Source: Methylophaga marina (lineage in GTDB: Bacteria; Pseudomonadota; Gammaproteobacteria; Nitrosococcales; Methylophagaceae). Taken from it: DNA of 64,000 nucleotides. The translations under genes and the position numbers were made by a program. Below are positions 1 to 64,000 of this stretch, one piece after another. Numbering within the stretch: position 1 is the stretch's first letter; each line of letters opens with the position of its first letter. Below the pieces are notes generated by a model. That model ran no database searches. It saw nothing but the letters and a program-made list of their open reading frames with translations, and was not told the DNA's origin. The stretch is taken from contig NZ_AP027741.1 in assembly GCF_030296755.1 (NCBI RefSeq), forward strand, positions 2,047,475 to 2,111,474, read 5' to 3'.

Positions 1-60
1 ATTCGTTGCACTTTTTTGGGAGCTTTGTAGTTTTCACTGAACTACTTGAGAGTATTGAAA

Positions 61-483
61 ATGAAAAAAAGAGTCACTGTTACCATCAAGAAGGCCGGAT
101 TCAGAGCAACTAAAACAGAAGTAGGTGTCACAAAAAAAGGAAACAAAATAACTTCTGAAAGAAGTGCTGATATATCTCTCTCAGATGATAAATCTTCAGA
201 AGCTGCAAATACTCAAGCTCATCTAGATCTATCAACAGTATCAAAAGAACAAAGATGTCCAATGTGCGGCGAGACTATAACGAAAAAGTACAGGAAACAC
301 ACGAAAAGCTGTCAGCAAAGAATTGAGAAAGAGAGAAAAGAGAAACGAGCGATGTTCAATGCTCAGCTAAAAAAGCTGAGGAAAAGTCAGATAAGTTCGA
401 CAGGATACAAACCTAAAACCAAGAGCATTACCAGCAAGAAAAAAAGCATGGAGACATTGTCCTCTATTCTCAAGTGGGAGTAA
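61..483 (+). CDS. Hypothetical protein with a CxxC...HxxxxC zinc-finger-like motif
   Basis: Lysine-rich protein of about 140 residues, family not recognised. The N-terminal half is basic and low in complexity. Near the middle is one candidate metal site: CPMCGE, then H and C in the pattern CPMC-x12-H-x4-C, resembling a C2H2/C2HC zinc finger. The last third is again Lys/Ser/Thr-rich. The start is taken at ATG 61; an upstream TTG at 46 is in frame. The frame ends at 483 just after an A7 run (439-445). Adding one A there would run it into the next ORF, which also has zinc-type cysteines, so the two may be one gene. It sits in the AT-rich accessory segment. Nucleic-acid binding is a guess from the motif and charge. 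Confidence 0.5.
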   Translation: MKKRVTVTIKKAGFRATKTEVGVTKKGNKITSERSADISLSDDKSSEAANTQAHLDLSTVSKEQRCPMCGETITKKYRKHTKSCQQRIEKERKEKRAMFNAQLKKLRKSQISSTGYKPKTKSITSKKKSMETLSSILKWE

Positions 484-683
484 GGAATGATGAGGTGCTT
501 TTTTGTTCATTATGCAAGAAAAAATCATCTACAACATGGCGTTACACTAAGAGCAATAAAGGCCCGGTTGACTTGTGTATAAATTGCAAAGCAGTGGCGC
601 CCAGAATGAAACAGAAATCAAGACGGGAAGGTTTTTTGATAAGACTTCCTGGTTCGTTTGAGAATGGTAAATCTAGTAAATAG
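474..683 (+). CDS. Small zinc-ribbon-like protein, possibly the C-terminal part of the preceding gene
   Basis: A frame of 69 codons from GTG 474 with two cysteine pairs: CSLC near residue 11 and CINC near residue 36. This is the spacing of a small zinc ribbon. The rest is basic. It overlaps the previous ORF by 10 bases and no clear Shine-Dalgarno precedes the GTG. The frame is open upstream as far as the A7 run at 439-445, so a single missing A there would make one protein of roughly 210 residues with two zinc motifs. The function is unknown. Confidence that this stretch is coding is moderate; confidence in a separate start is low. Confidence 0.4.
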   Translation: MGVRNDEVLFCSLCKKKSSTTWRYTKSNKGPVDLCINCKAVAPRMKQKSRREGFLIRLPGSFENGKSSK

Positions 684-891
684 ATATTGGAGTCGGTTAA
701 CTTTGATATGGATGGTATCTCTCATTTTGCCTTAGCTTTTTGCCAAGGCGGCATTAGACTTGATTTATAGTCCACATAGTTAGTTTCTGATAGTTTGGCA
801 AGCCAAGTGAATACGCACAGTACAACGGCTGGACACATGTAATGTACTTGTGTAGTTTTCTCGGTTCTTAAAGTAATACGAAAAGGACTTC

Positions 892-1890
892 ATGATGGGA
901 AAGTTGAAAAAAACAGCTGAACTTGGTGTGGGTGCGGGTGGAGCAATCTCAACTGTTTGTGGTCTGGTTGCTGATTTTTTTATGCCAGTTGCTCCGTATG
1001 GTATCTATTTAGGCTTCGCTGGCCTTCTACTACTCCTAATTTCGATAGTGTTATTTTTTACTCCGTTCACTAATAAAAGGCTGGCTGTAGCTATGAACGA
1101 TAGCTGGTATCTGCCTTCTTTTGTCTTATTATTAGTCTTTACTACTTCAATGTTCGGTTTTTACTACTTTGGTAAAAGTGTACAAGGTGGTAGCGGTTAT
1201 TTAGCTGGTAGTTTTGAAGAACTGAGCCATTTACAATCTCAAATTCTTGCAACTAATCTTCAGATAGAAGCAAACACAAGAGAGACTGCTTCGAATACAA
1301 AGCGTACTTCTGAAAATACTGATGCTTTGACTCGATTGGTCAAACGAGAAACTAGTGGCGATCCCCGTAAGGAGCTTGGAAATTTGGGATGGAGTTGGTC
1401 TCAGAACTCTTTTTACGATGCCGTATTAACCAATAACGATGTTGTAGTAGACCTCTTTTTGCAGGGTGGAATGAGTCTTAATTCAACAGACTATTACAGC
1501 AACAATTTAGTAGCTCTCATATCATCTCCAAGGTCACATACTCAGCTTATAAAGTTGCTCAGAGCAAACAGTATAGAAAAAAATACAATTAATTCCTTGT
1601 CTTCATCTGTAGCTGTAATCGAGAACACAGTCCTCAGCCGGCAGCTCGAATCTTACTATCCTTCAATGGATTATAACAACTTAAACAAACCTTTCGCGAA
1701 TCAAATGCAGATGACCCCATTGATAACTGCTATTTTCATGAATAATAGTGAATTAGCAGAACTGCTGATTCGAAAAGGAGCATCCACAGAGACTTATTGC
1801 AGTGCGTACGACGTAAATAATCCTAATTCATGTTTACTTCATACAAACCCTGTGCAGGAAGCTCGTAAAAAGGGGATTTTATTAAATTAA
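892..1890 (+). CDS. Membrane protein with C-terminal ankyrin-like repeat
   Basis: About 332 residues. Three hydrophobic segments lie in the first 95 residues (about 12-32, 38-60 and 72-93). A polar, Thr/Asn-rich region (about 105-150) follows and looks coiled-coil-like. A cytosolic C-terminal half comes next, where at least one ankyrin-type helix pair is visible near residues 278-296 (TPLITAIFMNNSELAELLIRKGAS-like). ATG 892 and ATG 895 are both possible; the AAGGA at 883-887 is better spaced for 895. No family is recognised. The gene lies in the accessory segment beside a retron and faces it tail to tail. A defence or effector role would be speculation. Confidence 0.6.
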   Translation: MMGKLKKTAELGVGAGGAISTVCGLVADFFMPVAPYGIYLGFAGLLLLLISIVLFFTPFTNKRLAVAMNDSWYLPSFVLLLVFTTSMFGFYYFGKSVQGGSGYLAGSFEELSHLQSQILATNLQIEANTRETASNTKRTSENTDALTRLVKRETSGDPRKELGNLGWSWSQNSFYDAVLTNNDVVVDLFLQGGMSLNSTDYYSNNLVALISSPRSHTQLIKLLRANSIEKNTINSLSSSVAVIENTVLSRQLESYYPSMDYNNLNKPFANQMQMTPLITAIFMNNSELAELLIRKGASTETYCSAYDVNNPNSCLLHTNPVQEARKKGILLN

Positions 1891-2215
1891 GTATATTCAA
1901 TGAAAGCTTCTATTCTATAACCTCTTCTCCGTGTGTTTTATAAGCAGCACTATTGCAATTTGTTCCAATAGTGCATGTTTCTTGGGCTTATGCTGCAATG
2001 TAAAACATAAAGTCTAAATAACTGTATTTCAGAATAATAGACCCATGTAGTAGTCAAGACTTCGACTCTGTCAGTGACTTCAAAGTGCTTGTCGGAGTGT
2101 CCTTGACTTAGCTTGGTAGTAATTGTGGGTATGAGTTTGTGTTTGTAGTCCATATAACAGCTCTGTGGCTTGTTTTAAGCCAGTTTAGCAAGCCGAGGTA
2201 ATAAGCCAATATTTC
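1891..2215. other. Intergenic region with a 9-bp hairpin
   Basis: About 325 bases lie between the convergent ankyrin-like gene and the retron protein. A perfect inverted repeat GCACTATTG/CAATAGTGC occupies 1947-1955 and 1966-1974 with a 10-base loop. It has only a weak T-run after it on either strand, so it may be a poor terminator for one or both genes. A 67-codon minus-strand ORF (1950-2153) overlaps it, has no ribosome-binding site and resembles nothing, so it is not called. Confidence 0.4.
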
Positions 2216-3831
2216 TCACTTTAAGCTCATAATTTGATCAGCGATTACGCAAAGATTTAGCCCACCAAACTTATTTTCCTTCTTCGCTACGATCCCAACT
2301 ACATCGTAGTTAATATCGAAAACAGGACCACCACTGTTTCCACCTTGGAGAGGTTTGTCTACCTCGAAATAATTTACCAAGCTCTTAGTTATGAGGTTGG
2401 AAATGCCGCATAAATAGGTCGAGTGAGGGTTTCCAGTGTCGTATGATGGAAAGCCCTTGATAACGAGGCTTTGCATTAATTTGGGGGGTGGGCCGCTAGT
2501 TTAACTGAGGATTCCAACTCAGTTACCGGCACATCTTCAATTTGGCAAATCGCTAAGTCTCGATGCCAACATGTCTTTAATGGGGTGAGAGTGTATTTTG
2601 TGAAAGGACTACCCTGTCTGAATATTACTAACTTGGAGTAGTGCTGCTTAGAATCTAAATCGCCAATCACATGGGCTGAAGTAACTATTCCTATACCATC
2701 CAAATTGAAGCCTGTTCCTTGAGCTTCAATCATTCCATCTCTTGAAAACGCTTCAATTACCCAGAGAGATTTATTCGCGTTTTCTTCTGGAGCTGTAGTT
2801 TCAAAAAAAGCGAGTTTTAATTCTGGCTCAACAAGCTTGTTAAATCGCTTGGTTAATTTTGTGTAGATGGGATTCATTACTCCTCGAACTTGGCTCAGAA
2901 AAAGTAACTTACCTCGTACGACATGCATAAATGAGACAGGGCTCAATGATGGTCTCTGCTTCGTTCTGAATTTCTCATTGTATTTTTGCTCAGCAGATTC
3001 GTATCCAAACTTTTCCCAAGCATAGAGCATGGAGGCAATTTGCTTAACATAGCTACGCTTAACATTAGGAGTGTTATTTACCGTAAGCCCCGTTACCTCC
3101 ATACGGACTCCAGGGTGAGATAGTCGTGTTTTTGAAGAGTTGAGCTTGAACCCACTGTCCTCGATAATTTCTAGAAGTTTTCTGCCTACTGTGTGTTTGC
3201 CGTCAGAGGTTTCAGTGACGATAGAGCTAGGTAACCTTGAGAGTTTGCAAGTAAAAGAGAATGTTATGTCGTCAGCATACCGCGTATAGCGACAGTTATG
3301 TTCAGCAGCTAATACCTGAAGCTTGGCGTCCATCTTTCTTGCAATCATGTTAGAAATAATTGGTGATGTCGGAGCGCCCTGAGGGAGCTTGCTCTGACAC
3401 ACACATATCTGGGCCAGGATGGTTGCTACTGAGTGATTAAAGTTGAATGGATCTGCCTGAAAGAGGTTCCGAATTCTGACAAAATGAATTGAGCCGTAAA
3501 AGTCTTCCAGATCTATGTTGAAAATAAACTTTCTGTCGAGATGTGCCTGGGCATTCGTGACAATACTCCTGTTATGAATAAAGCCATGAACTGAGGGTTT
3601 TGGAATGTATATTTCGTACAAAATATCTTTGAGTTTGCGCTGGATGCTTTTCAAATTTTTTGATGGTGACTTTATTATTCGTTTCCCACCGTTTTTTTTA
3701 TTTAACTCAAAGGTTGTGTACTGAAAATCATGGTGACGGTACAGAATTCTGGCGAGTGATTTGTAGCTCATCCCAAAAAGACTTGCTACATCTTCTGCTG
3801 TCCTTAATTTAAGGAATGCCTCTTTTGTCAT
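2216..3831 (-). CDS. Retron reverse transcriptase fused to a trypsin-like serine protease (frame break in a G6/C6 run)
   Basis: As read, residues 1-451 end at 2476 and an 86-codon frame continues to 2216. Adding one base in the homopolymer at 2483-2488 fuses them into about 538 residues. The N-terminal ~320 residues are a retron-type RT: the NAxxH motif of region X appears as NAQAH, the catalytic motif as YADD, LPQGAPTSP precedes it, and the region Y VTG motif appears as VTGLTVN. The C-terminal ~190 residues form a trypsin/DegP-like domain: GTGF, then TSAHV (His), RDLAIC (Asp) and GNSGGP (Ser, in the second frame). A candidate msr-msd RNA lies directly upstream. Retron RTs make a branched RNA-DNA molecule and, with an effector, act in anti-phage defence. 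The protease is the likely effector. A slippery-site reading (C CCC CCA) or true mutation cannot be excluded. Confidence 0.85.
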
Positions 3832-3836
3832 AAGTT

Positions 3837-3975
3837 GGAAGGGAACCTAGTTATTTCTCTTATACAACAACAGCGACCAAGGGACACCCATAGACGCCAG
3901 TAAGACCAGAAGAATAACCTTGTGATTTACTACCGCAGATAGACAGCAGAGATTAATACCTCTAGATTCCCTTCC
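3837..3975 (-). ncRNA. Candidate retron msr-msd RNA with 14-bp a1/a2 inverted repeat
   Basis: On the minus strand the transcript would begin with GGAAGGGAATCTAG (a1, 3975-3962) and end with CTAGGTTCCCTTCC (a2, 3850-3837). These are fully complementary over 14 positions with one U-G pair. They enclose 111 bases and end 5 bases before the RT start codon, which is the classical retron order a1-msr-msd-a2-RT. Just after a1 a small hairpin AGAG/CTCT can form. Near a2 a longer stem is possible: UUAUU pairs with AAUAA, then UUCU with AGAG, with GCG, GGG, CCC and CGC pairing further in. The priming G and the exact msd boundary cannot be fixed by eye. Confidence 0.7.
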
Positions 3976-4030
3976 ACTAACAGATGATGATTGAAGCCAG
4001 TCTATTGTGTCAAGCGTAGTAAGTGGAAAG
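3970..4030 (-). other. Second inverted repeat overlapping the retron a1 segment
   Basis: CCTTCCACTAA (3970-3980) and TAAGTGGAAAG (4020-4030) can form an 11-position stem with one mismatch and one wobble around a 39-base loop. It shares bases with the a1 arm. A longer primary transcript could therefore fold in two mutually exclusive ways, with this hairpin competing with a1:a2 pairing. This is structural inference only. Confidence 0.35.
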
Positions 4031-4099
4031 AAATTAATCGTTATCCGCTCAGCCGCCGGTTGCAAATTCAGGCAGCTCGAACCATCTATCACTGCCTGT

Positions 4100-4105
4100 T
4101 ATAAT
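4100..4105 (+). promoter_or_regulatory. -10 element of the tRNA-Arg promoter
   Basis: A perfect TATAAT lies 11 bases before the mature tRNA end and is followed by a GC-rich GCCAGCCC stretch, the discriminator type usual for stringently controlled stable RNA genes. The -35 region, about 4077-4082, is a weak match. Confidence 0.6.
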
Positions 4106-4116
4106 GCCAGCCCGAT

Positions 4117-4193
4117 GTCTCCGTAGCTCAGCTGGATAGAGCGTCCCCCTCCTAAGGGGAAGGCCGCAGGTTCGACTCCTGCCGGGGACGCCA
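4117..4193 (+). tRNA. tRNA-Arg (anticodon CCU)
   Basis: A 77-base cloverleaf. The acceptor arms GTCTCCG and CGGGGAC pair over 7 bases with one T-G. The D-arm contains AGCTGGATAGAG. The anticodon stem TCCCC/GGGGA encloses loop CTCCTAA, so the anticodon is CCT, reading AGG. The T-arm is GCAGG-TTCGACT-CCTGC. The 3' CCA is encoded. It reads the rare Arg codon AGG and stands between the retron segment and the core genes. Confidence 0.95.
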
Positions 4194-4606
4194 TTTAATC
4201 TTCATTTTTTCAATGAGTTACATTGCTCTGGTTTCAGCGTCGTATCCTCAAAATACTCATTTGGGACAATTTTGGGACACTCAAAATGCGTATTAGCCAG
4301 TGACCATTTATCTGTGGTTCGCTTTCAACCTATCGGCTTACTCTTTTATCCATACTAACTGGTATTCATTTTCCCTTTTTACAGATGATGAATGCACTCT
4401 CTGTTTTTCTGCAAGACACAGCAAGAGATCAGTCCCTCTATCAGCATAGATTGATAAATATAGTGATCAGTGGCATCTAAAGTTTAATCAAACTTTGGCG
4501 ATACGCTCTTTATCACTAACTCATATTAAATTATTCATTAAAAAAGGCTACCCGTGGATAGCCCTTTTTTGCTTATATGACTAAGAAAAATATAAAGCCA
4601 ATCAGT
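4194..4606. other. Intergenic region after tRNA-Arg with a TTGGGACA direct repeat
   Basis: No gene is seen in about 410 bases. Close to the tRNA the octamer TTGGGACA occurs twice with an 11-base period (4261-4268 and 4272-4279). Similar tandem GGGAC motifs often lie beside tRNA genes used by tyrosine integrases, so this may be a remnant of an integration site, but no integrase or tRNA-end duplication is visible here. The right end holds a strong bidirectional terminator. Confidence 0.4.
4541..4570. terminator. Bidirectional Rho-independent terminator
   Basis: The stem GGCTA/TAGCC, extended by flanking A and T runs, has a loop CCCGTGGA. T-runs are present on both strands. It ends the minus-strand amidase gene that stops at 4607. 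Confidence 0.75.
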
Positions 4607-5974
4607 TTAGTCAGTATCGCCAGCAAATACGCGTTTTTCAATAACGCCATGAACTCCCCAGTTACCGTCAACAACTTGCGTTATACCGAAGTCAGCAGAT
4701 ACCGACATCAGTGAAATGGCTTCATCTTCACTGAGCCCTTTAGCTGTCATCAAAAAGTGACGCATTTTTCTAAAAGCATCACGCATGGCGTTATCAATAG
4801 ACGATTTTGAGTAAATTTCACTCTGCGCTTTTTCTCCAAGTGCTTCGAGATAGTTAGGATAACTAAAGCCGTGAACAACCCATTCGGTGTCTGTTTCCAG
4901 AAGAGGATAATCCAGACCTGCCAAAACCGTCTCTTGCAGCTCATTTTGTTTATGGAGGATTACTTGAACGACGCCTGTCATTGAGGTTTCAATGGCAGTA
5001 CCAGCAAGTTCAGAGTCACCTTGTGCAGCATGAGGATCGCCTGCACTGAGTAAAGCACCTTCAACAGCAACTGGGTAGTACATGGTGCCACCTTTACCAA
5101 TACGCCAGTCATCAATGTTGCCACCAAAGTAACCGGGTGGAATAGAGTCGACATAATCTGTTTCGACCGGAGCTACACCCATTGTTCCAAAATGCAATCT
5201 GACTGGGACACGAATATTCTCAAGTACTTTTGTATTTTTGGTGATTTTGCTGTGATCAACGGGAACACCGGGGTAGTCAATTTTTTCATGGACAACACCA
5301 TTGGGATCAGTCTGTGGAACCCATTGATAGTTATAGACGGCTTTTGCCCAGTCTTTCTCGCCTGTTGCATCAAGCTCAAAAATAGTGATGACTTCACGCG
5401 GTTTGGGGTCTTCGATCATATCGTTGTAGTGATACCCCCACCATGCTGCAGCATTAACGCCATATGTTTTGCCAGCATACTTAGGATTACCAGAAGGGCG
5501 TGGGTACATATCCAGAATACGTACTTCAAGGACATCACCAGGTTCTGCACCACAGACATAGACTGGGCCTGTTAAGACATGGACACCAAACCCTTCTCCG
5601 GCTCCACGACCATAGATTGACGCATCCATGGGGCCAGCACCTCGCCTGTCCACACCTTTATCATTTTTTTCCCATTTGAAAACGCTCTCAGCGCCAGGAT
5701 CACCCTTTATCATTCTTTCTGCATCGTCATTAGCATGATGAGTCAGCGTTTCCAGGGTGACAAAATCACCAGAGTGGACAATGGCTTGTGGCGTTTTATT
5801 TTTACTAAAGTAGCCCCAATGAACGGTTTTATTGTTAGCCGGAATATAGTGATGTTTCGCTTCAGTTGATTCTGACTCGCAGCTTATTTCAGCAAATGCA
5901 GGGCTACCTAGTAGCGTGGCAAAAATAGAACTGGCAATGAAACCAGTATGTTTGAAAGGACTGACTTTGTTCAT
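4607..5974 (-). CDS. Exported acetamidase/formamidase-family protein
   Basis: 455 residues starting with a Sec signal peptide (hydrophobic core, cleavage near SPAFA-EI). The body matches the FmdA/AmdA fold family: an early HWG segment, an HSGD followed by an HANDDAERM-like stretch, TGPVYVCGAEPGD, VHG and the GGNIDDWR region. Family members hydrolyse formamide or acetamide to ammonia and the acid. Most are cytoplasmic, so a secreted member is a little unusual and suggests periplasmic amide use as a nitrogen or C1 source. A GGAG lies about 10 bases before the ATG. It is a single-gene unit ending at the 4541-4570 terminator. The substrate is inferred only from the family. Confidence 0.8.
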   Translation of the reverse strand: MNKVSPFKHTGFIASSIFATLLGSPAFAEISCESESTEAKHHYIPANNKTVHWGYFSKNKTPQAIVHSGDFVTLETLTHHANDDAERMIKGDPGAESVFKWEKNDKGVDRRGAGPMDASIYGRGAGEGFGVHVLTGPVYVCGAEPGDVLEVRILDMYPRPSGNPKYAGKTYGVNAAAWWGYHYNDMIEDPKPREVITIFELDATGEKDWAKAVYNYQWVPQTDPNGVVHEKIDYPGVPVDHSKITKNTKVLENIRVPVRLHFGTMGVAPVETDYVDSIPPGYFGGNIDDWRIGKGGTMYYPVAVEGALLSAGDPHAAQGDSELAGTAIETSMTGVVQVILHKQNELQETVLAGLDYPLLETDTEWVVHGFSYPNYLEALGEKAQSEIYSKSSIDNAMRDAFRKMRHFLMTAKGLSEDEAISLMSVSADFGITQVVDGNWGVHGVIEKRVFAGDTD

Positions 5975-6207
5975 TAATAACTGCTCCGTATTTTTTAAAA
6001 TTAAAAATCATTTTAAAAACAAGCAGATAAGGTGCCATCTTTCGAGATTGAAGAAAAAAGAAGGTTAGTTATTGTTTTTTCTGAATTTTATGTGGATGTA
6101 GATGTAGTTCTACGCTATCTTTGCCGGTACTGTGATGGATCATCTTAGAGCAAATGCGCGATATTGATGCGGGTAGATATCTGGTGGCGTGATCGCATGA
6201 GCTGGAA

Positions 6208-6438
6208 TTAAGCCTTCTCAAGTACAAAATGATATTTATCATCGACTTCAGATGTGTCTATCAACTGATTACCCGTCATTTTACAAAATGCTGGAATATC
6301 TTTATTGGCGCCTTTATCGGTAGCAATTAATAACAGTTTCTGGCCGGATGTCATGTCCGCCAATGCTTTTCGAGCTTTTAATACTGGAAGAGGGCAATTA
6401 AGGCCGGATGTATCAATTTCTTTGTAAAATTCTGACAT
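6208..6438 (-). CDS. TusA/SirA-family sulfurtransferase
   Basis: 76 residues from the ATG at 6438; an upstream extension to 6522 is open but not needed. It carries the family signature CPLP close to the N-terminus (NCPLPVLKARKAL) and the typical GQ-LLI-TD-GA-KDIPAFC continuation. TusA-like proteins carry persulfide sulfur on the CPxP cysteine for tRNA thiolation, molybdopterin or sulfur oxidation routes. The gene is divergent from the M48 protease gene and lies within 2 kb of soxYZ, which would fit a sulfur-relay role. Whether it is true tusA or a paralogue cannot be told. Confidence 0.8.
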   Translation of the reverse strand: MSEFYKEIDTSGLNCPLPVLKARKALADMTSGQKLLLIATDKGANKDIPAFCKMTGNQLIDTSEVDDKYHFVLEKA

Positions 6439-6540
6439 ACTAGTTGTCCAATCTATTCTTAAAAATGACGCAATGATAAACGGATTTGTATTCACTGTCT
6501 TGCTGGAACCGTGTGCCCACATGATGAGTCTATTTGGCTT

Positions 6541-7982
6541 ATGAGAACACTATATTACATCGTAAGTTTACTTTTTTTAGCCATCTAAGCACAAGCTGGG
6601 CGCTGGATATTGCCCTACCAGAGATGGGGGATAGCGCAGGTGAATTAATCTCTCCCCGAGAAGAACAGGAGATTGGTCAGGCTTTTTTCTGGCGCTTACA
6701 ACAAAGCACGGACTTGGTCGAAGATCCTGAAGTGAATAGCTACATCCAGTCTTTAGGTTACCGCTTGGCCTCGAATAGTAACGAACCTAATTTGAACTAC
6801 ACCTTTTTTGTCGTGCCCGATGGTACGGTCAATGCCTTTGCCACTCCAGGTGGCTATGTGGGGGTTAACTCCGGATTGATTCTTACAGCCGCCAATGAAG
6901 ATGAGCTGGCTTCTGTCATGTCGCATGAGATTGCCCACATCACCCAGCGTCACATCTTAAGAAGTTTTGAAAATTCGAAACGTATGACCATACCCCGCAC
7001 AGCTGCCATGATTGCTGCTGCGCTGTTGGGGGCTGCGGATCCCAAAGCCGGTTCGGCCGCTATCATGGCAGTTCAGGCCGGAAGTATTCAGAGCCAGATT
7101 GACTATACCAGAGCGAATGAAGCGGAAGCGGACAATATAGGTATGCAGACATTGGTTCGATCAGGCTTCAATCCTGAAGCGATGCCAAGCTTTTTCGAGA
7201 AGTTACAGCAAGCCAGTCGGTTTTATGGGGGCGATGCGGTTCCTGAGTTTTTACGAACTCACCCTGTCACGACTTCGCGTATAGCCGATGCCAGAGGGCG
7301 AGCTTCTCAATTAAGTGTAAAGCCGAGGTTGTCTGATCATGAGCAGTTTTATCTGATTAAAGAAAAGCTGCGAGTGATGACGGCTCAAGATAGTGGGGAA
7401 TTGATTAAGTATTATCAACATCAATTGACCAGAGATGATCTAGTCAATAAAGACCCTGTGAATTACGGTTATGTGCTGGCTTTGATTAAAAATGCACAGT
7501 ACACAGCGGCTCGCCAGCGTTTGATGCCATTAATTGACAAAGAACCTGATCGCTTAACCTATCAACTCGCTTTAGCGGATATCGAATTATCTGTGGGCAG
7601 AGTAAAAGCAGCACTCGATATTTACGAAGATAATCAGCGATTGTACCCTGATGATCGTGCGCTGACTTTGAATCAGGTCCATGCTCTGTTAAGAACGGCT
7701 AGACCTGCAGAAGCGGCGAAGTTATTACAAACACAAATAGAGCTAGGTGAGGGCGGGCGCCAGATATACAGACTGATGGCGCAAGCGAAAGGGGACATGG
7801 GGCAAAAAAGTGAGTCACATGCCTGGCTTGCAGAGTACTATTATGAGTCTGGTTTACTCAAAGCGGCTGCAGACCAGTTGCATTTAGCTGCAGAGGCGGC
7901 AGGCAGAAATGAGTATCAACTATCAAAAATTGCTTCAAGGTTGAGAGAAGTTGAGAATGCCATGAGCGAAATGGAAAATTAA
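6541..7982 (+). CDS. bepA: M48 metalloprotease with TPR repeats, BepA-like (frame break in signal peptide)
   Basis: A periplasmic zinc protease of the BepA/YfgC type, which assists outer-membrane protein and LptD assembly. The HEXXH zinc motif reads HEIAHITQRH, a second-site EAEADNIG follows, and the C-terminal half is helical TPR-like sequence. The ATG at 6541 begins MRTLYYIVSLLF, a signal-peptide start, but as read it stops early. The long frame is entered after a T7 run at 6572-6578. One extra T gives a complete signal peptide ending STSWA before LDIALPEMGD. The alternative TTG start at 6534 would give no signal peptide. The corrected length is about 480 residues, normal for BepA. Confidence 0.85.
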
Positions 7983-7987
7983 ACGTG

Positions 7988-8473
7988 ATGGAGAATTCAG
8001 ACAAAAGCCGGCGAGATTTTTTGAAGAGTGCTATCTCAGCCTCGACATTGGCATTGGTGGCGAGTTCAGGTTTATTAGCTCCCAAGCGTGTTTTAGCACA
8101 TTGGCCTGCGGATGCTTTTACGGCAGACACGGTTGAGGATGCGTTATTAGCATTGCTAGGTCAGGCCCAAGATATTCCACAAGATAAAGTCAGCTTTAAA
8201 GTCGGCTCGCCTCCAAGTTATGCTGTGAATGGTGCTTCGGTACCTTTTGAAGTGCATTCTTCGCTGGAAGATATTGAACGCATAGCTATTTTAGTTGATA
8301 AAAATCCTAATCCACTGGCTATGAGTATTGAATTGACGGCCGATGTGAAACTGCCATTCAAGAGCATGATTAAAGTCGCTGAAGATTCAAAAATAATCGC
8401 CGTTATCAGAGCGGATGGTAAGTTATATAAAACCTCACGTGATATTTCAGTGGATATTGGAGGCTGTGCTTAA
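7988..8473 (+). CDS. soxY: Sulfur-oxidation carrier protein SoxY
   Basis: 161 residues with a twin-arginine signal (SRRDFLKSAISAST) and a C-terminus ending GGCA. The terminal Gly-Gly-Cys swinging arm is where SoxY covalently carries sulfur intermediates of thiosulfate oxidation in the periplasm. ATG 7988 is preferred over GTG 7985. It starts 5 bases after the protease stop and its TAA overlaps the soxZ ATG (TAATG), so soxYZ are co-translated. No soxA, soxX, soxB or soxC is present in this window. Confidence 0.92.
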   Translation: MENSDKSRRDFLKSAISASTLALVASSGLLAPKRVLAHWPADAFTADTVEDALLALLGQAQDIPQDKVSFKVGSPPSYAVNGASVPFEVHSSLEDIERIAILVDKNPNPLAMSIELTADVKLPFKSMIKVAEDSKIIAVIRADGKLYKTSRDISVDIGGCA

Positions 8474-8790
8474 TGGCCATTACTGCTAGAGATCGAATTC
8501 GTGCGAAGTTGAAAGATGGTGATACCACTGTTCGTTTATTGCTTGCTCACCCAATGCATACGGGAAGAGCTAAAGATGAAAACGGTGAACTGATTCCCGC
8601 GGAGTTTATTCAAGATATTCGCTGTTGGCGAAATGGAAATGAAGTCATGGCTTTAAAATGTGGAACCGCTACTGCACGTAACCCGTATTTTTCTTTTCAG
8701 TTAGCTGGCGGAGCCGTGGGTGACAAGATCATGATTCGTTGGGTGGATAACCTTGGCGCCAAAGGCGTAACTGAAACTGAGTTACGATGA
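8473..8790 (+). CDS. soxZ: Sulfur-oxidation partner protein SoxZ
   Basis: 105 residues of SoxZ type: an immunoglobulin-like small protein with no signal peptide (R-KLKDGDTTVR-L-HPM-TG at the start, YFSFQLAGG and a WVDNLG strand near the end). SoxZ binds SoxY and travels with it through the Tat system. It overlaps soxY by one base and the following sensor kinase by 4 bases (ATGA). It is therefore in one transcription unit with a two-component system, which is unusual for sox genes. Confidence 0.92.
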   Translation: MAITARDRIRAKLKDGDTTVRLLLAHPMHTGRAKDENGELIPAEFIQDIRCWRNGNEVMALKCGTATARNPYFSFQLAGGAVGDKIMIRWVDNLGAKGVTETELR

Positions 8791-10505
8791 GTCTTAAATT
8801 AAAAGTTAATCTGTTTTTTACCGCATTATTATTGCTTTCATTACTGGCAAGTACAGGTGTATTGATATCCAATGCACGCCAATCAGTGCAAGTTGAAGTC
8901 GAAGATACAATGAATGCTGCAGCACGATTGATCACCTTGACTTTGGCTGATAAGCCTCTCAATCGCGAACATGGTATTAACGAACAAATTCATGAAATGG
9001 TCAAAGCGTTAAGCCAAATCAGAAGTTTACATATTCTGATGTTCGACACACAGGGCTTGTTATTTGAAGGCGAGCCTGATGAAACGCTTAAAGTTGAGCC
9101 ACCAGAATGGTTTGTGAAAGTACTGTTTCCTGAAATTACACCATTGTCGAAACGTTTTGGCACTGGACATATGGTCATTTATGCAGCGCCAATGCAGGAA
9201 ATCAGTGACCGTTGGATGGATATTCGAGGCATCCTGGCTCTAGGATTAGTCGTTTTTGTGTTTGTCAGTATTTTTCTCTATTGGGGGGTAGACTGGTTTC
9301 TACGACCATTGCAGAGATTATTACAGGTACTATCGGCGTTTGAAAAAGGTGATCTGCATCTACGTTTACCTGATTTTAGCTTGGGAGAGATGAATCAGAT
9401 CAGTCAGACATTCAACCGGATGGGACAAGCGCTTGAATTAAGTATGGCTGAAAATCAACGCTTAGCAATGCTGGTAAGACAATCTGGTGATGCTATTTTG
9501 TCTTTAGATCACGCAGGCAATATCACCTTTTGTAATTCCACAGCTGAACGTTTATTCGCAAAGCAAACCTCAGTACTGAAAGGTGAGGCACTTGCCAACT
9601 TGGGTTTCGAAGAGTCACATCAGCAAATAGCTACCATTCTAGAAAACTGTGAAACCACTGAAAATATGGAAACAACACTGTTGAGACCGGATGGTGAGAA
9701 AGTATCACTACTGATGTCAACGGTGCCTTTGTTTGATAAAGAACAGCAGGTGATTGGTCTTATTTGTACGTTACGTGATATTACCGAACTAAAACAAGCC
9801 GAAGCCGCCAGAACGCAACTCAGAGAAACGCGTTTACTGACACAGCATATGGATGAAGTTCAGGAAGCGGAGCGACGCCACTTGGCCAGAGAACTTCATG
9901 ACGAGTTAGGGCAGTGTCTGACGGCGATTAAGACCGATGCCGTATTAATCAGAAACCGTACAGAGCAGACTGAGCCACGTGTATTTAACAGTGCTCAAGC
10001 CATTATTGATACAGCCAGTCATATTTATGATGTGGTGCATAATATGATTACGCGCTTGAGGCCGAGTCCTCTTGATGATTTGGGGTTGGTGCCGACGTTG
10101 CAGCAGGCCATCACCAGCTGGCAAGAGCGAGAACCTGGCATTCACTTTGATATTCAAGTCTCTGGGCGTCTGGATAATTTGAATGAAATGATGAATATGA
10201 CGGTATTCCGCGTTGTACAGGAAGCTATAACTAATGCAGTCAGACATGCGGATGCCACTCAGATTCATGTGCTGGTTAAAACACAGAAAAGCAGTGATAG
10301 CGAATTAGACAATCTTATTATTGAGATTAGAGATGATGGCAAGGGTATGGTAGTCAAAGACTTGCATTCTGATGTCGATTTTGGATTGTTAGGTATGCGT
10401 GAACGTGCGCAGAGTCTTGGTGGTGAGTTTCAACTTATCAGTGAGCCAGGTCATGGCGTCAAGATTAGCGTGATTATTCCTCTTAGAACGGACAGATTAT
10501 TATGA
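8787..10505 (+). CDS. Membrane sensor histidine kinase with PAS domain (NarX/UhpB class)
   Basis: 572 residues. TM1 is at about 7-27, followed by a periplasmic region to about 145, TM2 at about 145-168, HAMP at about 168-220, a PAS domain at about 230-340 (LVRQSGDAILSLDHAGNITFCN start), HisKA_3 with the phosphoacceptor His in RELHDELGQCLTAIK, then an HATPase_c with VVQEAITNAVRHA (N box), DDGKGM and GLLGMRERA (G boxes). It is the first of three related kinases in this window and the only one with PAS. It is translationally coupled to soxZ upstream and to its response regulator downstream (4-base overlaps). The signal is unknown. Its position before pqqA1 makes C1 or sulfur signals plausible. 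Confidence 0.88.
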   Translation: MSLKLKVNLFFTALLLLSLLASTGVLISNARQSVQVEVEDTMNAAARLITLTLADKPLNREHGINEQIHEMVKALSQIRSLHILMFDTQGLLFEGEPDETLKVEPPEWFVKVLFPEITPLSKRFGTGHMVIYAAPMQEISDRWMDIRGILALGLVVFVFVSIFLYWGVDWFLRPLQRLLQVLSAFEKGDLHLRLPDFSLGEMNQISQTFNRMGQALELSMAENQRLAMLVRQSGDAILSLDHAGNITFCNSTAERLFAKQTSVLKGEALANLGFEESHQQIATILENCETTENMETTLLRPDGEKVSLLMSTVPLFDKEQQVIGLICTLRDITELKQAEAARTQLRETRLLTQHMDEVQEAERRHLARELHDELGQCLTAIKTDAVLIRNRTEQTEPRVFNSAQAIIDTASHIYDVVHNMITRLRPSPLDDLGLVPTLQQAITSWQEREPGIHFDIQVSGRLDNLNEMMNMTVFRVVQEAITNAVRHADATQIHVLVKTQKSSDSELDNLIIEIRDDGKGMVVKDLHSDVDFGLLGMRERAQSLGGEFQLISEPGHGVKISVIIPLRTDRLL

Positions 10506-11146
10506 GTCTGGATAAAAAAACAATATTGTTGGTTGATGATCACGAATTGGTCAGAGCGGGTTTCCGCCGTCTTTTAGAAGATGGTGATAAATTTACTGTT
10601 ATCGCTGAAGCAGGAAGTGGGGAACAAGCCGTTCAAGATTTTAGCAAGTATCATCCGGATGTGGTGGTCATGGATATTTCTATGCCAGGAATCGGTGGTG
10701 TGGGGGCTATTGAAAGAATTATTGCAAGAGAGTCTTCTGCAAAAATACTTGTGCTTAGCGTGCATGAAGATAGCGTGTTTACTACCAGAGCCATGCAAGC
10801 AGGTGCTTTAGGATTTATACCTAAACGCAGCGCACCTGAAGAAATGTTGAGAGCTGTAGACATGGTTGCTCAAGGAAAAACCTGTATCGCCCCTGAAATT
10901 GCTCAGCAGCTTGCCATGCAGAAGTTAACCGGGTCAGAAAATCCGGTGGATGTCTTAAGCCAGCGGGAGTTTGAAGTGTTTCGACTACTGGCTGAGGGGA
11001 AAACCGTAAACGACATTGCGGACATCTTAAACTTAAGCCCTAAAACCGTAGGAACACATCATACGAATATTAAACAAAAATTGAATGTATCTAACTCGGC
11101 TGAGCTTGCCAGATTAGCGATTCGCTGTGGTTTGGTCGATGCTTAA
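10502..11146 (+). CDS. NarL/FixJ-family response regulator
   Basis: 214 residues. The receiver domain holds VDDHE acidic residues, the phosphoacceptor Asp in VVMDISMPG, and the conserved Lys in PKRSAP. A C-terminal LuxR-type helix-turn-helix follows (LSQREFEVFRLLAEGKTVNDIADILNLS then KTVGTHHTNIKQKL). It is the partner of the overlapping kinase. It is closely similar to the regulator at 12847-13491. Its binding site is not known; the palindrome shared upstream of both pqqA genes is a candidate. Confidence 0.9.
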   Translation: MSLDKKTILLVDDHELVRAGFRRLLEDGDKFTVIAEAGSGEQAVQDFSKYHPDVVVMDISMPGIGGVGAIERIIARESSAKILVLSVHEDSVFTTRAMQAGALGFIPKRSAPEEMLRAVDMVAQGKTCIAPEIAQQLAMQKLTGSENPVDVLSQREFEVFRLLAEGKTVNDIADILNLSPKTVGTHHTNIKQKLNVSNSAELARLAIRCGLVDA

Positions 11147-11171
11147 GCGTTTATATTGCACAAAGCTGTTA

Positions 11172-11188
11172 TTCAGAAAAATCCTGAG
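11172..11188. promoter_or_regulatory. Palindrome-like element upstream of pqqA1
   Basis: The sequence TTCAGAAAAATCCTGAG lies about 118 bases before the pqqA1 start. It matches, with a few differences, the perfect palindrome TCAGGA-AAA-TCCTGA about 127 bases before pqqA2 (19988-20002). Its presence at both pqqA copies suggests a shared operator or promoter element. Confidence 0.45.
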
Positions 11189-11290
11189 TGTTAACGAGTA
11201 AACCTCTCTGCGAATTATTCATTTGTCTGCGTAAACTTATCACCATGGAACTCAACCAATAGTGGCTGAGAGAATTAAGAGGTATTTACT

Positions 11291-11362
11291 ATGTGGACTA
11301 AACCAGAATATTCAGACATGCGTTTCGGTTTCGAAGTAACAATGTACATTTGTAACCGCTAA
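11291..11362 (+). CDS. pqqA: PQQ precursor peptide PqqA, copy 1
   Basis: A 23-residue peptide [23 protein letters not shown], the substrate from whose Glu and Tyr (E-V-T-M-Y) the PQQ cofactor is built. AAGAGG at 11277-11282 is a strong ribosome-binding site. It stands alone: a strong terminator follows at 11391-11416 and no other pqq gene is adjacent. The peptide is identical to copy 2 at 20115, though the codons differ. It may be an extra precursor source for the neighbouring xoxF cluster. Confidence 0.93.
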   Translation: MWTKPEYSDMRFGFEVTMYICNR

Positions 11363-11390
11363 ACACCTTTCTCATACAGAGAATACAAAA

Positions 11391-11416
11391 AAGCCCCGAC
11401 AACGGGGCTTTTTTTT
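11391..11416 (+). terminator. Rho-independent terminator after pqqA1
   Basis: AAGCCCCG and CGGGGCTT form an 8-bp stem with a short loop, followed by a run of T to 11416. It isolates pqqA1 as a very short transcript. Confidence 0.9.
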
Positions 11417-11506
11417 GTCCCTTACTTTTGTAAAAGGGAATTTCTCCTATCTCCAAGACATCTCGGCAATACTAGAATGATTGTTTTTTTCACATAGTCT
11501 TGGTGC

Positions 11507-12850
11507 ATGAATCTCAGATACAGACTCAATCTAATTGTCACAGCTGTTCTATTAATTATATTAGTGATTGGCGCCGTGAAGGCAATCCACAATGCTCGTG
11601 AAGATGTAAGAGCTGAAGTTGCCTCTACTATGGACTTTGCATTACATATGCTCGATGCCGAGTTAAGCCATTTCAGATTCAGGGATAAAGTACTTTCTGA
11701 TGAGTCCCAGTCACCTTTTATGCTCAGTAAATTAGCCGGAGTTCGGCATCTGAGAATAGAGTTCTACGGGCCAACGAATCAGCTTATTGAAAGTAATGAA
11801 GATGAAAACAGCAATGAACATCAGCCTTATCCAGACTGGTTTGGCCAGGAGATGTATTCCGCACTTGATGATTTGAAACCTGAAAGACTGCCTGTTTACG
11901 TCAATACAAAGAAAATTGGCGAACTGGTTATCAAGCCAAAACCGGACAACGAAATCGCTGAGGCATGGGGGGAAACAAAAACCTTGTTGACCATGATTTC
12001 GCTGTTTTTTGTTTTTGTGAATATTCTGGTTTATATGGTCGTGGCCCGTGCGTTGAAGCCCATTGATCAAATTATCGCTGCTCTAACAGATATTGAAACT
12101 GGCAATCTGGACAGCCGCTTGCCTATTTTTGAATTACCAGAGATGGCCAGTATTAGTCACAAATTTAATATGATGGCATCTACTCTACAAAGCAGCATTC
12201 GTAATAATCACCGTCTAACTCAGCAAATCATCCGTTTGCAGGAAGCAGAGCGGAAAAGTCTCGCTCATGAATTGCATGATGAAATTGGTCAGCATCTGAC
12301 CGCGATTCATGTCGATGCTTCAGTGATCAAGTCAACCAATGAGCTGGAAGCAGCTAAAAAGAGTGCTTCAGCTATAGATGAAGTGGTGGGGTTGATGATG
12401 GACATCCTCCGTACCATGCTTCAACGACTCAGGCCGGGCGGCTTGGATGAGCTAGGGTTTATAGCGGCTATGCAAGAACTGGTCGATAGTTGGCGTGAAA
12501 GACACCCCAATATTGAAATGGAATATCATTTTGATGGTGAGTTTTCATCGCTGGAAGAAAATGCGCAACTGACACTTTATCGTGTCATACAGGAATGTCT
12601 GACTAATATCAGTCGTCACTCCAAAGCCAATCAAGCTTGGATTGTCTTAAAAGAAGAAAAACAAATGATTCATTTGACCGTCAGCGATAACGGTAAAGGC
12701 TTTGACCCCAAACAACATACTCAACGTTTTGGTCTCGCAGGTATGAAAGAGCGATTAGACAGCGTGGGTGGCACTTTTGAAATTTCATCTAATTTAAATC
12801 AAGGCGTCACGATAGATGTGACGGTTCCTAAACAAGGAGATAATGCGTGA
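11507..12850 (+). CDS. Membrane sensor histidine kinase (NarX/UhpB class), second copy
   Basis: 447 residues. TM1 is at about 7-24, a periplasmic domain runs to about 160, TM2 is at about 162-182, then HAMP (DIETGNLDSRLPIFEL), HisKA_3 with His in HELHDEIGQHLTAIH, and an HATPase_c with RVIQECLTNISRHS, DNGKGFD and GLAGMKERL. It lacks the PAS domain of the 8787 kinase. It has a 4-base overlap with its regulator. The pair lies immediately upstream of xoxF1 on the same strand, so control of methanol dehydrogenase expression is a reasonable hypothesis, comparable to the two-component control of mxa/xox genes known in methylotrophs. Confidence 0.88.
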   Translation: MNLRYRLNLIVTAVLLIILVIGAVKAIHNAREDVRAEVASTMDFALHMLDAELSHFRFRDKVLSDESQSPFMLSKLAGVRHLRIEFYGPTNQLIESNEDENSNEHQPYPDWFGQEMYSALDDLKPERLPVYVNTKKIGELVIKPKPDNEIAEAWGETKTLLTMISLFFVFVNILVYMVVARALKPIDQIIAALTDIETGNLDSRLPIFELPEMASISHKFNMMASTLQSSIRNNHRLTQQIIRLQEAERKSLAHELHDEIGQHLTAIHVDASVIKSTNELEAAKKSASAIDEVVGLMMDILRTMLQRLRPGGLDELGFIAAMQELVDSWRERHPNIEMEYHFDGEFSSLEENAQLTLYRVIQECLTNISRHSKANQAWIVLKEEKQMIHLTVSDNGKGFDPKQHTQRFGLAGMKERLDSVGGTFEISSNLNQGVTIDVTVPKQGDNA

Positions 12851-13491
12851 GCCAGTTAATTAAAGTTATGCTGACTGATGATCATGCCGTCGTCAGATCA
12901 GGTTTATGTCGTTTACTCGAACAAAATGCTGAAATCAAAGTGATTGCGGAAGCGGAAAGTGGGGAGCAAGCGTATCAAACTTATCCGGACAATAAGCCCG
13001 ATGTACTCGTTATGGATATGTCGATGCCGGGTATGGGTGGGCTGGAAGCATTACGTCGAATTCTTCATCGCTGGCCAGATGCACGAGTCATTATGTTTTC
13101 GATGCATGAAAATGCGACCTATGCCATTCAGTCGTTAACAGCTGGTGCTATGGGGTACGTGGCAAAATCCGGTAATGCTGAAGATCTGGTCAAAGCCGTA
13201 AAAGAGGTAGCATCTGGAAAAAGCTTTTTAAGTGCTGATATGGCCCAAAAGGTGGCATTACAGAGTTTAACCGGAGATGATAATCCCACTCAGAGGCTAA
13301 CTTCCCGAGAGTTTGAGGTCTTTCGACTATTAGCTGAAGGTAAATTAGTCGAAGAAATTGCCGGTCGTCTGAATATTGGTCAGAAAACGGTGGCTAACTA
13401 TCAAACCAGCTTAAAACAGAAGCTAGATATTCATTCTCCGGTTGAATTGGTGAGATTGGCAATGAAATATGGGGTAATTACCGAGCAATGA
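12847..13491 (+). CDS. NarL/FixJ-family response regulator, second copy
   Basis: 214 residues. The receiver has TDDHA, phosphoacceptor Asp in VLVMDMSMPG, and Lys in VAKSGNAED. The LuxR-type DNA-binding domain reads LTSREFEVFRLLAEGKLVEEIAGRLNIG, then KTVANYQTSLKQKL. It ends 184 bases before xoxF1. An inverted repeat TTCCCG/CGGGAA at 13556-13574 in that gap is a candidate operator. MxaB-type regulators of methanol oxidation in related methylotrophs belong to the same family, but orthology is not shown here. Confidence 0.9.
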   Translation: MSQLIKVMLTDDHAVVRSGLCRLLEQNAEIKVIAEAESGEQAYQTYPDNKPDVLVMDMSMPGMGGLEALRRILHRWPDARVIMFSMHENATYAIQSLTAGAMGYVAKSGNAEDLVKAVKEVASGKSFLSADMAQKVALQSLTGDDNPTQRLTSREFEVFRLLAEGKLVEEIAGRLNIGQKTVANYQTSLKQKLDIHSPVELVRLAMKYGVITEQ

Positions 13492-13555
13492 GAATTGCTT
13501 AAATAATAGTTATTTCATGTGTTTAGGTTTTAATTCCTTGGTGCCTGTTATTTTG

Positions 13556-13574
13556 TTCCCGTGAAAATCGGGAA
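13556..13574. promoter_or_regulatory. Inverted repeat in the xoxF1 upstream region
   Basis: TTCCCG and CGGGAA flank a 7-base centre, 102 bases before the xoxF1 start and after the regulator stop. It is not followed by a T-run, so an operator is more likely than a terminator. Confidence 0.4.
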
Positions 13575-13675
13575 TATTTGGTAATGATTCTTGGGCATAA
13601 CGAGCATAAAGTGTGGGAACCATGTCGTTGTTATTCCTCTCGACATGTTCTGTAATCAAAAACTAGGGATTAAAA

Positions 13676-15454
13676 ATGAAGCTGAAAACTTTGTCATTAG
13701 CAATGATGACATTGGCAGTGCCAGGCTTGGCTGCTGCTGATGAGTTGCTAGAAATGCAAAAAGATCCAAATAACTGGGTAATGCCAGCAGGTAACTACAA
13801 TAACCAACGTTACTCTGAATTAACAGAAATCAATAAAGACAATGTCAAAGATGTGACTATGGCATGGTCTTTCTCAACGGGTGTTTTACGTGGTCATGAA
13901 GGTAACTCTCTGGTTATCGGCGATACCATGTATGTTCACACTCCATTCCCAAACATTGTTTACGCGTTGGATTTAAACAACGACGGTGCAATGAAATGGA
14001 AATTTGAGCCAAAACAAAACTACGATGAAACAGTACCTGTTATGTGCTGTGACACAGTTAACCGTGGTTTAAGCTATGCAGACGGTAAAATCTTCCTGAA
14101 CCAAGCAGATACAACACTTGTTGCCTTAAACGCTGAAGACGGCAAAGTGGTTTGGTCTGATAAGCGTGATGATGCTAAACGCGGTGCGACCAGCACAGCA
14201 GCAGCTCACGTATTCAAAGATAAAGTCATCGTCGGTATCTCAGGTGGTGAGTTTGGTGTACGTGGTTACGTTCAAGCGTATGACTTTGATGGTAACGTGA
14301 AATACAAAGCGTATAGCACCGGTCCTGATGATGAAATGTTAGTTGACCCAGAAAAAACCACCTCTATGCTGAAACCGGTTGGTAAAGATTCATCTTTGAA
14401 AACCTGGCAAGGTGACCAATGGAAAATTGGTGGTGGTACCACTTGGGGTTGGTATTCATACGATCCTGATTTAAACCTGTTTTACTACGGCAGTGGTAAC
14501 CCATCAACCTGGAACCCGGTTCAACGTCCTGGTGATAACAAATGGTCAATGTCTCTATGGGGTCGTGACTTAGACACCGGTATGGCCAAATGGGTTTACC
14601 AAATGACACCGCATGATGAGTGGGATTACGATGGTGTAAACGAAGTCATTTTGGCTGATCAAAAACTAAATGGCAAAATGCGTAAAACTGCCGTTCACTT
14701 TGACCGTAATGGTTTTGGTTACACCATGGACCGCGTAACTGGCGAACTGCTAGTCGCTGAGAAATATGATCCGGCCGTTAACTGGGCGACAGGTGTCAAC
14801 ATGAAGACTGGTCTGCCAGAGCGTGCGGTAAAATACTCTACTGCTGCAAACGGCGAAGACGTTAACACAACAGGTATCTGTCCTGCGGCGTTAGGGTCTA
14901 AAGACCAACAACCAGCGGCATTCTCACCCCGCACGGGTCTGTACTATGTACCAACCAACCATGTGTGCATGGACTATGAACCATTTGAAGTGGAATACGT
15001 AGCGGGTCAACCATACGTCGGTGCTACTTTGAATATGTTCCCAGCGCCAGGTGGTACTCATATGGGTAACTTCATTGCTTGGGATGCCCGTGAAGGTAAG
15101 ATCGTCTGGTCTAACCCAGAGCGTTTCTCAGTCTGGTCAGGTGCATTAGCGACAGCTTCTGATGTTGTGTTCTACGGCACACTGGAAGGTTACCTGAAAG
15201 CGGTTGATGCGCAAACTGGTCGTGAACTGTGGCGCTTCAAAACAGCGTCAGGCATCATCGGTAACGTCAACACATACACACATGACGGTAAACAATATCT
15301 GTCTATCTTGTCAGGTGTAGGTGGTTGGGCTGGTATCGGTATGGCGATTCCTGACTTAGAAAACAGCTCTGATGGTCTTGGCGCAGTCGGTGCATACCGT
15401 GCATTGTCTAGCTGGACTAACCTGGGTGGTATTCTGAGTGTATTCAGCCTGTAA
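13676..15454 (+). CDS. xoxF: Lanthanide-type PQQ methanol dehydrogenase XoxF, copy 1
   Basis: 592 residues. The signal peptide ends near GLAAA-DE. This is an eight-bladed propeller quinoprotein that oxidises methanol in the periplasm and passes electrons to a cytochrome c. Visible active-site features: adjacent cysteines C124-C125 (VMCCD), metal ligands E192 (GGEFG), N275 (GSGNPS) and D317, and the extra Asp D319 in WDYDG that marks lanthanide-binding XoxF (MxaF has Ala there). An AGGGA precedes the ATG. It is nearly identical to copy 3 and more distant from copy 2. A strong terminator follows. No xoxG cytochrome or xoxJ lies in the cluster. Confidence 0.95.
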
Positions 15455-15468
15455 GACCCAGATGATAT

Positions 15469-15485
15469 AGATTACGCTGTAATCT
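15469..15485 (+). repeat. 3' UTR hairpin of xoxF1, duplicated after xoxF3
   Basis: AGATTAC-GCT-GTAATCT is a perfect 7-bp hairpin between the stop codon and the terminator. The same hairpin and flanks recur at 19642-19658, part of a 3' untranslated block shared by xoxF1 and xoxF3. Confidence 0.7.
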
Positions 15486-15499
15486 TAATCTGAATAAAA

Positions 15500-15531
15500 G
15501 GCCCGGCATCTTTGTGATGCCGGGCTTTTTT
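15500..15531 (+). terminator. Terminator after xoxF1
   Basis: GCCCGGCATC pairs with GATGCCGGGC around TTTGT and is followed by a T-run. A variant of the same terminator follows xoxF3. Confidence 0.92.
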
Positions 15532-15662
15532 ATTCAGCCGAGGTTCACTCGTCACATGCGAAGATACTCAGGCTGGTTAAATCGGGAAGATTTGCCGGTG
15601 ATTCATTCGTTTATAAAGCATAGAGTTAGTGCTTAACCTGTTTAAAACAAAACACTTTTGTA

Positions 15663-17456
15663 ATGAATAAATTGAGTAATATGACTTTTCTAAGATTTTT
15701 AATTGCTTCTGCAATCGGAATTCATGCTGGCACCAGCCAAGCTGATGAATTACAAAAACTTCAAGATGATCCTGCCAACTGGGTGATGCCAGCCGGAAAT
15801 TATAATAACCAACGATACTCAGCACTCAAGCAAATCAATAAAAAGAATATTCAACATCTGAACATGGCCTGGTCTTTTTCGACAGGTGTTTTACGTGGTC
15901 ATGAAGGCAATTCTCTAGTCATTGACGATACTCTATATATTCATACCCCTTTTCCTAATATTGTTTATGCACTCGATCTAAATAACGATGGTGCAATGAA
16001 ATGGAAATATGAACCTAAACAAAGTTACGACGAAACTGTTCCTGTGATGTGCTGTGATACGGTTAATCGTGGACTGGCATATGCAGATGGAAAAATACTT
16101 CTTAATCAAGCGGATACGACCTTGGTTGCGTTAGATATGGATACAGGGAAAGAGGTTTGGTCAGACAAGCGTGATGATCCGACTACAGGTGCAACGAGTA
16201 CTGGAGCAGCTTTTGTGTTTGACGATACTGTCTTAGTTGGGATCTCCGGCAGTGAATTTGGTATTCGTGGTTATGTTCAGGCCTATGATTTACAGGGGAA
16301 TGTGAAGTATAAAGCCTATACCACAGGACCCGATGATGAGATGTTGGTAGATCCAGTAAAAACCACCTCAATGTTGAAACCGGTAGGTAAAGATTCATCT
16401 CTGAAAACATGGCAAGGTGATCAATGGAAAATCGGTGGTGGTGTCACATGGGGTTGGTTTTCATACGATCCTGACTTAAATCTGTTTTATTACGGGACTG
16501 CAAACCCTTCTACATGGAATCCTGTGCAACGACCTGGTGATAATAAGTGGACCATGTCACTGTTTGCCAGAGATTTGAATAGTGGAATGGCGAAATGGAT
16601 TTACCAAATGACTCCACACGATGAGTGGGATTATGACGGTGTTAATGAAGTCATTCTCAGTGATCAGAAAATCAAAAATAAATTGCGTAAAACTGCGGTG
16701 CACTTCGATCGTAATGGCTTTGCCTATACGCTAGATCGTAAGACGGGGGAGTTATTAGTGGCGAAGACATTTGATCCCTCTGTAAACTGGTCTAACGGCG
16801 TTGATTTGGCAACCGGCAGACATGATCGTGTTCAACAATACTCGCCGGACTATCATGGTGAAGACGAAAATACCACTGGCATTTGTCCTGCTGCACTAGG
16901 AACAAAAAATCAGCAACCAGCCGCGTTTTCACCGCGTACAGGTTTGTTTTATGTACCAACAAACCATGTCTGTATGGACTATGAACCATTTGAAGTGGAA
17001 TACGTTGCTGGCCAGCCATATGTTGGCGCGAGTTTGTCGATGTATGCTGTTGGTGATGATCCCAATCTCGGTAATTTCATTGCCTGGGATGCACGTGAAG
17101 GTAAGATTATTTGGTCCAATCCGGAACGGTTTTCAGTTTGGTCTGGTGCATTAGCGACCGCTTCAGACATCGTTTTTTATGGTACGTTGGAAGGATATTT
17201 AAAAGCTGTCGATGCTAAGACAGGGAGAGAGCTTTGGCGCTTCAAGACAGCCTCTGGCATTATTGGTAACGTAAACAGCTATGAGCATAATCACAAACAA
17301 TACATTTCCGTTTTATCTGGCTTAGGCGGCTGGGCTGGTATAGGCATGGCCATGGGCCTAAAAAATGATGCTGATGGTGATGGCGCTGTTGGATTGTATA
17401 GATCTGTCTCCAGATGGACTAATCTGGGTGGTGTTTTGAGTGTTTTCAGCCTTTAA
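15663..17456 (+). CDS. xoxF: Lanthanide-type PQQ methanol dehydrogenase XoxF, copy 2 (divergent)
   Basis: 597 residues with a different, longer signal peptide ending near GTSQA-DE. The catalytic set is intact: VMCCD cysteines, E198 (GSEFG), N281 (TANPS), D323 and the XoxF-type D325 in WDYDG. Internal sequence and codon choice differ clearly from copies 1 and 3, so it is the older paralogue of the three. No convincing Shine-Dalgarno is seen before ATG 15663; ATG 15681 is an in-frame alternative that keeps a signal peptide. It has its own hairpin terminator at 17493-17512. Weak translation signals suggest lower or conditional expression. Confidence 0.94.
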
Positions 17457-17848
17457 ACATCTAGTTACAGATAGTGGCGTGTTATTAAAATCACGCTCAT
17501 GAGAGCGTTTTTGGGCTGCTCACATTGATTGGAGGCATGACACATCTGTATACGTCTCAAGTAGCTTCTATGCCTATTTAAATAAACAACCATACAGTTG
17601 CTGATAAGCTTTAATTGTATTTTGGTTGAGTGAACGTGCATTAGACTTTAAAAAAGGAAAATGTATAAATCAAAAAAATATTTCTTTCTCCTGTTTAGTC
17701 AATCCCGAGTTTACTGTGATTAACTCCTGTTTATATAGGGAGTTAGTCCTAGTGTGTTGGGGGAAAAATAAGAATAAAGTATTCAGCAGTGGTTATTTAT
17801 AGATGAGCCACCTATAAAAACAAACCTTCAATACTAGAGGTATATAAA
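17457..17848 (+). promoter_or_regulatory. xoxF2-xoxF3 intergenic region: terminator and a 7-bp inverted repeat
   Basis: No gene is seen in 392 bases. The left end has the xoxF2 terminator. At 17721-17745 the inverted repeat TAACTCC/GGAGTTA has an 11-base AT-rich centre; it may be an operator or a leader hairpin. AGAGG lies 9 bases before the xoxF3 ATG. The long, AT-rich leader suggests that xoxF3 has its own regulated promoter, but no clear -35/-10 pair can be chosen. Confidence 0.45.
17493..17512 (+). terminator. Terminator after xoxF2
   Basis: ACGCTC-ATGA-GAGCGT forms a 6-bp stem followed by TTTTT. Confidence 0.75.
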
Positions 17849-19627
17849 ATGAAGCTGAAAACTTTATCAATCGCAATGATGTCATTAGCCGCGCCGGGTC
17901 TGGCCGTAGCTGATGAGTTATTGGAAATGCAAAAAGATCCAAACAATTGGGTAATGCCAGCAGGTAATTATGCTAACCAGCGTTACTCACAATTAAGTCA
18001 AATCAACAAAGACAATGTTAAAGATTTAAACATGGCATGGTCTTTCTCAACAGGTGTTTTACGTGGTCACGAAGGTAATGCTTTAATTATCGATGGCACT
18101 ATGTATGTTCACACACCATTTCCGAATATCGTGTTTGCGTTGGATTTAAACAACGATGGCGCGATCAAATGGAAATATGAACCAAAACAAAACTACGATG
18201 AAACAGTGCCAGTCATGTGCTGTGACACAGTTAACCGTGGTTTAAGCTATGCAGACGGTAAAATCTTCCTGAACCAAGCGGATACAACACTTGTTGCCTT
18301 AAACGCTGAAGACGGCAAAGTGGTTTGGTCTGACAAACGTGATGATGCCAAACGCGGTGCGACCAGCACAGCAGCGGCTCACGTATTTAAAGATAAAATC
18401 ATCGTCGGTATCTCAGGTGGTGAGTTTGGTGTACGTGGTTACGTTCAAGCGTATGACTTTGATGGTAACGTGAAATACAAAGCGTACAGCACTGGTCCTG
18501 ATGATGAAATGTTAGTTGATCCAGAAAAAACTACTTCTATGCTGAAACCCATCGGCAAAGATTCTTCTTTGAAAACCTGGCAGGGTGACCAATGGAAAAT
18601 TGGTGGTGGTACGACTTGGGGTTGGTATTCATACGATCCTGACTTGAACATGTTCTACTACGGTAACGGTAACCCATCAACCTGGAATCCAGTGCAACGT
18701 CCTGGTGATAACAAATGGACTATGTCAATGTGGGGCCGTGACTTAGACACCGGTATGGCGAAATGGGTTTACCAAATGACACCGCATGATGAGTGGGATT
18801 ACGATGGTGTCAATGAAATGATCCTCGCAGAACAAAAAGTGAAAGGCAAAATGCACAAAACTGCCGTTCACTTTGACCGTAACGGTTTTGCTTACACTAT
18901 GAATCGTGAAACGGGTGAGCTGTTAGTCGCTGAAAAATACGATCCAGTGGTTAACTGGTCAAACGGTGTCAATCTGAAAACAGGTTTACATGATCGTGTA
19001 GCGAAATACTCTACTGCACGTAACGGTGAAGACGTGAACACAACAGGTATCTGTCCTGCGGCGTTAGGTTCTAAAGACCAACAACCAGCGGCATTCTCAC
19101 CACGCACGGGTCTGTACTATGTGCCAACCAACCATGTGTGCATGGACTATGAACCATTTGAAGTGGAATACGTAGCAGGTCAACCATACGTTGGTGCTAC
19201 ATTAAGTATGTACCCACCTGAAGGTGAAACGCACTTGGGTAACTTCATTGCTTGGGATGCCCGTGAAGGTAAGATCGTATGGTCTAACCCAGAGCGTTTC
19301 TCAGTCTGGTCAGGTGCATTAGCGACGGCTACGGATGTTGTGTTCTACGGCACACTGGAAGGTTATCTGAAAGCGGTTGATGCGCAAACTGGCCGTGAAC
19401 TGTGGAGATTCAAAACGCCATCAGGTGTTATCGGTAACGTCAACACTTACAAACATGACGGTAAGCAGTACATCTCAATCCTGTCAGGTGTAGGTGGTTG
19501 GGCTGGTATCGGTATGGCGATCCCAAGCTTAGAAAACGAAACAGATGGTCTAGGCGCAGTCGGTGCATACCGTGCATTGTCTAGCTGGACTAACTTGGGT
19601 GGTGTTCTGAGTGTATTCAGCCTGTAA
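17849..19627 (+). CDS. xoxF: Lanthanide-type PQQ methanol dehydrogenase XoxF, copy 3
   Basis: 592 residues, aligned without gaps to copy 1 over nearly the whole length, with the same signal-peptide type (GLAVA-DE). Active-site residues are C124-C125, E192, N275, D317 and the lanthanide marker D319 (WDYDG). Long blocks, for example around codons 115-260, are almost identical to copy 1 at the DNA level, and the 3' untranslated region is also shared, pointing to recent duplication or gene conversion. Its own upstream region differs completely from that of copy 1, so the two may answer to different signals. Confidence 0.95.
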
Positions 19628-19641
19628 GAGCCAAATGATAT

Positions 19642-19658
19642 AGATTACGCTGTAATCT
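19642..19658 (+). repeat. 3' UTR hairpin of xoxF3, copy of the xoxF1 element
   Basis: AGATTAC-GCT-GTAATCT, identical to 15469-15485, sits in the same place between the stop codon and the terminator. Confidence 0.7.
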
Positions 19659-19672
19659 TAATCTGAATAAAA

Positions 19673-19706
19673 GGCCCGGCATCTTTTGATGTCGGGTCTT
19701 TTTTTG
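19673..19706 (+). terminator. Terminator after xoxF3
   Basis: An 11-bp stem GGCCCGGCATC/GATGTCGGGTC with two wobble pairs and a TTTT loop is followed by a T-run. It differs from the xoxF1 terminator at a few bases. Confidence 0.9.
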
Positions 19707-19710
19707 AGCA

Positions 19711-19735
19711 AAAAAACCAGGCACAAGGCCTGGTT
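19711..19735 (-). terminator. Minus-strand terminator for the small gene at 19759-19941
   Basis: Read on the minus strand, ACCAGGC and GCCTGGT form a 7-bp stem with a short loop followed by a T-run (the A-run at 19711-19716). It lies 24 bases after the small minus-strand ORF stop, back to back with the xoxF3 terminator, which implies that a minus-strand transcript ends here. Confidence 0.75.
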
Positions 19736-19758
19736 AAAATGAAATATAGGTAATGCAA

Positions 19759-19941
19759 TCATGTGGTAAACCACAAAATCATTAAAGAAGCTGAAAAATT
19801 CTCTAATGCATATATTGTATAAAGACAGCCAAGGATAGTCGTGAGCATAAATGCATTTTTAACTGGGTGTTTTTTACCTGACACAGGTAAGAAGATCTTC
19901 CCGAGCATTGAGCTAATTTTGACGGTTTTTAATACAGCCAT
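19759..19941 (-). CDS. Small hydrophobic protein of unknown function
   Basis: 60 residues. A basic N-terminal half (KISSMLGK, VSGKKHPVK) is followed by a hydrophobic stretch from about residue 30 to the end, suggesting one membrane-spanning helix. No family is recognised. The best support for a real gene is the well-formed minus-strand terminator 24 bases downstream. Against it, no strong Shine-Dalgarno is visible before the ATG. It stands between xoxF3 and pqqA2 in the opposite orientation, so it might belong to the methanol oxidation region, but there is no direct sign of function. Confidence 0.5.
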   Translation of the reverse strand: MAVLKTVKISSMLGKIFLPVSGKKHPVKNAFMLTTILGCLYTIYALENFSASLMILWFTT

Positions 19942-19987
19942 TTTTGTGGATTATAGGCAGGTAAAGCTTTTCCCGGCGATCCTTGAA

Positions 19988-20002
19988 TCAGGAAAATCCT
20001 GA
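19988..20002. promoter_or_regulatory. Palindrome upstream of pqqA2
   Basis: A perfect TCAGGA-AAA-TCCTGA. A near copy lies at the same relative place before pqqA1 (11172-11188). The rest of the 173-base gap between the small minus-strand gene and pqqA2 shows no gene. Confidence 0.5.
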
Positions 20003-20114
20003 ATGGCAAGGCGGGGAATCCTGACGAAACAAGTTTATTCGCTGTGTACTATCTAATCGTCTTCCAAATAGGTTGGATGACATTAAATAAAACAATTTTA
20101 GAGAGGATATAGTT

Positions 20115-20186
20115 ATGTGGACTAAACCTGAATATTCAGACATGCGTTTTGGTTTTGAAGTAACCATGTACATCTGCAACCGTTAA
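20115..20186 (+). CDS. pqqA: PQQ precursor peptide PqqA, copy 2
   Basis: A 23-residue peptide identical to copy 1, including the E-V-T-M-Y core. It has synonymous differences in several codons. AGAGGA ends 8 bases before the ATG. It leads the pqqABCDE cluster. The 105-base gap to pqqB holds two hairpins that probably lower expression of the downstream genes relative to the peptide, as expected for a substrate needed in excess over its enzymes. Confidence 0.94.
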
Positions 20187-20202
20187 TCACGGTTTTGATG
20201 TA

Positions 20203-20266
20203 TGCCCGGGACTTTCTGTTCCGGGCAACGTTATACCAGATAAAATTTGTTAAAGTCTTATCTGGT
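20203..20266 (+). promoter_or_regulatory. Two hairpins between pqqA2 and pqqB
   Basis: Hairpin 1 is TGCCCGGGA/TTCCGGGCA at 20203-20211 and 20219-20227, without a T-run. Hairpin 2 is ACCAGATAA/TTATCTGGT at 20235-20243 and 20258-20266, a perfect 9-bp stem. The absence of T-runs argues for partial attenuation, RNA processing or mRNA protection, not full termination. Confidence 0.6.
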
Positions 20267-20291
20267 CTAATGCAAGTTTCTAAGGATATTT

Positions 20292-21206
20292 ATGTTTGTA
20301 CATGTTTTAGGTTCGGGAGCCGGCGGTGGTTTTCCTCAGTGGAATTGTAATTGCACTAACTGTAAAGGTGTAAGAGAGGGCACAATTAAAGCCAGTCCTC
20401 GCACACAATCCTCCATTGCTATCAGTGCAAACGGAACAGATTGGATTTTGTTTAATGCTTCCCCTGATATTAAAAAACAACTGGATGACTTCCCTACTTT
20501 ACAACCAGCTAGACAAGTCAGAGATACAGCCATCACCGCGATAGTCATCACAGACGCACAGATTGATCATGTCACCGGCATGCTTACTCTCAGAGAACAT
20601 AATAAACCTTGGGATGTATATACCACTAATGCCGTATACGAAGATCTCACCACAGGATTCCCTGTTTTCAACATTCTCGGACATTTCCGTGGCATTAATC
20701 ATCATGAGATCGCGACGGATGAGTCAAGCTTCACCATTCCCACGGCAGAAGGATTAGTTTTCACTGCCGTGCCTTTGAAGAGTGAGGCACCTCCTTATTC
20801 ACCGCATCGTCATAACACGGTGCCTGGCGATAACATTGGCATGCGTATAGAAGATACGCGTACCGGTAAAAATTTATTCTATGCACCAGGATTAGGTGTA
20901 GCAGAACCGCACGTTATGGAATATATGGCGAATGCTGACGTCGTACTTGTTGATGGTACCGTTTGGACTGATGACGAGATGTCACACGAAGGCATTAGCA
21001 ATAAACGGGCGCAGGAAATGGGACATCTGGACCAGTCTAGTAAAGGTGGCATTATGGAGATCCTAAGTGGCATGGATAAGCCACGCAAATTCCTGATACA
21101 TATTAATAATACTAATCCAATACTCAACGAGGAATCACCCCAGCGGAAAACGTTGGAAGCGGCTGGAATAGAAGTGTCGTATGACGGCATGGATATCGAG
21201 CTTTAA
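20292..21206 (+). CDS. pqqB: PQQ biosynthesis protein PqqB
   Basis: 304 residues of the metallo-beta-lactamase-like fold. It opens with the typical [14 protein letters not shown] and a zinc-type cysteine cluster (CNCTNCKG). The [11 protein letters not shown] segment stands at the position of the fold's HxHxDH motif. PqqB is reported to hydroxylate the tyrosine of the cross-linked precursor in PQQ synthesis. An AAGGA lies before the ATG. It is followed closely by pqqC. Confidence 0.95.
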
Positions 21207-21236
21207 CAGTCTAAGATGATTCTAGAGGAACATGAC

Positions 21237-21968
21237 ATGTCAGAAAAACCAGCACCATGGACACGCGAAGAGTTTGAACAAAAATTACGCGAAAAAGAGT
21301 CGCTGTATCATATTAACCATCCCTTTCATAAACTGATGCATGCTGGCAAGCTGGACCAAAAACAAGTTCAAGGTTGGGTTGCTAATCGCTTTTATTATCA
21401 AACGGCGATTCCAATTAAAGACGCTGCCATTATGGCAAATTGTGAAGATGCTTCTGTCCGTAAACATTGGGTGCAACGTATTCTTGATCACGATGGTTAT
21501 GATGGAGAAGAGGGAGGCATTGAAGCCTGGCTGCAGCTGGGTGAAGCTGTTGGATTAACAAGAGAAGAACTGGAATCACATCAACATGTGTTGCCAGGTG
21601 TTCGTTTTGCGGTAGATGCGTATGTTAATTTTGCGCGCCGGGCTAACTGGCAGGAAGCGGCAGGCTCTTCGTTAACAGAATTATTTGCGCCTAAGATTCA
21701 TCAAGCAAGACTAGACAACTGGCCTGACTTGTATCCCTGGATTGATGAACGAGGTTACCGCTATTTCCGTAAACGCTTAAGTGAAGCGCGTCGTGATGTC
21801 GACCATGGCTTACAAATCACACTGGATTATTGTGATACTCGTGAGAAACAACAACGCGCTGTTGATTTACTGCAATTCAAGCTTGATATCCTATGGACCA
21901 TGTTAGATGCGATGTGGATGGCGTATATTGAAGGACGTCCCCCTTATTTTATGGAAGTTGAAAAATGA
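21237..21968 (+). CDS. pqqC: Pyrroloquinoline-quinone synthase PqqC
   Basis: 243 residues of the all-helical heme-oxygenase-like fold. PqqC performs the final ring closure and eight-electron oxidation to PQQ. Typical features are YHINHPFH near the start, [17 protein letters not shown], and RRDVDHGLQ near the end. ATG 21237 is chosen because AGAGGA at 21224-21229 is well spaced. It overlaps pqqD by 4 bases. Confidence 0.95.
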
Positions 21969-22248
21969 CCGATCGCATTTTTAATGCAGACACGATTCCT
22001 GTTCTGGCTCTGGGTTACCGTTTCCAATGGGAGCCAGCGCAGGACTGTTACGTACTGCTTTACCCAGAAGGCATGGTGAAATTAAATCCTGCTGCAGGTG
22101 AAATCCTGAAGCGGGTAAGTGAAAAAAGCAGACCGTCGGCGAGCTTATCGCTGAACTTAAAGAAGCCTTTAATGGCGCTGACTTAGACGATGACGTCTAT
22201 CAGTTTTTGGAGGAAGCTCATGACAACGACTGGATCAGACCAGAATAA
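21965..22248 (+). CDS. pqqD: PQQ precursor-binding chaperone PqqD (frame break in an A6 run)
   Basis: PqqD presents PqqA to the radical SAM enzyme PqqE. The N-terminal part matches the family ([25 protein letters not shown]-like, then AAGEILKR). As read, the frame leaves the family after EILKRVSEK and ends at 22186. Adding one A in the run 22122-22127 restores [14 protein letters not shown] and a C-terminus ending DNDWIRPE at 22248, about 94 residues, the normal length. The corrected gene overlaps pqqE by 29 bases. A base-calling error is more likely than a broken gene, since a loss of PqqD would be expected to impair PQQ supply. Confidence 0.9.
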
Positions 22249-23413
22249 AGCACCAGGCAGTACTGGTGGTGCTATCGGAATGAATGTCCGTGACAGCATT
22301 CGTCAGCCTCTTTGGTTATTGGCAGAGCTTACTTACGCTTGTCCATTGCAGTGTCCTTATTGTTCCAATCCGATGGATTTTGCCAATGTTAAAAAAGAGC
22401 TAACAACCGAAGAATGGATCAACGTTTTCCGCCAGGCACGTGAAATGGGTGCAACCCAATTGGGTTTATCAGGTGGTGAGCCATTAACTCGCCCCGATCT
22501 GATTGAGCTTATCCGTGAAGCCAGAAACTTGGGTTTTTATACGAATCTGATTACTTCAGGCGTAGGGTTGAATGCTGACAAGGCAAAAGAATTTAAAGAG
22601 GCGGGGTTGGATCACATCCAAGTCAGTTTCCAGGCGAGTTCAGAAGATCTTAATAACTTGATTGCTGGTACCGATGCTTTTCAGCATAAGATTGAGATGG
22701 CAAAAGCAGTAAAAGCTGCGGGTTATCCGATGGTGCTATGTTTTGTGACACATCGTCAGAATATTGATCAGATCGATGAGATTCTGGATTTAGCTATCAA
22801 CCTTGATGCCGATTATGTTGAGCTGGCAACAACCCAATACTACGGTTGGGCCATGCATAATCGTGATCAACTATTACCAATGAAAGAACAATTAGTTCGT
22901 GCAGAAGCTATTGCGCATGAATATCAGGAAAAGCAAAAAGGTAATATGAAGATCTATTACGTTGTCCCTGATTATTATGAGGATAGGCCAAAAGCCTGCA
23001 TGAATGGTTGGGGAAATGTATTTCTGACCGTCACACCAGATGGTACCGCTCTACCATGTCATGCGGCTCGTGAATTACCAGGCATGGAACTACCGAATGT
23101 CAAAGAACTGAGTGTGAAGGAAATCTGGGAAGGTTCGAATGATTTTAATCGTTTCCGTGGCTTTGACTGGATGAAAGAGCCTTGTCGCAGTTGTGATGAA
23201 AAAGAAAAAGACTTTGGTGGTTGTCGCTGTCAGGCCTATATGCTGACAGGTGATCCTGCGATGGCCGATCCAGTCTGTACTAAATCACCGGATCATCACC
23301 TGATCCTGGAAGCGATAGAGAAAGGGCGGCAGGAAGCTGAAAAACCAGCTGATACGGCTAAACCGCTCGTATTCAGAAACCCGAAAAACTCAAAAGAAAT
23401 TTGTGGCTTATAA
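22220..23413 (+). CDS. pqqE: PqqA peptide cyclase PqqE (radical SAM)
   Basis: 397 residues. The radical SAM cluster motif CPLQCPYC lies near residue 35-42 after LTYAC. SPASM-type auxiliary cluster cysteines stand toward the C-terminus ([28 protein letters not shown]). PqqE forms the Glu-Tyr carbon-carbon bond in PqqA. ATG 22220 ([10 protein letters not shown]) is chosen; the longer frame from 22190 starts inside pqqD. It overlaps the ABC ATPase start downstream by 11 bases, so pqqBCDE and the exporter form one operon. Confidence 0.95.
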
Positions 23414-24340
23414 AAATCAATATGCGATTTTAAGCAAGGGCCTGACCAAGCAATATGGTCAGGCCCTTGCTGTTAATGGGCTCGATCTAAGTATCGAGCC
23501 TGGGCAGTTTTATGGTTTGCTTGGTCCGAATGGTGCGGGGAAAAGCACAACCATTCATATGCTAACCACCATGACGTCTGCCTCATCGGGTCAAGCATGG
23601 ATTGCTGGGCTGGATGTTAGTAAAAACGCCGTTCAAACCCGAGCTGCTGTTGGCTTGGTGTTTCAGGATTCAGCGCTTGATCGGATGATGACGGTGGATG
23701 AAAACTTACAGTTTGCCGCCGCTTTGTATCATTTGAATAAACAGCAGGCGGAACAACGTATCGCTGAGTTACTGTCGGTATTTGGCTTAGAAAAAAACGA
23801 CATCAGAAATTAGTCGCTCTATCTGGAGGGCAGCGACGCGCCGTTGATATTGCCCGAGGTGTCTTGCATAAACCTCAGGTTTTATTTCTAGATGAGCCGA
23901 CGATTGGTTTGGATTTGCCTAACCGTCGTGCCATATGGCGGTTTATTGAACAACTTCGAAAAGATGAGGGGATGACTGTCTTTTTGACCACGCATTATCT
24001 CGAAGAAGCAGAAGCTTGCGACCATGTTGACTTCATACAAAAAGGGCAGCTACAGAAAGGTGGCTCTCCAAAAAAACTGATTAAGAATCTAGCCGCGTAT
24101 ATGCTGGAAATTGATTGTGCTGATACCGAAGCGGTCAGTCAGCAGATGCGCTCAGAATTTGGTGAGCCATTATGGGAAGATCAGCATCTGACATATCGTA
24201 TCCAAGACAAAGAAACGGATTTTTATCAGCTGCAGAAAACGCTTGGCCATGCCGTTAATGCGATGCAATGGCGTAAACCAAATTTGAATGATGTGTATCT
24301 ATGGACAGTATGTCCACCTGATTATGGGGTCGTGACATGA
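23403..24340 (+). CDS. ABC transporter ATP-binding protein linked to pqq (frame break in an A7 run)
   Basis: The Walker A motif GPNGAGKST is in the first part; the signature [14 protein letters not shown], Walker B VLFLDEPT and the H-loop TTHYLEEA are in the second. As read, the frame stops at 23813. Adding one A in the run 23791-23797 gives [17 protein letters not shown] and a single protein of about 312 residues, the usual length for DrrA/NodI-type exporters. It starts at GTG 23403 inside the end of pqqE. It pairs with the permease that follows. Relatives are found beside PQQ-dependent alcohol oxidation genes; the substrate is unknown. Confidence 0.88.
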
Positions 24341-25125
24341 CACATATGCTTGCGGTTAAGGCTGTCGTAGCAAGAGAGCTGACAAAAGTCTTTCGTCAAC
24401 GGGCAAGACTACTCAGTGCCATGGTCAGACCCATGATATGGTTGCTGGTGATAGGTTCTGGTGTGGGCAGTATGTTGCAGGGTGAGCAACAAGCGGGTTA
24501 TCTGAGCTTTCTGGTGCCTGGTATTGTAGCGATGACCTTATTATTTGCCGCTTTATTGTCAGCTTTGACCCTGGTTTATGACAAAGAATTTGGTGTGATG
24601 CGAATGATGTTAATTGCCCCTATTCCGCATTATTTAATTGTGATTGCCAAATTAATCGCTGCAGCCATCACGGCGATGGTTCAGGCCATTTTGTTATTAA
24701 TCATACTGGCAGTGATAGGCTTAATCGAGGTAGAAGTGGCCTTATGGTTATTATTGCCCGCTCTAGCAACAGCGGTATGTTGTGCAGCAATAGGTGGTTT
24801 AATTGCTGCATGGTCAAAAACATTAGATAACTTTGCCGTGATTATGAATTTTTTCATCTTCCCGGTATTTTTTTTAAGCGGTGCGCTTTATCCCGTCACC
24901 CAATTACCTGAGATGCTGAAGTATATCGTCTTAATCAATCCATTTAGTTATGGTGTTGACTTGATGAAACATGCGGTCCCCAGTGCGACCAGTGATTTTT
25001 CTATTATGACGGATGTGATGGTGGTGACAGGATTTTCCATTATGGCGATTAGCCTTGCTTGCTGGCGCTTTTCTCGCGAATCTGTCCACGAGCCTTTATT
25101 CCATCGTGTTACTGGTAAAAAATAA
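24337..25125 (+). CDS. ABC-2 type transporter permease linked to pqq
   Basis: 262 residues with about six hydrophobic segments and the ABC-2 family signature region (FLSGALYPVTQLPEMLKYIVLINPFSYGVD). It overlaps the ATPase by 4 bases (ATGA). Together they form a half-exporter likely made as a dimer. Its place at the end of the pqq operon suggests a role in PQQ or alcohol metabolism, for example moving a small molecule across the inner membrane, but nothing in the sequence defines the cargo. Confidence 0.88.
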   Translation: MTHMLAVKAVVARELTKVFRQRARLLSAMVRPMIWLLVIGSGVGSMLQGEQQAGYLSFLVPGIVAMTLLFAALLSALTLVYDKEFGVMRMMLIAPIPHYLIVIAKLIAAAITAMVQAILLLIILAVIGLIEVEVALWLLLPALATAVCCAAIGGLIAAWSKTLDNFAVIMNFFIFPVFFLSGALYPVTQLPEMLKYIVLINPFSYGVDLMKHAVPSATSDFSIMTDVMVVTGFSIMAISLACWRFSRESVHEPLFHRVTGKK

Positions 25126-25269
25126 AATCACACGACCGTTGCTTTTATAAAGTCATGAATAGGCAAAGTGACTGGATATTTCCCTTATTCTTCTATGGTT
25201 GCACCTATATAAGAAAGCACTTATCCTTATTCTCCTAACCAGCTATAGCTCAAAGATAGGGGCAATAAT

Positions 25270-25926
25270 GTGTCGTTGCTAAATCATGCTCATCATAATA
25301 TGGTCGTTCAGCAAGTTCGTCCCAGTGAAGTGCTTGATAACGCCGTTTTAAGCGTGATGACAGAGGTGTCCAGAGCTGATTTTGTTGATGAGCATTTAGC
25401 GATGATGGCTTATGCCGATACAATGCTGCCTCTCTCTCATGGGCAGACCATGTTATCACCGATATTAGAAGGCCGGTTTTTACAGGCTTTACACCTTACT
25501 CCTGAAACAAATGTCCTAGAAATCGGAACCGGCTCCGGGTATTTCACCGCTTTATTGGCTAAACTGGCACGCCACGTGATATCTGTTGAGTTTTATTCAG
25601 ATCTCTCTGAAAGAGCAGCACAACGTTTATCTCATGCAGGTATCGGCAATGTGACCTTAACGGTGGGCGATGCCAGCCAAGGTTGGTCGTTAGTCGAGCG
25701 TGTGGACATAATTGTCGTAACAGCAGCTTGCGCCGATATTCCTGATGACTATTTACAAAGTCTGAAAGTGGGCGGAAAACTACTTATCGTGACCGGTAAA
25801 GCACCGGCAATGCCTGTTAAATTAATCACGCGAACAAGTGAACGGGAATGGCAAACCATAGTTCTGTTTGAGACCGTTATCCCATATTTGATTAACGCTG
25901 AACCCAGCCAACCATTTGAATTTTAA
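25270..25926 (+). CDS. Protein-L-isoaspartate O-methyltransferase-like protein
   Basis: 218 residues from GTG 25270. The SAM-binding motif VLEIGTGSGYFTALLAKL and the family N-terminal block (VQQVRPSEVLDN, then FVDEHLA, AYADTMLPLSHGQTM) are present. It is shorter and clearly different from the classic Pcm at 53506 in this window. In related bacteria this variant is usually next to a rhodanese and TolC, as here, which suggests a role tied to envelope export and not only protein repair. The substrate is uncertain. Confidence 0.82.
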   Translation: MSLLNHAHHNMVVQQVRPSEVLDNAVLSVMTEVSRADFVDEHLAMMAYADTMLPLSHGQTMLSPILEGRFLQALHLTPETNVLEIGTGSGYFTALLAKLARHVISVEFYSDLSERAAQRLSHAGIGNVTLTVGDASQGWSLVERVDIIVVTAACADIPDDYLQSLKVGGKLLIVTGKAPAMPVKLITRTSEREWQTIVLFETVIPYLINAEPSQPFEF

Positions 25927-25940
25927 AACAGAGTAACAAT

Positions 25941-26264
25941 ATGAAACACATGACCCCCACTGAATTTAGCACCTTATTACTAAGTGATGTCCCTCCTGTC
26001 ATGATTGATGTCAGAGAGAGTCATGAGCTAATACATGGAATGATTGAAGGGGCAATACATATTCCTATGAATGAGATTCCATCACGCCTCGAAGAGTTAG
26101 GCTCTTATCAAGATAAAACAGTGGCTATTATTTGTCGAAGTGGCAAGCGAAGTGCTCAAGTAGGTCAGTTTCTCGAACATGTTGGCTTTAATGATGTGAT
26201 TAATCTTGAAGGTGGCATGAACAGCTGGGCTGTAGATGTTGATAATTCAATGTCGACTTATTAG
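25941..26264 (+). CDS. Rhodanese-like sulfurtransferase
   Basis: 107 residues, a single rhodanese domain. The substrate-loop cysteine is in IICRSGKRSAQ and the domain start MIDVRESHE is typical. It may bind persulfide sulfur on the cysteine. It lies 14 bases after the methyltransferase gene and 43 before tolC, probably in one operon. Confidence 0.9.
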   Translation: MKHMTPTEFSTLLLSDVPPVMIDVRESHELIHGMIEGAIHIPMNEIPSRLEELGSYQDKTVAIICRSGKRSAQVGQFLEHVGFNDVINLEGGMNSWAVDVDNSMSTY

Positions 26265-26307
26265 TCAATTGAATACCATTTAATTGAATGACTCCTAAGG
26301 AAGGAAA

Positions 26308-27630
26308 ATGAAAAAATTTGCGTTAAGCGCATTGATAGCCTCAACATTATTTTCAGGTGTAGTGTGGGCTGAAGATTTACTAGATGTATATAAACTCTCC
26401 CTCAACAGTGACCCTCAATTGCTGGCTGAGGCCGCCTCTCGTCAGGCCGTTGGAGAATTAGATGATCAGGCAATTGCTAACTTTTTGCCACAAGTAGGAT
26501 TAACGGCGAATCAAAATAAAACCTGGCTGGATTCATCATCCCGTCTATTTGCAGGTAAAACGGACTATACCAGTCATGGTTATACATTGAGTCTGAATCA
26601 GTCAGTGTATAAACGTGAGAATTTTGTTCAGAAAACGCAAGCTGAAATCGCGATGAAAGGGGCTGATGCCAGTTACGTAGTCGCTGAGCAAGCGCTAACG
26701 TTACGTGTAGCTGAGCGTTATTTTGGTGTCTTGGGTGCTCAGGACGATCTCACTTTTGCGCTGGCTGAACGTGAAGCGATCTCCAAACAATTAGAACAAA
26801 TGCAGCAGCGTTTTGATGTTGGCATGGCAACGATCACTGATATCACGGAGTCACAAGCGGCTTATGATCTGGCCAATGCCCGAGTGATTCAGGCGCAAAA
26901 CGATCTGGCTAATGCTCAAGAGCAACTTCGTGAGACGGCTGGCAGATATATTGATGACTTGGTTGGTTTATACGGTGAGTCGCCGCTGGTCAAACCCGAG
27001 CCAGCCAATATTGATGCCTGGAGTGATACAGCGATTTCACAGAACCCATCATTATTACTCGCCAATATTAATGTTGAAGCTGCAAAACAAACCATTGAAC
27101 TGCAACGTAGTGGTCACTACCCTTCATTAGGTATTGTGGCTCAGAAGAATTATAACTCTGATAGTGATGGTATTAACGGTCGCAGTAATGCTAGCAATGA
27201 AACGATAGGTCTTGAGTTTAATCTACCCATCTATTCTGGTGGTGCAGTTTCTTCCAGAACGCGTGAAGCAGGCCATCGTCTAGATGAGACAATGCAAGTT
27301 GAAGAACAGCAGCGTCGAGCGGTGACACGTCAAACTCGCGAGTCATACAATGGTGTGATGTCGGGCATCAGCCGTGTTAAAGCGCTTAAACAAGCGGTGG
27401 TTTCGAATGAAAAAGCCCTGGAGTCAACCGAAGCAGGATACGATGTTGGCACACGGACAACGGTAGACGTACTGAATGCGCGTCGTAATCTGTTCAGTGC
27501 AAAACGTGATTATGCCCGTTCTCGCTATGACTACATTTTAGATACGCTACGCCTAAAACAAGCGGCAGGTATTTTAAGCGTGAATGATTTAGTCGATATA
27601 AATAACTGGCTAGGAAAAGGGACGTCATAA
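26308..27630 (+). CDS. tolC: TolC-family outer-membrane channel protein
   Basis: 440 residues with a signal peptide ending VVWA-ED. The repeated long coiled helices of the outer-membrane efflux protein family are visible: LLDVYKLSLNSDPQL at the start, RYFGVLGAQDDL and AERE, then the second half with VDVLNARRNLFSAKRDYARSRYDYI. It forms the trimeric exit duct for type I secretion and RND or MFS efflux. AAGGAAGG precedes the ATG. The following hydrolase begins directly after its stop. Confidence 0.93.
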   Translation: MKKFALSALIASTLFSGVVWAEDLLDVYKLSLNSDPQLLAEAASRQAVGELDDQAIANFLPQVGLTANQNKTWLDSSSRLFAGKTDYTSHGYTLSLNQSVYKRENFVQKTQAEIAMKGADASYVVAEQALTLRVAERYFGVLGAQDDLTFALAEREAISKQLEQMQQRFDVGMATITDITESQAAYDLANARVIQAQNDLANAQEQLRETAGRYIDDLVGLYGESPLVKPEPANIDAWSDTAISQNPSLLLANINVEAAKQTIELQRSGHYPSLGIVAQKNYNSDSDGINGRSNASNETIGLEFNLPIYSGGAVSSRTREAGHRLDETMQVEEQQRRAVTRQTRESYNGVMSGISRVKALKQAVVSNEKALESTEAGYDVGTRTTVDVLNARRNLFSAKRDYARSRYDYILDTLRLKQAAGILSVNDLVDINNWLGKGTS

Positions 27631-28197
27631 GTGAGTCAGAAACTCACCAAAGCTAATGCAGGGAAGGGTATGCTGATAGTAGTCGATATTCAAGATCGGC
27701 TATTGTCAGCGATGCCACAAAAGCAACAAGAACACGTTCAGAAGTCAGTGATGACCTTGCTCAAAGCGGCTGATGCATTAACACTGCCCGTGGTCGTCAC
27801 CGAGCAGTATCCGAAGGGCTTAGGCCATACAAACTCTGATATACAGGCTCTATTACCTGGCAACACGCCGATACATGAGAAAACAGCATTCTCAGCCTGG
27901 CAGGTTGACGCGTTCGTTGAGACCCTAAAGAGCTCGCAATGCCAGCAGGTATTCTTAACGGGTATGGAAACCCATATTTGTATTTTGCAAACAGCTTTAG
28001 ACTTATTAAAGCAAGGCTATGAAGTGTTTGTGATTGAAGAGGCAGTGTGCTCACGTCATAAGGAAAAACATCAAAATGCCTTAAGTCGTCTGCGGGAGGC
28101 TGGGGCCATCATCACCAATGTTGAGTCACTGCTATTTGAATGCCTTGGTGATGCAAAGCATCCCGAGTTTAAAACACTGTCTAAGTTGATTATCTAG
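27631..28197 (+). CDS. Isochorismatase-family hydrolase
   Basis: 188 residues starting at GTG 27631, immediately after the tolC stop. The family triad is visible: Asp in VVDIQDRLL, a Lys in the HEKTAFSAW segment, and Cys in GMETHICILQTAL. It is similar to the YcaC/nicotinamidase-like subgroup whose substrates are mostly unknown. Its end overlaps by 8 bases the stop of the convergent DUF1289 gene. Confidence 0.85.
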   Translation: MSQKLTKANAGKGMLIVVDIQDRLLSAMPQKQQEHVQKSVMTLLKAADALTLPVVVTEQYPKGLGHTNSDIQALLPGNTPIHEKTAFSAWQVDAFVETLKSSQCQQVFLTGMETHICILQTALDLLKQGYEVFVIEEAVCSRHKEKHQNALSRLREAGAIITNVESLLFECLGDAKHPEFKTLSKLII

Positions 28198-28405
28198 CTT
28201 TTCGTTTTTGTGCCAGACGTAGTTTTCTTCGCTGCTGGCAAAGGTCTAATGTTTTTAGTCTTTCATTATTATTCATGGCAGACCAGCCAGTAATTTCATC
28301 GATTTTACGAAAGCACCCTAAACAGACATCTCGCTCATCCAGGCAGCATTTCCGCAAGCATGGACTCGGAATAACGTTTTTGGATGATGTAGATTGTTTA
28401 GCCAT
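28190..28405 (-). CDS. DUF1289-family small protein
   Basis: 71 residues. The DUF1289 core is clear: SPCLRKCCLDERDVCLGCFR followed by ITGW. Several cysteines suggest metal binding. The function of the family is not established. It lies 46 bases downstream of the radical SAM gene start side on the same strand and is not obviously coupled to it. Confidence 0.88.
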   Translation of the reverse strand: MAKQSTSSKNVIPSPCLRKCCLDERDVCLGCFRKIDEITGWSAMNNNERLKTLDLCQQRRKLRLAQKRKAR

Positions 28406-28450
28406 AGTTGGAATCTATATTATTGACTCGAAAAGCGGTCAGTAAGCCTT

Positions 28451-29962
28451 TCATGCATGATAACGCTGGCGTTTATTGGCAATACCTGCTTTGGCCGGCT
28501 TATTAATGCTAGGCAAGTTCTCATAATCCGGAACACCCTTGACGCCCGCGCGAGCATAATCGAGCTTTAATTGGTTCTTAACCGTATACTCATCGATCGC
28601 TAAATCTTCAGTGAGTACAACAAATAACAATTCAAACAGACGTTTGAGTGCAATTTTCCACGTACTGCCACTAATCTCGAAAAGTCTGTCTGACACCAGC
28701 ATAAAGCGAGCAAAGGCATCATCAGCAAGTATCAATGGCAACGTATTAATAAAGCGACCTGAGTTGCCAATCATATCCCAAAAGCGAGCAAAGCGATTGA
28801 CCCGTTGCATCGTCATAAAGTCGACGGTGTTAGTAGATAAAATATTATAGGGTGCTTGCGGGTTATAGTTTAAGGCATAGTTATCATTGTGACGGTTGAG
28901 TGGTGCGCCCCTTAAGCGTTTGAGAATGCCTAGTTGAATTTCATGGGGATTGAGTGAGACTAGTTGATTAAAGCTGTCAGCGAAATTATCTAATGTGTCA
29001 CTGGGCAAGCCAAAAATCAGATCGGTATGTAAATGAGCACCAGTATGTTCGCGTAGCCAGCGGATATTTTCGCGAGTCTTATCATTGTTTTGTTTGCGGC
29101 TGATCAGTGTTTGGATATCACTATCAAATGTCTGAATACCAATCTCAAATTGTAGGCTTTGTGGGGGAAAGCGCGTTAATACCTCTTTTAATTTATCAGG
29201 TAGATTATCAGGCACGACTTCAAAGTGAAGGTATAAATCATCTGTCATACGCTCCAGAAAAAACTCCAGAATGCGAATGCTGGTGGAGACCTTGAGGTTA
29301 AAGGTCCGATCGATGAATTTAAAGTTACGCACGCCGCGTTGCCATAAGGCATCCATTTCAGCCAGGAATGATTCCAGCGGGAAGGCGGTTGCTGTTTTAT
29401 CTAAGGCCGACAAACAAAACTCACACTTAAACGGACAGCCGCGTGATGCTTCGACATAAATCAGTCGGTTACGAATGTCCTCTTCATTGTAGAGGTGGTA
29501 GGGCAGTTGTAATTCAGCTAACTCAGTAGCGATACCATCAATATATTTTGTTTCAGGCCGTGCTTTATCTAAAATTTGGCGGCACAGCTCACGAAAGCTT
29601 TTTTCACCCGGACCACTGATCACAAAATCAGCTAACTCACAGATATCTGGTACATCCGGGTAATGGCCGACTTCCGGCCCACCAAGCACGATAACGGTGT
29701 CGGGTGATATTTGTTTAATGACGGTAACAATGTCACTGATTTCACGAATATTCCATATATATACACTAAAGCCAATAATTTTAGGCTGATGCTGCAACAG
29801 GTGCTCAGCAATATTGAGTGTTTGTTCCTGAATAGTGAACTCGATCACTTTGGTTTTTGATTCAAGTTCTTCCAAGTTGGCAAGTAAATACCTCAACCCA
29901 AATGCAGAGTGCATATAGCGGGCATTAAGCGTGGTAAGCAGGATGTCGTATTGCTGAGTCAT
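28451..29962 (-). CDS. B12-binding-domain radical SAM protein (DUF4080)
   Basis: 503 residues. An N-terminal cobalamin-binding-like Rossmann domain (LLTTLNARYMHSAFGLRYL, then IIGFSVYIWN and VLGGPEVG) precedes a radical SAM domain with the cluster motif CPFKCEFC near residue 175. A C-terminal DUF4080-type region follows. The reaction is unknown; many relatives are methyltransferases or act on tRNA or cofactors. The start codon is 1 base away from the stop of exonuclease I upstream, so they form one minus-strand unit. Confidence 0.87.
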   Translation of the reverse strand: MTQQYDILLTTLNARYMHSAFGLRYLLANLEELESKTKVIEFTIQEQTLNIAEHLLQHQPKIIGFSVYIWNIREISDIVTVIKQISPDTVIVLGGPEVGHYPDVPDICELADFVISGPGEKSFRELCRQILDKARPETKYIDGIATELAELQLPYHLYNEEDIRNRLIYVEASRGCPFKCEFCLSALDKTATAFPLESFLAEMDALWQRGVRNFKFIDRTFNLKVSTSIRILEFFLERMTDDLYLHFEVVPDNLPDKLKEVLTRFPPQSLQFEIGIQTFDSDIQTLISRKQNNDKTRENIRWLREHTGAHLHTDLIFGLPSDTLDNFADSFNQLVSLNPHEIQLGILKRLRGAPLNRHNDNYALNYNPQAPYNILSTNTVDFMTMQRVNRFARFWDMIGNSGRFINTLPLILADDAFARFMLVSDRLFEISGSTWKIALKRLFELLFVVLTEDLAIDEYTVKNQLKLDYARAGVKGVPDYENLPSINKPAKAGIANKRQRYHA

Positions 29963-29963
29963 A

Positions 29964-31412
29964 TTATGTTGTCTGATAACCCAACTCAGCGGCTAATTGC
30001 GCACTGTAATGAGCTAAGTCGGTGAGAACCGTTTGCTGTTTTTCAGATAAATCTTGTTGTCTGGCCTCGGCCAGAGCGGCATAAAACGCTGAAAAATTCA
30101 GAATAGGGCTGGCTGTATCATCTGCCAAACGTTGTTGACGGTACTGCAGCCATTGTTCTTGCTCATCCGAGCTCAATGACTCAGGCCAGTTTCGTGCACG
30201 ATAGCGAAATAACATTTCCGCCAGGCGTGGATCTTCAAACGGAATAGATAAGGTCTTTAACATATCAGGTTCAGCTGAACGAATTATCTCCATTTTGCGT
30301 TTGTCATTATCACTGAAAAAACCACCGCTATAGAGACTGGCATCAGGATCGGATACGGGATCAAATGGTTTAGGGCTGAATATTTGCGAGAGTTTTTCTG
30401 TTAAATCACCAGCTGCATTAAGCATATCCATGTGTTTTTGATGTTGAGCACGATCAATATGCAAGCGCTGGGCTGCAGCATCATTTAACGTGGCTACCGG
30501 TACCACCACCGGGCATTTATTGATATGTATTGTTTTCAGTGCAGGACGCTCCACGCCGATAGCCAACTCAGCCGAAGGGGTGAATAAACGTTGTTGTAAG
30601 GTCTCAGCATCAAGCTCTATTAAATCGGTAGGATCGTAGCGACAGTCGTAGACAATAACGCCATTAGGATTGGTCGGATCTTTTGCTAAAGGTACCACCA
30701 TTGCCGCGCCGCAATACTCACTGGGATACATTCTAGATACATGAATGACAGGCGTGCGCTCACGGATGTTCAGTAGGGGGGCAACCGCATTTTTGCGACG
30801 ATTCTGATAAACATAATCAAATAATTTGGGTTGTGCATTTTTAATGAGCTTAGCAATTTCTATGGTGGCATAAACGTCTACTAGGGCATCATGAGCACCA
30901 ATTTGTTCAATATTATTGGCTGCGGTTAAATGCTCTAATCGAAAACTGGGTTTGCCGTCTTCGCGATCAGGCCAGTTGATGCCTTCCGGTCTGAGTGCCC
31001 GAGTCAGCCTGACCATGTCGATAATATCCCAGCGAGAATTACCGTTCTGCCATTCACGGGCATAAGCATCATAAAAATTACGAAACAAACTAAAGCGGGT
31101 GAACTCATCATCAAACCGTAAACTGTTATAACCCACACCGCAGGTGCCTGGCTCTGCCAGTTCAGCATGTATACGCGCCATAAACTCGGCCTCAGTCAAG
31201 CCTTCTTTTTCCGCTTTTTGTGGTGTAATGCCGGTGATTAGAGATGCTTGTGGATGAGGTAAAAAATCGTTGGCGGGTTTGCAATAAATCATCAACGGTT
31301 CGCCAATGATATTGAGATCTTCATCGGTGCGAATACCGGCAAACTGCAAAGGTCTGTCATAACGGGGATCTGTGCCAGAAGTTTCATAGTCATGCCAGTA
31401 AAGCGTATTCAT
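29964..31412 (-). CDS. sbcB: Exodeoxyribonuclease I
   Basis: 482 residues, the usual length. It has the DEDDh 3'-5' exonuclease core: DYETSGTDP (first acidic pair), NSLRFDDEF, and GAHDALVDVYATI with the final His and Asp. The conserved C-terminal single-strand DNA clamp is also present. It degrades single-stranded DNA from the 3' end in recombination and mismatch repair. It is followed with no gap by the radical SAM gene. Confidence 0.95.
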   Translation of the reverse strand: MNTLYWHDYETSGTDPRYDRPLQFAGIRTDEDLNIIGEPLMIYCKPANDFLPHPQASLITGITPQKAEKEGLTEAEFMARIHAELAEPGTCGVGYNSLRFDDEFTRFSLFRNFYDAYAREWQNGNSRWDIIDMVRLTRALRPEGINWPDREDGKPSFRLEHLTAANNIEQIGAHDALVDVYATIEIAKLIKNAQPKLFDYVYQNRRKNAVAPLLNIRERTPVIHVSRMYPSEYCGAAMVVPLAKDPTNPNGVIVYDCRYDPTDLIELDAETLQQRLFTPSAELAIGVERPALKTIHINKCPVVVPVATLNDAAAQRLHIDRAQHQKHMDMLNAAGDLTEKLSQIFSPKPFDPVSDPDASLYSGGFFSDNDKRKMEIIRSAEPDMLKTLSIPFEDPRLAEMLFRYRARNWPESLSSDEQEQWLQYRQQRLADDTASPILNFSAFYAALAEARQQDLSEKQQTVLTDLAHYSAQLAAELGYQTT

Positions 31413-31464
31413 AATTAATTCAATATCTTAGGTTGATTCCGATGATGTGAAGCCATCTTAACGT

Positions 31465-31500
31465 AAAAAGCCATACACCAGTGAGCGATGTATGGCTTTA
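31465..31500 (-). terminator. Terminator after hemL
   Basis: AAAGCCATACA and TGTATGGCTTT form a perfect 11-bp stem around an 11-base loop. On the minus strand it ends in TTTTT, 15 bases after the hemL stop. Confidence 0.88.
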
Positions 31501-31514
31501 TCACTGATTGCCGA

Positions 31515-32795
31515 TTACAAAGCGGCGAATGCGGTTTTTGCTGCAGATAAGGTATGTTCAATTTCTTGCTGACCATGGGCCGCAGAGACAAAACCTGCTT
31601 CAAATGCTGATGGTGCCAGATACACGCCGTTATCAAGCATCAAATGGAAGAAGTGTTTGAAACGCTCTTGATCACAGGCCACGACCTGTTCGTAAAAATT
31701 CACCTCACTATCTTCGGTAAAGAACAGACCAAACATACCGCCGACCTGATTCGTTGTCATTGGAATGCCGGCTTTATCAGCCAGTTCCTGCAAACCTGAG
31801 ACTAGCGTTTCAGTGGTGCTGGTTAATGCTGCATGAAAGCCTGATTGCTGAATGAGTTTTAATGTGGTTAGGCCCGCTGCCATGGCGATGGGATTACCGG
31901 ATAAGGTTCCTGCCTGGTAAACAGGTCCCAATGGAGCTATGTGCTCCATGACTTCTCGTTTGCCACCAAAGGCGCCAACGGGTAAACCACCACCGATAAT
32001 TTTGCCAAATGTCGTTAAATCTGGAGTGACATTGTAATGGGCTTGCGCGCCACCCAAGGCAACACGGAATCCAGTCATCACTTCGTCAAAAATCAGTACA
32101 GCACCGTACTCATCGCAAATGGCGCGCAGCCCTTCAAGGAATCCAGGCACGGGTGGAATACAATTCATATTACCGGCAACAGGCTCGATGATAATACAGG
32201 CAATCTGATCACCGGCCTCTTCAAAGCAGGCTTTGACAGACTCCAGATCGTTATAACGCAAAGTCAGGGTATGTTCTGCCAATGACGCAGGGACGCCGGC
32301 AGAAGAAGGAACACCTAAAGTTAACGCACCAGAACCGGCTTTCACTAGTAGGGAATCAGCATGACCGTGATAACAGCCTTCAAACTTGACGATTTTGTCA
32401 CGACCGGTATAGCCACGAGCTAAGCGAATAGCACTCATTGTCGCTTCAGTACCAGAGCTGACCATACGGACTAATTCCATTGAAGGTACTATCTCACATA
32501 CCAAGTCAGCCATCGTCGTTTCGATTTCTGTTGGGGCACCGAAACCTAAACCATGATTTACCGCCTCTTTGACAGCATCAAGTACTTCCTGATGTGCATG
32601 ACCGACAATCATCGGTCCCCAAGAACCAATGTAGTCAACATACTTTTTGCCTGTCGCATCTGTTAGCCATGCGCCTTTTCCCTCACGGAAAAACACGGGA
32701 TCACCGCCTACACCTTTAAATGCGCGAACCGGCGAGTTGACGCCACCTGGGATATGTTTTTGGGCTTTTTGGAACAAATCGTGGTTATTTTGCAT
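31515..32795 (-). CDS. hemL: Glutamate-1-semialdehyde 2,1-aminomutase
   Basis: 426 residues. The PLP enzyme converts glutamate-1-semialdehyde to 5-aminolevulinate in heme and cobalamin synthesis. The PLP lysine lies in [17 protein letters not shown]. The N-terminal [11 protein letters not shown] and [16 protein letters not shown] blocks are diagnostic. It is divergent from the kinase gene at 32868 with only about 70 bases between them, so the promoters overlap. Confidence 0.97.
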
Positions 32796-32867
32796 GCTGT
32801 TTCCTAATCGTCTCCGTTGTAACTGTGCGATAATTCTAAACTTATCTCATCTATTGTACTGATGATC

Positions 32868-34204
32868 ATGAGTTTAAAACTACGATTACTGATTATAGTC
32901 AGCATCATTTTGCTGATTAACTTTGCTGCCGCCGGTTATTTCATGGTGCAAAACGCCAGATTAGCGCTTGCCCAAGAAATGGCCTCCAGTACGCAATTAG
33001 CGAAAGGTTTGCTGGTAAATGCGCTTCCGACATTACGTTTTTCTAATGATCTGAGTGAACGACTGACATTGATTGTCGATAGTGTCAGACATACCCGCCA
33101 TATACGAGCCTGGTTTGAAGATATGCATGGCCAACCGCTAATTGGTCAGGAAGATCAAACCGGCTTTTTTAATAAACCTGATGCACCGGACTGGTTCATT
33201 CGTATGATGGAGCCTGAGGCCGTGGCCTTTAGACGCCTTATTACCAAAGGCAGTAAATCCTATGGTTATTTGGTGGTTGAAGCCGATCCCAGCGATGAAG
33301 TCACGGAGGTCTGGCAGGATATTCAAACGTTATTCTGGCTGGGTGTATTCTTCTTATTACTGATTTTGAGTCTGATTTATCTCGCTCTGCGTCAAGGCTT
33401 ACGGCCATTGTCGCAATTGTCTGATGCCTTAGGCCATCTTGAACAGGGTGACTTTACAGCTCGTGTTGATACTTCCGCCGTAAAAGAGCTTAATCCTATC
33501 CAGATTCGTTTTAACCATATGGCCAGCGTGCTAGAAAAGACGATGGTCGAAAACCATGCGCTTGCGGGTAATATGCTCAGCTTGCAGGAGTCCCAACAGC
33601 GCGATCTGGCAAGAGAACTACATGATGAGTTAGCGCCGTGTTTATTCGGGATTCGCGTTGATTTAGGTGAAATTGAACGAATTGCTGGCGAAAATCATTT
33701 GATCGAGATTGAAGAGAAAGTGGGGTCAGTCAAGACCATCACTAATCATATTCAATCTCTTGTGAGAAAAATGTTAAGTCGATTGCGTCCTATGACATTG
33801 GATGATTTGGGGCTAACGGAAGCATTAAGAGATATGTTGCATAACTGGCGTGAGCGCCAGCCAGAGATTGACTGGGAATGGGATTTTGTCGGTGAATTTG
33901 AATCCTTACCTGATACCTTACAGGTCACGATTTACCGTCTGGTGCAGGAATGTACGACCAACTGCGTACGTCATGCCCATGCCAGTCATGTAAAAGTTGA
34001 AGTACGCCGGGAAGCTGAGACAATTAAAGTCGCTGTGACGGATGACGGAAAAGGTCTGGATGCTAACTTGGTGAAAGGGTTTGGTTTAATTGGTATGCGA
34101 GAAAGGGTGTCAGCACTCGGTGGTCGTATAGCGTTTGATACGGAAGAAGGACGTGGTTTACAGGTCCGAGTGTTGATTCCATTAAAGGGTGAAACAAAAA
34201 ATGA
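32868..34204 (+). CDS. Membrane sensor histidine kinase (NarX/UhpB class), third copy
   Basis: TM1 is at about 5-25, a periplasmic domain follows, TM2 is near 155-175, then HAMP (LEQGDFTARVD), HisKA_3 with His in RELHDELAPCLFGIR, and an HATPase_c with RLVQECTTNCVRHA, DDGKGLD and GLIGMRERV. ATG 32868 gives MSLKLRL, matching the start of the 8787 kinase. As read, the frame runs on to 34307, deep into the regulator gene. Adding one A in the run 34196-34201 ends it at TGA 34204 with the same 4-base ATGA overlap seen in the other two pairs and a length of about 445. I use that end. Confidence 0.87.
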
Positions 34205-34836
34205 AACAGGCATTAACAATTTTGGTGGTGGACGATCATCCGATAGTCAGAGCAGGTTGTCGTCAACTGATTCAACAAATTCCCTCGGCTACAGTCCTCG
34301 AAGCTGAAACAGGCGAAGAAGGGTACCGCCTTTTTCAGGAGTCTCAGCCTGATATGGTGTTGCTGGATATTACACTACCTGGTGTCGGTGGTCTGGAAGT
34401 ATTAAGACGTATCAGGGCTAACCGTGAAGATGCGAAAGTGTTGATGTTCAGTATGCACGAAGACCCTGTCTTTGCCTCGCGTGCGATGCAGTCTGGTGCC
34501 AGAGGATATATCACCAAGAATAATGCCGCGGATCACTTAGTGGAAGCGGTGAGTAAAGTGCTTGATGGTAAAATTTATTTAAGTCCGGATATGGCTCAAC
34601 AGTTAGCCATGTTGAATATAGATGCTGGCACGAGTGCTCTAAGTGATTTGTCGCGTCGTGAGCTGGAAATATTACGATTGCTAGGTGAAGGCAAGAGTAT
34701 GACTGAGATTTCTGAAGTGTTAGGAATTAGTTATAAAACGGTTGCCAATAACCTGACGCAAATTAAAAGTAAGCTAGATATCAGTAAAACCGCAGAGCTG
34801 ATGCGTTTTGCGATAAGTCATGGCATTGCATCGTAA
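34201..34836 (+). CDS. NarL/FixJ-family response regulator, third copy
   Basis: 211 residues from ATG 34201, with AAAGGG upstream. The receiver has VDDHP, the phosphoacceptor Asp in MVLLDITLPG, and Lys in ITKNNAAD. The LuxR-type helix-turn-helix reads LSRRELEILRLLGEGKSMTEISEVLGIS, then KTVANNLTQIKSKL. It is the partner of the overlapping kinase. It is unlinked to xoxF or pqq here, so the regulon is unknown. Confidence 0.9.
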   Translation: MKQALTILVVDDHPIVRAGCRQLIQQIPSATVLEAETGEEGYRLFQESQPDMVLLDITLPGVGGLEVLRRIRANREDAKVLMFSMHEDPVFASRAMQSGARGYITKNNAADHLVEAVSKVLDGKIYLSPDMAQQLAMLNIDAGTSALSDLSRRELEILRLLGEGKSMTEISEVLGISYKTVANNLTQIKSKLDISKTAELMRFAISHGIAS

Positions 34837-34996
34837 ATAATTGATATTGAAGGAAAGAGGAATAGGAATAATTTCCCGAGTTATTAGGATAAGTCGCTCA
34901 TTTGCAAACGTCGGGCGATTTGTATTATGTATCTCAAGTTTATAGAAATTTCAGCTTCTATAGTCTTATATTTCTCTCTCCTTCTATGAAGGTTTC

Positions 34997-35027
34997 GCCA
35001 GATACAATTTGTATCTGGCTTTTTTTT
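34997..35027 (+). terminator. Terminator between regulator 3 and the DUF3450 operon
   Basis: GCCAGATAC and GTATCTGGC form a perfect 9-bp stem around AATTT, followed by eight T. Confidence 0.92.
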
Positions 35028-35127
35028 GCCTGTAATTTTACAGAGAGCTTTCCCCACTTTCCATTCTCTTGTTAATATGCCTCTTTCGTTTACTGCCGTT
35101 ATGCGGCAAATAAGGGATTTGGAATTT

Positions 35128-35901
35128 ATGCACCTCAAGCAAACCATCAAACGTGGTTGGCAGTTGAGTATTCTTATAGCATTGCCTTTTCTGGCCAATG
35201 CTGGCGCCTTAGATGAGGCGATCGATACTCAGGTCAATACCGATATCGCGGCACAAAAGTCTCAAGAAAAGATTGATAATTTGTCTGATGAAACCACGGA
35301 TATGTTGGCAGAGTATCGTGATGTATTACGACAAACTCAAAGCCTCAAATCCTACAATGATCAGCTCAAAGCTCTGGTTGATTCTCAACAACAAGAAATG
35401 GCTTCAATTTCTGAACAGCTCGATAATATTGAAACAACTCAGCATGATATTGTCCCGCTAATGCTGAAAATGGTAGATGTGCTGACTCAATTCGTCGAGC
35501 TTGATATCCCTTTTCTACAGCAGGAACGGCAAACACGTTTAGCGGCTCTTAATGCCATGATGGGACGCGCAGATGTATCTTTGGCAGAAAAATATCGCCG
35601 CATCATGGAAGCCTACCAGGTTGAAACGGAATATGGCCGCACTATTGAAGCCTACCAAGCCGATCTGCTTGAAGGTGAAACGAAAAAGACAGTCGATTTT
35701 TTAAGAATTGGTCGCGTCAACCTATATTACCTCTCACTGGATGGAAAAGAAGCAGGTATGTGGGACAAAGAGGATAAACAATGGATTACTTTATCTGACG
35801 ATTATATCAAGGCCATTAATGATGGCTTGAAAGTGGCGAGAAAGCAGTCGCCACCAGACCTGATGGTATTACCAGTCAAAACAGTAGGAGAGAAACAATG
35901 A
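35128..35901 (+). CDS. DUF3450 periplasmic coiled-coil protein
   Basis: 257 residues with a signal peptide ending FLANA-GA and a long helical N-terminal half rich in Gln, Glu and Leu. DUF3450 members nearly always head a TtpC-ExbB-ExbD-TonB operon, as here, and are thought to be periplasmic partners of that system. ATG 35128 is chosen because it gives a clean signal peptide; the frame is open further upstream from 35026 across the terminator. It overlaps the next gene by 4 bases. Confidence 0.85.
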   Translation: MHLKQTIKRGWQLSILIALPFLANAGALDEAIDTQVNTDIAAQKSQEKIDNLSDETTDMLAEYRDVLRQTQSLKSYNDQLKALVDSQQQEMASISEQLDNIETTQHDIVPLMLKMVDVLTQFVELDIPFLQQERQTRLAALNAMMGRADVSLAEKYRRIMEAYQVETEYGRTIEAYQADLLEGETKKTVDFLRIGRVNLYYLSLDGKEAGMWDKEDKQWITLSDDYIKAINDGLKVARKQSPPDLMVLPVKTVGEKQ

Positions 35902-37250
35902 AACAGCTAATTTCTCTTTTACTACTCAGCATTTGTCTACCCGCCTTTGCGGCTGATAAACCCGCTAACCTGGATCAGTTATTAGAACAGGTAAAACGGG
36001 AACGTGTGCTTGAGCAGCAGCAAAATCAACGGCGTGAAGCAGAATTTGCCCAAGCACATAGTGAACAAGCTAATCTTTTGGCGGAAGCCAAAAGAGAGTT
36101 AGCCGCACAAGAAAATCGTACCGAACAGCTCAACACCACTTTTAATGAACAAGAACAACGTTTAGCTGAACAACAGAACTTACTTGATGAAAAATCAGGT
36201 TCACTGGGTGAATTATTTGGGACAGTCAGACAGGTTGCTAATGACAGTCGTGGTGTCCTGGAAAGTTCAATGACCAACGTTCAACATCCTGAAAGGGTAG
36301 ACTTTCTCAATAACTTGAGTGAAAGCAAACAACAACCGACGATAGAAGAGCTACGCCAGTTGTGGTTAACACTGCAAGAAGAAATGACGGCTTCGGGCAA
36401 AGTCAAAAAATTTACCACCCCCGTTATTACAACCACCGGTGATGTTGAAGATAAAGACGTCACTCGCATTGGTGTCTTTACGGCTTTTTCTGATGGGACT
36501 TTCCTAAGATACCTGTCTGAGACCGGCAATTTAGTTGAGCTGGCAAGGCAACCTGTGGATCGCTTCAGAAACGTCGTATCTGAGTTTGAAGAGGCACAAG
36601 CAGGTGAGTTAATGCCAACCGTTGTTGATCCCACCCGTGGTGCGATCATGGCCTTGTTAGTGCAGACACCCACGCTGAAAGAACGTATTCAACAAGGTGG
36701 CTGGATTGGCTACATCATTTTAGTGCTGGGTGCTATTGGCCTCATTATCGCACTCATCCAGTTTTTATCGCTGACCAAAGATGGTCATGGCATTGCCAAA
36801 CAGCAAAAACAAAAAGAAGTCAGCGAAAAGAATCCGCTGGGACGAATTTTGTCTGTTTACAATGATCGCTTAGCACATGATGTGGAAACCTTATCTTTAA
36901 AACTGGATGAGGCTATTCTCAGAGAAATGCCTAAGTTGGAGCGCGGTTTGATTACACTAGCTATTCTAGCCGCGATTGCCCCTATGCTTGGTTTGTTGGG
37001 GACGGTTTCAGGCATGATAGAAACATTCCAATCAATCACATTATTTGGTACTGGTGATCCTAAATTAATGTCTGGTGGTATATCTCAGGCATTGGTCACT
37101 ACAGAGCTGGGGCTGGCTGTAGCGATTCCTTTATTGTTGATTCACAGTGGTTTATCAGGCAAGTCGAATCGATTAGTGCAAATTCTTGATGAAGAAAGTG
37201 CGGCTATCGTTGCTCGTAATGCGGAAAAACAACATGACCAATCTGTCTGA
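35898..37250 (+). CDS. TtpC-like MotA/TolQ/ExbB proton channel protein with periplasmic coiled coil
   Basis: 450 residues: a signal peptide (LPAFA-AD), a long Gln/Glu-rich coiled coil (about 25-105), a periplasmic domain, then an ExbB-type membrane part with three helices. These include the MLGLLGTVSGMIETFQ and GISQALVTTELGLAVAIPLLL signatures. Proteins of this layout are called TtpC in Vibrio, where TonB2 systems need them in addition to ExbB and ExbD. It overlaps the second ExbB gene by 17 bases. Confidence 0.88.
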   Translation: MKQLISLLLLSICLPAFAADKPANLDQLLEQVKRERVLEQQQNQRREAEFAQAHSEQANLLAEAKRELAAQENRTEQLNTTFNEQEQRLAEQQNLLDEKSGSLGELFGTVRQVANDSRGVLESSMTNVQHPERVDFLNNLSESKQQPTIEELRQLWLTLQEEMTASGKVKKFTTPVITTTGDVEDKDVTRIGVFTAFSDGTFLRYLSETGNLVELARQPVDRFRNVVSEFEEAQAGELMPTVVDPTRGAIMALLVQTPTLKERIQQGGWIGYIILVLGAIGLIIALIQFLSLTKDGHGIAKQQKQKEVSEKNPLGRILSVYNDRLAHDVETLSLKLDEAILREMPKLERGLITLAILAAIAPMLGLLGTVSGMIETFQSITLFGTGDPKLMSGGISQALVTTELGLAVAIPLLLIHSGLSGKSNRLVQILDEESAAIVARNAEKQHDQSV

Positions 37251-37758
37251 CGGACTTTTTCAGATTGAATTACTGATGGAAAGCGGGGGAACCGTTTTAT
37301 GGTTGATCCTGTTTTCGTCTGTATTAATGTGGACCTTAATTATTGAGCGTTATTTGTTTGTGGTGTTCACACATCCCAAACAAATGAAAAAGCGAATTCA
37401 GGAGTGGCAAGAGCGTCAGGACAGAAATAGTTGGTTTGCTGTTCAAATACGTCAAGGCATGATTACTGAAAGTCGTATTTCCCTGCAACGCTATTTGATG
37501 ACAATTCGCACACTCACCGTCGCCTTGCCCATGCTGGGCTTACTGGGCACAGTGGGTGGAATGATTCAAACATTTGATGTCATGACTGTTTTCGGTACAG
37601 GTAATGCCAGAGGCATGGCTGGTGGGATTTCTGTCGCCCTGATTACGACGATGGGCGGTCTTTTGACGGCATTATCTGGTTTGTATTTCAGCACGCAGTT
37701 AACTCAACGTACAGAACGCGAAGTCGATAAAGTGGCTGACGCCCTGCGTAGAGAGTAA
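37234..37758 (+). CDS. exbB: ExbB/TolQ-type proton channel subunit
   Basis: 174 residues from ATG 37234 with three membrane helices. The MLGLLGTVGGMIQTFDVMTVFG and GGISVALITTMGGLLTALSGL signatures form the proton-conducting part. With ExbD it uses the proton motive force to drive TonB. It lies between TtpC and ExbD. Confidence 0.93.
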   Translation: MTNLSDGLFQIELLMESGGTVLWLILFSSVLMWTLIIERYLFVVFTHPKQMKKRIQEWQERQDRNSWFAVQIRQGMITESRISLQRYLMTIRTLTVALPMLGLLGTVGGMIQTFDVMTVFGTGNARGMAGGISVALITTMGGLLTALSGLYFSTQLTQRTEREVDKVADALRRE

Positions 37759-37767
37759 AGGATAGAC

Positions 37768-38175
37768 ATGAGAAACCGACATTCCCGACGCCAAAGCGGC
37801 GGTATCGCTGAAATAAACATGACACCATTGATAGATATGGTGTTTATCTTATTAATCTTCTTTATTGTCACCAGCTCTTTTGTCAAAGAGACCGGAGTAG
37901 ACGTTAACCGACCTTCGGCCAAAACAGCTGTGAAAAAAGAGCGGGCAAATATTCTGATTTCGATTCGTGCCAATGACGAAATCTGGATGGATAAACGCCA
38001 AATTGATCGTCGTGCTGTCAGGGCTAATGTTGAGCGAATGCATGCTGAAAATCCAGAAGGTTCTGTGATCATCTTAGCGGATGAAGAAGCCAAAACCGGT
38101 CTGTTAATTGAGGTGATGGACCAGGCCCGGTTGGCGGGTGTGGCCAATGTATCTATTGCTGCTGAACGCGACTAA
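37768..38175 (+). CDS. exbD: ExbD/TolR-type protein
   Basis: 135 residues with one N-terminal membrane helix that carries the essential Asp (MTPLIDMVFILLIFFIVTSSF) and a periplasmic domain. It is the proton-coupling partner of ExbB. It is followed 11 bases later by tonB. Confidence 0.93.
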   Translation: MRNRHSRRQSGGIAEINMTPLIDMVFILLIFFIVTSSFVKETGVDVNRPSAKTAVKKERANILISIRANDEIWMDKRQIDRRAVRANVERMHAENPEGSVIILADEEAKTGLLIEVMDQARLAGVANVSIAAERD

Positions 38176-38186
38176 CGGCGGTCTTG

Positions 38187-38845
38187 ATGAGATTAGTAGT
38201 AGGTATCCTTCTGGCATTAGTGGTGAACTTTGGTCTGTTCTATTTAATGGAACACATGACCAATAGTAAAAGCATTGATAGACATGAGATTGAAGAAGTC
38301 CAGATTCTGGACTTTGTGCGTTTGAAAAAGAAGAAGCTCAACCCGAAACCAAAAAGCGAGAAGTCCCCAAAAAACCACCGCCACCGGAAGAGCCGCCACC
38401 ACCACCTGAACCGGCCGCCACTCAGGCAGATAAACCTGATGCACCTACGCCACAAATGGATATTCCTGCCATTGATGTGCCCATGAATATTACAGGCGGG
38501 CCTTATCTGGGCGATTTTGCGGCTGCTCCCAAAGCAGCGCCAGCACCAGCACCGAATAATGCGCCAATGTTAGATAATGAGGTGGTGCCACTGGTGCGTA
38601 TTCCTCCTAAATATCCTCGCGTGGCTTCCAGACGGGGTATTGAAGGTGTGGTCACGGTGACATTTATCATCACTAAAGATGGCCGAGTACGTGATCCAAA
38701 AGTCATTAAAGCTGAACCTGCTAGTGTGTTTAATGATGCGGCTTTGAGAGCAATCCTTAAATGGAAGTTCAAACCCAAGTATGTGGATGGACAAGCTGTT
38801 GAACGTCAGGCCACTCAGGAAATAGAGTTTAAATTGTCACGATGA
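38187..38845 (+). CDS. tonB: TonB-family energy transducer (frame break in an A5 run)
   Basis: One N-terminal membrane helix (MRLVVGILLALVVNFGLFYLM), a Pro/Glu/Lys-rich spacer, and a C-terminal TonB domain: PPKYPRVASRRGIEGVVTVTFIITKDGRV, then ALRAILKWKFKPKYVDG. As read, the frame leaves at LKKKKLNP. Adding one A in the run 38325-38329 restores LKKEEAQPETKK, then the PPPPEEPPPPPEP spacer, and a single protein of about 219 residues. It couples inner-membrane energy to outer-membrane receptors; no receptor gene lies in this window. Confidence 0.9.
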
Positions 38846-40073
38846 GTAAGCCATTACTAACCATATTGATTGTGCTGTTTGTCCTAGGGATAGGGACTGT
38901 CTCTGCTGCCGAAACGAAAGATGAGCAGTTTCTACTTAGTGAAGACACATATAAAGCCCTGAATCAGGCTCAAGAGCTGATGGAGAAAGAAAGCTATCCT
39001 CAAGCTCAACAGCAGCTGAATAACTTGCTCGATAAGGTGGAAAAAGGCAGCTATGAGCAAGCCGTTGTTCTGCAAACATTGGGTTTTTTATACTCCTCCC
39101 TTGAACAGTATAAAAAAGCGACGGATACATTTCAGCGCGCGTTGGACTTGGATGCCTTGCCAAAGGATGTAACGCACACGCTACGTTATAATCTGGCACA
39201 GCTACTAATTGCGGATGGCCAGTATAAAAAAGGTATTCCGCTGATGGAAGAATGGCTGTCTGCAGAAAAAAACCTGACAACACAGTCTATGTGCTTTTGG
39301 CCAGTGCCTATTATCAAATAGAAAACTTTTCAAAAGCAGCGGATAGAATCAACATCGCCATCAAAAACGATAAAACTCCCAAAGAGGACTGGTACCGCTT
39401 ATTGTTATCCTCGTACTTGTCACTGAAACACTATAAGTCTGCCATTAATGTGCTTGAGGTATTGATTACCCGATATCCGGATAAAAAAGTGTATTGGGAG
39501 CAATTGTCTGCTTTATACATGCAACAGAATAAAGAGTTCACCTCTCTTGCTGTAAAAATGCTGGCTAAACGTCTTGACCTGACAGAACCTAAAACCCTGG
39601 TCAACTTGTCAGATATGTACCGTTATCTGGCCGTGCCATTCAAAGCTGGCCAATTACTTGAACAAGGTATGCAACAAAAAGTCATCCCACGTAACTATGA
39701 CAATCTGAATAAGTTAGCTGACAGTTGGTTAGCCGCTCGGGAAAATCAGCGTGCAGCAGAGACATTAAATGTCATGATTACCATGGATAACACGGGTGAA
39801 AGCCACTTAAAACTGAGCCAAATCTATATCAGGACTGAGCAGTGGGGTAAGGTAGTAGATACGTTATCCAGTGCCATAAATAAATTAAAAGGCAATAAAC
39901 TGGGACAAACCCACCTGATGTTAGGAACGGCTTATTACCACCTGGACAATTTAGAGCAGGCAAAGGATCAGTTTATAAAAGCGGCGGCTTTTGATGCACA
40001 GAAAAAACAAGCTGGGCAGTGGTTGCAACATATTAACAGTCTGTTAGAGAAGAAAGATGAGCCGGCTGCCTGA
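38842..40073 (+). CDS. TPR-repeat protein of the TonB operon (frame break in an A7 run)
   Basis: Signal peptide MSKPLLTILIVLFVLGIGTVSA, then a series of TPR helix pairs to the C-terminus (for example AVVLQTLGFLYSSLEQYKKATDTFQRAL and LMLGTAYYHLDNLEQAKDQFIKAA). As read, the frame stops at 39321. Adding one A in the run 39266-39272 turns SAEKN into SAEKKPDNTVYVLLASAYYQ and gives one protein of about 410 residues. A TPR protein is a common last member of DUF3450-TtpC-ExbBD-TonB operons. It overlaps tonB by 4 bases and the aldolase gene by 17. Confidence 0.86.
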
Positions 40074-40626
40074 TCTGCATGAGCAAAAACAGGCACTGGT
40101 TCAACATTACAAATGGTTGCGTCAATACGGATGCAATGACTCCCACAGTGGTAATGCTTCTTTTCGCTGGCATAATGATGTCTGGGTGACGCCAACAGGT
40201 TGTTGTGCCGATACACTCAGCCCTGATGATTTGGTTCGTTGTCATCTTGATGGCCACTGCGGGGAAGGCGCTTCTCTGGATGCGCCTCTGCATATTGCTG
40301 TTTATCAACAAAACGACAAAACCCGGGCAGTATTTCATAGCCATGGACCTCATGCCGTCGCCATGACCTTAACTGGTGATGGTTTTACACCCATCGATTT
40401 TGAAGGGCAATACTACTTTCCAGTGGTCCCGATTATTCATATCAATTATGCTGAATATGTCGAAAAGGCACCCGCTGCTGTTGCGCAGACTTTAAAAAAG
40501 TATAAGGTGACAGTAGTCAGTGGCCATGGTGTCTATGCCTGTGCCGAAACGATAAATTTGGCCTATAAATGGACATGTTCACTGGAGTTGTCAGCAAAAA
40601 CAGCATGGTTAGCTAAACAAATCTGA
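40057..40626 (+). CDS. Class II aldolase/adducin-family protein
   Basis: 189 residues. The family's zinc site is suggested by HSHGPHA and a later HG in SGHGVYAC; SGNASFRW near the start is the usual substrate-phosphate loop. Members include fuculose-phosphate aldolase and methylthioribulose-1-phosphate dehydratase; which reaction applies here is not clear. It starts inside the end of the TPR gene and is followed by ovoA after an 81-base gap. Confidence 0.85.
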   Translation: MSRLPDLHEQKQALVQHYKWLRQYGCNDSHSGNASFRWHNDVWVTPTGCCADTLSPDDLVRCHLDGHCGEGASLDAPLHIAVYQQNDKTRAVFHSHGPHAVAMTLTGDGFTPIDFEGQYYFPVVPIIHINYAEYVEKAPAAVAQTLKKYKVTVVSGHGVYACAETINLAYKWTCSLELSAKTAWLAKQI

Positions 40627-40707
40627 AGTGTGTGACTTATTTTCGCAACAAATTCACAGTTCATTAGTCATAACGACACAATAAAAATACAGAGATGAGG
40701 TAGCAAT

Positions 40708-42846
40708 ATGACTGCTGAAAGCGCATTGAAAAAATATGCTTCGATGGAAAGTTCTTATTTAAGAACGCCAGTACTAGACGAAGGTAACCCAGCAGAGAAA
40801 CGTCAAGAAATTGCTGATTACTTTAATTTCACTTTCGAACGTTACGAATCTTTGTTTGCTACCTTAAGCGATGATCAAGCCTACTTTCAGAAGTCGATTC
40901 CTCTTCGTCACCCATTGATTTTTTATTTTGGTCACACGGCGACTTTTTTCGTTAATAAAATGCTGTTAGCAGGGCTGATTGATAAACGTATTGATCCTAA
41001 ATTTGAATCGATGTTTGCGGTGGGTGTGGATGAAATGAGTTGGGATGATCTCAACGATGATCATTATGACTGGCCAGCGGTTGAAGAGGTTAAAGCTTAC
41101 CGCAAGAAAGTACAGGCGATGGTCAACAAGGTGATTCGTCAGGCGCCACTCAAACTACCTATTGATTGGGAAAATCCATGGTGGTCTATCATGATGGGGA
41201 TTGAGCATGAGCAGATCCATCTTGAAACCTCTTCAGTTCTTATTCGTCAGCAACGACTGGAATGGGTAAAACCGCATCCTGCCTGGCAACCATTCAAAGA
41301 AACAAACCAAGCACCTGAGAATAGCCTGGTCGAAGTGCCTGCTGGAAAAGTGAGTTTGGGTAAACCATATTCGGATTCTATCTATGGCTGGGATAATGAA
41401 TATGGCACACACGAAGCAGAAATTGAGACCTTTCAGGCTGCTAAGTTTTTAGTCAGTAATCAGGAGTTCCTAGAGTTCGTTGAAGATGGTGGCTATAACA
41501 CCGATGAATACTGGTCTGAGGACGGTCTGCAATGGCGTCAGTTTACCCAGGCACAGCATCCCACTTTTTGGCTTGAAACCAAGCAAGGCTGGCAGTGTCG
41601 TTTGATGACTGAGGTCATTGATATGCCATGGGACTGGCCAGTTGATGTTAATTATCACGAAGCAAAAGCGTTTTGTAATTGGAAGGCAAAGCAAACAGGC
41701 CAATCCGTGCGTCTTCCAACCGAAGATGAATGGTATCGACTCTATGATGAGGCTGGACTGCAAGAATTAACCAGCGATCTCGCACCGGCAAATATTCATC
41801 TGGACTATGCGGCTTCATCTTGTCCTGTGAATTTCTTTAAACACGGTGATTGGTATGATGTCATTGGTAATGTGTGGCAATGGACTGAAACACCCATTTA
41901 TCCATTCGATGAGTTTAAAGTACATCCTATCTACGATGACTTTACGACACCGACTTTTGACGGTCGACACAACCTGATTAAAGGCGGATCATGGATTTCC
42001 TCCGGTAACGAAAGCCGCAAAGCATCTCGCTATGCTTTTCGTAAACATTTTTTCCAGCATGCCGGATTCCGTTATGTCGTGTCTGAGGCGGAGCTGGAAG
42101 AATACAGTTCTAACTATGAAACAGATACGATGCTGTCACAGTATGCAGAGTTCCATTATGGTGATGAATACCTCAATGTAGCGAATTTCCCTAAAGCACT
42201 GGCTGAGCTTGCTATTGAAATGATGGCGGGCAAAGAAATGAAAAAGGCGCTGGATTTGGGATGTTCAGTGGGTCGAGCGAGTTTTGAGTTAGCCAAACAT
42301 TTCGAACAAGTGACCGGCATTGATTTTTCAGCACGTCTTATTAATCTCGGCACGCAAATGGCTGAGCAAGGTGTGGTGCGATACACCATCACTGATGAAG
42401 GTGAGTTAGTTCACTACAATGAGCGACGCCTCGACCAACTTGGATTAGAAGACACAGCTGCTAAGGTCGAATTTTTACAGGGTGATGCCTGTAACCTGAA
42501 GCCCATATTCAAAGGTTATGACCTGATATTAGCTGCCAACCTGATTGACCGACTCTACAAACCGACACAATTTTTAGCGACGGTACATGAACGGTTGAAT
42601 CAGAATGGCTTGCTGGTACTGGCTTCGCCTTATACCTGGCTGGAAGAACACACGGAAAAAGCACATTGGTTGGGCGGCTTCAAGAAAGATGGCGAGAGCT
42701 TTACCACGCTGGATGGTTTGAAGGCGATTTTAGAACCCCATTTCGAGCTTATTCGTGGGCCGGAAGCAATCCCCTTTGTTATTCGTGAAACGAGCCGAAA
42801 ATTCCAACATACTTTATCTGAAGTGACGGTCTGGAAACGTAAATAA
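40708..42846 (+). CDS. ovoA: 5-histidylcysteine sulfoxide synthase OvoA (with methyltransferase domain)
   Basis: 712 residues in three parts: an N-terminal DinB-like iron-binding domain with HTATFF and the H-x3-H-x-E motif (HEQIHLE), a formylglycine-generating-enzyme-like domain (residues about 200-470, VPAGKVSLGKP to GGSWISSGNESR and RKHFFQHAGFRYV), and a C-terminal SAM methyltransferase (LDLGCSVGRASFELAKHFEQVTGIDFS). OvoA joins cysteine to the C5 of histidine and the fused domain can carry out the later N-methylation to ovothiol A, an antioxidant thiol-histidine. TAA overlaps the ovoB start. Confidence 0.94.
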   Translation: MTAESALKKYASMESSYLRTPVLDEGNPAEKRQEIADYFNFTFERYESLFATLSDDQAYFQKSIPLRHPLIFYFGHTATFFVNKMLLAGLIDKRIDPKFESMFAVGVDEMSWDDLNDDHYDWPAVEEVKAYRKKVQAMVNKVIRQAPLKLPIDWENPWWSIMMGIEHEQIHLETSSVLIRQQRLEWVKPHPAWQPFKETNQAPENSLVEVPAGKVSLGKPYSDSIYGWDNEYGTHEAEIETFQAAKFLVSNQEFLEFVEDGGYNTDEYWSEDGLQWRQFTQAQHPTFWLETKQGWQCRLMTEVIDMPWDWPVDVNYHEAKAFCNWKAKQTGQSVRLPTEDEWYRLYDEAGLQELTSDLAPANIHLDYAASSCPVNFFKHGDWYDVIGNVWQWTETPIYPFDEFKVHPIYDDFTTPTFDGRHNLIKGGSWISSGNESRKASRYAFRKHFFQHAGFRYVVSEAELEEYSSNYETDTMLSQYAEFHYGDEYLNVANFPKALAELAIEMMAGKEMKKALDLGCSVGRASFELAKHFEQVTGIDFSARLINLGTQMAEQGVVRYTITDEGELVHYNERRLDQLGLEDTAAKVEFLQGDACNLKPIFKGYDLILAANLIDRLYKPTQFLATVHERLNQNGLLVLASPYTWLEEHTEKAHWLGGFKKDGESFTTLDGLKAILEPHFELIRGPEAIPFVIRETSRKFQHTLSEVTVWKRK

Positions 42847-44021
42847 TGACGATAGATTTTGATCAGAAGATAGATCGAAGTTCTAGTCATAGTCTGAAAT
42901 TTGATGCCAGAGCAGCTTATTTCGGCCGGAGTGATGTGATTCCGATGTGGGTGGCGGATATGGACTTTTCTGCTCCAGAAGCCGTGACAAAGGCGCTCGT
43001 TGAACGTGCTAAGCATCCAATTTATGGGTATACGCTGCATCCTGACTCCATGTATGACGCTTTGATTGATTGGAGTGCCAAGCGTTATCAATGGCAGATA
43101 AAGCAAAGCGAGATCATAATGTGTCCTGGCGTTGTCCCTTCAATCAATGCCGTTATTGAAGCGATCACAGAGCCTGGTGACAAAGTCATTGTTCAGCCTC
43201 CCGTTTACTTTCCGTTTTTTTCATCGGTTGAGAAAAGTGGCAGGGAGTTAGTGTTAAATCCGCTTTATCTCGACAATAATCGCTACTATATTGATTTTGA
43301 GCATCTTGAACAGTGTGCACAGCAAGGTGCTAAAACATTACTTTTTTGTTCCCCTCACAATCCAGTTGGTCGGGTTTGGACACAAGAAGAATTAGCACAG
43401 TTACTTGAGCTGGCTGAGCGTTATCAGATGACTATTATCTCTGATGAAATTCATGCTGATCTGATTTTTCCTGAACAACAGCATATTGCATTGGCAACGC
43501 TGACTCAGGCCAATAATGTCATCACTACATTAGCACCCAGTAAAACATTCAATATTGCCGGTATGGGCTTATCGTCACTGATTGTCAGTGATAAGCAACA
43601 GCGCAGAGCGATTAAAGCGGTGTTTGAACAGTGGCATATTAGCCCTTCTAACCCTTTCAGCATCACCGCGTTTGAAGCGGCTTATCGTCATGGTGAAGAC
43701 TGGTTAGACCAGCTGAATATTTATATTTACAAAAATAAGAAATGGGTAGAAGATTTTCTTCAAACTCATTGCCCTCAGCTCAAGCTGATTGAGTCGGAAG
43801 GCACGTATTTATTGTGGCTCGATTGCCGTGCTTTGGGAATGGATAATGAGACACTCAAACGTTTCTTTATCGAGCAGGCCGGCGTAGGTATGAATCCAGG
43901 TTATGTCTTTGGTGATAATGGGGGAGGTTTTATGCGTCTTAATATTGGAACACGTCTCGAGATTGTCCAGCAGGCAATGAAGAGAATCGCTAGTGCCATT
44001 GATGGTATTAGTGCAAGCTGA
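42846..44021 (+). CDS. ovoB: PLP-dependent sulfoxide lyase OvoB (MalY/PatB-like)
   Basis: 391 residues of aminotransferase fold type I, MalY/PatB group: the PLP lysine is in APSKTFNIAGMGLSS, NPVGRVWT and SDEIHADL are conserved. By itself it would be called cystathionine beta-lyase-like. Direct overlap with ovoA (TAATG) makes OvoB, the enzyme cleaving the histidylcysteine sulfoxide to 5-thiohistidine, the better call. The two genes together suffice for ovothiol synthesis. Confidence 0.88.
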   Translation: MTIDFDQKIDRSSSHSLKFDARAAYFGRSDVIPMWVADMDFSAPEAVTKALVERAKHPIYGYTLHPDSMYDALIDWSAKRYQWQIKQSEIIMCPGVVPSINAVIEAITEPGDKVIVQPPVYFPFFSSVEKSGRELVLNPLYLDNNRYYIDFEHLEQCAQQGAKTLLFCSPHNPVGRVWTQEELAQLLELAERYQMTIISDEIHADLIFPEQQHIALATLTQANNVITTLAPSKTFNIAGMGLSSLIVSDKQQRRAIKAVFEQWHISPSNPFSITAFEAAYRHGEDWLDQLNIYIYKNKKWVEDFLQTHCPQLKLIESEGTYLLWLDCRALGMDNETLKRFFIEQAGVGMNPGYVFGDNGGGFMRLNIGTRLEIVQQAMKRIASAIDGISAS

Positions 44022-44098
44022 AGCATCATCTTGGCTAGCAGTCAGAACCTAATCACTAGCAAGCAAATTAATTCAGTCAGGAAACGGAGTTTACAGCG

Positions 44099-44299
44099 AT
44101 GATGAATGATGAAATTGGTGAAGCGGCAGGTGTTGTATGGACGTTCTTAAACGCGAAGGGTGAGACCTCAGCTTCACGTATATGCAAAGAGACCAAGCTT
44201 GAGGCAAAGCTGTTTCAGCGAGCTGTGGGCTGGTTAGCTAAAGAGAATAAGCTACTTATCAAGCAACAAGGGCGTACCGAATACCTTAGTTTGCGTTGA
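44099..44299 (+). CDS. Small winged helix-turn-helix protein (DUF2582-like)
   Basis: 66 residues matching the small winged-helix DUF2582 family: EIGEAAGVVWTFLNAKGETSASRI, then helix KLFQRAVGWLAKENKL and a short wing. It has no receiver or ligand domain. ATG 44099 and 44102 are both possible. The role is unknown. Its stop overlaps the convergent DUF3365 gene by 14 bases. Confidence 0.8.
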   Translation: MMNDEIGEAAGVVWTFLNAKGETSASRICKETKLEAKLFQRAVGWLAKENKLLIKQQGRTEYLSLR

Positions 44300-44876
44300 T
44301 TTTTGAGTAACGACGTTTGACTGAAAATGCGCCCCGAATATCACCCATCTTATAGCCGGTAGCCATGTCATTAGGATAGTTCTTGTCTATTATCTTGCTA
44401 ACAGGTAACGCTATCTTGCTGCCATGACATGACAGACAGACTTTATCCGTTGGGATCGCTTTCATATAACGCCAGTCATACCCTAAATCAGAGTCGACTT
44501 TTTCTATGAAGGTCAGAGATTGAATAGCTTCTCCCGTTTTTAGGCGCGTTTCAAAGTTCTGTAGAACACCTGTTTCCCAGCTGTCAGCTTCATTCTCAAG
44601 GTTGCGCACTCGCAAGCTTGTTCGATGAATATCGAGCCTGTATTTCTTCGACATTTCATCAGCGATGGTCGGTGCGACCAATTTACAGACAGAAATAGCT
44701 TCTACAGGACCGCCGTCTTTTAGCGCTGACATTAATGCTTCTTTCAGATGCGTTGATAGATCTTTGATAGCCGCCTGAGCATCACGCTCGAAAGCCGCTT
44801 GTTCATCGCTATCTGCATAGGCGGGTATGCCGAAACCCAGTGCAATAATGAGAGGGAAAAGAAGACCCAGACGCAT
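44286..44876 (-). CDS. DUF3365 (Tll0287-like) monoheme protein, exported
   Basis: 196 residues from the ATG at 44876, which gives the signal peptide MRLGLLFPLIIALGFGIPAYA-DS. A single heme-type CLSCH motif lies in the C-terminal part (KVCLSCHGSKIALP). Family members are periplasmic heme proteins proposed to act in redox or gas sensing. It directly follows ybgE (shared base at 44876) as last gene of the cyd cluster, so a link to cytochrome bd or oxygen sensing is reasonable. The frame is open upstream to 44951, but that would spoil the signal peptide. Confidence 0.8.
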   Translation of the reverse strand: MRLGLLFPLIIALGFGIPAYADSDEQAAFERDAQAAIKDLSTHLKEALMSALKDGGPVEAISVCKLVAPTIADEMSKKYRLDIHRTSLRVRNLENEADSWETGVLQNFETRLKTGEAIQSLTFIEKVDSDLGYDWRYMKAIPTDKVCLSCHGSKIALPVSKIIDKNYPNDMATGYKMGDIRGAFSVKRRYSKINAN

Positions 44877-45154
44877 TAATTGATCGCCATGTGAAAGTAG
44901 CCATAGAGCATTATGGGCCAGCATAGATAAGGACTGAGTAAAAAGTGCCATAGAGTCCTTTTTGGAGCAAAGCCCACACCATGAATAAACCCAATGCAGA
45001 TGCCGACAAGCAACAGCATTAATAAATCATGATCAGATTTACCATTTTCCATTAACAAACGGTTGGGAAAAACTAATATCGCTGCAGACAAGCCTAATGC
45101 CATTAACAGGCTAAGCAAACGAATAATAGTTTTATCTAACCAAGATTCAGTCAT
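44876..45154 (-). CDS. ybgE: Cyd operon protein YbgE
   Basis: 92 residues with three hydrophobic segments and the typical GICIGFIHGVGFAPKR region of the YbgE family. The exact role is unknown; it is co-transcribed with cydABX in many Gammaproteobacteria. It overlaps cydX by 8 bases. Confidence 0.82.
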   Translation of the reverse strand: MTESWLDKTIIRLLSLLMALGLSAAILVFPNRLLMENGKSDHDLLMLLLVGICIGFIHGVGFAPKRTLWHFLLSPYLCWPIMLYGYFHMAIN

Positions 45155-45251
45155 CCAGCGTATCCATTGGGCAGTTTTCTAACCACATGACATTGATAAT
45201 ACCTAATGCCACAGCTAATAAAATTCCAAGTATCCAGGCAAAATACCACAT
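45147..45251 (-). CDS. cydX: Cytochrome bd oxidase small subunit CydX
   Basis: 34 residues: one membrane helix starting MWYFAWILGILLAVALG, then NVMWLENC and an acidic tail ending DTLDD. CydX stabilises the cytochrome bd heme site. Starts 9 bases after the cydB stop, with AGGAAC upstream. Confidence 0.92.
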   Translation of the reverse strand: MWYFAWILGILLAVALGIINVMWLENCPMDTLDD

Positions 45252-45260
45252 AACAGGTTC

Positions 45261-46403
45261 CTAATAGGTTGAATGTTGGTTACCACGAATGAAATTCACA
45301 TCGAGTCTTCGCCACATACGACGGTAGGTCCAGAAGCTGTAGCAAATAATAATTGGCACCATGACTACCGCCACCCAAAACATAATTTTTAATGTTAACA
45401 AACTCGAGGTGGCATCCCACATAGTCAGGCTATGATTCACTGCATCACTTGATGGCATGATGAATGGGAACATAGAAAATCCAGCGGTCAGGATAATGCC
45501 CGTCAGTGTGATGGAACTGCTGATGAAAGCCCAGCCAGCACGTGAAAAGTGAGAAAATAAATACACGCCAATCATGCCCAGAAAAGCCAATATGGGCGCC
45601 AGCATCATCCATGGATACTGTTGATAATTCAGTAACCAGCCTCCCGCTTGAGTAGTGACTTGCTTCATATCGGGTGTGAAGCTTGAACTTGCCGCAGGCA
45701 TAGAGCTGACGACATAGCCATCAATACCGAAAGACACCCATAAGCCGGCTAAAGCAAAGGCAATTAATAAGGCGACTGAACTGGCCTTGGCAACTTGTGT
45801 GGCTCGCCATTCAAGACTATCCAATGTTCGAATTTGCAACCAGACAGATCCATGCATAACAATCATCAGCAAGCTGACTACGCCCGCTAACAAGGCAAAG
45901 GGATTTAATAACTGCAGGAAGCCACCGGTGTAGTTTGGACGCATCATTTCGTCAAAATAAAAGGGTACACCCAGTAATAAATTACCGAATGCCACACCAA
46001 AGATAAGTGGCGGGACAAAGCTGCCGATAAATAACCCCCAATCCCAGCTGGAACGCCAGCGTGAGTTATCCAGTTTACTTCGATAGTCAAACCCTACAGG
46101 TCGAAGAAAGAGGGCAAACAACGTTAGCATCATCGCTAAATAAAAACCTGAAAACGCCATGGCATAAACCAGGGGCCATGCAGCGAATAAGGCACCACCT
46201 GCCGTGACTAACCACACTTGGTTTCCTTCCCAGTGAGGACCGACCGTATTAATCATAATACGGCGCTCTTCATCAGTATGGCCGATAAACGGTAGTAAAA
46301 TTCCTACGCCCATATCAAAGCCATCAGTCAAGGCAAAGCCAATAAGGAGAATTCCCATCAGCAGCCACCAGATTAATTTTAATGTTTCGTAATCCAGTAC
46401 CAT
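45261..46403 (-). CDS. cydB: Cytochrome bd ubiquinol oxidase subunit II
   Basis: 380 residues with eight to nine membrane helices. Characteristic blocks are GFALTDGFDMGVGILLPFIG, VGPHWEGNQVWLVTAGGALFAAWP and FRPVGF-like segment. It is the structural partner of CydA in the high-affinity quinol oxidase. It starts 2 bases after cydA stops. Confidence 0.95.
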   Translation of the reverse strand: MVLDYETLKLIWWLLMGILLIGFALTDGFDMGVGILLPFIGHTDEERRIMINTVGPHWEGNQVWLVTAGGALFAAWPLVYAMAFSGFYLAMMLTLFALFLRPVGFDYRSKLDNSRWRSSWDWGLFIGSFVPPLIFGVAFGNLLLGVPFYFDEMMRPNYTGGFLQLLNPFALLAGVVSLLMIVMHGSVWLQIRTLDSLEWRATQVAKASSVALLIAFALAGLWVSFGIDGYVVSSMPAASSSFTPDMKQVTTQAGGWLLNYQQYPWMMLAPILAFLGMIGVYLFSHFSRAGWAFISSSITLTGIILTAGFSMFPFIMPSSDAVNHSLTMWDATSSLLTLKIMFWVAVVMVPIIICYSFWTYRRMWRRLDVNFIRGNQHSTY

Positions 46404-46405
46404 GA

Positions 46406-47968
46406 TTAGCTCCTCGCTGCTGATGTTTCGTGGTGGTAACGACCCGTGTGTAAACTGCTAGGTCCTTGCCTGATGAACCGGATCATCAGGTAAAGCTCAA
46501 CAATTAACAGCAACGTGTAAAAGACAACTAACGCTATCAGGCTGTTGTATACATCACCGGCGGACAAGGTCGATGTCGAAATATGCGTTGGTAAAATGCC
46601 ACTGATGGTCCAGGGTTGTCGACCAAATTCAGCTACAAACCAACCTGTCTCGGCGGCTATCCATGGTAAAGGTAGGCTGAACATCGCCAGACGAAGCAAC
46701 CATTTTTTCTTGTACTCTTGTCTTTTTGCACAGTGATAGAAAGACAAAAAGAACACAATCAGCATGGCAAAACCACAAGCGACCATGACTCTGAACGCCC
46801 AGAACATAGGTGCAACAGGTGGCACAGTATCACGTGCTGCCGCTTTAATTTGTTCGTCTGTCGCGTCGGTGACGTTGTTAGTATATTTCTTCAACAGTAG
46901 TCCGTAGCCCAAGTCATCTTTGACTTCATCAAACGCGGCTTTAGTTTCTTCTGTGACAGGACCTTCGCGTAATTGTTTTAATAAGGCGTAGGCTTGCATA
47001 CCATTACGAACACGGTCTTCATGTTCAGCTACCAGATCTTTAACACCCGTAACAGGTTCAGTGACTGAGCGTGTCGCAATGAGTCCCAGAAGATAAGGGA
47101 TCTTAACCGCATAGTCGGTTTCCATTGTTTCGTCATTCGGCAAGCCAAACAGTGTAAATGCGGCAGGTGGCTCTGCAGTTTCCCATTCAGCTTCAATGGC
47201 GGCTAATTTTGTTTTCTGTACATCACCTACTTCATAACCACTTTCATCACCTAGCAGAATGACTGAACATATGGCCGCCACACCAAAACCTGCTGCGACA
47301 GCAAAACTACGACGAGCAAAGCCGATATCACGCTTTCTCAATAAGTAGTAAGCACTGATACTCAGAACAAACATGGCACCAGTGACATAACCGGCAGCCA
47401 CAGTATGGATAAACTTCACCTGAGCCACAGGGTTGAAAAATACTTCGGAGAAGCTGGTCAGTTCCATACGCATAGTTTCATAATTGAACTGTGCACCGAC
47501 CGGATTTTGCATCCAGGCATTCGCCACCAGAATCCATAATGCAGAAAGATTAGACCCGAGAGCGACCAGGAAAGTGGTGGTTAAATGTTGTCGTTTGCTG
47601 AGTCTGTCCCAGCCGAGGAAAAACATACCTACAAAGGTGGACTCAAGCATGAAAGCCATCAAGCCCTCAATGGCTAGTGGGGCACCGAATATATCGCCAA
47701 CATAGTGCGAATAATAGGCCCAGTTGGTGCCAAACTGAAATTCCATAGTCAGCCCAGTCGTCACACCAAGAGCGAAGTTGATTCCGAAGAGTTTGCCCCA
47801 GAATTTTGTCATGTCTCGGTAGATTTCTTTACCGGTCATAACATAGACGGATTCCATGATCACCAGAATCCAAGAAAGCCCCAGAGTAAGTGGAACAAAA
47901 ATGAAGTGATACATTGCCGTGATGGCAAACTGCAAACGGGATAGATCGACTAGGTGTTCAGAAATCAA
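46406..47968 (-). CDS. cydA: Cytochrome bd ubiquinol oxidase subunit I
   Basis: 520 residues. Heme ligands are His near residue 20 (MYHF), a His in KFIHTVAAG, and Met in the later VMVACGF segment. The Q-loop is long, as in the E. coli (L) class, with a GLLLKKY stretch. It accepts electrons from quinol and reduces oxygen to water with high affinity, useful at low oxygen. AAGCACC-type upstream sequence gives a weak ribosome-binding site. A possible FNR-type site lies about 210 bases upstream. Confidence 0.96.
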
Positions 47969-48439
47969 GGTGCTTCTCCATCTGAAGAGTGATTAATAAT
48001 CACGTCAGCGACGGCGTCATGGTCAATGTCGTCGGGGGCGTTACTAAAAAACAAATGCCAAATAAAAAAAGTAACACGAGCTTGCAGACCAACATAATGC
48101 TAAGCTCAATTATCAATTTTCTATCAGTGAATAATTTCTTCGCCACTATTCCACCACAACATTAATTAAGAAAACATGATCTTAGTCAATTTAAGTTAAA
48201 TCAGGTTGCCAGCTTAGTTAATTTTAAGGTGGAAATCATACGCCAGATATTTTGTTAAGCAGTCTTATCAGGTTTTTATTTACAAAACTTTACAAACTTG
48301 TCACCTTTAACACGAGGGAATCACACACTCACTTTATTTAAATCGTGTTTTTTTCACAGATATGTTGTATCTGTGTTGTCTGTTAGGCTTTTATCCTGCT
48401 AACCTTCGGTGGGAATAATTTTAGGTAGATATCTCAACA
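47969..48439. promoter_or_regulatory. Divergent cydA-parE control region with an FNR-like site
   Basis: About 470 gene-free bases serve cydA (minus) and parE (plus). At 48176-48189 ATGAT-CTTA-GTCAA matches the FNR consensus TTGAT-N4-ATCAA in 8 of 10 positions. It lies about 210 bases before cydA, which is far but possible if the leader is long. The rest is AT-rich and shows no clear gene or RNA. Confidence 0.4.
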
Positions 48440-50341
48440 ATGACGAATACATACAATGCATCTGCCATTGAAGTTTTGACGGGGCTTGAGCCTGTCCGAA
48501 AACGACCAGGCATGTATACAGATACTGCTCGTCCTAACCATCTTGCCCAAGAGGTCATTGATAACAGTGTTGATGAGGCTGTGGCCGGTCATGCTAAACA
48601 GATTCAGGTAACACTACACAAAGACAATTCATTGGAAGTGAGTGATGATGGTCGAGGTATGCCCGTGGATATTCATCCCGAAGAAGGCGTGCCTGGTGTT
48701 GAGGTGATTCTGACCCGACTTCATGCTGGTGGTAAGTTTTCCAATAAGAACTACCGATTTTCAGGTGGTTTACATGGTGTGGGTGTTTCTGTTGTTAATG
48801 CATTATCGTCTCGCCTGGAAGTCAAAATTCGTCGAAATGCGACCGAGTATCAGATTGCTTTTGAAAGCGGTGCTTTAGTCGAAGCTTTAAACGAAATTGG
48901 TACTGTTGGTAAACGGAATACTGGTACTACAGTGCGATTCTGGCCAGAAGAGCCGTTTTTTGATTCACCTAAATTTTCAGTACCTAGATTACGACACGTA
49001 CTTCGGGCGAAAGCAGTGTTATGTCCGGGGTTAGTGGTCACATTTACTGATCTATCCGGAAAGGAAAAAGTTGAAGATCGCTGGTGTTATGAAGATGGAT
49101 TAAATTCTTATCTTTCCTCTGCCATGACCGATGCTCCCTGTGTCCCTGCCGCGCCTTTTGTAGGCCATATGAGTGAGGAGTCCCAGGAAGTCGACTGGGC
49201 AATGATGTGGCAGCTTGAAGCCGGTGACGAGCTGGCCGAAAGTTATGTCAATCTCATTCCCACTGCACAAGGTGGTACCCATGTTAACGGCCTACGCAGC
49301 GGTGTTTTGGAAGCACTTAGGGAATTCTGTGAGTTTCGTAACTTATTGCCGAGAGGTGTGAAGTTAGCACCGGAAGATGTTTGGGAACGCTGTTGTTATG
49401 TGTTGTCCGTCAAGTTGGAGGACCCACAGTTTTCAGGACAGACCAAAGAACGTTTATCTTCTCGTCAGTGTGCTGGCTTTGTGTCTGGTGTAGTCAAAGA
49501 TGCCTTTAGTTTGTGGCTGAACCATCACGTGGAAGATGGCGAAAAAATAGCTGATTTGGCGATCAATAACGCTCAGTCCAGATTAAAACAAGCAAAAAAA
49601 GTGGTCCGAAAACGGGTACAGTCCGGCCCAGCTCTACCGGGTAAGTTAGCGGATTGTGCTTCACAGGACCCATCCCGTACAGAATTATTTTTAGTTGAAG
49701 GGGACTCGGCTGGCGGCAGTGCCAAGCAAGGGCGAAACCGTGAGTTTCAGGCGATTATGCCTCTACGCGGCAAAATTCTGAATACCTGGGAAGTTGAGCC
49801 TGGACAAGTCCTGGCATCTCAGGAAGTCCATGATATTGCGGTCGCTATTGGTGTGGATCCGGGGTCTGATGATTTGTCCGGTCTGCGCTATGGCAAGATT
49901 TGCATATTAGCCGATGCGGATTCTGATGGTGCTCATATCGCTACCTTGTTATGTGCCCTCTTTGTCAGACATTTCCGTCCTCTGGTGGAAGCTGGCCATA
50001 TCTGCGTGGCGATGCCACCGTTATATCGCATCGATGTGGGCAAGCAGGTGTTCTATGCCTTGGATGATGAAGAACGCCAGATTATTCTGGATCGAATTGA
50101 AAAAGAAAAAATCAAAGGTAAAGTCAGTACGCAGCGCTTTAAAGGGTTAGGGGAAATGAATCCCATGCAGTTACGTGAGACGACTATGGCGCCTGATACC
50201 CGCCGTCTAATTCGACTTACCATTAATGCCGAAGACGATACGATGATGACCTTGGACAAACTGCTAGCCAAAAAACGGGCTGGTGATCGTAAGTCTTGGC
50301 TTGAGCAACATGGTGACTTAGCCGATTTGGCTGCTTTATAA
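48440..50341 (+). CDS. parE: DNA topoisomerase IV subunit B
   Basis: 633 residues. GHKL ATPase motifs (VIDNSVDEAVAG, DDGRGMPVDIH, GLHGVGVSVVNALSSRL), the transducer domain, then the TOPRIM region (EGDSAGGSAKQGRNREFQAIMPLRGKILN, DADSDGAHI) and the C-terminal RFKGLGEMNP. It provides the ATPase of the topoisomerase that decatenates daughter chromosomes. It is followed 20 bases later by parC. Confidence 0.97.
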   Translation: MTNTYNASAIEVLTGLEPVRKRPGMYTDTARPNHLAQEVIDNSVDEAVAGHAKQIQVTLHKDNSLEVSDDGRGMPVDIHPEEGVPGVEVILTRLHAGGKFSNKNYRFSGGLHGVGVSVVNALSSRLEVKIRRNATEYQIAFESGALVEALNEIGTVGKRNTGTTVRFWPEEPFFDSPKFSVPRLRHVLRAKAVLCPGLVVTFTDLSGKEKVEDRWCYEDGLNSYLSSAMTDAPCVPAAPFVGHMSEESQEVDWAMMWQLEAGDELAESYVNLIPTAQGGTHVNGLRSGVLEALREFCEFRNLLPRGVKLAPEDVWERCCYVLSVKLEDPQFSGQTKERLSSRQCAGFVSGVVKDAFSLWLNHHVEDGEKIADLAINNAQSRLKQAKKVVRKRVQSGPALPGKLADCASQDPSRTELFLVEGDSAGGSAKQGRNREFQAIMPLRGKILNTWEVEPGQVLASQEVHDIAVAIGVDPGSDDLSGLRYGKICILADADSDGAHIATLLCALFVRHFRPLVEAGHICVAMPPLYRIDVGKQVFYALDDEERQIILDRIEKEKIKGKVSTQRFKGLGEMNPMQLRETTMAPDTRRLIRLTINAEDDTMMTLDKLLAKKRAGDRKSWLEQHGDLADLAAL

Positions 50342-50361
50342 ATGATGAAGAGATATAACCC

Positions 50362-52599
50362 ATGACTACTTTCGTCGATGATTTGGAGAATATGCCGCTA
50401 CGCGATTTCACTGAAAAAGCGTATCTGGATTATTCGATGTATGTCATTCTGGATCGTGCATTGCCGCATATTGGTGATGGTTTAAAACCTGTTCAGCGTC
50501 GGATTATTTATGCGATGTCTGAGCTTGGATTGAGTGCCTTATCCAAGCATAAAAAGTCAGCTAGAACAGTGGGTGATGTATTAGGTAAATACCATCCTCA
50601 TGGTGACTCTGCCTGTTACGAAGCCATGGTATTAATGGCACAGCCATTTTCTTATCGTTATCCTCTAGTCGATGGGCAAGGTAACTGGGGCTCGATTGAT
50701 GATCCTAAGTCTTTTGCTGCAATGCGTTATACAGAAGCGCGTCTGGCAGCGTATTCACAGGTTCTGTTAAGTGAGTTAGGACAGGGGACTGCGGACTGGA
50801 TACCTAATTTTGATGGCACCATGGATGAGCCAGCATTACTGCCAGCTCGATTACCGAATCTATTATTGAATGGTACGACTGGGATAGCGGTCGGTATGGC
50901 GACCGATGTGCCCCCTCATAATCTTCGCGAAGTAGTGAATGCCTGCTTACGCTTATTAAAATCACCAAAAAGCACATTAGACGATCTGCTTGAAGATATT
51001 CAGGGCCCAGACTTCCCAACAGGTGCCGAGATCGTTTCCGGCCGCGATGAGATTCATAAAATATATGCCACAGGCCATGGTTCAATAAAACAGCGTGCCT
51101 GTTATAAAAAAGAAGAGGGGGAAATCATTATTCATGAATTGCCCTACCAGGTTTCAGGCGCCAAAGTACTAGAACAAATTGCCGCACAGATGCAGGCCAA
51201 AAAATTACCGATGGTCGCTGATTTACGTGATGAGTCAGATCATGAAAATCCCGTGCGACTGGTGATTATGCCCCGCTCAAACAGAGTGGATATTGAGAGT
51301 TTAATGTCACATCTGTTTGCGACTACAGATTTAGAACGCAGCTATCGTGTCAATATGAACATGATTGGAATGGATGGCCGTCCTCAGGTGAAAAATCTGC
51401 TGGATATGCTGCAGGAGTGGCTCAGTTATCGGGTTGAAACGGTTCGTCGTCGTCTACAGTATCGCCTGGATAAAGTGCTGGATCGCATGCACGTGCTGGA
51501 AGGCTTACTCGTGGCCTACCTCAATATCGATGAGGTAATAGCCATTATCCGCACTGAGGATGAGCCGAAAGCCGTGATGATGGAGCGCTTCGGAATCTCG
51601 GACAGACAAGCTGAAGCTATATTAGAACTACGTTTACGCCATTTAGCCAAGCTGGAAGAGATGAAAATCCGTGGCGAAATGGATGAGTTGAGTAAAGAAC
51701 GGAAACAACTCGAATTATTATTAGGCTCAGATACTCGACTGAAAACACTTATTCGTAAAGAATTGACGGCAGATGCTGAAAAGTATGGTGACGACCGACG
51801 ATCACGGATTATAGAGCGACAAGCTGCAAAAGCACTGAATGCCACCGAATTATTACCCACTGAACCTTTAACCATTGTGCTGTCTGAAAGTGGTTGGGTG
51901 CGTGCAGCCAAAGGTCATGATGTGGATCCGGCTTCATTAAACTTCCGTACCGGTGATCGCTATTTTGCGTCAGTAAAAGCCAGAAGTAATCAACAGATTG
52001 TGTTTCTGGATGACAGTGGTCGTAGTTATTCTCTCGGTGCTCATACCTTACCCTCTGCGAGGGGGCAGGGTGAACCATTGAGTGGGCGGTTACAATCACC
52101 TCCTGAGGCCAGGTTTGTCGCCGTTCTTACGGTTGAGTCGGAACAATCGGTGCTGCTAACCAATACGGCAGGTTATGGTTTTATTACTCAACTCGATAAT
52201 TTGATCGCTAAAAATAAAGCGGGCAAGGCCATATTTAATATTCCAAAAGGCGCCTCACTGCTGCCACCGTTATTTATAAACAGCAAGGATACACGCGTTG
52301 CCGTGGCTTCCGGAGATGGACGTTTATTGGTTTTTCCTGCAGATGACATTCCAGAAATGAACAAGGGCAAAGGCGTCCGACTCATTAATATTCCACAGGC
52401 AAAATTCACTTCGGGTCAAGAATGGATGCAAGCGGTCGTTATTGTACCTAATGAACAGGGCCTGACCTTACACGCTGGCAGACGCCACTTAACCTTGAAA
52501 GCCACGGATCTGGAGCATTACCAAGGCAGTCGAGGCAAAAGAGGACATAAACTCCCTCGTGGTTTACAAAAAGTCAGTGAGATGGAAGTCGCTGAATAA
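50362..52599 (+). CDS. parC: DNA topoisomerase IV subunit A
   Basis: 745 residues. The catalytic Tyr is at position 123 ([10 protein letters not shown]). The quinolone-resistance region reads [16 protein letters not shown] with Ser83 and Glu87, equal to the unmutated Ser80 and Glu84 of E. coli. The C-terminal beta-pinwheel domain is present. It cuts and rejoins both DNA strands with ParE. Confidence 0.97.
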
Positions 52600-52757
52600 A
52601 CGTCATGATGATGACAGTGCCGTCACATCAGATTAGGTAGGCTATGTAAGATTACCTCACGGCATAGTTGGTTTACCTGAATGTATAATGATCGCAGCTC
52701 AATCTTGTTAAGATATGAGTGCCTAAATAACAAGAGCTTAAAGACCAAAACAATCTA

Positions 52758-53504
52758 ATGAAAATCCTGATAAGCAATGATGATGGCTACATGTCGAAAG
52801 GCATCCGCACACTGGCAAAGGCTATGGCAGAACTAGGGGAGATAACCGTTGTCGCACCAGACAGAAATCGCAGCGGTGCCAGCAATTCACTGACATTGGA
52901 AAACCCGCTCAGACTGGAGAGACAAGAAGATGGCGTATACAGAGTAGAAGGAACGCCCACTGACTGTGTGCATCTGGCCATTACCGGATTACTCGATGAT
53001 GAACCCGATATGGTGGTATCAGGTATTAATTCTGGCGCTAACCTGGGTGATGATGTGCTTTACTCCGGTACTGTGGCAGCGGCGATGGAAGGGCGTTTCC
53101 TAGGGCTACCAGCCATTGCGATATCACTGACATCACATAATGGAACACACTATGAAACAGCGGCCTGGGTCGCCAAAAAGTTGGTCGCTCAGTTAAAACT
53201 CTCTGCTTTGCCGGCTGATACCATTCTTAATGTCAATGTGCCCGATTTACCGATAGATGAAATTACAGGTATCGAAAGCACCAGACTGGGCCATCGTCAT
53301 AAAGCTGAACCTGTTATCAAAGAAACGGATCCTCGTGGTCGTGCAATGTACTGGATCGGTCCGGCAGGTGAAGAGGAAGATGCAGGACCTGGCACTGACT
53401 TTGATGCTATTCGCCGGGGAGCTGTGTCAGTCACCCCCTTACAAATTGATTTAACACGCTACGATGCTATTGATGGCGTTGCCAACTGGTTGAAAGATAT
53501 TTGA
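52758..53504 (+). CDS. surE: 5'/3'-nucleotidase SurE
   Basis: 248 residues. The metal site ISNDDGY at the N-terminus, SGASNSLT, and [27 protein letters not shown] are typical. It removes phosphate from nucleoside monophosphates and is used in stationary phase and stress. First gene of surE-pcm-yqaA-nlpD; one base separates it from pcm. Confidence 0.96.
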
Positions 53505-53505
53505 G

Positions 53506-54165
53506 ATGAAAACCGACTACCGAGGCATCGGCATGACCTCTCAGCGAACGCGTGATCGGCTGGTGGCCAGATTGCAGGAGCGAGGGATTAAAAATAGTGA
53601 TGTGTTGTCTGTCATTCGTGAGATGCCAAGACATCTATTTGTGGATGAAGCCTTAGCGAGCCGGGCATACGAAGATACTGCCTTACCTATTGGTCATGGG
53701 CAGACCATTTCTCAACCGTATATTGTCGCTAAAATGACCGAGATTTTATTAGAGGGTGGTCCTCGTCAAAAAATTCTAGAGGTCGGTACTGGCTCGGGTT
53801 ATCAAACCGCGGTGTTATCCAAACTTGTCGAACGGGTATACAGTGTTGAGCGTATTTCGCCGTTACAAAATCAAGCGCGTGAACGTTTTTATCAATTAAA
53901 ACTCAATAATATTAAACTCAAACACAGTGATGGAAACTGGGGGTGGGAATGGTATGCGCCTTATGACGCTATTATTGTGACCTGTGCACCGGAACACATT
54001 CCATTAGAGTTATTAAAACAACTGGCTCCTGGAGGACGCTTGGTGATTCCTGTCGGCAGCAGCCAAGGACAGTCATTGCGTGTGATAGATCGTGAAGGCG
54101 ACAGGTATGAGGAAACGGAATTAGACCCTGTCAGTTTTGTCCCATTATTGAGTGGTCAGATTTAA
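53506..54165 (+). CDS. pcm: Protein-L-isoaspartate O-methyltransferase
   Basis: 219 residues with the SAM-binding motif [19 protein letters not shown], the family block [36 protein letters not shown] and the late IPVGSSQGQ. It repairs isoaspartyl residues in aged proteins. ATG 53506 is used; ATG 53533 is an in-frame alternative. Adjacent to surE as in most Gammaproteobacteria. Confidence 0.95.
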
Positions 54166-54740
54166 TGCGATTATTTTCTGGTTTGTATGCACGAGTGATG
54201 ATTTGGGCTCGACATAAATATGCGACCTATTGGTTAGCGTTAGTCAGTTTCACTGAGTCTTCGTGTTTTCTGGTTCCACCTGATGTGATGTTGGCACCCA
54301 TGACCTTAGCAAGGCCTGAGCGAGCATGGTTTTTGGCGATGCTGACCACCGTGACTTCGGTATTGGGGGGATTGTTAGGTTATTTTATTGGTTTATTTGC
54401 GTTCAATATGGCTGAACCACTCTTGATATCACTAGGCTATATGGATGCGTATATTCATGCGGCAGAGTGGTTTGACCAGTGGGGTATTTGGGCCATATTT
54501 CTGGCCGGGTTTACCCCCATACCGTTCAAAATATTCACTATAGCAGCAGGTGCCGCCAATATGGCACTGATACCGTTCTTGCTCGGCTCGTTTGTTGGTC
54601 GAGGAATGCGTTTCTTTTTAGTGGCTGGTCTGATGCGCTGGGGTGGGCCTGAATTGGAATCCAAACTCCATCTATGGGTAGACCGACTAGGTTGGTTCAC
54701 TGTTCTGGGTTTGGTGATAGGTTATTTTATATTCGTATAG
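54165..54740 (+). CDS. YqaA-family (DedA/SNARE-associated-like) membrane protein
   Basis: 191 residues with four to five hydrophobic segments. It matches the VTT/DedA domain: FTESSCFLVPPDVMLAPM, FIGLFAF, and FLAGFTPIPFKIFTIAAGAANM. DedA relatives take part in lipid carrier transport and envelope homeostasis. It overlaps pcm by one base and is followed by nlpD after 4 bases. Confidence 0.85.
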   Translation: MRLFSGLYARVMIWARHKYATYWLALVSFTESSCFLVPPDVMLAPMTLARPERAWFLAMLTTVTSVLGGLLGYFIGLFAFNMAEPLLISLGYMDAYIHAAEWFDQWGIWAIFLAGFTPIPFKIFTIAAGAANMALIPFLLGSFVGRGMRFFLVAGLMRWGGPELESKLHLWVDRLGWFTVLGLVIGYFIFV

Positions 54741-54744
54741 ACAT

Positions 54745-55545
54745 ATGCAATGGATCGGGCCGCTACTGCTGATTTTTTTATTATCCTCATGTGGTGGGGG
54801 CAGTAGAGCATTAGCCCCTGTTGGCTCTTATGGTTACGATAGCAGTCAACGGAAAATAACCTCACCTCCTTCTTCATATACCGTAAAAAAAGGCGACACA
54901 CTGTATTCCATTAGCTGGCGATATGGCATGGATTATAAGGAGCTGGCGCGAATTAATGGTATTCGTTCGCCTTACACCATCTACGTTGGGCAAAAGCTTA
55001 AATTCAAACGATCCACTACCAGCACAAGGACAGCATCCAGCTCGACCTCCAATAAAGGAAAAGCGGTCACAAAACCGAGTTCTACGTCATCAAAACCCAA
55101 AGTGACAAAACCCACCACATCCACTAAACCGGCCAAATCTTCAACGACGACGTCCAGCTATAGCGGTAATCAGAATTTACAATGGCGTTGGCCAACAGAT
55201 GGTGTAGTGATTGGTTCCTATTCCAATAGCAGCTCTGGAGGCAAGGGTATCGATATCTCAGGTAAAGCCGGACAGCCTGTTATCGCGGCTGCTTCAGGCA
55301 AAGTTGTATACAGTGGGAATGGACTTCCAAGATATGGCAACTTACTGATTATAAAGCATAATGATGTTTACCTGAGCGCCTATGCTCATAATGAAAGTTT
55401 GCTGGTCAAAGAAGGCCAAATAGTCAAGTCCGGTCAAAAGATAGCCACGTTGGGGCGCACCGGTACTCAGCGATATCAATTACATTTTGAAATACGTCGA
55501 AATGGCAAACCTGTCGACCCACAACGCTTCTTACCTAAACGATAA
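54745..55545 (+). CDS. nlpD: NlpD-like lipoprotein, murein hydrolase activator
   Basis: 266 residues. The lipoprotein signal LLSSC-GGG is followed by a LysM domain (SYTVKKGDTLYSISWRYGMDYKELARINGI), a Ser/Thr/Lys-rich linker, and a C-terminal M23-like domain in which the metal-binding residues look degenerate (GKGIDISGK where active enzymes have HxGxD). That fits NlpD, which activates amidase AmiC at division. rpoS, its usual neighbour, does not follow; prfB does. Confidence 0.92.
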   Translation: MQWIGPLLLIFLLSSCGGGSRALAPVGSYGYDSSQRKITSPPSSYTVKKGDTLYSISWRYGMDYKELARINGIRSPYTIYVGQKLKFKRSTTSTRTASSSTSNKGKAVTKPSSTSSKPKVTKPTTSTKPAKSSTTTSSYSGNQNLQWRWPTDGVVIGSYSNSSSGGKGIDISGKAGQPVIAAASGKVVYSGNGLPRYGNLLIIKHNDVYLSAYAHNESLLVKEGQIVKSGQKIATLGRTGTQRYQLHFEIRRNGKPVDPQRFLPKR

Positions 55546-55636
55546 AAGTGGGGTACGCCATTTTTATGACAAATCAGCTACAATATGGGGCTTGCCGGAT
55601 TCGCCGGTGTTCAATCAAATTTACTAGAGGTTACCT

Positions 55637-56732
55637 TTGGAACTAGGCGCAACGATGCAGCGAATCAAAGACCTACGAGATCGTAGTGACGATCTTAGGG
55701 GGTATCTTTGACTATGATGAGAAAGCTGAAAGATTAATTGAAGTCACGCGCGAGCTGGAATCTCCCAGTGTTTGGGAAAATCCAGACATGGCTCAGAAAT
55801 TAGGGCAGGAACGTGCCAGTTTAGAAAAAATTGTCACGACTTTATCTGGCCATCGTGAAATGCTGGATGATGCAAAAGAACTACTCGAATTAGCAGTTGA
55901 GGATAATGATCAGGCCACGTTTGATGCAATCCAGGCTGATCTGAATGAATTAGAAAAAGGTTTGGAAAAGCTGGAATTCCAACGCATGTTTTCCGGTAAG
56001 CTGGATAAAAATAATGCGTATCTGGATATCCAGTCTGGCTCTGGTGGTACCGAAGCCCAGGACTGGGCAAATATGATTTTGCGTATGTATCTGCGTTGGG
56101 GCGAATCACAAGACTATAAAGTCGAGTTGATGGAAGTGTCAGCGGGTGAGGTTGCCGGTATCAAAAGTGCCACTGTCCGATTCGAAGGTGAATATGCCTT
56201 TGGTATGTTGCGTACAGAAACCGGTGTACATCGTCTTGTCCGTAAATCACCCTTTGATTCAGGGGCTCGTCGTCACACTTCTTTTGCATCTGTATTCGTT
56301 TATCCAGAAGTGGATGAAACTATCGAGATTGATATCAATCCGGCTGATCTGAGAACGGATACTTATCGTTCCAGTGGTGCTGGTGGTCAGCATGTTAATA
56401 CCACTGACTCGGCTGTCCGTATTACTCACGTACCGACTAATACCGTAGTGCAATGTCAGACAGAACGCTCACAGCATCAGAACAGAGATCGCGCAATGAA
56501 CCAGTTACGTGCCAAGCTGTACGAACTGGAGTTAATGAAACAAAATGAAGTGAAACAGGCTGCTGAAGAGTCGAAGTCAGACATCGGCTGGGGCAGTCAG
56601 ATACGTTCTTATGTGCTCGATCAGTCTCGCATCAAAGACCTGCGTACCGGTGTTGAAACCGGTAATACACAAGCGGTGTTGGATGGTGACTTAGACCCAT
56701 TTATCGAAGCCTCACTCAAATCAGGATTATAA
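55637..56732 (+). CDS. prfB: Peptide chain release factor 2 (programmed +1 frameshift)
   Basis: RF2 ends translation at UGA and UAA. The gene begins at TTG 55637 (AGAGG at 55626-55630) or in-frame ATG 55655, reads to an in-frame TGA at 55709-55711, then continues in the +1 frame from GAC. The joined N-terminus is typical ([27 protein letters not shown]). The GGQ motif appears as [10 protein letters not shown], and the anticodon-like tripeptide is SPF (RKSPFDS). The upstream frame is short and autoregulatory. The following lysS starts 14 bases later. Confidence 0.96.
55694..55712 (+). promoter_or_regulatory. RF2 autoregulatory +1 frameshift site
   Basis: CTTAGGGGGTATCTTTGAC: a Shine-Dalgarno-like AGGGGG lies 3 bases before the CTT-TGA-C slip site. 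Low RF2 slows termination at TGA and favours the shift that makes more RF2. Confidence 0.95.
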
Positions 56733-56745
56733 GCTGGAAACCCGA

Positions 56746-58239
56746 ATGACAAATGAAACAGAACTGGATGAAAACCGTTTAATTGCTCAGAGACGTGAAA
56801 AACTGGCGGAGTTGAGAGAACAAGGTAACGCCTTTCCAAACGACTTTCGTCGTAATGTCATGAATGCTGAACTGCAGGCAGAGTATGCCGAGTGGGATGC
56901 TGAAAAATTAAAAGCGAACCCATTGCGTGTGAAGATTGCTGGCCGCATGATGACCAAACGTGTCATGGGTAAGGCCAGTTTTGCGACGGTACGCGACATG
57001 TCAGGTAATATTCAATTGTATGTGGCTCGTGATGAATTACCTGAAGGCGTTTATCCTCAATTTAAAAGCTGGGACCTGGGCGATATCATCGGTGCAGAAG
57101 GCACATTATTTCGCACTCAAAAAGGTGAGTTGTCAGTGCATGTTGATAGCATTCAGTTATTAACCAAATCACTCAGGCCACTGCCTGAGAAATTCCACGG
57201 ATTATCTGATCAGGAAACACGTTACCGCCAACGTTATGTTGATTTAATCATGAACGAAGCCAGTCGTGACGTATTCCGTGTGCGGACTAAAATCGTTGAT
57301 GGTGTTCGTCGTTATTTGATGGCGAAAGATTATCTTGAAGTGGAAACACCCATGATGCAAGCCATTCCTGGTGGGGCAACCGCTCGTCCATTCACCACAC
57401 ATCATAATGCATTAGACATGGGCTTATATCTTCGCATAGCCCCTGAGCTGTATTTAAAACGTTTGGTCGTGGGTGGTTTTGAGCGTGTGTTTGAAATCAA
57501 TCGCAATTTCCGTAATGAAGGTTTATCTACGCGTCATAATCCAGAGTTCACCATGGTGGAGTTTTATCAGGCCTATGCTGATTACCATGAATTAATGGAT
57601 CTGACAGAGGACATGTTACGTACGGTCACTCAAGATGTTTTAGGCTCAACGCAAGTTCACTATCAAGGTCTGGATATTGATTTTGCCAAACCGTTTACTC
57701 GTATGACGGTAAAAGAGTCGATTCTGCACTTTAATCCAGATCTAACAGCGGAACAGTTGGATGATATTGAGTCGGCGCGTGCGATTGCTAAATCGTTAGA
57801 TATCCCACTAAAACAATCATATGGGCTGGGTAAAGTCCAAATCGAGATCTTTGAAAAAACCGTTGAGCACCGTTTGATGGATCCGACATTTATCACTGCC
57901 TATCCAACAGAGGTCTCTCCACTGGCTCGCCGTAATGATGATGACCCGTTCGTCACTGATCGATTTGAATTTTTTGTGGGTGGCCGTGAAATTGCTAATG
58001 GCTTCTCAGAGTTGAACGATGCAGAAGATCAGGCCGAACGTTTCAAAGCGCAGGTAGAAGAAAAAGATGCCGGTGACGATGAGGCGATGCACTACGATGC
58101 CGATTATATCCGTGCACTTGAATACGGTATGCCCCCTACAGCGGGAGAAGGTATCGGTATTGATCGATTGGTCATGTTATTGACCGACTCACCTTCCATC
58201 CGTGACGTATTGTTATTCCCGCATATGCGTCCGGAATAG
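56746..58239 (+). CDS. lysS: Lysyl-tRNA synthetase, class II
   Basis: 497 residues. An N-terminal OB-fold anticodon domain ([23 protein letters not shown]) and a class II catalytic core: motif 2 [23 protein letters not shown] and motif 3 [14 protein letters not shown]. It charges tRNA-Lys. It is followed by a terminator at 58256. Confidence 0.97.
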
Positions 58240-58255
58240 TCGTTCTGGTTTGATC

Positions 58256-58286
58256 AAAAAAGGCGAGAAGTTTCTCGCCTTTTTTG
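58256..58286 (+). terminator. Terminator after lysS
   Basis: AGGCGAGAA and TTCTCGCCT pair over 9 bases with a two-base loop, flanked by A-run and T-run. Confidence 0.92.
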
Positions 58287-58365
58287 TTTCTGGTGTGAGT
58301 ATCATCGCTAGCACTCATTATTGTTAACAAGGCCAGCTTTGATCTGATGCAAGCTTAACAGCCTT

Positions 58366-58809
58366 TTACTTAGCCGCTGGACATGCACCAATACGCTTTG
58401 CAGTAAAGTTCATCGTCATCACCATGGTGCCCATCGGACTATTCATTTCACTGCTCATTTGACCATCCATATGGTCGCCTCGGAAATTAGTGTGGCCGAT
58501 AAAGTGATTTTTTATCCCCTGTATATCGCAATCCACAGCAAAGTCAGCGGTGTCACGCAATACGTTGACTTTTTGAACCAGGCACTGCTTAGGAATCTCC
58601 AACATATCCACGCCTTTATCAATTTGTGCTTGAGTAAGGCATTCCTGATTACTTGATGTTTGTGGCTCGAGAGACATCGGCCCTTGAATCGTTGTCGTGG
58701 TCGTATGAGCCCACATTCCTGGTGTTAAATTTGGTTTGTCAGCGTAGGCTGGTAAACAAACAGCCATAAGACTGAAGCATGACAGCATTAAGCAAGCGCG
58801 TTGGAACAT
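58366..58809 (-). CDS. DUF3617 periplasmic protein
   Basis: 147 residues from the ATG at 58809, placed by AGGAGAA 7 bases upstream and a signal peptide ending LPAYA-DK. The DUF3617 pattern is seen: PGMWAHTTTTTI, four cysteines (ECLT, QCLV, VDCDI, GACPAAK end) and GHTNFRGD. The function of the family is unknown. A longer open frame exists to 58887 but lacks signals. Confidence 0.82.
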   Translation of the reverse strand: MFQRACLMLSCFSLMAVCLPAYADKPNLTPGMWAHTTTTTIQGPMSLEPQTSSNQECLTQAQIDKGVDMLEIPKQCLVQKVNVLRDTADFAVDCDIQGIKNHFIGHTNFRGDHMDGQMSSEMNSPMGTMVMTMNFTAKRIGACPAAK

Positions 58810-58892
58810 GATGCGTTCTCCTAAAAATGTACTGATGATTGAATAATCAATCTGGCACATATTGCCGTGAGTCTGACGATATAGCAACGTGC

Positions 58893-59420
58893 CTAAGGTG
58901 AAATGCTGCTTACCGGTTTCACTCTCACTGCTTGCCAGAAATAACGTGCCCAGTAACTATTATGCATACTCGAGATAGTGACACCTATTTTCGTCGAGAC
59001 GTGAAGAAATTTGTCCTCTTCCAGATAAATACCTACATGACTGCCTTTGCGGAAAAAAACTAAGTCCCCGGATTTAAGCTCAGTGCGTTTGATGTGTTTT
59101 CCCTGCAGGATTTGTTGGGAGGTAGTGCGTGGCATAGTGATACCAAACAAGTGTTGATACGTCTGCTGGACAAAGGCTGAACAATCGATACCCGATCGAT
59201 TATTGCCACCTAAACGATAGGGGGTACCATGCCATTGCTGATACTGACGATATAGCTGGCTGAGAGTGTGTTGCTGATCAATAGTGCCAATAGGTTGTGG
59301 TGGAGTGTATACGGGGGGACTTGTCTGACAGGCGGCTATCAGAGACATTAAAGATAATAATAAAAGCCGCAGCGAGTAGTGTTTTAATCGATTAAGCAAA
59401 GCGTCAAACTCAGAGTTCAT
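58893..59420 (-). CDS. NlpC/P60-family peptidoglycan endopeptidase, lipoprotein
   Basis: 175 residues. A hydrophobic signal with a lipobox-like LIAAC-QT, then an NlpC/P60 domain: catalytic Cys in GIDCSAFVQQTY, His in SHVGIYL, and third residue His in FLHVS. It cuts peptide cross-bridges in the cell wall, similar to Spr/MepS. N-terminal context (MNSEFDALLNRLKHYS) before the lipobox is long, so an internal start is possible. Confidence 0.87.
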   Translation of the reverse strand: MNSEFDALLNRLKHYSLRLLLLSLMSLIAACQTSPPVYTPPQPIGTIDQQHTLSQLYRQYQQWHGTPYRLGGNNRSGIDCSAFVQQTYQHLFGITMPRTTSQQILQGKHIKRTELKSGDLVFFRKGSHVGIYLEEDKFLHVSTKIGVTISSMHNSYWARYFWQAVRVKPVSSISP

Positions 59421-59504
59421 GTGTAACCGTGTATTTTTTTCTGTGACAAACTTACTCTACCTGATTTCGGCTTTTTGCTCCTGAACAATCTCAATGACAT
59501 AAAC

Positions 59505-59530
59505 AAAAAAGGGCAGAAGATCTGCCCTTT
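59505..59530 (-). terminator. Terminator after the HDOD gene
   Basis: GGGCAGA and TCTGCCC pair around AGA; on the minus strand a T-run follows (A-run 59505-59510). It lies 20 bases after the HDOD stop. Confidence 0.85.
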
Positions 59531-59549
59531 AATAATCAGTATATCAACG

Positions 59550-60398
59550 CTATGGTTGTATATTGAATAAAGCTAGCGCTTCCAGATACTCTTCACTATT
59601 CTCATCGATTTCATAGACTGTGAGACCTGTATCAGCGCCTACTTTCTCAAAAGAAATCACTTTGTTTAATGTGAGGGGATCCAGAGCTTTTTCCGTATCA
59701 AATAAGCTTTGCAGATAGGCTACTTGAACCACATCTACCAAATCAGGACCCGCTGGACCACTGTTGCGATTTAGATTTTTATGCTCAGCAGCGACATCAA
59801 TTAAGCTTTGCGGAAATTCCCATTTGCGAAGAATAGCAGCGCCAACGCGTGGGTAGAGGTTGTCGATAATCTGATCCAAGCGTTTTGGATTGTCTAATAA
59901 ACCTGCTTCCTCTTCTGCCTGCATCAGAATAGGTAAAGTACCAATCGAATGGATTAAACCAGCCAACATCGCTTCATCCGTATTCATTTTTGGAATTTTG
60001 CTGGCGAGCACCTGACTTTGCGCAGAAACCTTGGTGCTATGTTCCCAAAGCGCTTTAAGACGCTTCTCCAATCGTTTATTGGAGGCATTGAACATTTGTT
60101 CCATCATCAGGCTGGTGACGATATTACGCACCATGGTCAGGCCTAATCTTGGCACCGCCATGTGGATACTCTCAATCGGAACACGACCACGATATAAAGG
60201 ACTGTTCGCTACTTTTAATAAGCGCGCCGACAGGGCGGGATCGGTTACAATAATGTCTGCCAATTGCACTGCAGTGGCATCTGGGTCATCAACAACTTCT
60301 CTCACCTTGAGTGCCACTTCTGGCAATGTGGGTAAAAGAAGTTTACCGTCCTCAAGATCTTTCAGGATTTTGTTATAAAATAGGTCTTGCTGGCTCAT
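59550..60398 (-). CDS. HDOD-domain protein
   Basis: 282 residues, nearly all HDOD domain: LPTLPEVALKVREVVDDPDATAVQLADIIVTDPALSARLLKVANSPLYRG, then AGLIHSIGTLPIL. HDOD proteins resemble HD phosphohydrolases but usually lack the full catalytic set and act in signalling or regulation of cell cycle and motility. Divergent from the aminotransferase gene. No effector domain is attached. Confidence 0.9.
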   Translation of the reverse strand: MSQQDLFYNKILKDLEDGKLLLPTLPEVALKVREVVDDPDATAVQLADIIVTDPALSARLLKVANSPLYRGRVPIESIHMAVPRLGLTMVRNIVTSLMMEQMFNASNKRLEKRLKALWEHSTKVSAQSQVLASKIPKMNTDEAMLAGLIHSIGTLPILMQAEEEAGLLDNPKRLDQIIDNLYPRVGAAILRKWEFPQSLIDVAAEHKNLNRNSGPAGPDLVDVVQVAYLQSLFDTEKALDPLTLNKVISFEKVGADTGLTVYEIDENSEEYLEALALFNIQP

Positions 60399-60492
60399 AG
60401 TAATCGCTTCTGATAAATGAATTTGAAGTGTTTATTAATTTCAGTTATTTTGCTTAGTTTGCCGACAGTTTTAGCTTATCGCAGGTATTCAG

Positions 60493-61671
60493 TTGAACGA
60501 CGAATTTCCAAGAATTAAACGCCTTCCGCCTTACGTTTTCAACATTGTAAATGATTTGAAAGCAAAAGCACGTGCGCGTGGTGAGGATATCATTGATTTT
60601 GGTATGGGTAACCCCGATCGCCCGGCACCCGCGCATATTGTAGAAAAACTGGTCGAAGCGGCGCAGCGGCCAGATACTCACCGTTATTCGGTATCACGCG
60701 GTATTCCGAGGCTGCGTAAAGCCTGCACTGGCTGGTACAAACGCAAGTTTGATGTTGATCTTGATCCCGAAACAGAATGTATTGTTACCATCGGTTCTAA
60801 AGAAGGGCTAGCGCACTTAGCATTAGCGACAGTAGGCCCAGGTGATGCGGTGTTAGTACCTAATCCGGCTTATCCGATTCATCCTTATGGTTTTGTTATC
60901 GCTGGTGCAGATATTCGCCATGTGCCGCTTACCCCGGATGTAGACTTTTTTGCGGAGTTAGAAAAGTCGGTCAAAGATTCATGGCCTAAACCTAAAATGC
61001 TGGTGCTTAACTTTCCCGGTAATCCCACTACTCAATGCGTGGATTTGGACTTTTTCCAGAAGGTTGTGGATTTTGCTCGCGAGCATAAAATTTGGGTGGT
61101 GCATGATTTAGCGTATGGTGAAATTGTGTTCGATGGTTATAAAGCACCTTCCATCTTACAAATACCAGGCGCGAAAGAAGTGGCTGTGGAGTTTTACACA
61201 CTGTCAAAAACATACAATATGCCTGGTTGGCGTGTTGGCTTTATGTCTGGTAACCCGACATTAATTGCTGCTCTGGCACGGATGAAGTCCTACTTGGATT
61301 ACGGTATGTTTACACCGATTCAGGTAGCAGCCATCACCGCCTTGGAAGGACCACAGGATTGTGTTGATGAGATTGTTGAAACATACAGAAGCCGTCGTGA
61401 TGTCTTGTGTGATGGCTTAAATGCGATTGGCTGGCAGGTTGAAAAACCGAAAGCGACCATGTTTGTATGGGCAAAAATTCCAGAGAAATATCGTGAGCTT
61501 GGCTCATTAGAATTTAGTAAAAAATTATTGAAAGAAGCGAAAGTGGCTGTCTCACCTGGTATTGGTTTTGGTGAGTATGGTGATGATTACGTTCGCTTTG
61601 GATTGATCGAAAACGAACATCGTACACGTCAGGCGATCCGTGGGATCCGTGACATGATGAGAAAACCGTAG
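60493..61671 (+). CDS. alaC: Alanine aminotransferase, AlaC/AlaA type
   Basis: 392 residues, class I PLP aminotransferase. PLP Lys is in [23 protein letters not shown] and [18 protein letters not shown] are typical for the AlaC group that makes alanine from pyruvate and glutamate. The start is TTG 60493 ([16 protein letters not shown]), with AGG 7 bases before; no in-frame ATG is close. It is followed after 8 bases by hom. The alaC-hom-thrC order is common in Gammaproteobacteria. Confidence 0.9.
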
Positions 61672-61679
61672 GGGGCAGA

Positions 61680-62993
61680 GTGCAATCAGTAAAAATCGGA
61701 ATTCTGGGCTTAGGGACGGTTGGTAGTGGTACTGTCAACGTATTAACCCGGAACTCGAGAGAAATCAGTCGTCGTGCAGGTCGTGATATTGAAATATATC
61801 GCGCTGCTGATCGTGACCTTGATAAACCTAAAGGCTGTGACACTTCTGCTATCAATTTAACGGATGATGCTTTTGACATCATCAACGATCCTGACATTCA
61901 GATTGTGGTTGAATTGATTGGCGGTACCGGTGTGGCGAAAGAGTTGGTGATAAAAACCATCGAAAACGGCAAGCATGTCGTGACAGCCAACAAAGCGCTT
62001 ATTGCCATGCACGGTAACGAGCTATTTGAGCTCGCTCAGGAAAGAGGCGTCACTATTTCTTTTGAAGCGGCGGTTGCTGGTGGTATCCCTATCATCAAAG
62101 CGATGCGTGAAGGTTTGGCTGGTAATCGTATTGAATGGCTGGCAGGCATTATCAACGGTACAGGCAACTTCATCCTGACAGAAATGCGGGAAAAAGGCCG
62201 GGACTTTGCTGACGTGTTAGCGGAAGCACAGGCGCTGGGTTATGCTGAAGCAGATCCTACCTTCGATATTGAAGGTATTGATGCGGCGCATAAGCTGACC
62301 ATCATGGCCTCCATTGCCTTTGGCATCCCATTACAGTTCGATAAATGTTACACCGAAGGCATCAGTCGTATTGCTCAGGAGGACGTGTTAAATGCCAATG
62401 AGTTGGGTTATAGAATCAAACATCTTGGCATCGCGAAGAAAACAACATCTGGCGTGGAATTACGAGTTCATCCGACATTGATTCCACAGCGTCGTTTATT
62501 AGCTAATGTCAATGGCGTAATGAATGCGGTAGTGGTGAAAGGGGATGCGGTTGGCCCAACGCTTTACTATGGCGCTGGCGCTGGTTCAGAAGCGACGGCT
62601 TCAGCTGTCGTGGCTGATATTGTGGATATCGTCCGCGCATTGACTACCGATCCTGAAAACCGCGTACCACACTTGGCTTTCCAACCAGATGCATTGAAAG
62701 ATACGCCTATTCTGCCGATGTCAGAAGTTGTGACATCATATTACCTACGTATCCACACGCTGGATAAACCGGGTGTATTAGCGGATATCACACGAATTTT
62801 AAGCAAGGAAGGCATCAATATTGAAGCTATCTTGCAGAAGCAGCCTGAAGAACATGAGGGAATGGTGCCCATCATCATGCTGACGCAAGCTGTCATTGAA
62901 AAAAATATGGATCAGGCGATAGCGCAAATTGAAGCGCTGGACACTGTACCCGATTCCATTATGCGTATTCGCATGGAATCGCTTGGTGGTTAA
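61680..62993 (+). CDS. hom: Homoserine dehydrogenase
   Basis: 437 residues from GTG 61680. NAD(P)-binding IGILGLGTVGSGTVNVL, catalytic region with AGGIPIIKAMREGLAGN and GIINGTGNFIL, and a C-terminal ACT domain (YYLRIHTLDKPGVLADITRILSKEGINIEAI) for feedback control by threonine. It reduces aspartate semialdehyde to homoserine. Confidence 0.96.
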   Translation: MQSVKIGILGLGTVGSGTVNVLTRNSREISRRAGRDIEIYRAADRDLDKPKGCDTSAINLTDDAFDIINDPDIQIVVELIGGTGVAKELVIKTIENGKHVVTANKALIAMHGNELFELAQERGVTISFEAAVAGGIPIIKAMREGLAGNRIEWLAGIINGTGNFILTEMREKGRDFADVLAEAQALGYAEADPTFDIEGIDAAHKLTIMASIAFGIPLQFDKCYTEGISRIAQEDVLNANELGYRIKHLGIAKKTTSGVELRVHPTLIPQRRLLANVNGVMNAVVVKGDAVGPTLYYGAGAGSEATASAVVADIVDIVRALTTDPENRVPHLAFQPDALKDTPILPMSEVVTSYYLRIHTLDKPGVLADITRILSKEGINIEAILQKQPEEHEGMVPIIMLTQAVIEKNMDQAIAQIEALDTVPDSIMRIRMESLGG

Positions 62994-63027
62994 GCCTGTA
63001 TAAAGCATTCATTTAGAGGAAATTATT

Positions 63028-64000
63028 ATGTCATTTCGACCACGTTACACTGGATTAATTGAGCGCTATCGCGACCGTTTACCAGTCAATGACGATACCC
63101 GCCTGATCAGTCTTGGTGAAGGCAATACCCCGCTTATTAAGCTCAACCACATTACAAAAGAGCTGGGTAAGGATGTCGATATTTATGTTAAGTACGAAGG
63201 CCTGAACCCAACTGGCTCTTTCAAAGACCGTGGTATGACCATGGCCGTAACGAAAGCAGTAGAAGAGGGTAGTAAAGCGATTATCTGTGCTTCAACAGGT
63301 AATACATCTGCTGCCGCTGCTGCCTATGCGGCACGTGCCGGCATCGCTGCATTTGTACTTATTCCTGACGGCAAAATTGCACAAGGCAAATTGGCTCAGG
63401 CGATGATGCACGGCGCAACCGTGATTCAAATCAAAGGTAACTTTGATCAGGGTATGCAGTTAGTTAAAGAAGTGGCTGATCATGCACCAGTCACTATTGT
63501 TAACTCTATCAATCCATACCGTTTACAAGGTCAAAAAACAGCCGCTTTTGAGATCGTTGAAGAGTTAGGTCGTGCACCTGATTATCACTGTTTACCTGTT
63601 GGTAATGCCGGTAATATCACCGCTCACTGGATTGGTTATTGTGAGTATTCATGTGATTCAGGTGACCATGTCACTGATGCATGTGCGTATTGTGGTGGTA
63701 AATGCAAATATGCCGGTGGTGCTATCGTCGGTAACCGTCCTAAGATGATTGGCTACCAAGCCGCTGGTAGTGCACCGTTCATGCGTGGACACATGGTAGA
63801 CGATCCTGAGACGGTGGCGACTGCAATTCGTATTGGTCACCCACAAAGCTGGGATAAAGCCTGGCAGGTGAAAGAAGAGTCAGGTGGTTGGTTTGATGAA
63901 TGTTCAGATGAAGAAATCCTGGCTGCACAGAAATTATTAGCTGAAAAAGAAGGTGTGTTCTGTGAGCCTGCATCAGCTACTTCTCTAGCTGGAGCATTGC
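63028..64000 (+). CDS. thrC: Threonine synthase, cut by the right window edge
   Basis: The visible 324 residues from ATG 63028 (AGAGGA upstream) match threonine synthase: PLP Lys in [11 protein letters not shown], and [17 protein letters not shown]. It forms threonine from phosphohomoserine. An unusual feature near residues 206-233 is a cysteine-rich insert, GYCEYSC, then CAYCGGKC, before the conserved [10 protein letters not shown] block. Five cysteines and a nearby His could bind metal. The C-terminus lies beyond 64000. Confidence 0.95.

Follow-up and report, generated by a model that had tools for sequence, protein, structure and literature searches.

The inverted repeat just upstream of the reverse transcriptase (RT) gene in this Methylophaga marina DNA is almost certainly the stem formed by a1 and a2 in a type XI retron msr-msd RNA, which is predicted to start at about position 3976 from a putative minus-strand promoter (Table 1; positions refer to the window, i.e., the whole stretch of 64,000 nucleotides that was analyzed). 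The repeat is assigned to a 141-nt msr-msd RNA because relatives keep a covarying helix at the same place. An earlier reading of the sequence alone had taken the repeat for the ends of a minus-strand retron RNA lying before the RT gene, and this proposal is supported by a type XI RT, by covariation at 15 of 15 pairs, and by a promoter-like site at the 5' edge.

Table 1. Features of the predicted retron RNA and its flanks in the window.
Feature	Position	Strand	Basis
Predicted retron noncoding RNA (msr-msd), 141 nt	3836..3976	minus	Covariance model R1, window match 139 bits (training sequence)
a1, 5' arm of closing stem, TGGAAGGGAATCTAG	3962..3976	minus	15-bp helix; covariation at 15/15 pairs
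a2, 3' arm of closing stem, CTAGGTTCCCTTCCA	3836..3850	minus	Helix, covariation; 4 nt before RT start codon
msr hairpin 1, CUGCUG-UCUAUCUG-CGGUAG, consensus CCNNUG/CRNNGG	3930..3949	minus	Covariation
Probable second msr hairpin (approximate limits)	3903..3925	minus	Single-sequence folds, window and Pseudomonas relatives
Probable msd hairpin, GGCGUCUAUGGGUGUCCCUUGGUCGCU, 10 bp with mismatches	3872..3898	minus	MFE structure; equivalent variable hairpins in relatives
Conserved 3' box, UAUAAGAGAAAUAA, just inside a2	3851..3864	minus	Kept in alignments
Promoter-like site, TTGACA-18-CATCAT	3984..4013	minus	Consensus match; -10 box ends 7 nt before a1
Retron RT (YADD, NAxxH, VTG) fused to N-terminal trypsin-like protease half (His, Asp)	2476..3831	minus	PADLOC, Pfam, motifs
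Remaining C-terminal protease half, GNSGGP (catalytic Ser), other frame	2216..2476	minus	Trypsin_2 87-144; PADLOC XI 425-505

The inverted repeat and its conservation in relatives

On the minus strand, TGGAAGGGAATCTAG at 3976-3962 pairs with CTAGGTTCCCTTCCA at 3850-3836 in a 15-bp helix that includes one G-U pair and encloses an insert of exactly 111 nt. The sequence-only reading had described a 14-bp repeat around 111 bases before the RT gene; both arms of this core are present (GGAAGGGAATCTAG at 3975-3962 and CTAGGTTCCCTTCC at 3850-3837), and an extra pair, T3976/A3836, lengthens it to 15 bp. A minus-strand scan of the whole 64-kb window for helices of at least 14 bp, with at most one G-U pair and a loop of up to 200, identified this repeat as the only one that was not a short hairpin. 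When the 250 nt preceding the RT gene were shuffled with dinucleotides preserved and at most one G-U pair allowed, a 15-bp helix was obtained in 0 of 1000 cases and a 14-bp helix in 1 of 1000. Unrestricted G-U pairing, on the other hand, gave 15 bp in 4 of 300 shuffles (about 1%), and for this reason the repeat taken alone is moderately strong evidence. The folded RNA was far more stable than shuffles (z = -5.5). The decisive evidence is conservation of the repeat in relatives.

When the window RT was used as a single-protein query, neither the genome nor the viral collections yielded a match; 80 loci were obtained once the species-genome collection was queried with an alignment. The window's own order contributed one type XI homologue (G039, 54% identity), a wider class sample added the type XI relatives G185 and G097, and plasmid records gave more. 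The same-species genome G079 lacked the RT, and the exact retron was found as a single copy. Most of the relative loci carried an inverted repeat of unrelated sequence just before the RT gene, enclosing about 90-135 nt, with arm pairs such as TGGAAGGAGGTTTGG/CCAGACCTCCTTCCA (L013), ATGCGAGAAAGC/GCTTTCTCGCAT (L023), and GCGGTCGTGAGGGG/CCCCTCACGATCGT (L052). By a crude shuffle test, 33 of 48 protease-type loci had a significant upstream helix, and the covariance model recovered several that were helix-negative by this test (L019, L024, L025, L026, L029, L031, L032, and L034). Retention of the RT without the repeat, which had been named in advance as evidence against a retron RNA, is thus not the general pattern. 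Some protease-type loci showed no significant upstream helix by the crude shuffle test (e.g., L064, L066, L074, L082, L084, and L090); in these loci, the start codon or the upstream limit may have been set wrongly.

Covariance model R1 was trained on four sequences, namely the window and its three nearest relatives, and its structure comprised the closing stem, a short inner helix between a1 and the msr hairpin at 3949-3930, and that hairpin itself. Searched against 87 sources (623 kb), it detected 14 untrained RNAs at E<1e-4, all of them lying at the upstream border of an RT gene. Because the arms differ in length, MAFFT placed the closing stem wrongly when 14 RNAs were aligned, and the covariance model was used instead. 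In the resulting 18-sequence alignment, 97.4% of cells were paired (68% when shuffled, 40-52% when slid), the covariation score was 0.693 (0.193 when shuffled, at most 0.127 for slid partners), and changes on both sides occurred at 15 of 15 closing-stem pairs, although the pair counts are somewhat inflated because the sequences were aligned to the structure of the model. Among gapless helices, native arms were 98% paired and arms swapped between loci 42%; since these helices were picked for pairing, only this contrast is informative, and it indicates that the sequences differ between loci. The comparison of upstream regions of related RT genes, which the sequence-only reading had suggested as a check, reveals covariation at all closing-stem pairs. 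In addition, a blind msr-motif search of viral contigs hit two contigs, in each of which a type XI-like RT follows immediately; lysis-type phage genes adjoin one of them. A phage-like contig carries a type XI-like retron RNA and RT (L117:524-654), and the neighboring ORFs resemble a cell-wall hydrolase, a spanin, and a DNA methylase.

A chance or otherwise unrelated repeat, such as the termini of a small insertion element or a hairpin that regulates the RT gene, would be compatible with the frequency of 15-bp helices under free G-U pairing, and an arm that lies 4 nt from the start codon could regulate translation. However, the repeat keeps its position as its sequence diverges, and every pair shows changes on both sides; the insert contains a conserved msr hairpin and 3' box; and the same RNA accompanies RTs that are encoded on plasmids, in phage-like contigs, and in several phyla. 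The covariation refutes such an origin, which is left with a negligible probability.

Predicted anatomy of the RNA and its priming site

The hairpins expected of a retron RNA, one to three in the msr and one in the msd, are predicted within the closing stem, the first msr hairpin being indicated by covariation, and the second msr hairpin and the msd hairpin by folding. In the 18-sequence alignment, 100% of the cells of msr hairpin 1 were paired, with both-side changes at three of its six pairs. The msd hairpin is probably part of the reverse-transcribed template, and the conserved 3' box, judging by its place and conservation, is presumably where reverse transcription starts. A possible msd base stem, CUCUU/AAGAG, was good in the nearest relatives but broke down in the Pseudomonas group and remains tentative. 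A search of Rfam with the predicted RNA gave no family matches. Upstream of a1, promoter-like sites such as the one in Table 1 are no more numerous in the region than in shuffles, and similar TTGAC boxes precede a1 in several relatives. Downstream, a2 is separated from the ATG of the RT by ACTT. In a mostly alphaproteobacterial group of loci (L070, L071, L072, L095, L099, L021, and L086), the 3' arm reaches the predicted RT start codon, and the template RNA and the coding sequence would therefore overlap.

The candidate priming guanosine is G3962, the last base of a1 and nucleotide 15 of the RNA. Its UAGA context (3964-3961) fits the expected place, although it is not the commonest context and is not kept in all relatives. 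Priming guanosines have been described in TAGC and CAGA contexts at the inner end of a1 (PMC6868368), and the branched base of retron-Eco2 is rG15 in CAGA (PMC12405507, PMC6868368), to which the candidate G15 proposed here, in UAGA, is analogous. The sequence-only reading had placed the msDNA template to within about 60 bases, which is only roughly right in that the msd must lie in the 3' part of the insert; the 3' end of the cDNA and the priming guanosine, however, are not fixed by computation.

Direct support at this locus exists for the stem and its covariation, for the msr hairpin, for the class of the RT, and for the order of the genes, whereas priming, msDNA synthesis, and defense are expected by analogy with known retrons. 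Transcription from the putative minus-strand promoter would start at about 3976, and the RNA would then be closed by pairing between its two ends. The RT gene follows a2 after 4 nt, and its product would bind the msr hairpins, prime on the 2'-OH of the guanosine at the inner end of a1, and reverse-transcribe the 3' part of the insert to give msDNA. Were the system intact, the complex of RT and msDNA would restrain the fused protease until a phage disturbs the complex.

The closing stem of type XI retrons might also control the RT, with one transcript being either template RNA or translated. This is an unlikely proposal, and it is raised because in most relatives the interval from the end of a2 to the RT start is 4-17 nt long and mostly lacks a Shine-Dalgarno sequence. 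If true, such a fold-or-translate switch would self-limit a toxic RT-protease.

The reverse transcriptase and its divided protease

The RT ORF (3831-2476) encodes 451 residues and matches Pfam RVT_1. Its best PADLOC match was RT-Protease_XI (521 bits, E=1.2e-156), the next type reaching 413 bits, and the runners-up were RT-TIR_XII and RT-Toprim_I-C. The ORF contains TRYADD, NAQAH (region X), and EVTG (region Y), in line with the YADD, NAxxH, and VTG hallmarks of retron RTs (PMC6868368), and among solved structures it is nearest to the RTs of retrons Ec67 and Ec86. On these matches, the RT belongs to the type XI group, i.e., to the fusions of an RT with a trypsin-like protease.

In relatives, the RT runs on into the trypsin-like protease. 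In the window, both protease halves are present and collinear, but they occupy two frames: the His/Asp half (Trypsin_2 positions 1-73) lies in the RT frame, and the Ser half is out of frame because of a one-base shift at a C6 run (2483-2488, within window 2476-2490, minus strand) that divides the two. The Ser-half frame encodes 86 residues, and its ATG overlaps the RT stop codon (TAATG). With the protease frame broken, the effector in this genome is probably inactive or made in two pieces. The sequence-only reading recognized the RNA ends and the RT; however, the fused protease and its frameshift went unmentioned.

One interpretation of the split, to which we give slightly better than an even chance, is that the retron is decaying, with RNA and RT intact and the protease effector lost, so that msDNA may form without defense. 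This would modify the main explanation rather than replace it. It is suggested by the different frames of the His/Asp and Ser parts at the C6 run and by the finding that none of the relatives examined carries the same split. A read error in the C homopolymer may be the cause of the frameshift, as homopolymers are the usual site of such errors and a single genome is available. Sequencing error is nevertheless not the default view, because a comparison of 10 kb of neighboring DNA with the same-species genome revealed only two indels, both outside predicted reading frames. On the other hand, past the shift the frame stays open and protease-like, with no further damage, which argues against decay. 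There is also a small probability that the protease is deliberately two-chain, or that ribosomes slip at the C-run and so join its halves. Coupled translation of the Ser half is permitted by the TAATG overlap, and the break falls between Trypsin_2 positions 73 and 87, between the His/Asp and Ser halves; however, this arrangement is absent from every relative examined, and a one-base homopolymer change is the simpler cause.

Genomic setting and relation to known retrons

A distance of 140 bp separates the retron from the 5' end of tRNA-Arg(CCT). Window positions 4081-4200 hold the 5' part of this tRNA gene and its upstream flank, copies of which also occur in the same-species genome and in the related L110 and L111. 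Partial copies of the same segment were found at L113:8716-8790, L113:1830-1890, L114:17852-17901, and L114:16790-16837, and they appear to mark tandem integrated islands. The 15 kb from the nearest copy to the tRNA contain type I restriction genes, an Mrr-type nuclease, and a tyrosine integrase. At L113:8909-19099, type I restriction R, S, and M genes, a tyrosine integrase, and an Mrr-type nuclease adjoin the retron. The locus thus looks like a defense island at a tRNA-Arg integration hotspot, and the nearby type I restriction genes, Mrr nuclease, and integrase are the context for a presumed anti-phage role of the retron. Just downstream of the retron, a 67-residue minus-strand ORF (1950-2153) is apparently an integrase remnant, as over its first 28 residues it is closely similar to the N-terminal end of the intact island integrase (L113:16461-17684). 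The product of window positions 892-1890 spans the membrane with its N-terminal part and matches ankyrin repeats weakly at its C-terminus. Another species of the genus carries, near the same hotspot, a copy of window positions 1-1478 at 93% identity.

The locus is an ordinary retron in kind, a further type XI retron with a well-supported RNA. It shares with the type XI retrons in PADLOC (PDLC02959/PDLC02960) the RT class, the fused trypsin-like protease, and an upstream RNA with a1/a2, and differs from them in that its protease is split by a frameshift. Type XII retrons (RT-TIR), the next-best RT match, have a TIR effector, unlike the protease of the window; the crude test detected no significant helix at the one TIR-type locus in the window's order (L015). 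Retron-Eco1 (Ec86) also has an a1/a2-closed RNA before a recognizably related RT, although its msr and msd differ from those of the window retron, and its RT is not fused to its effector. Retron-Eco2 (Ec67, type I-C, an RT-Toprim fusion) has the closest solved RT and the same single-gene RT-effector design, but its effector is a Toprim domain where a protease is found here. Retron-Eco2 forms RNA-mediated oligomers.

For type XI retrons, the outcome is a covariation-tested RNA model that lacks an Rfam counterpart and whose boundaries can be used in msDNA tests. Furthermore, the locus offers a natural split-protease allele beside an otherwise intact RNA and RT, and thereby raises the question of whether the RT-RNA part of a retron can persist without its effector.
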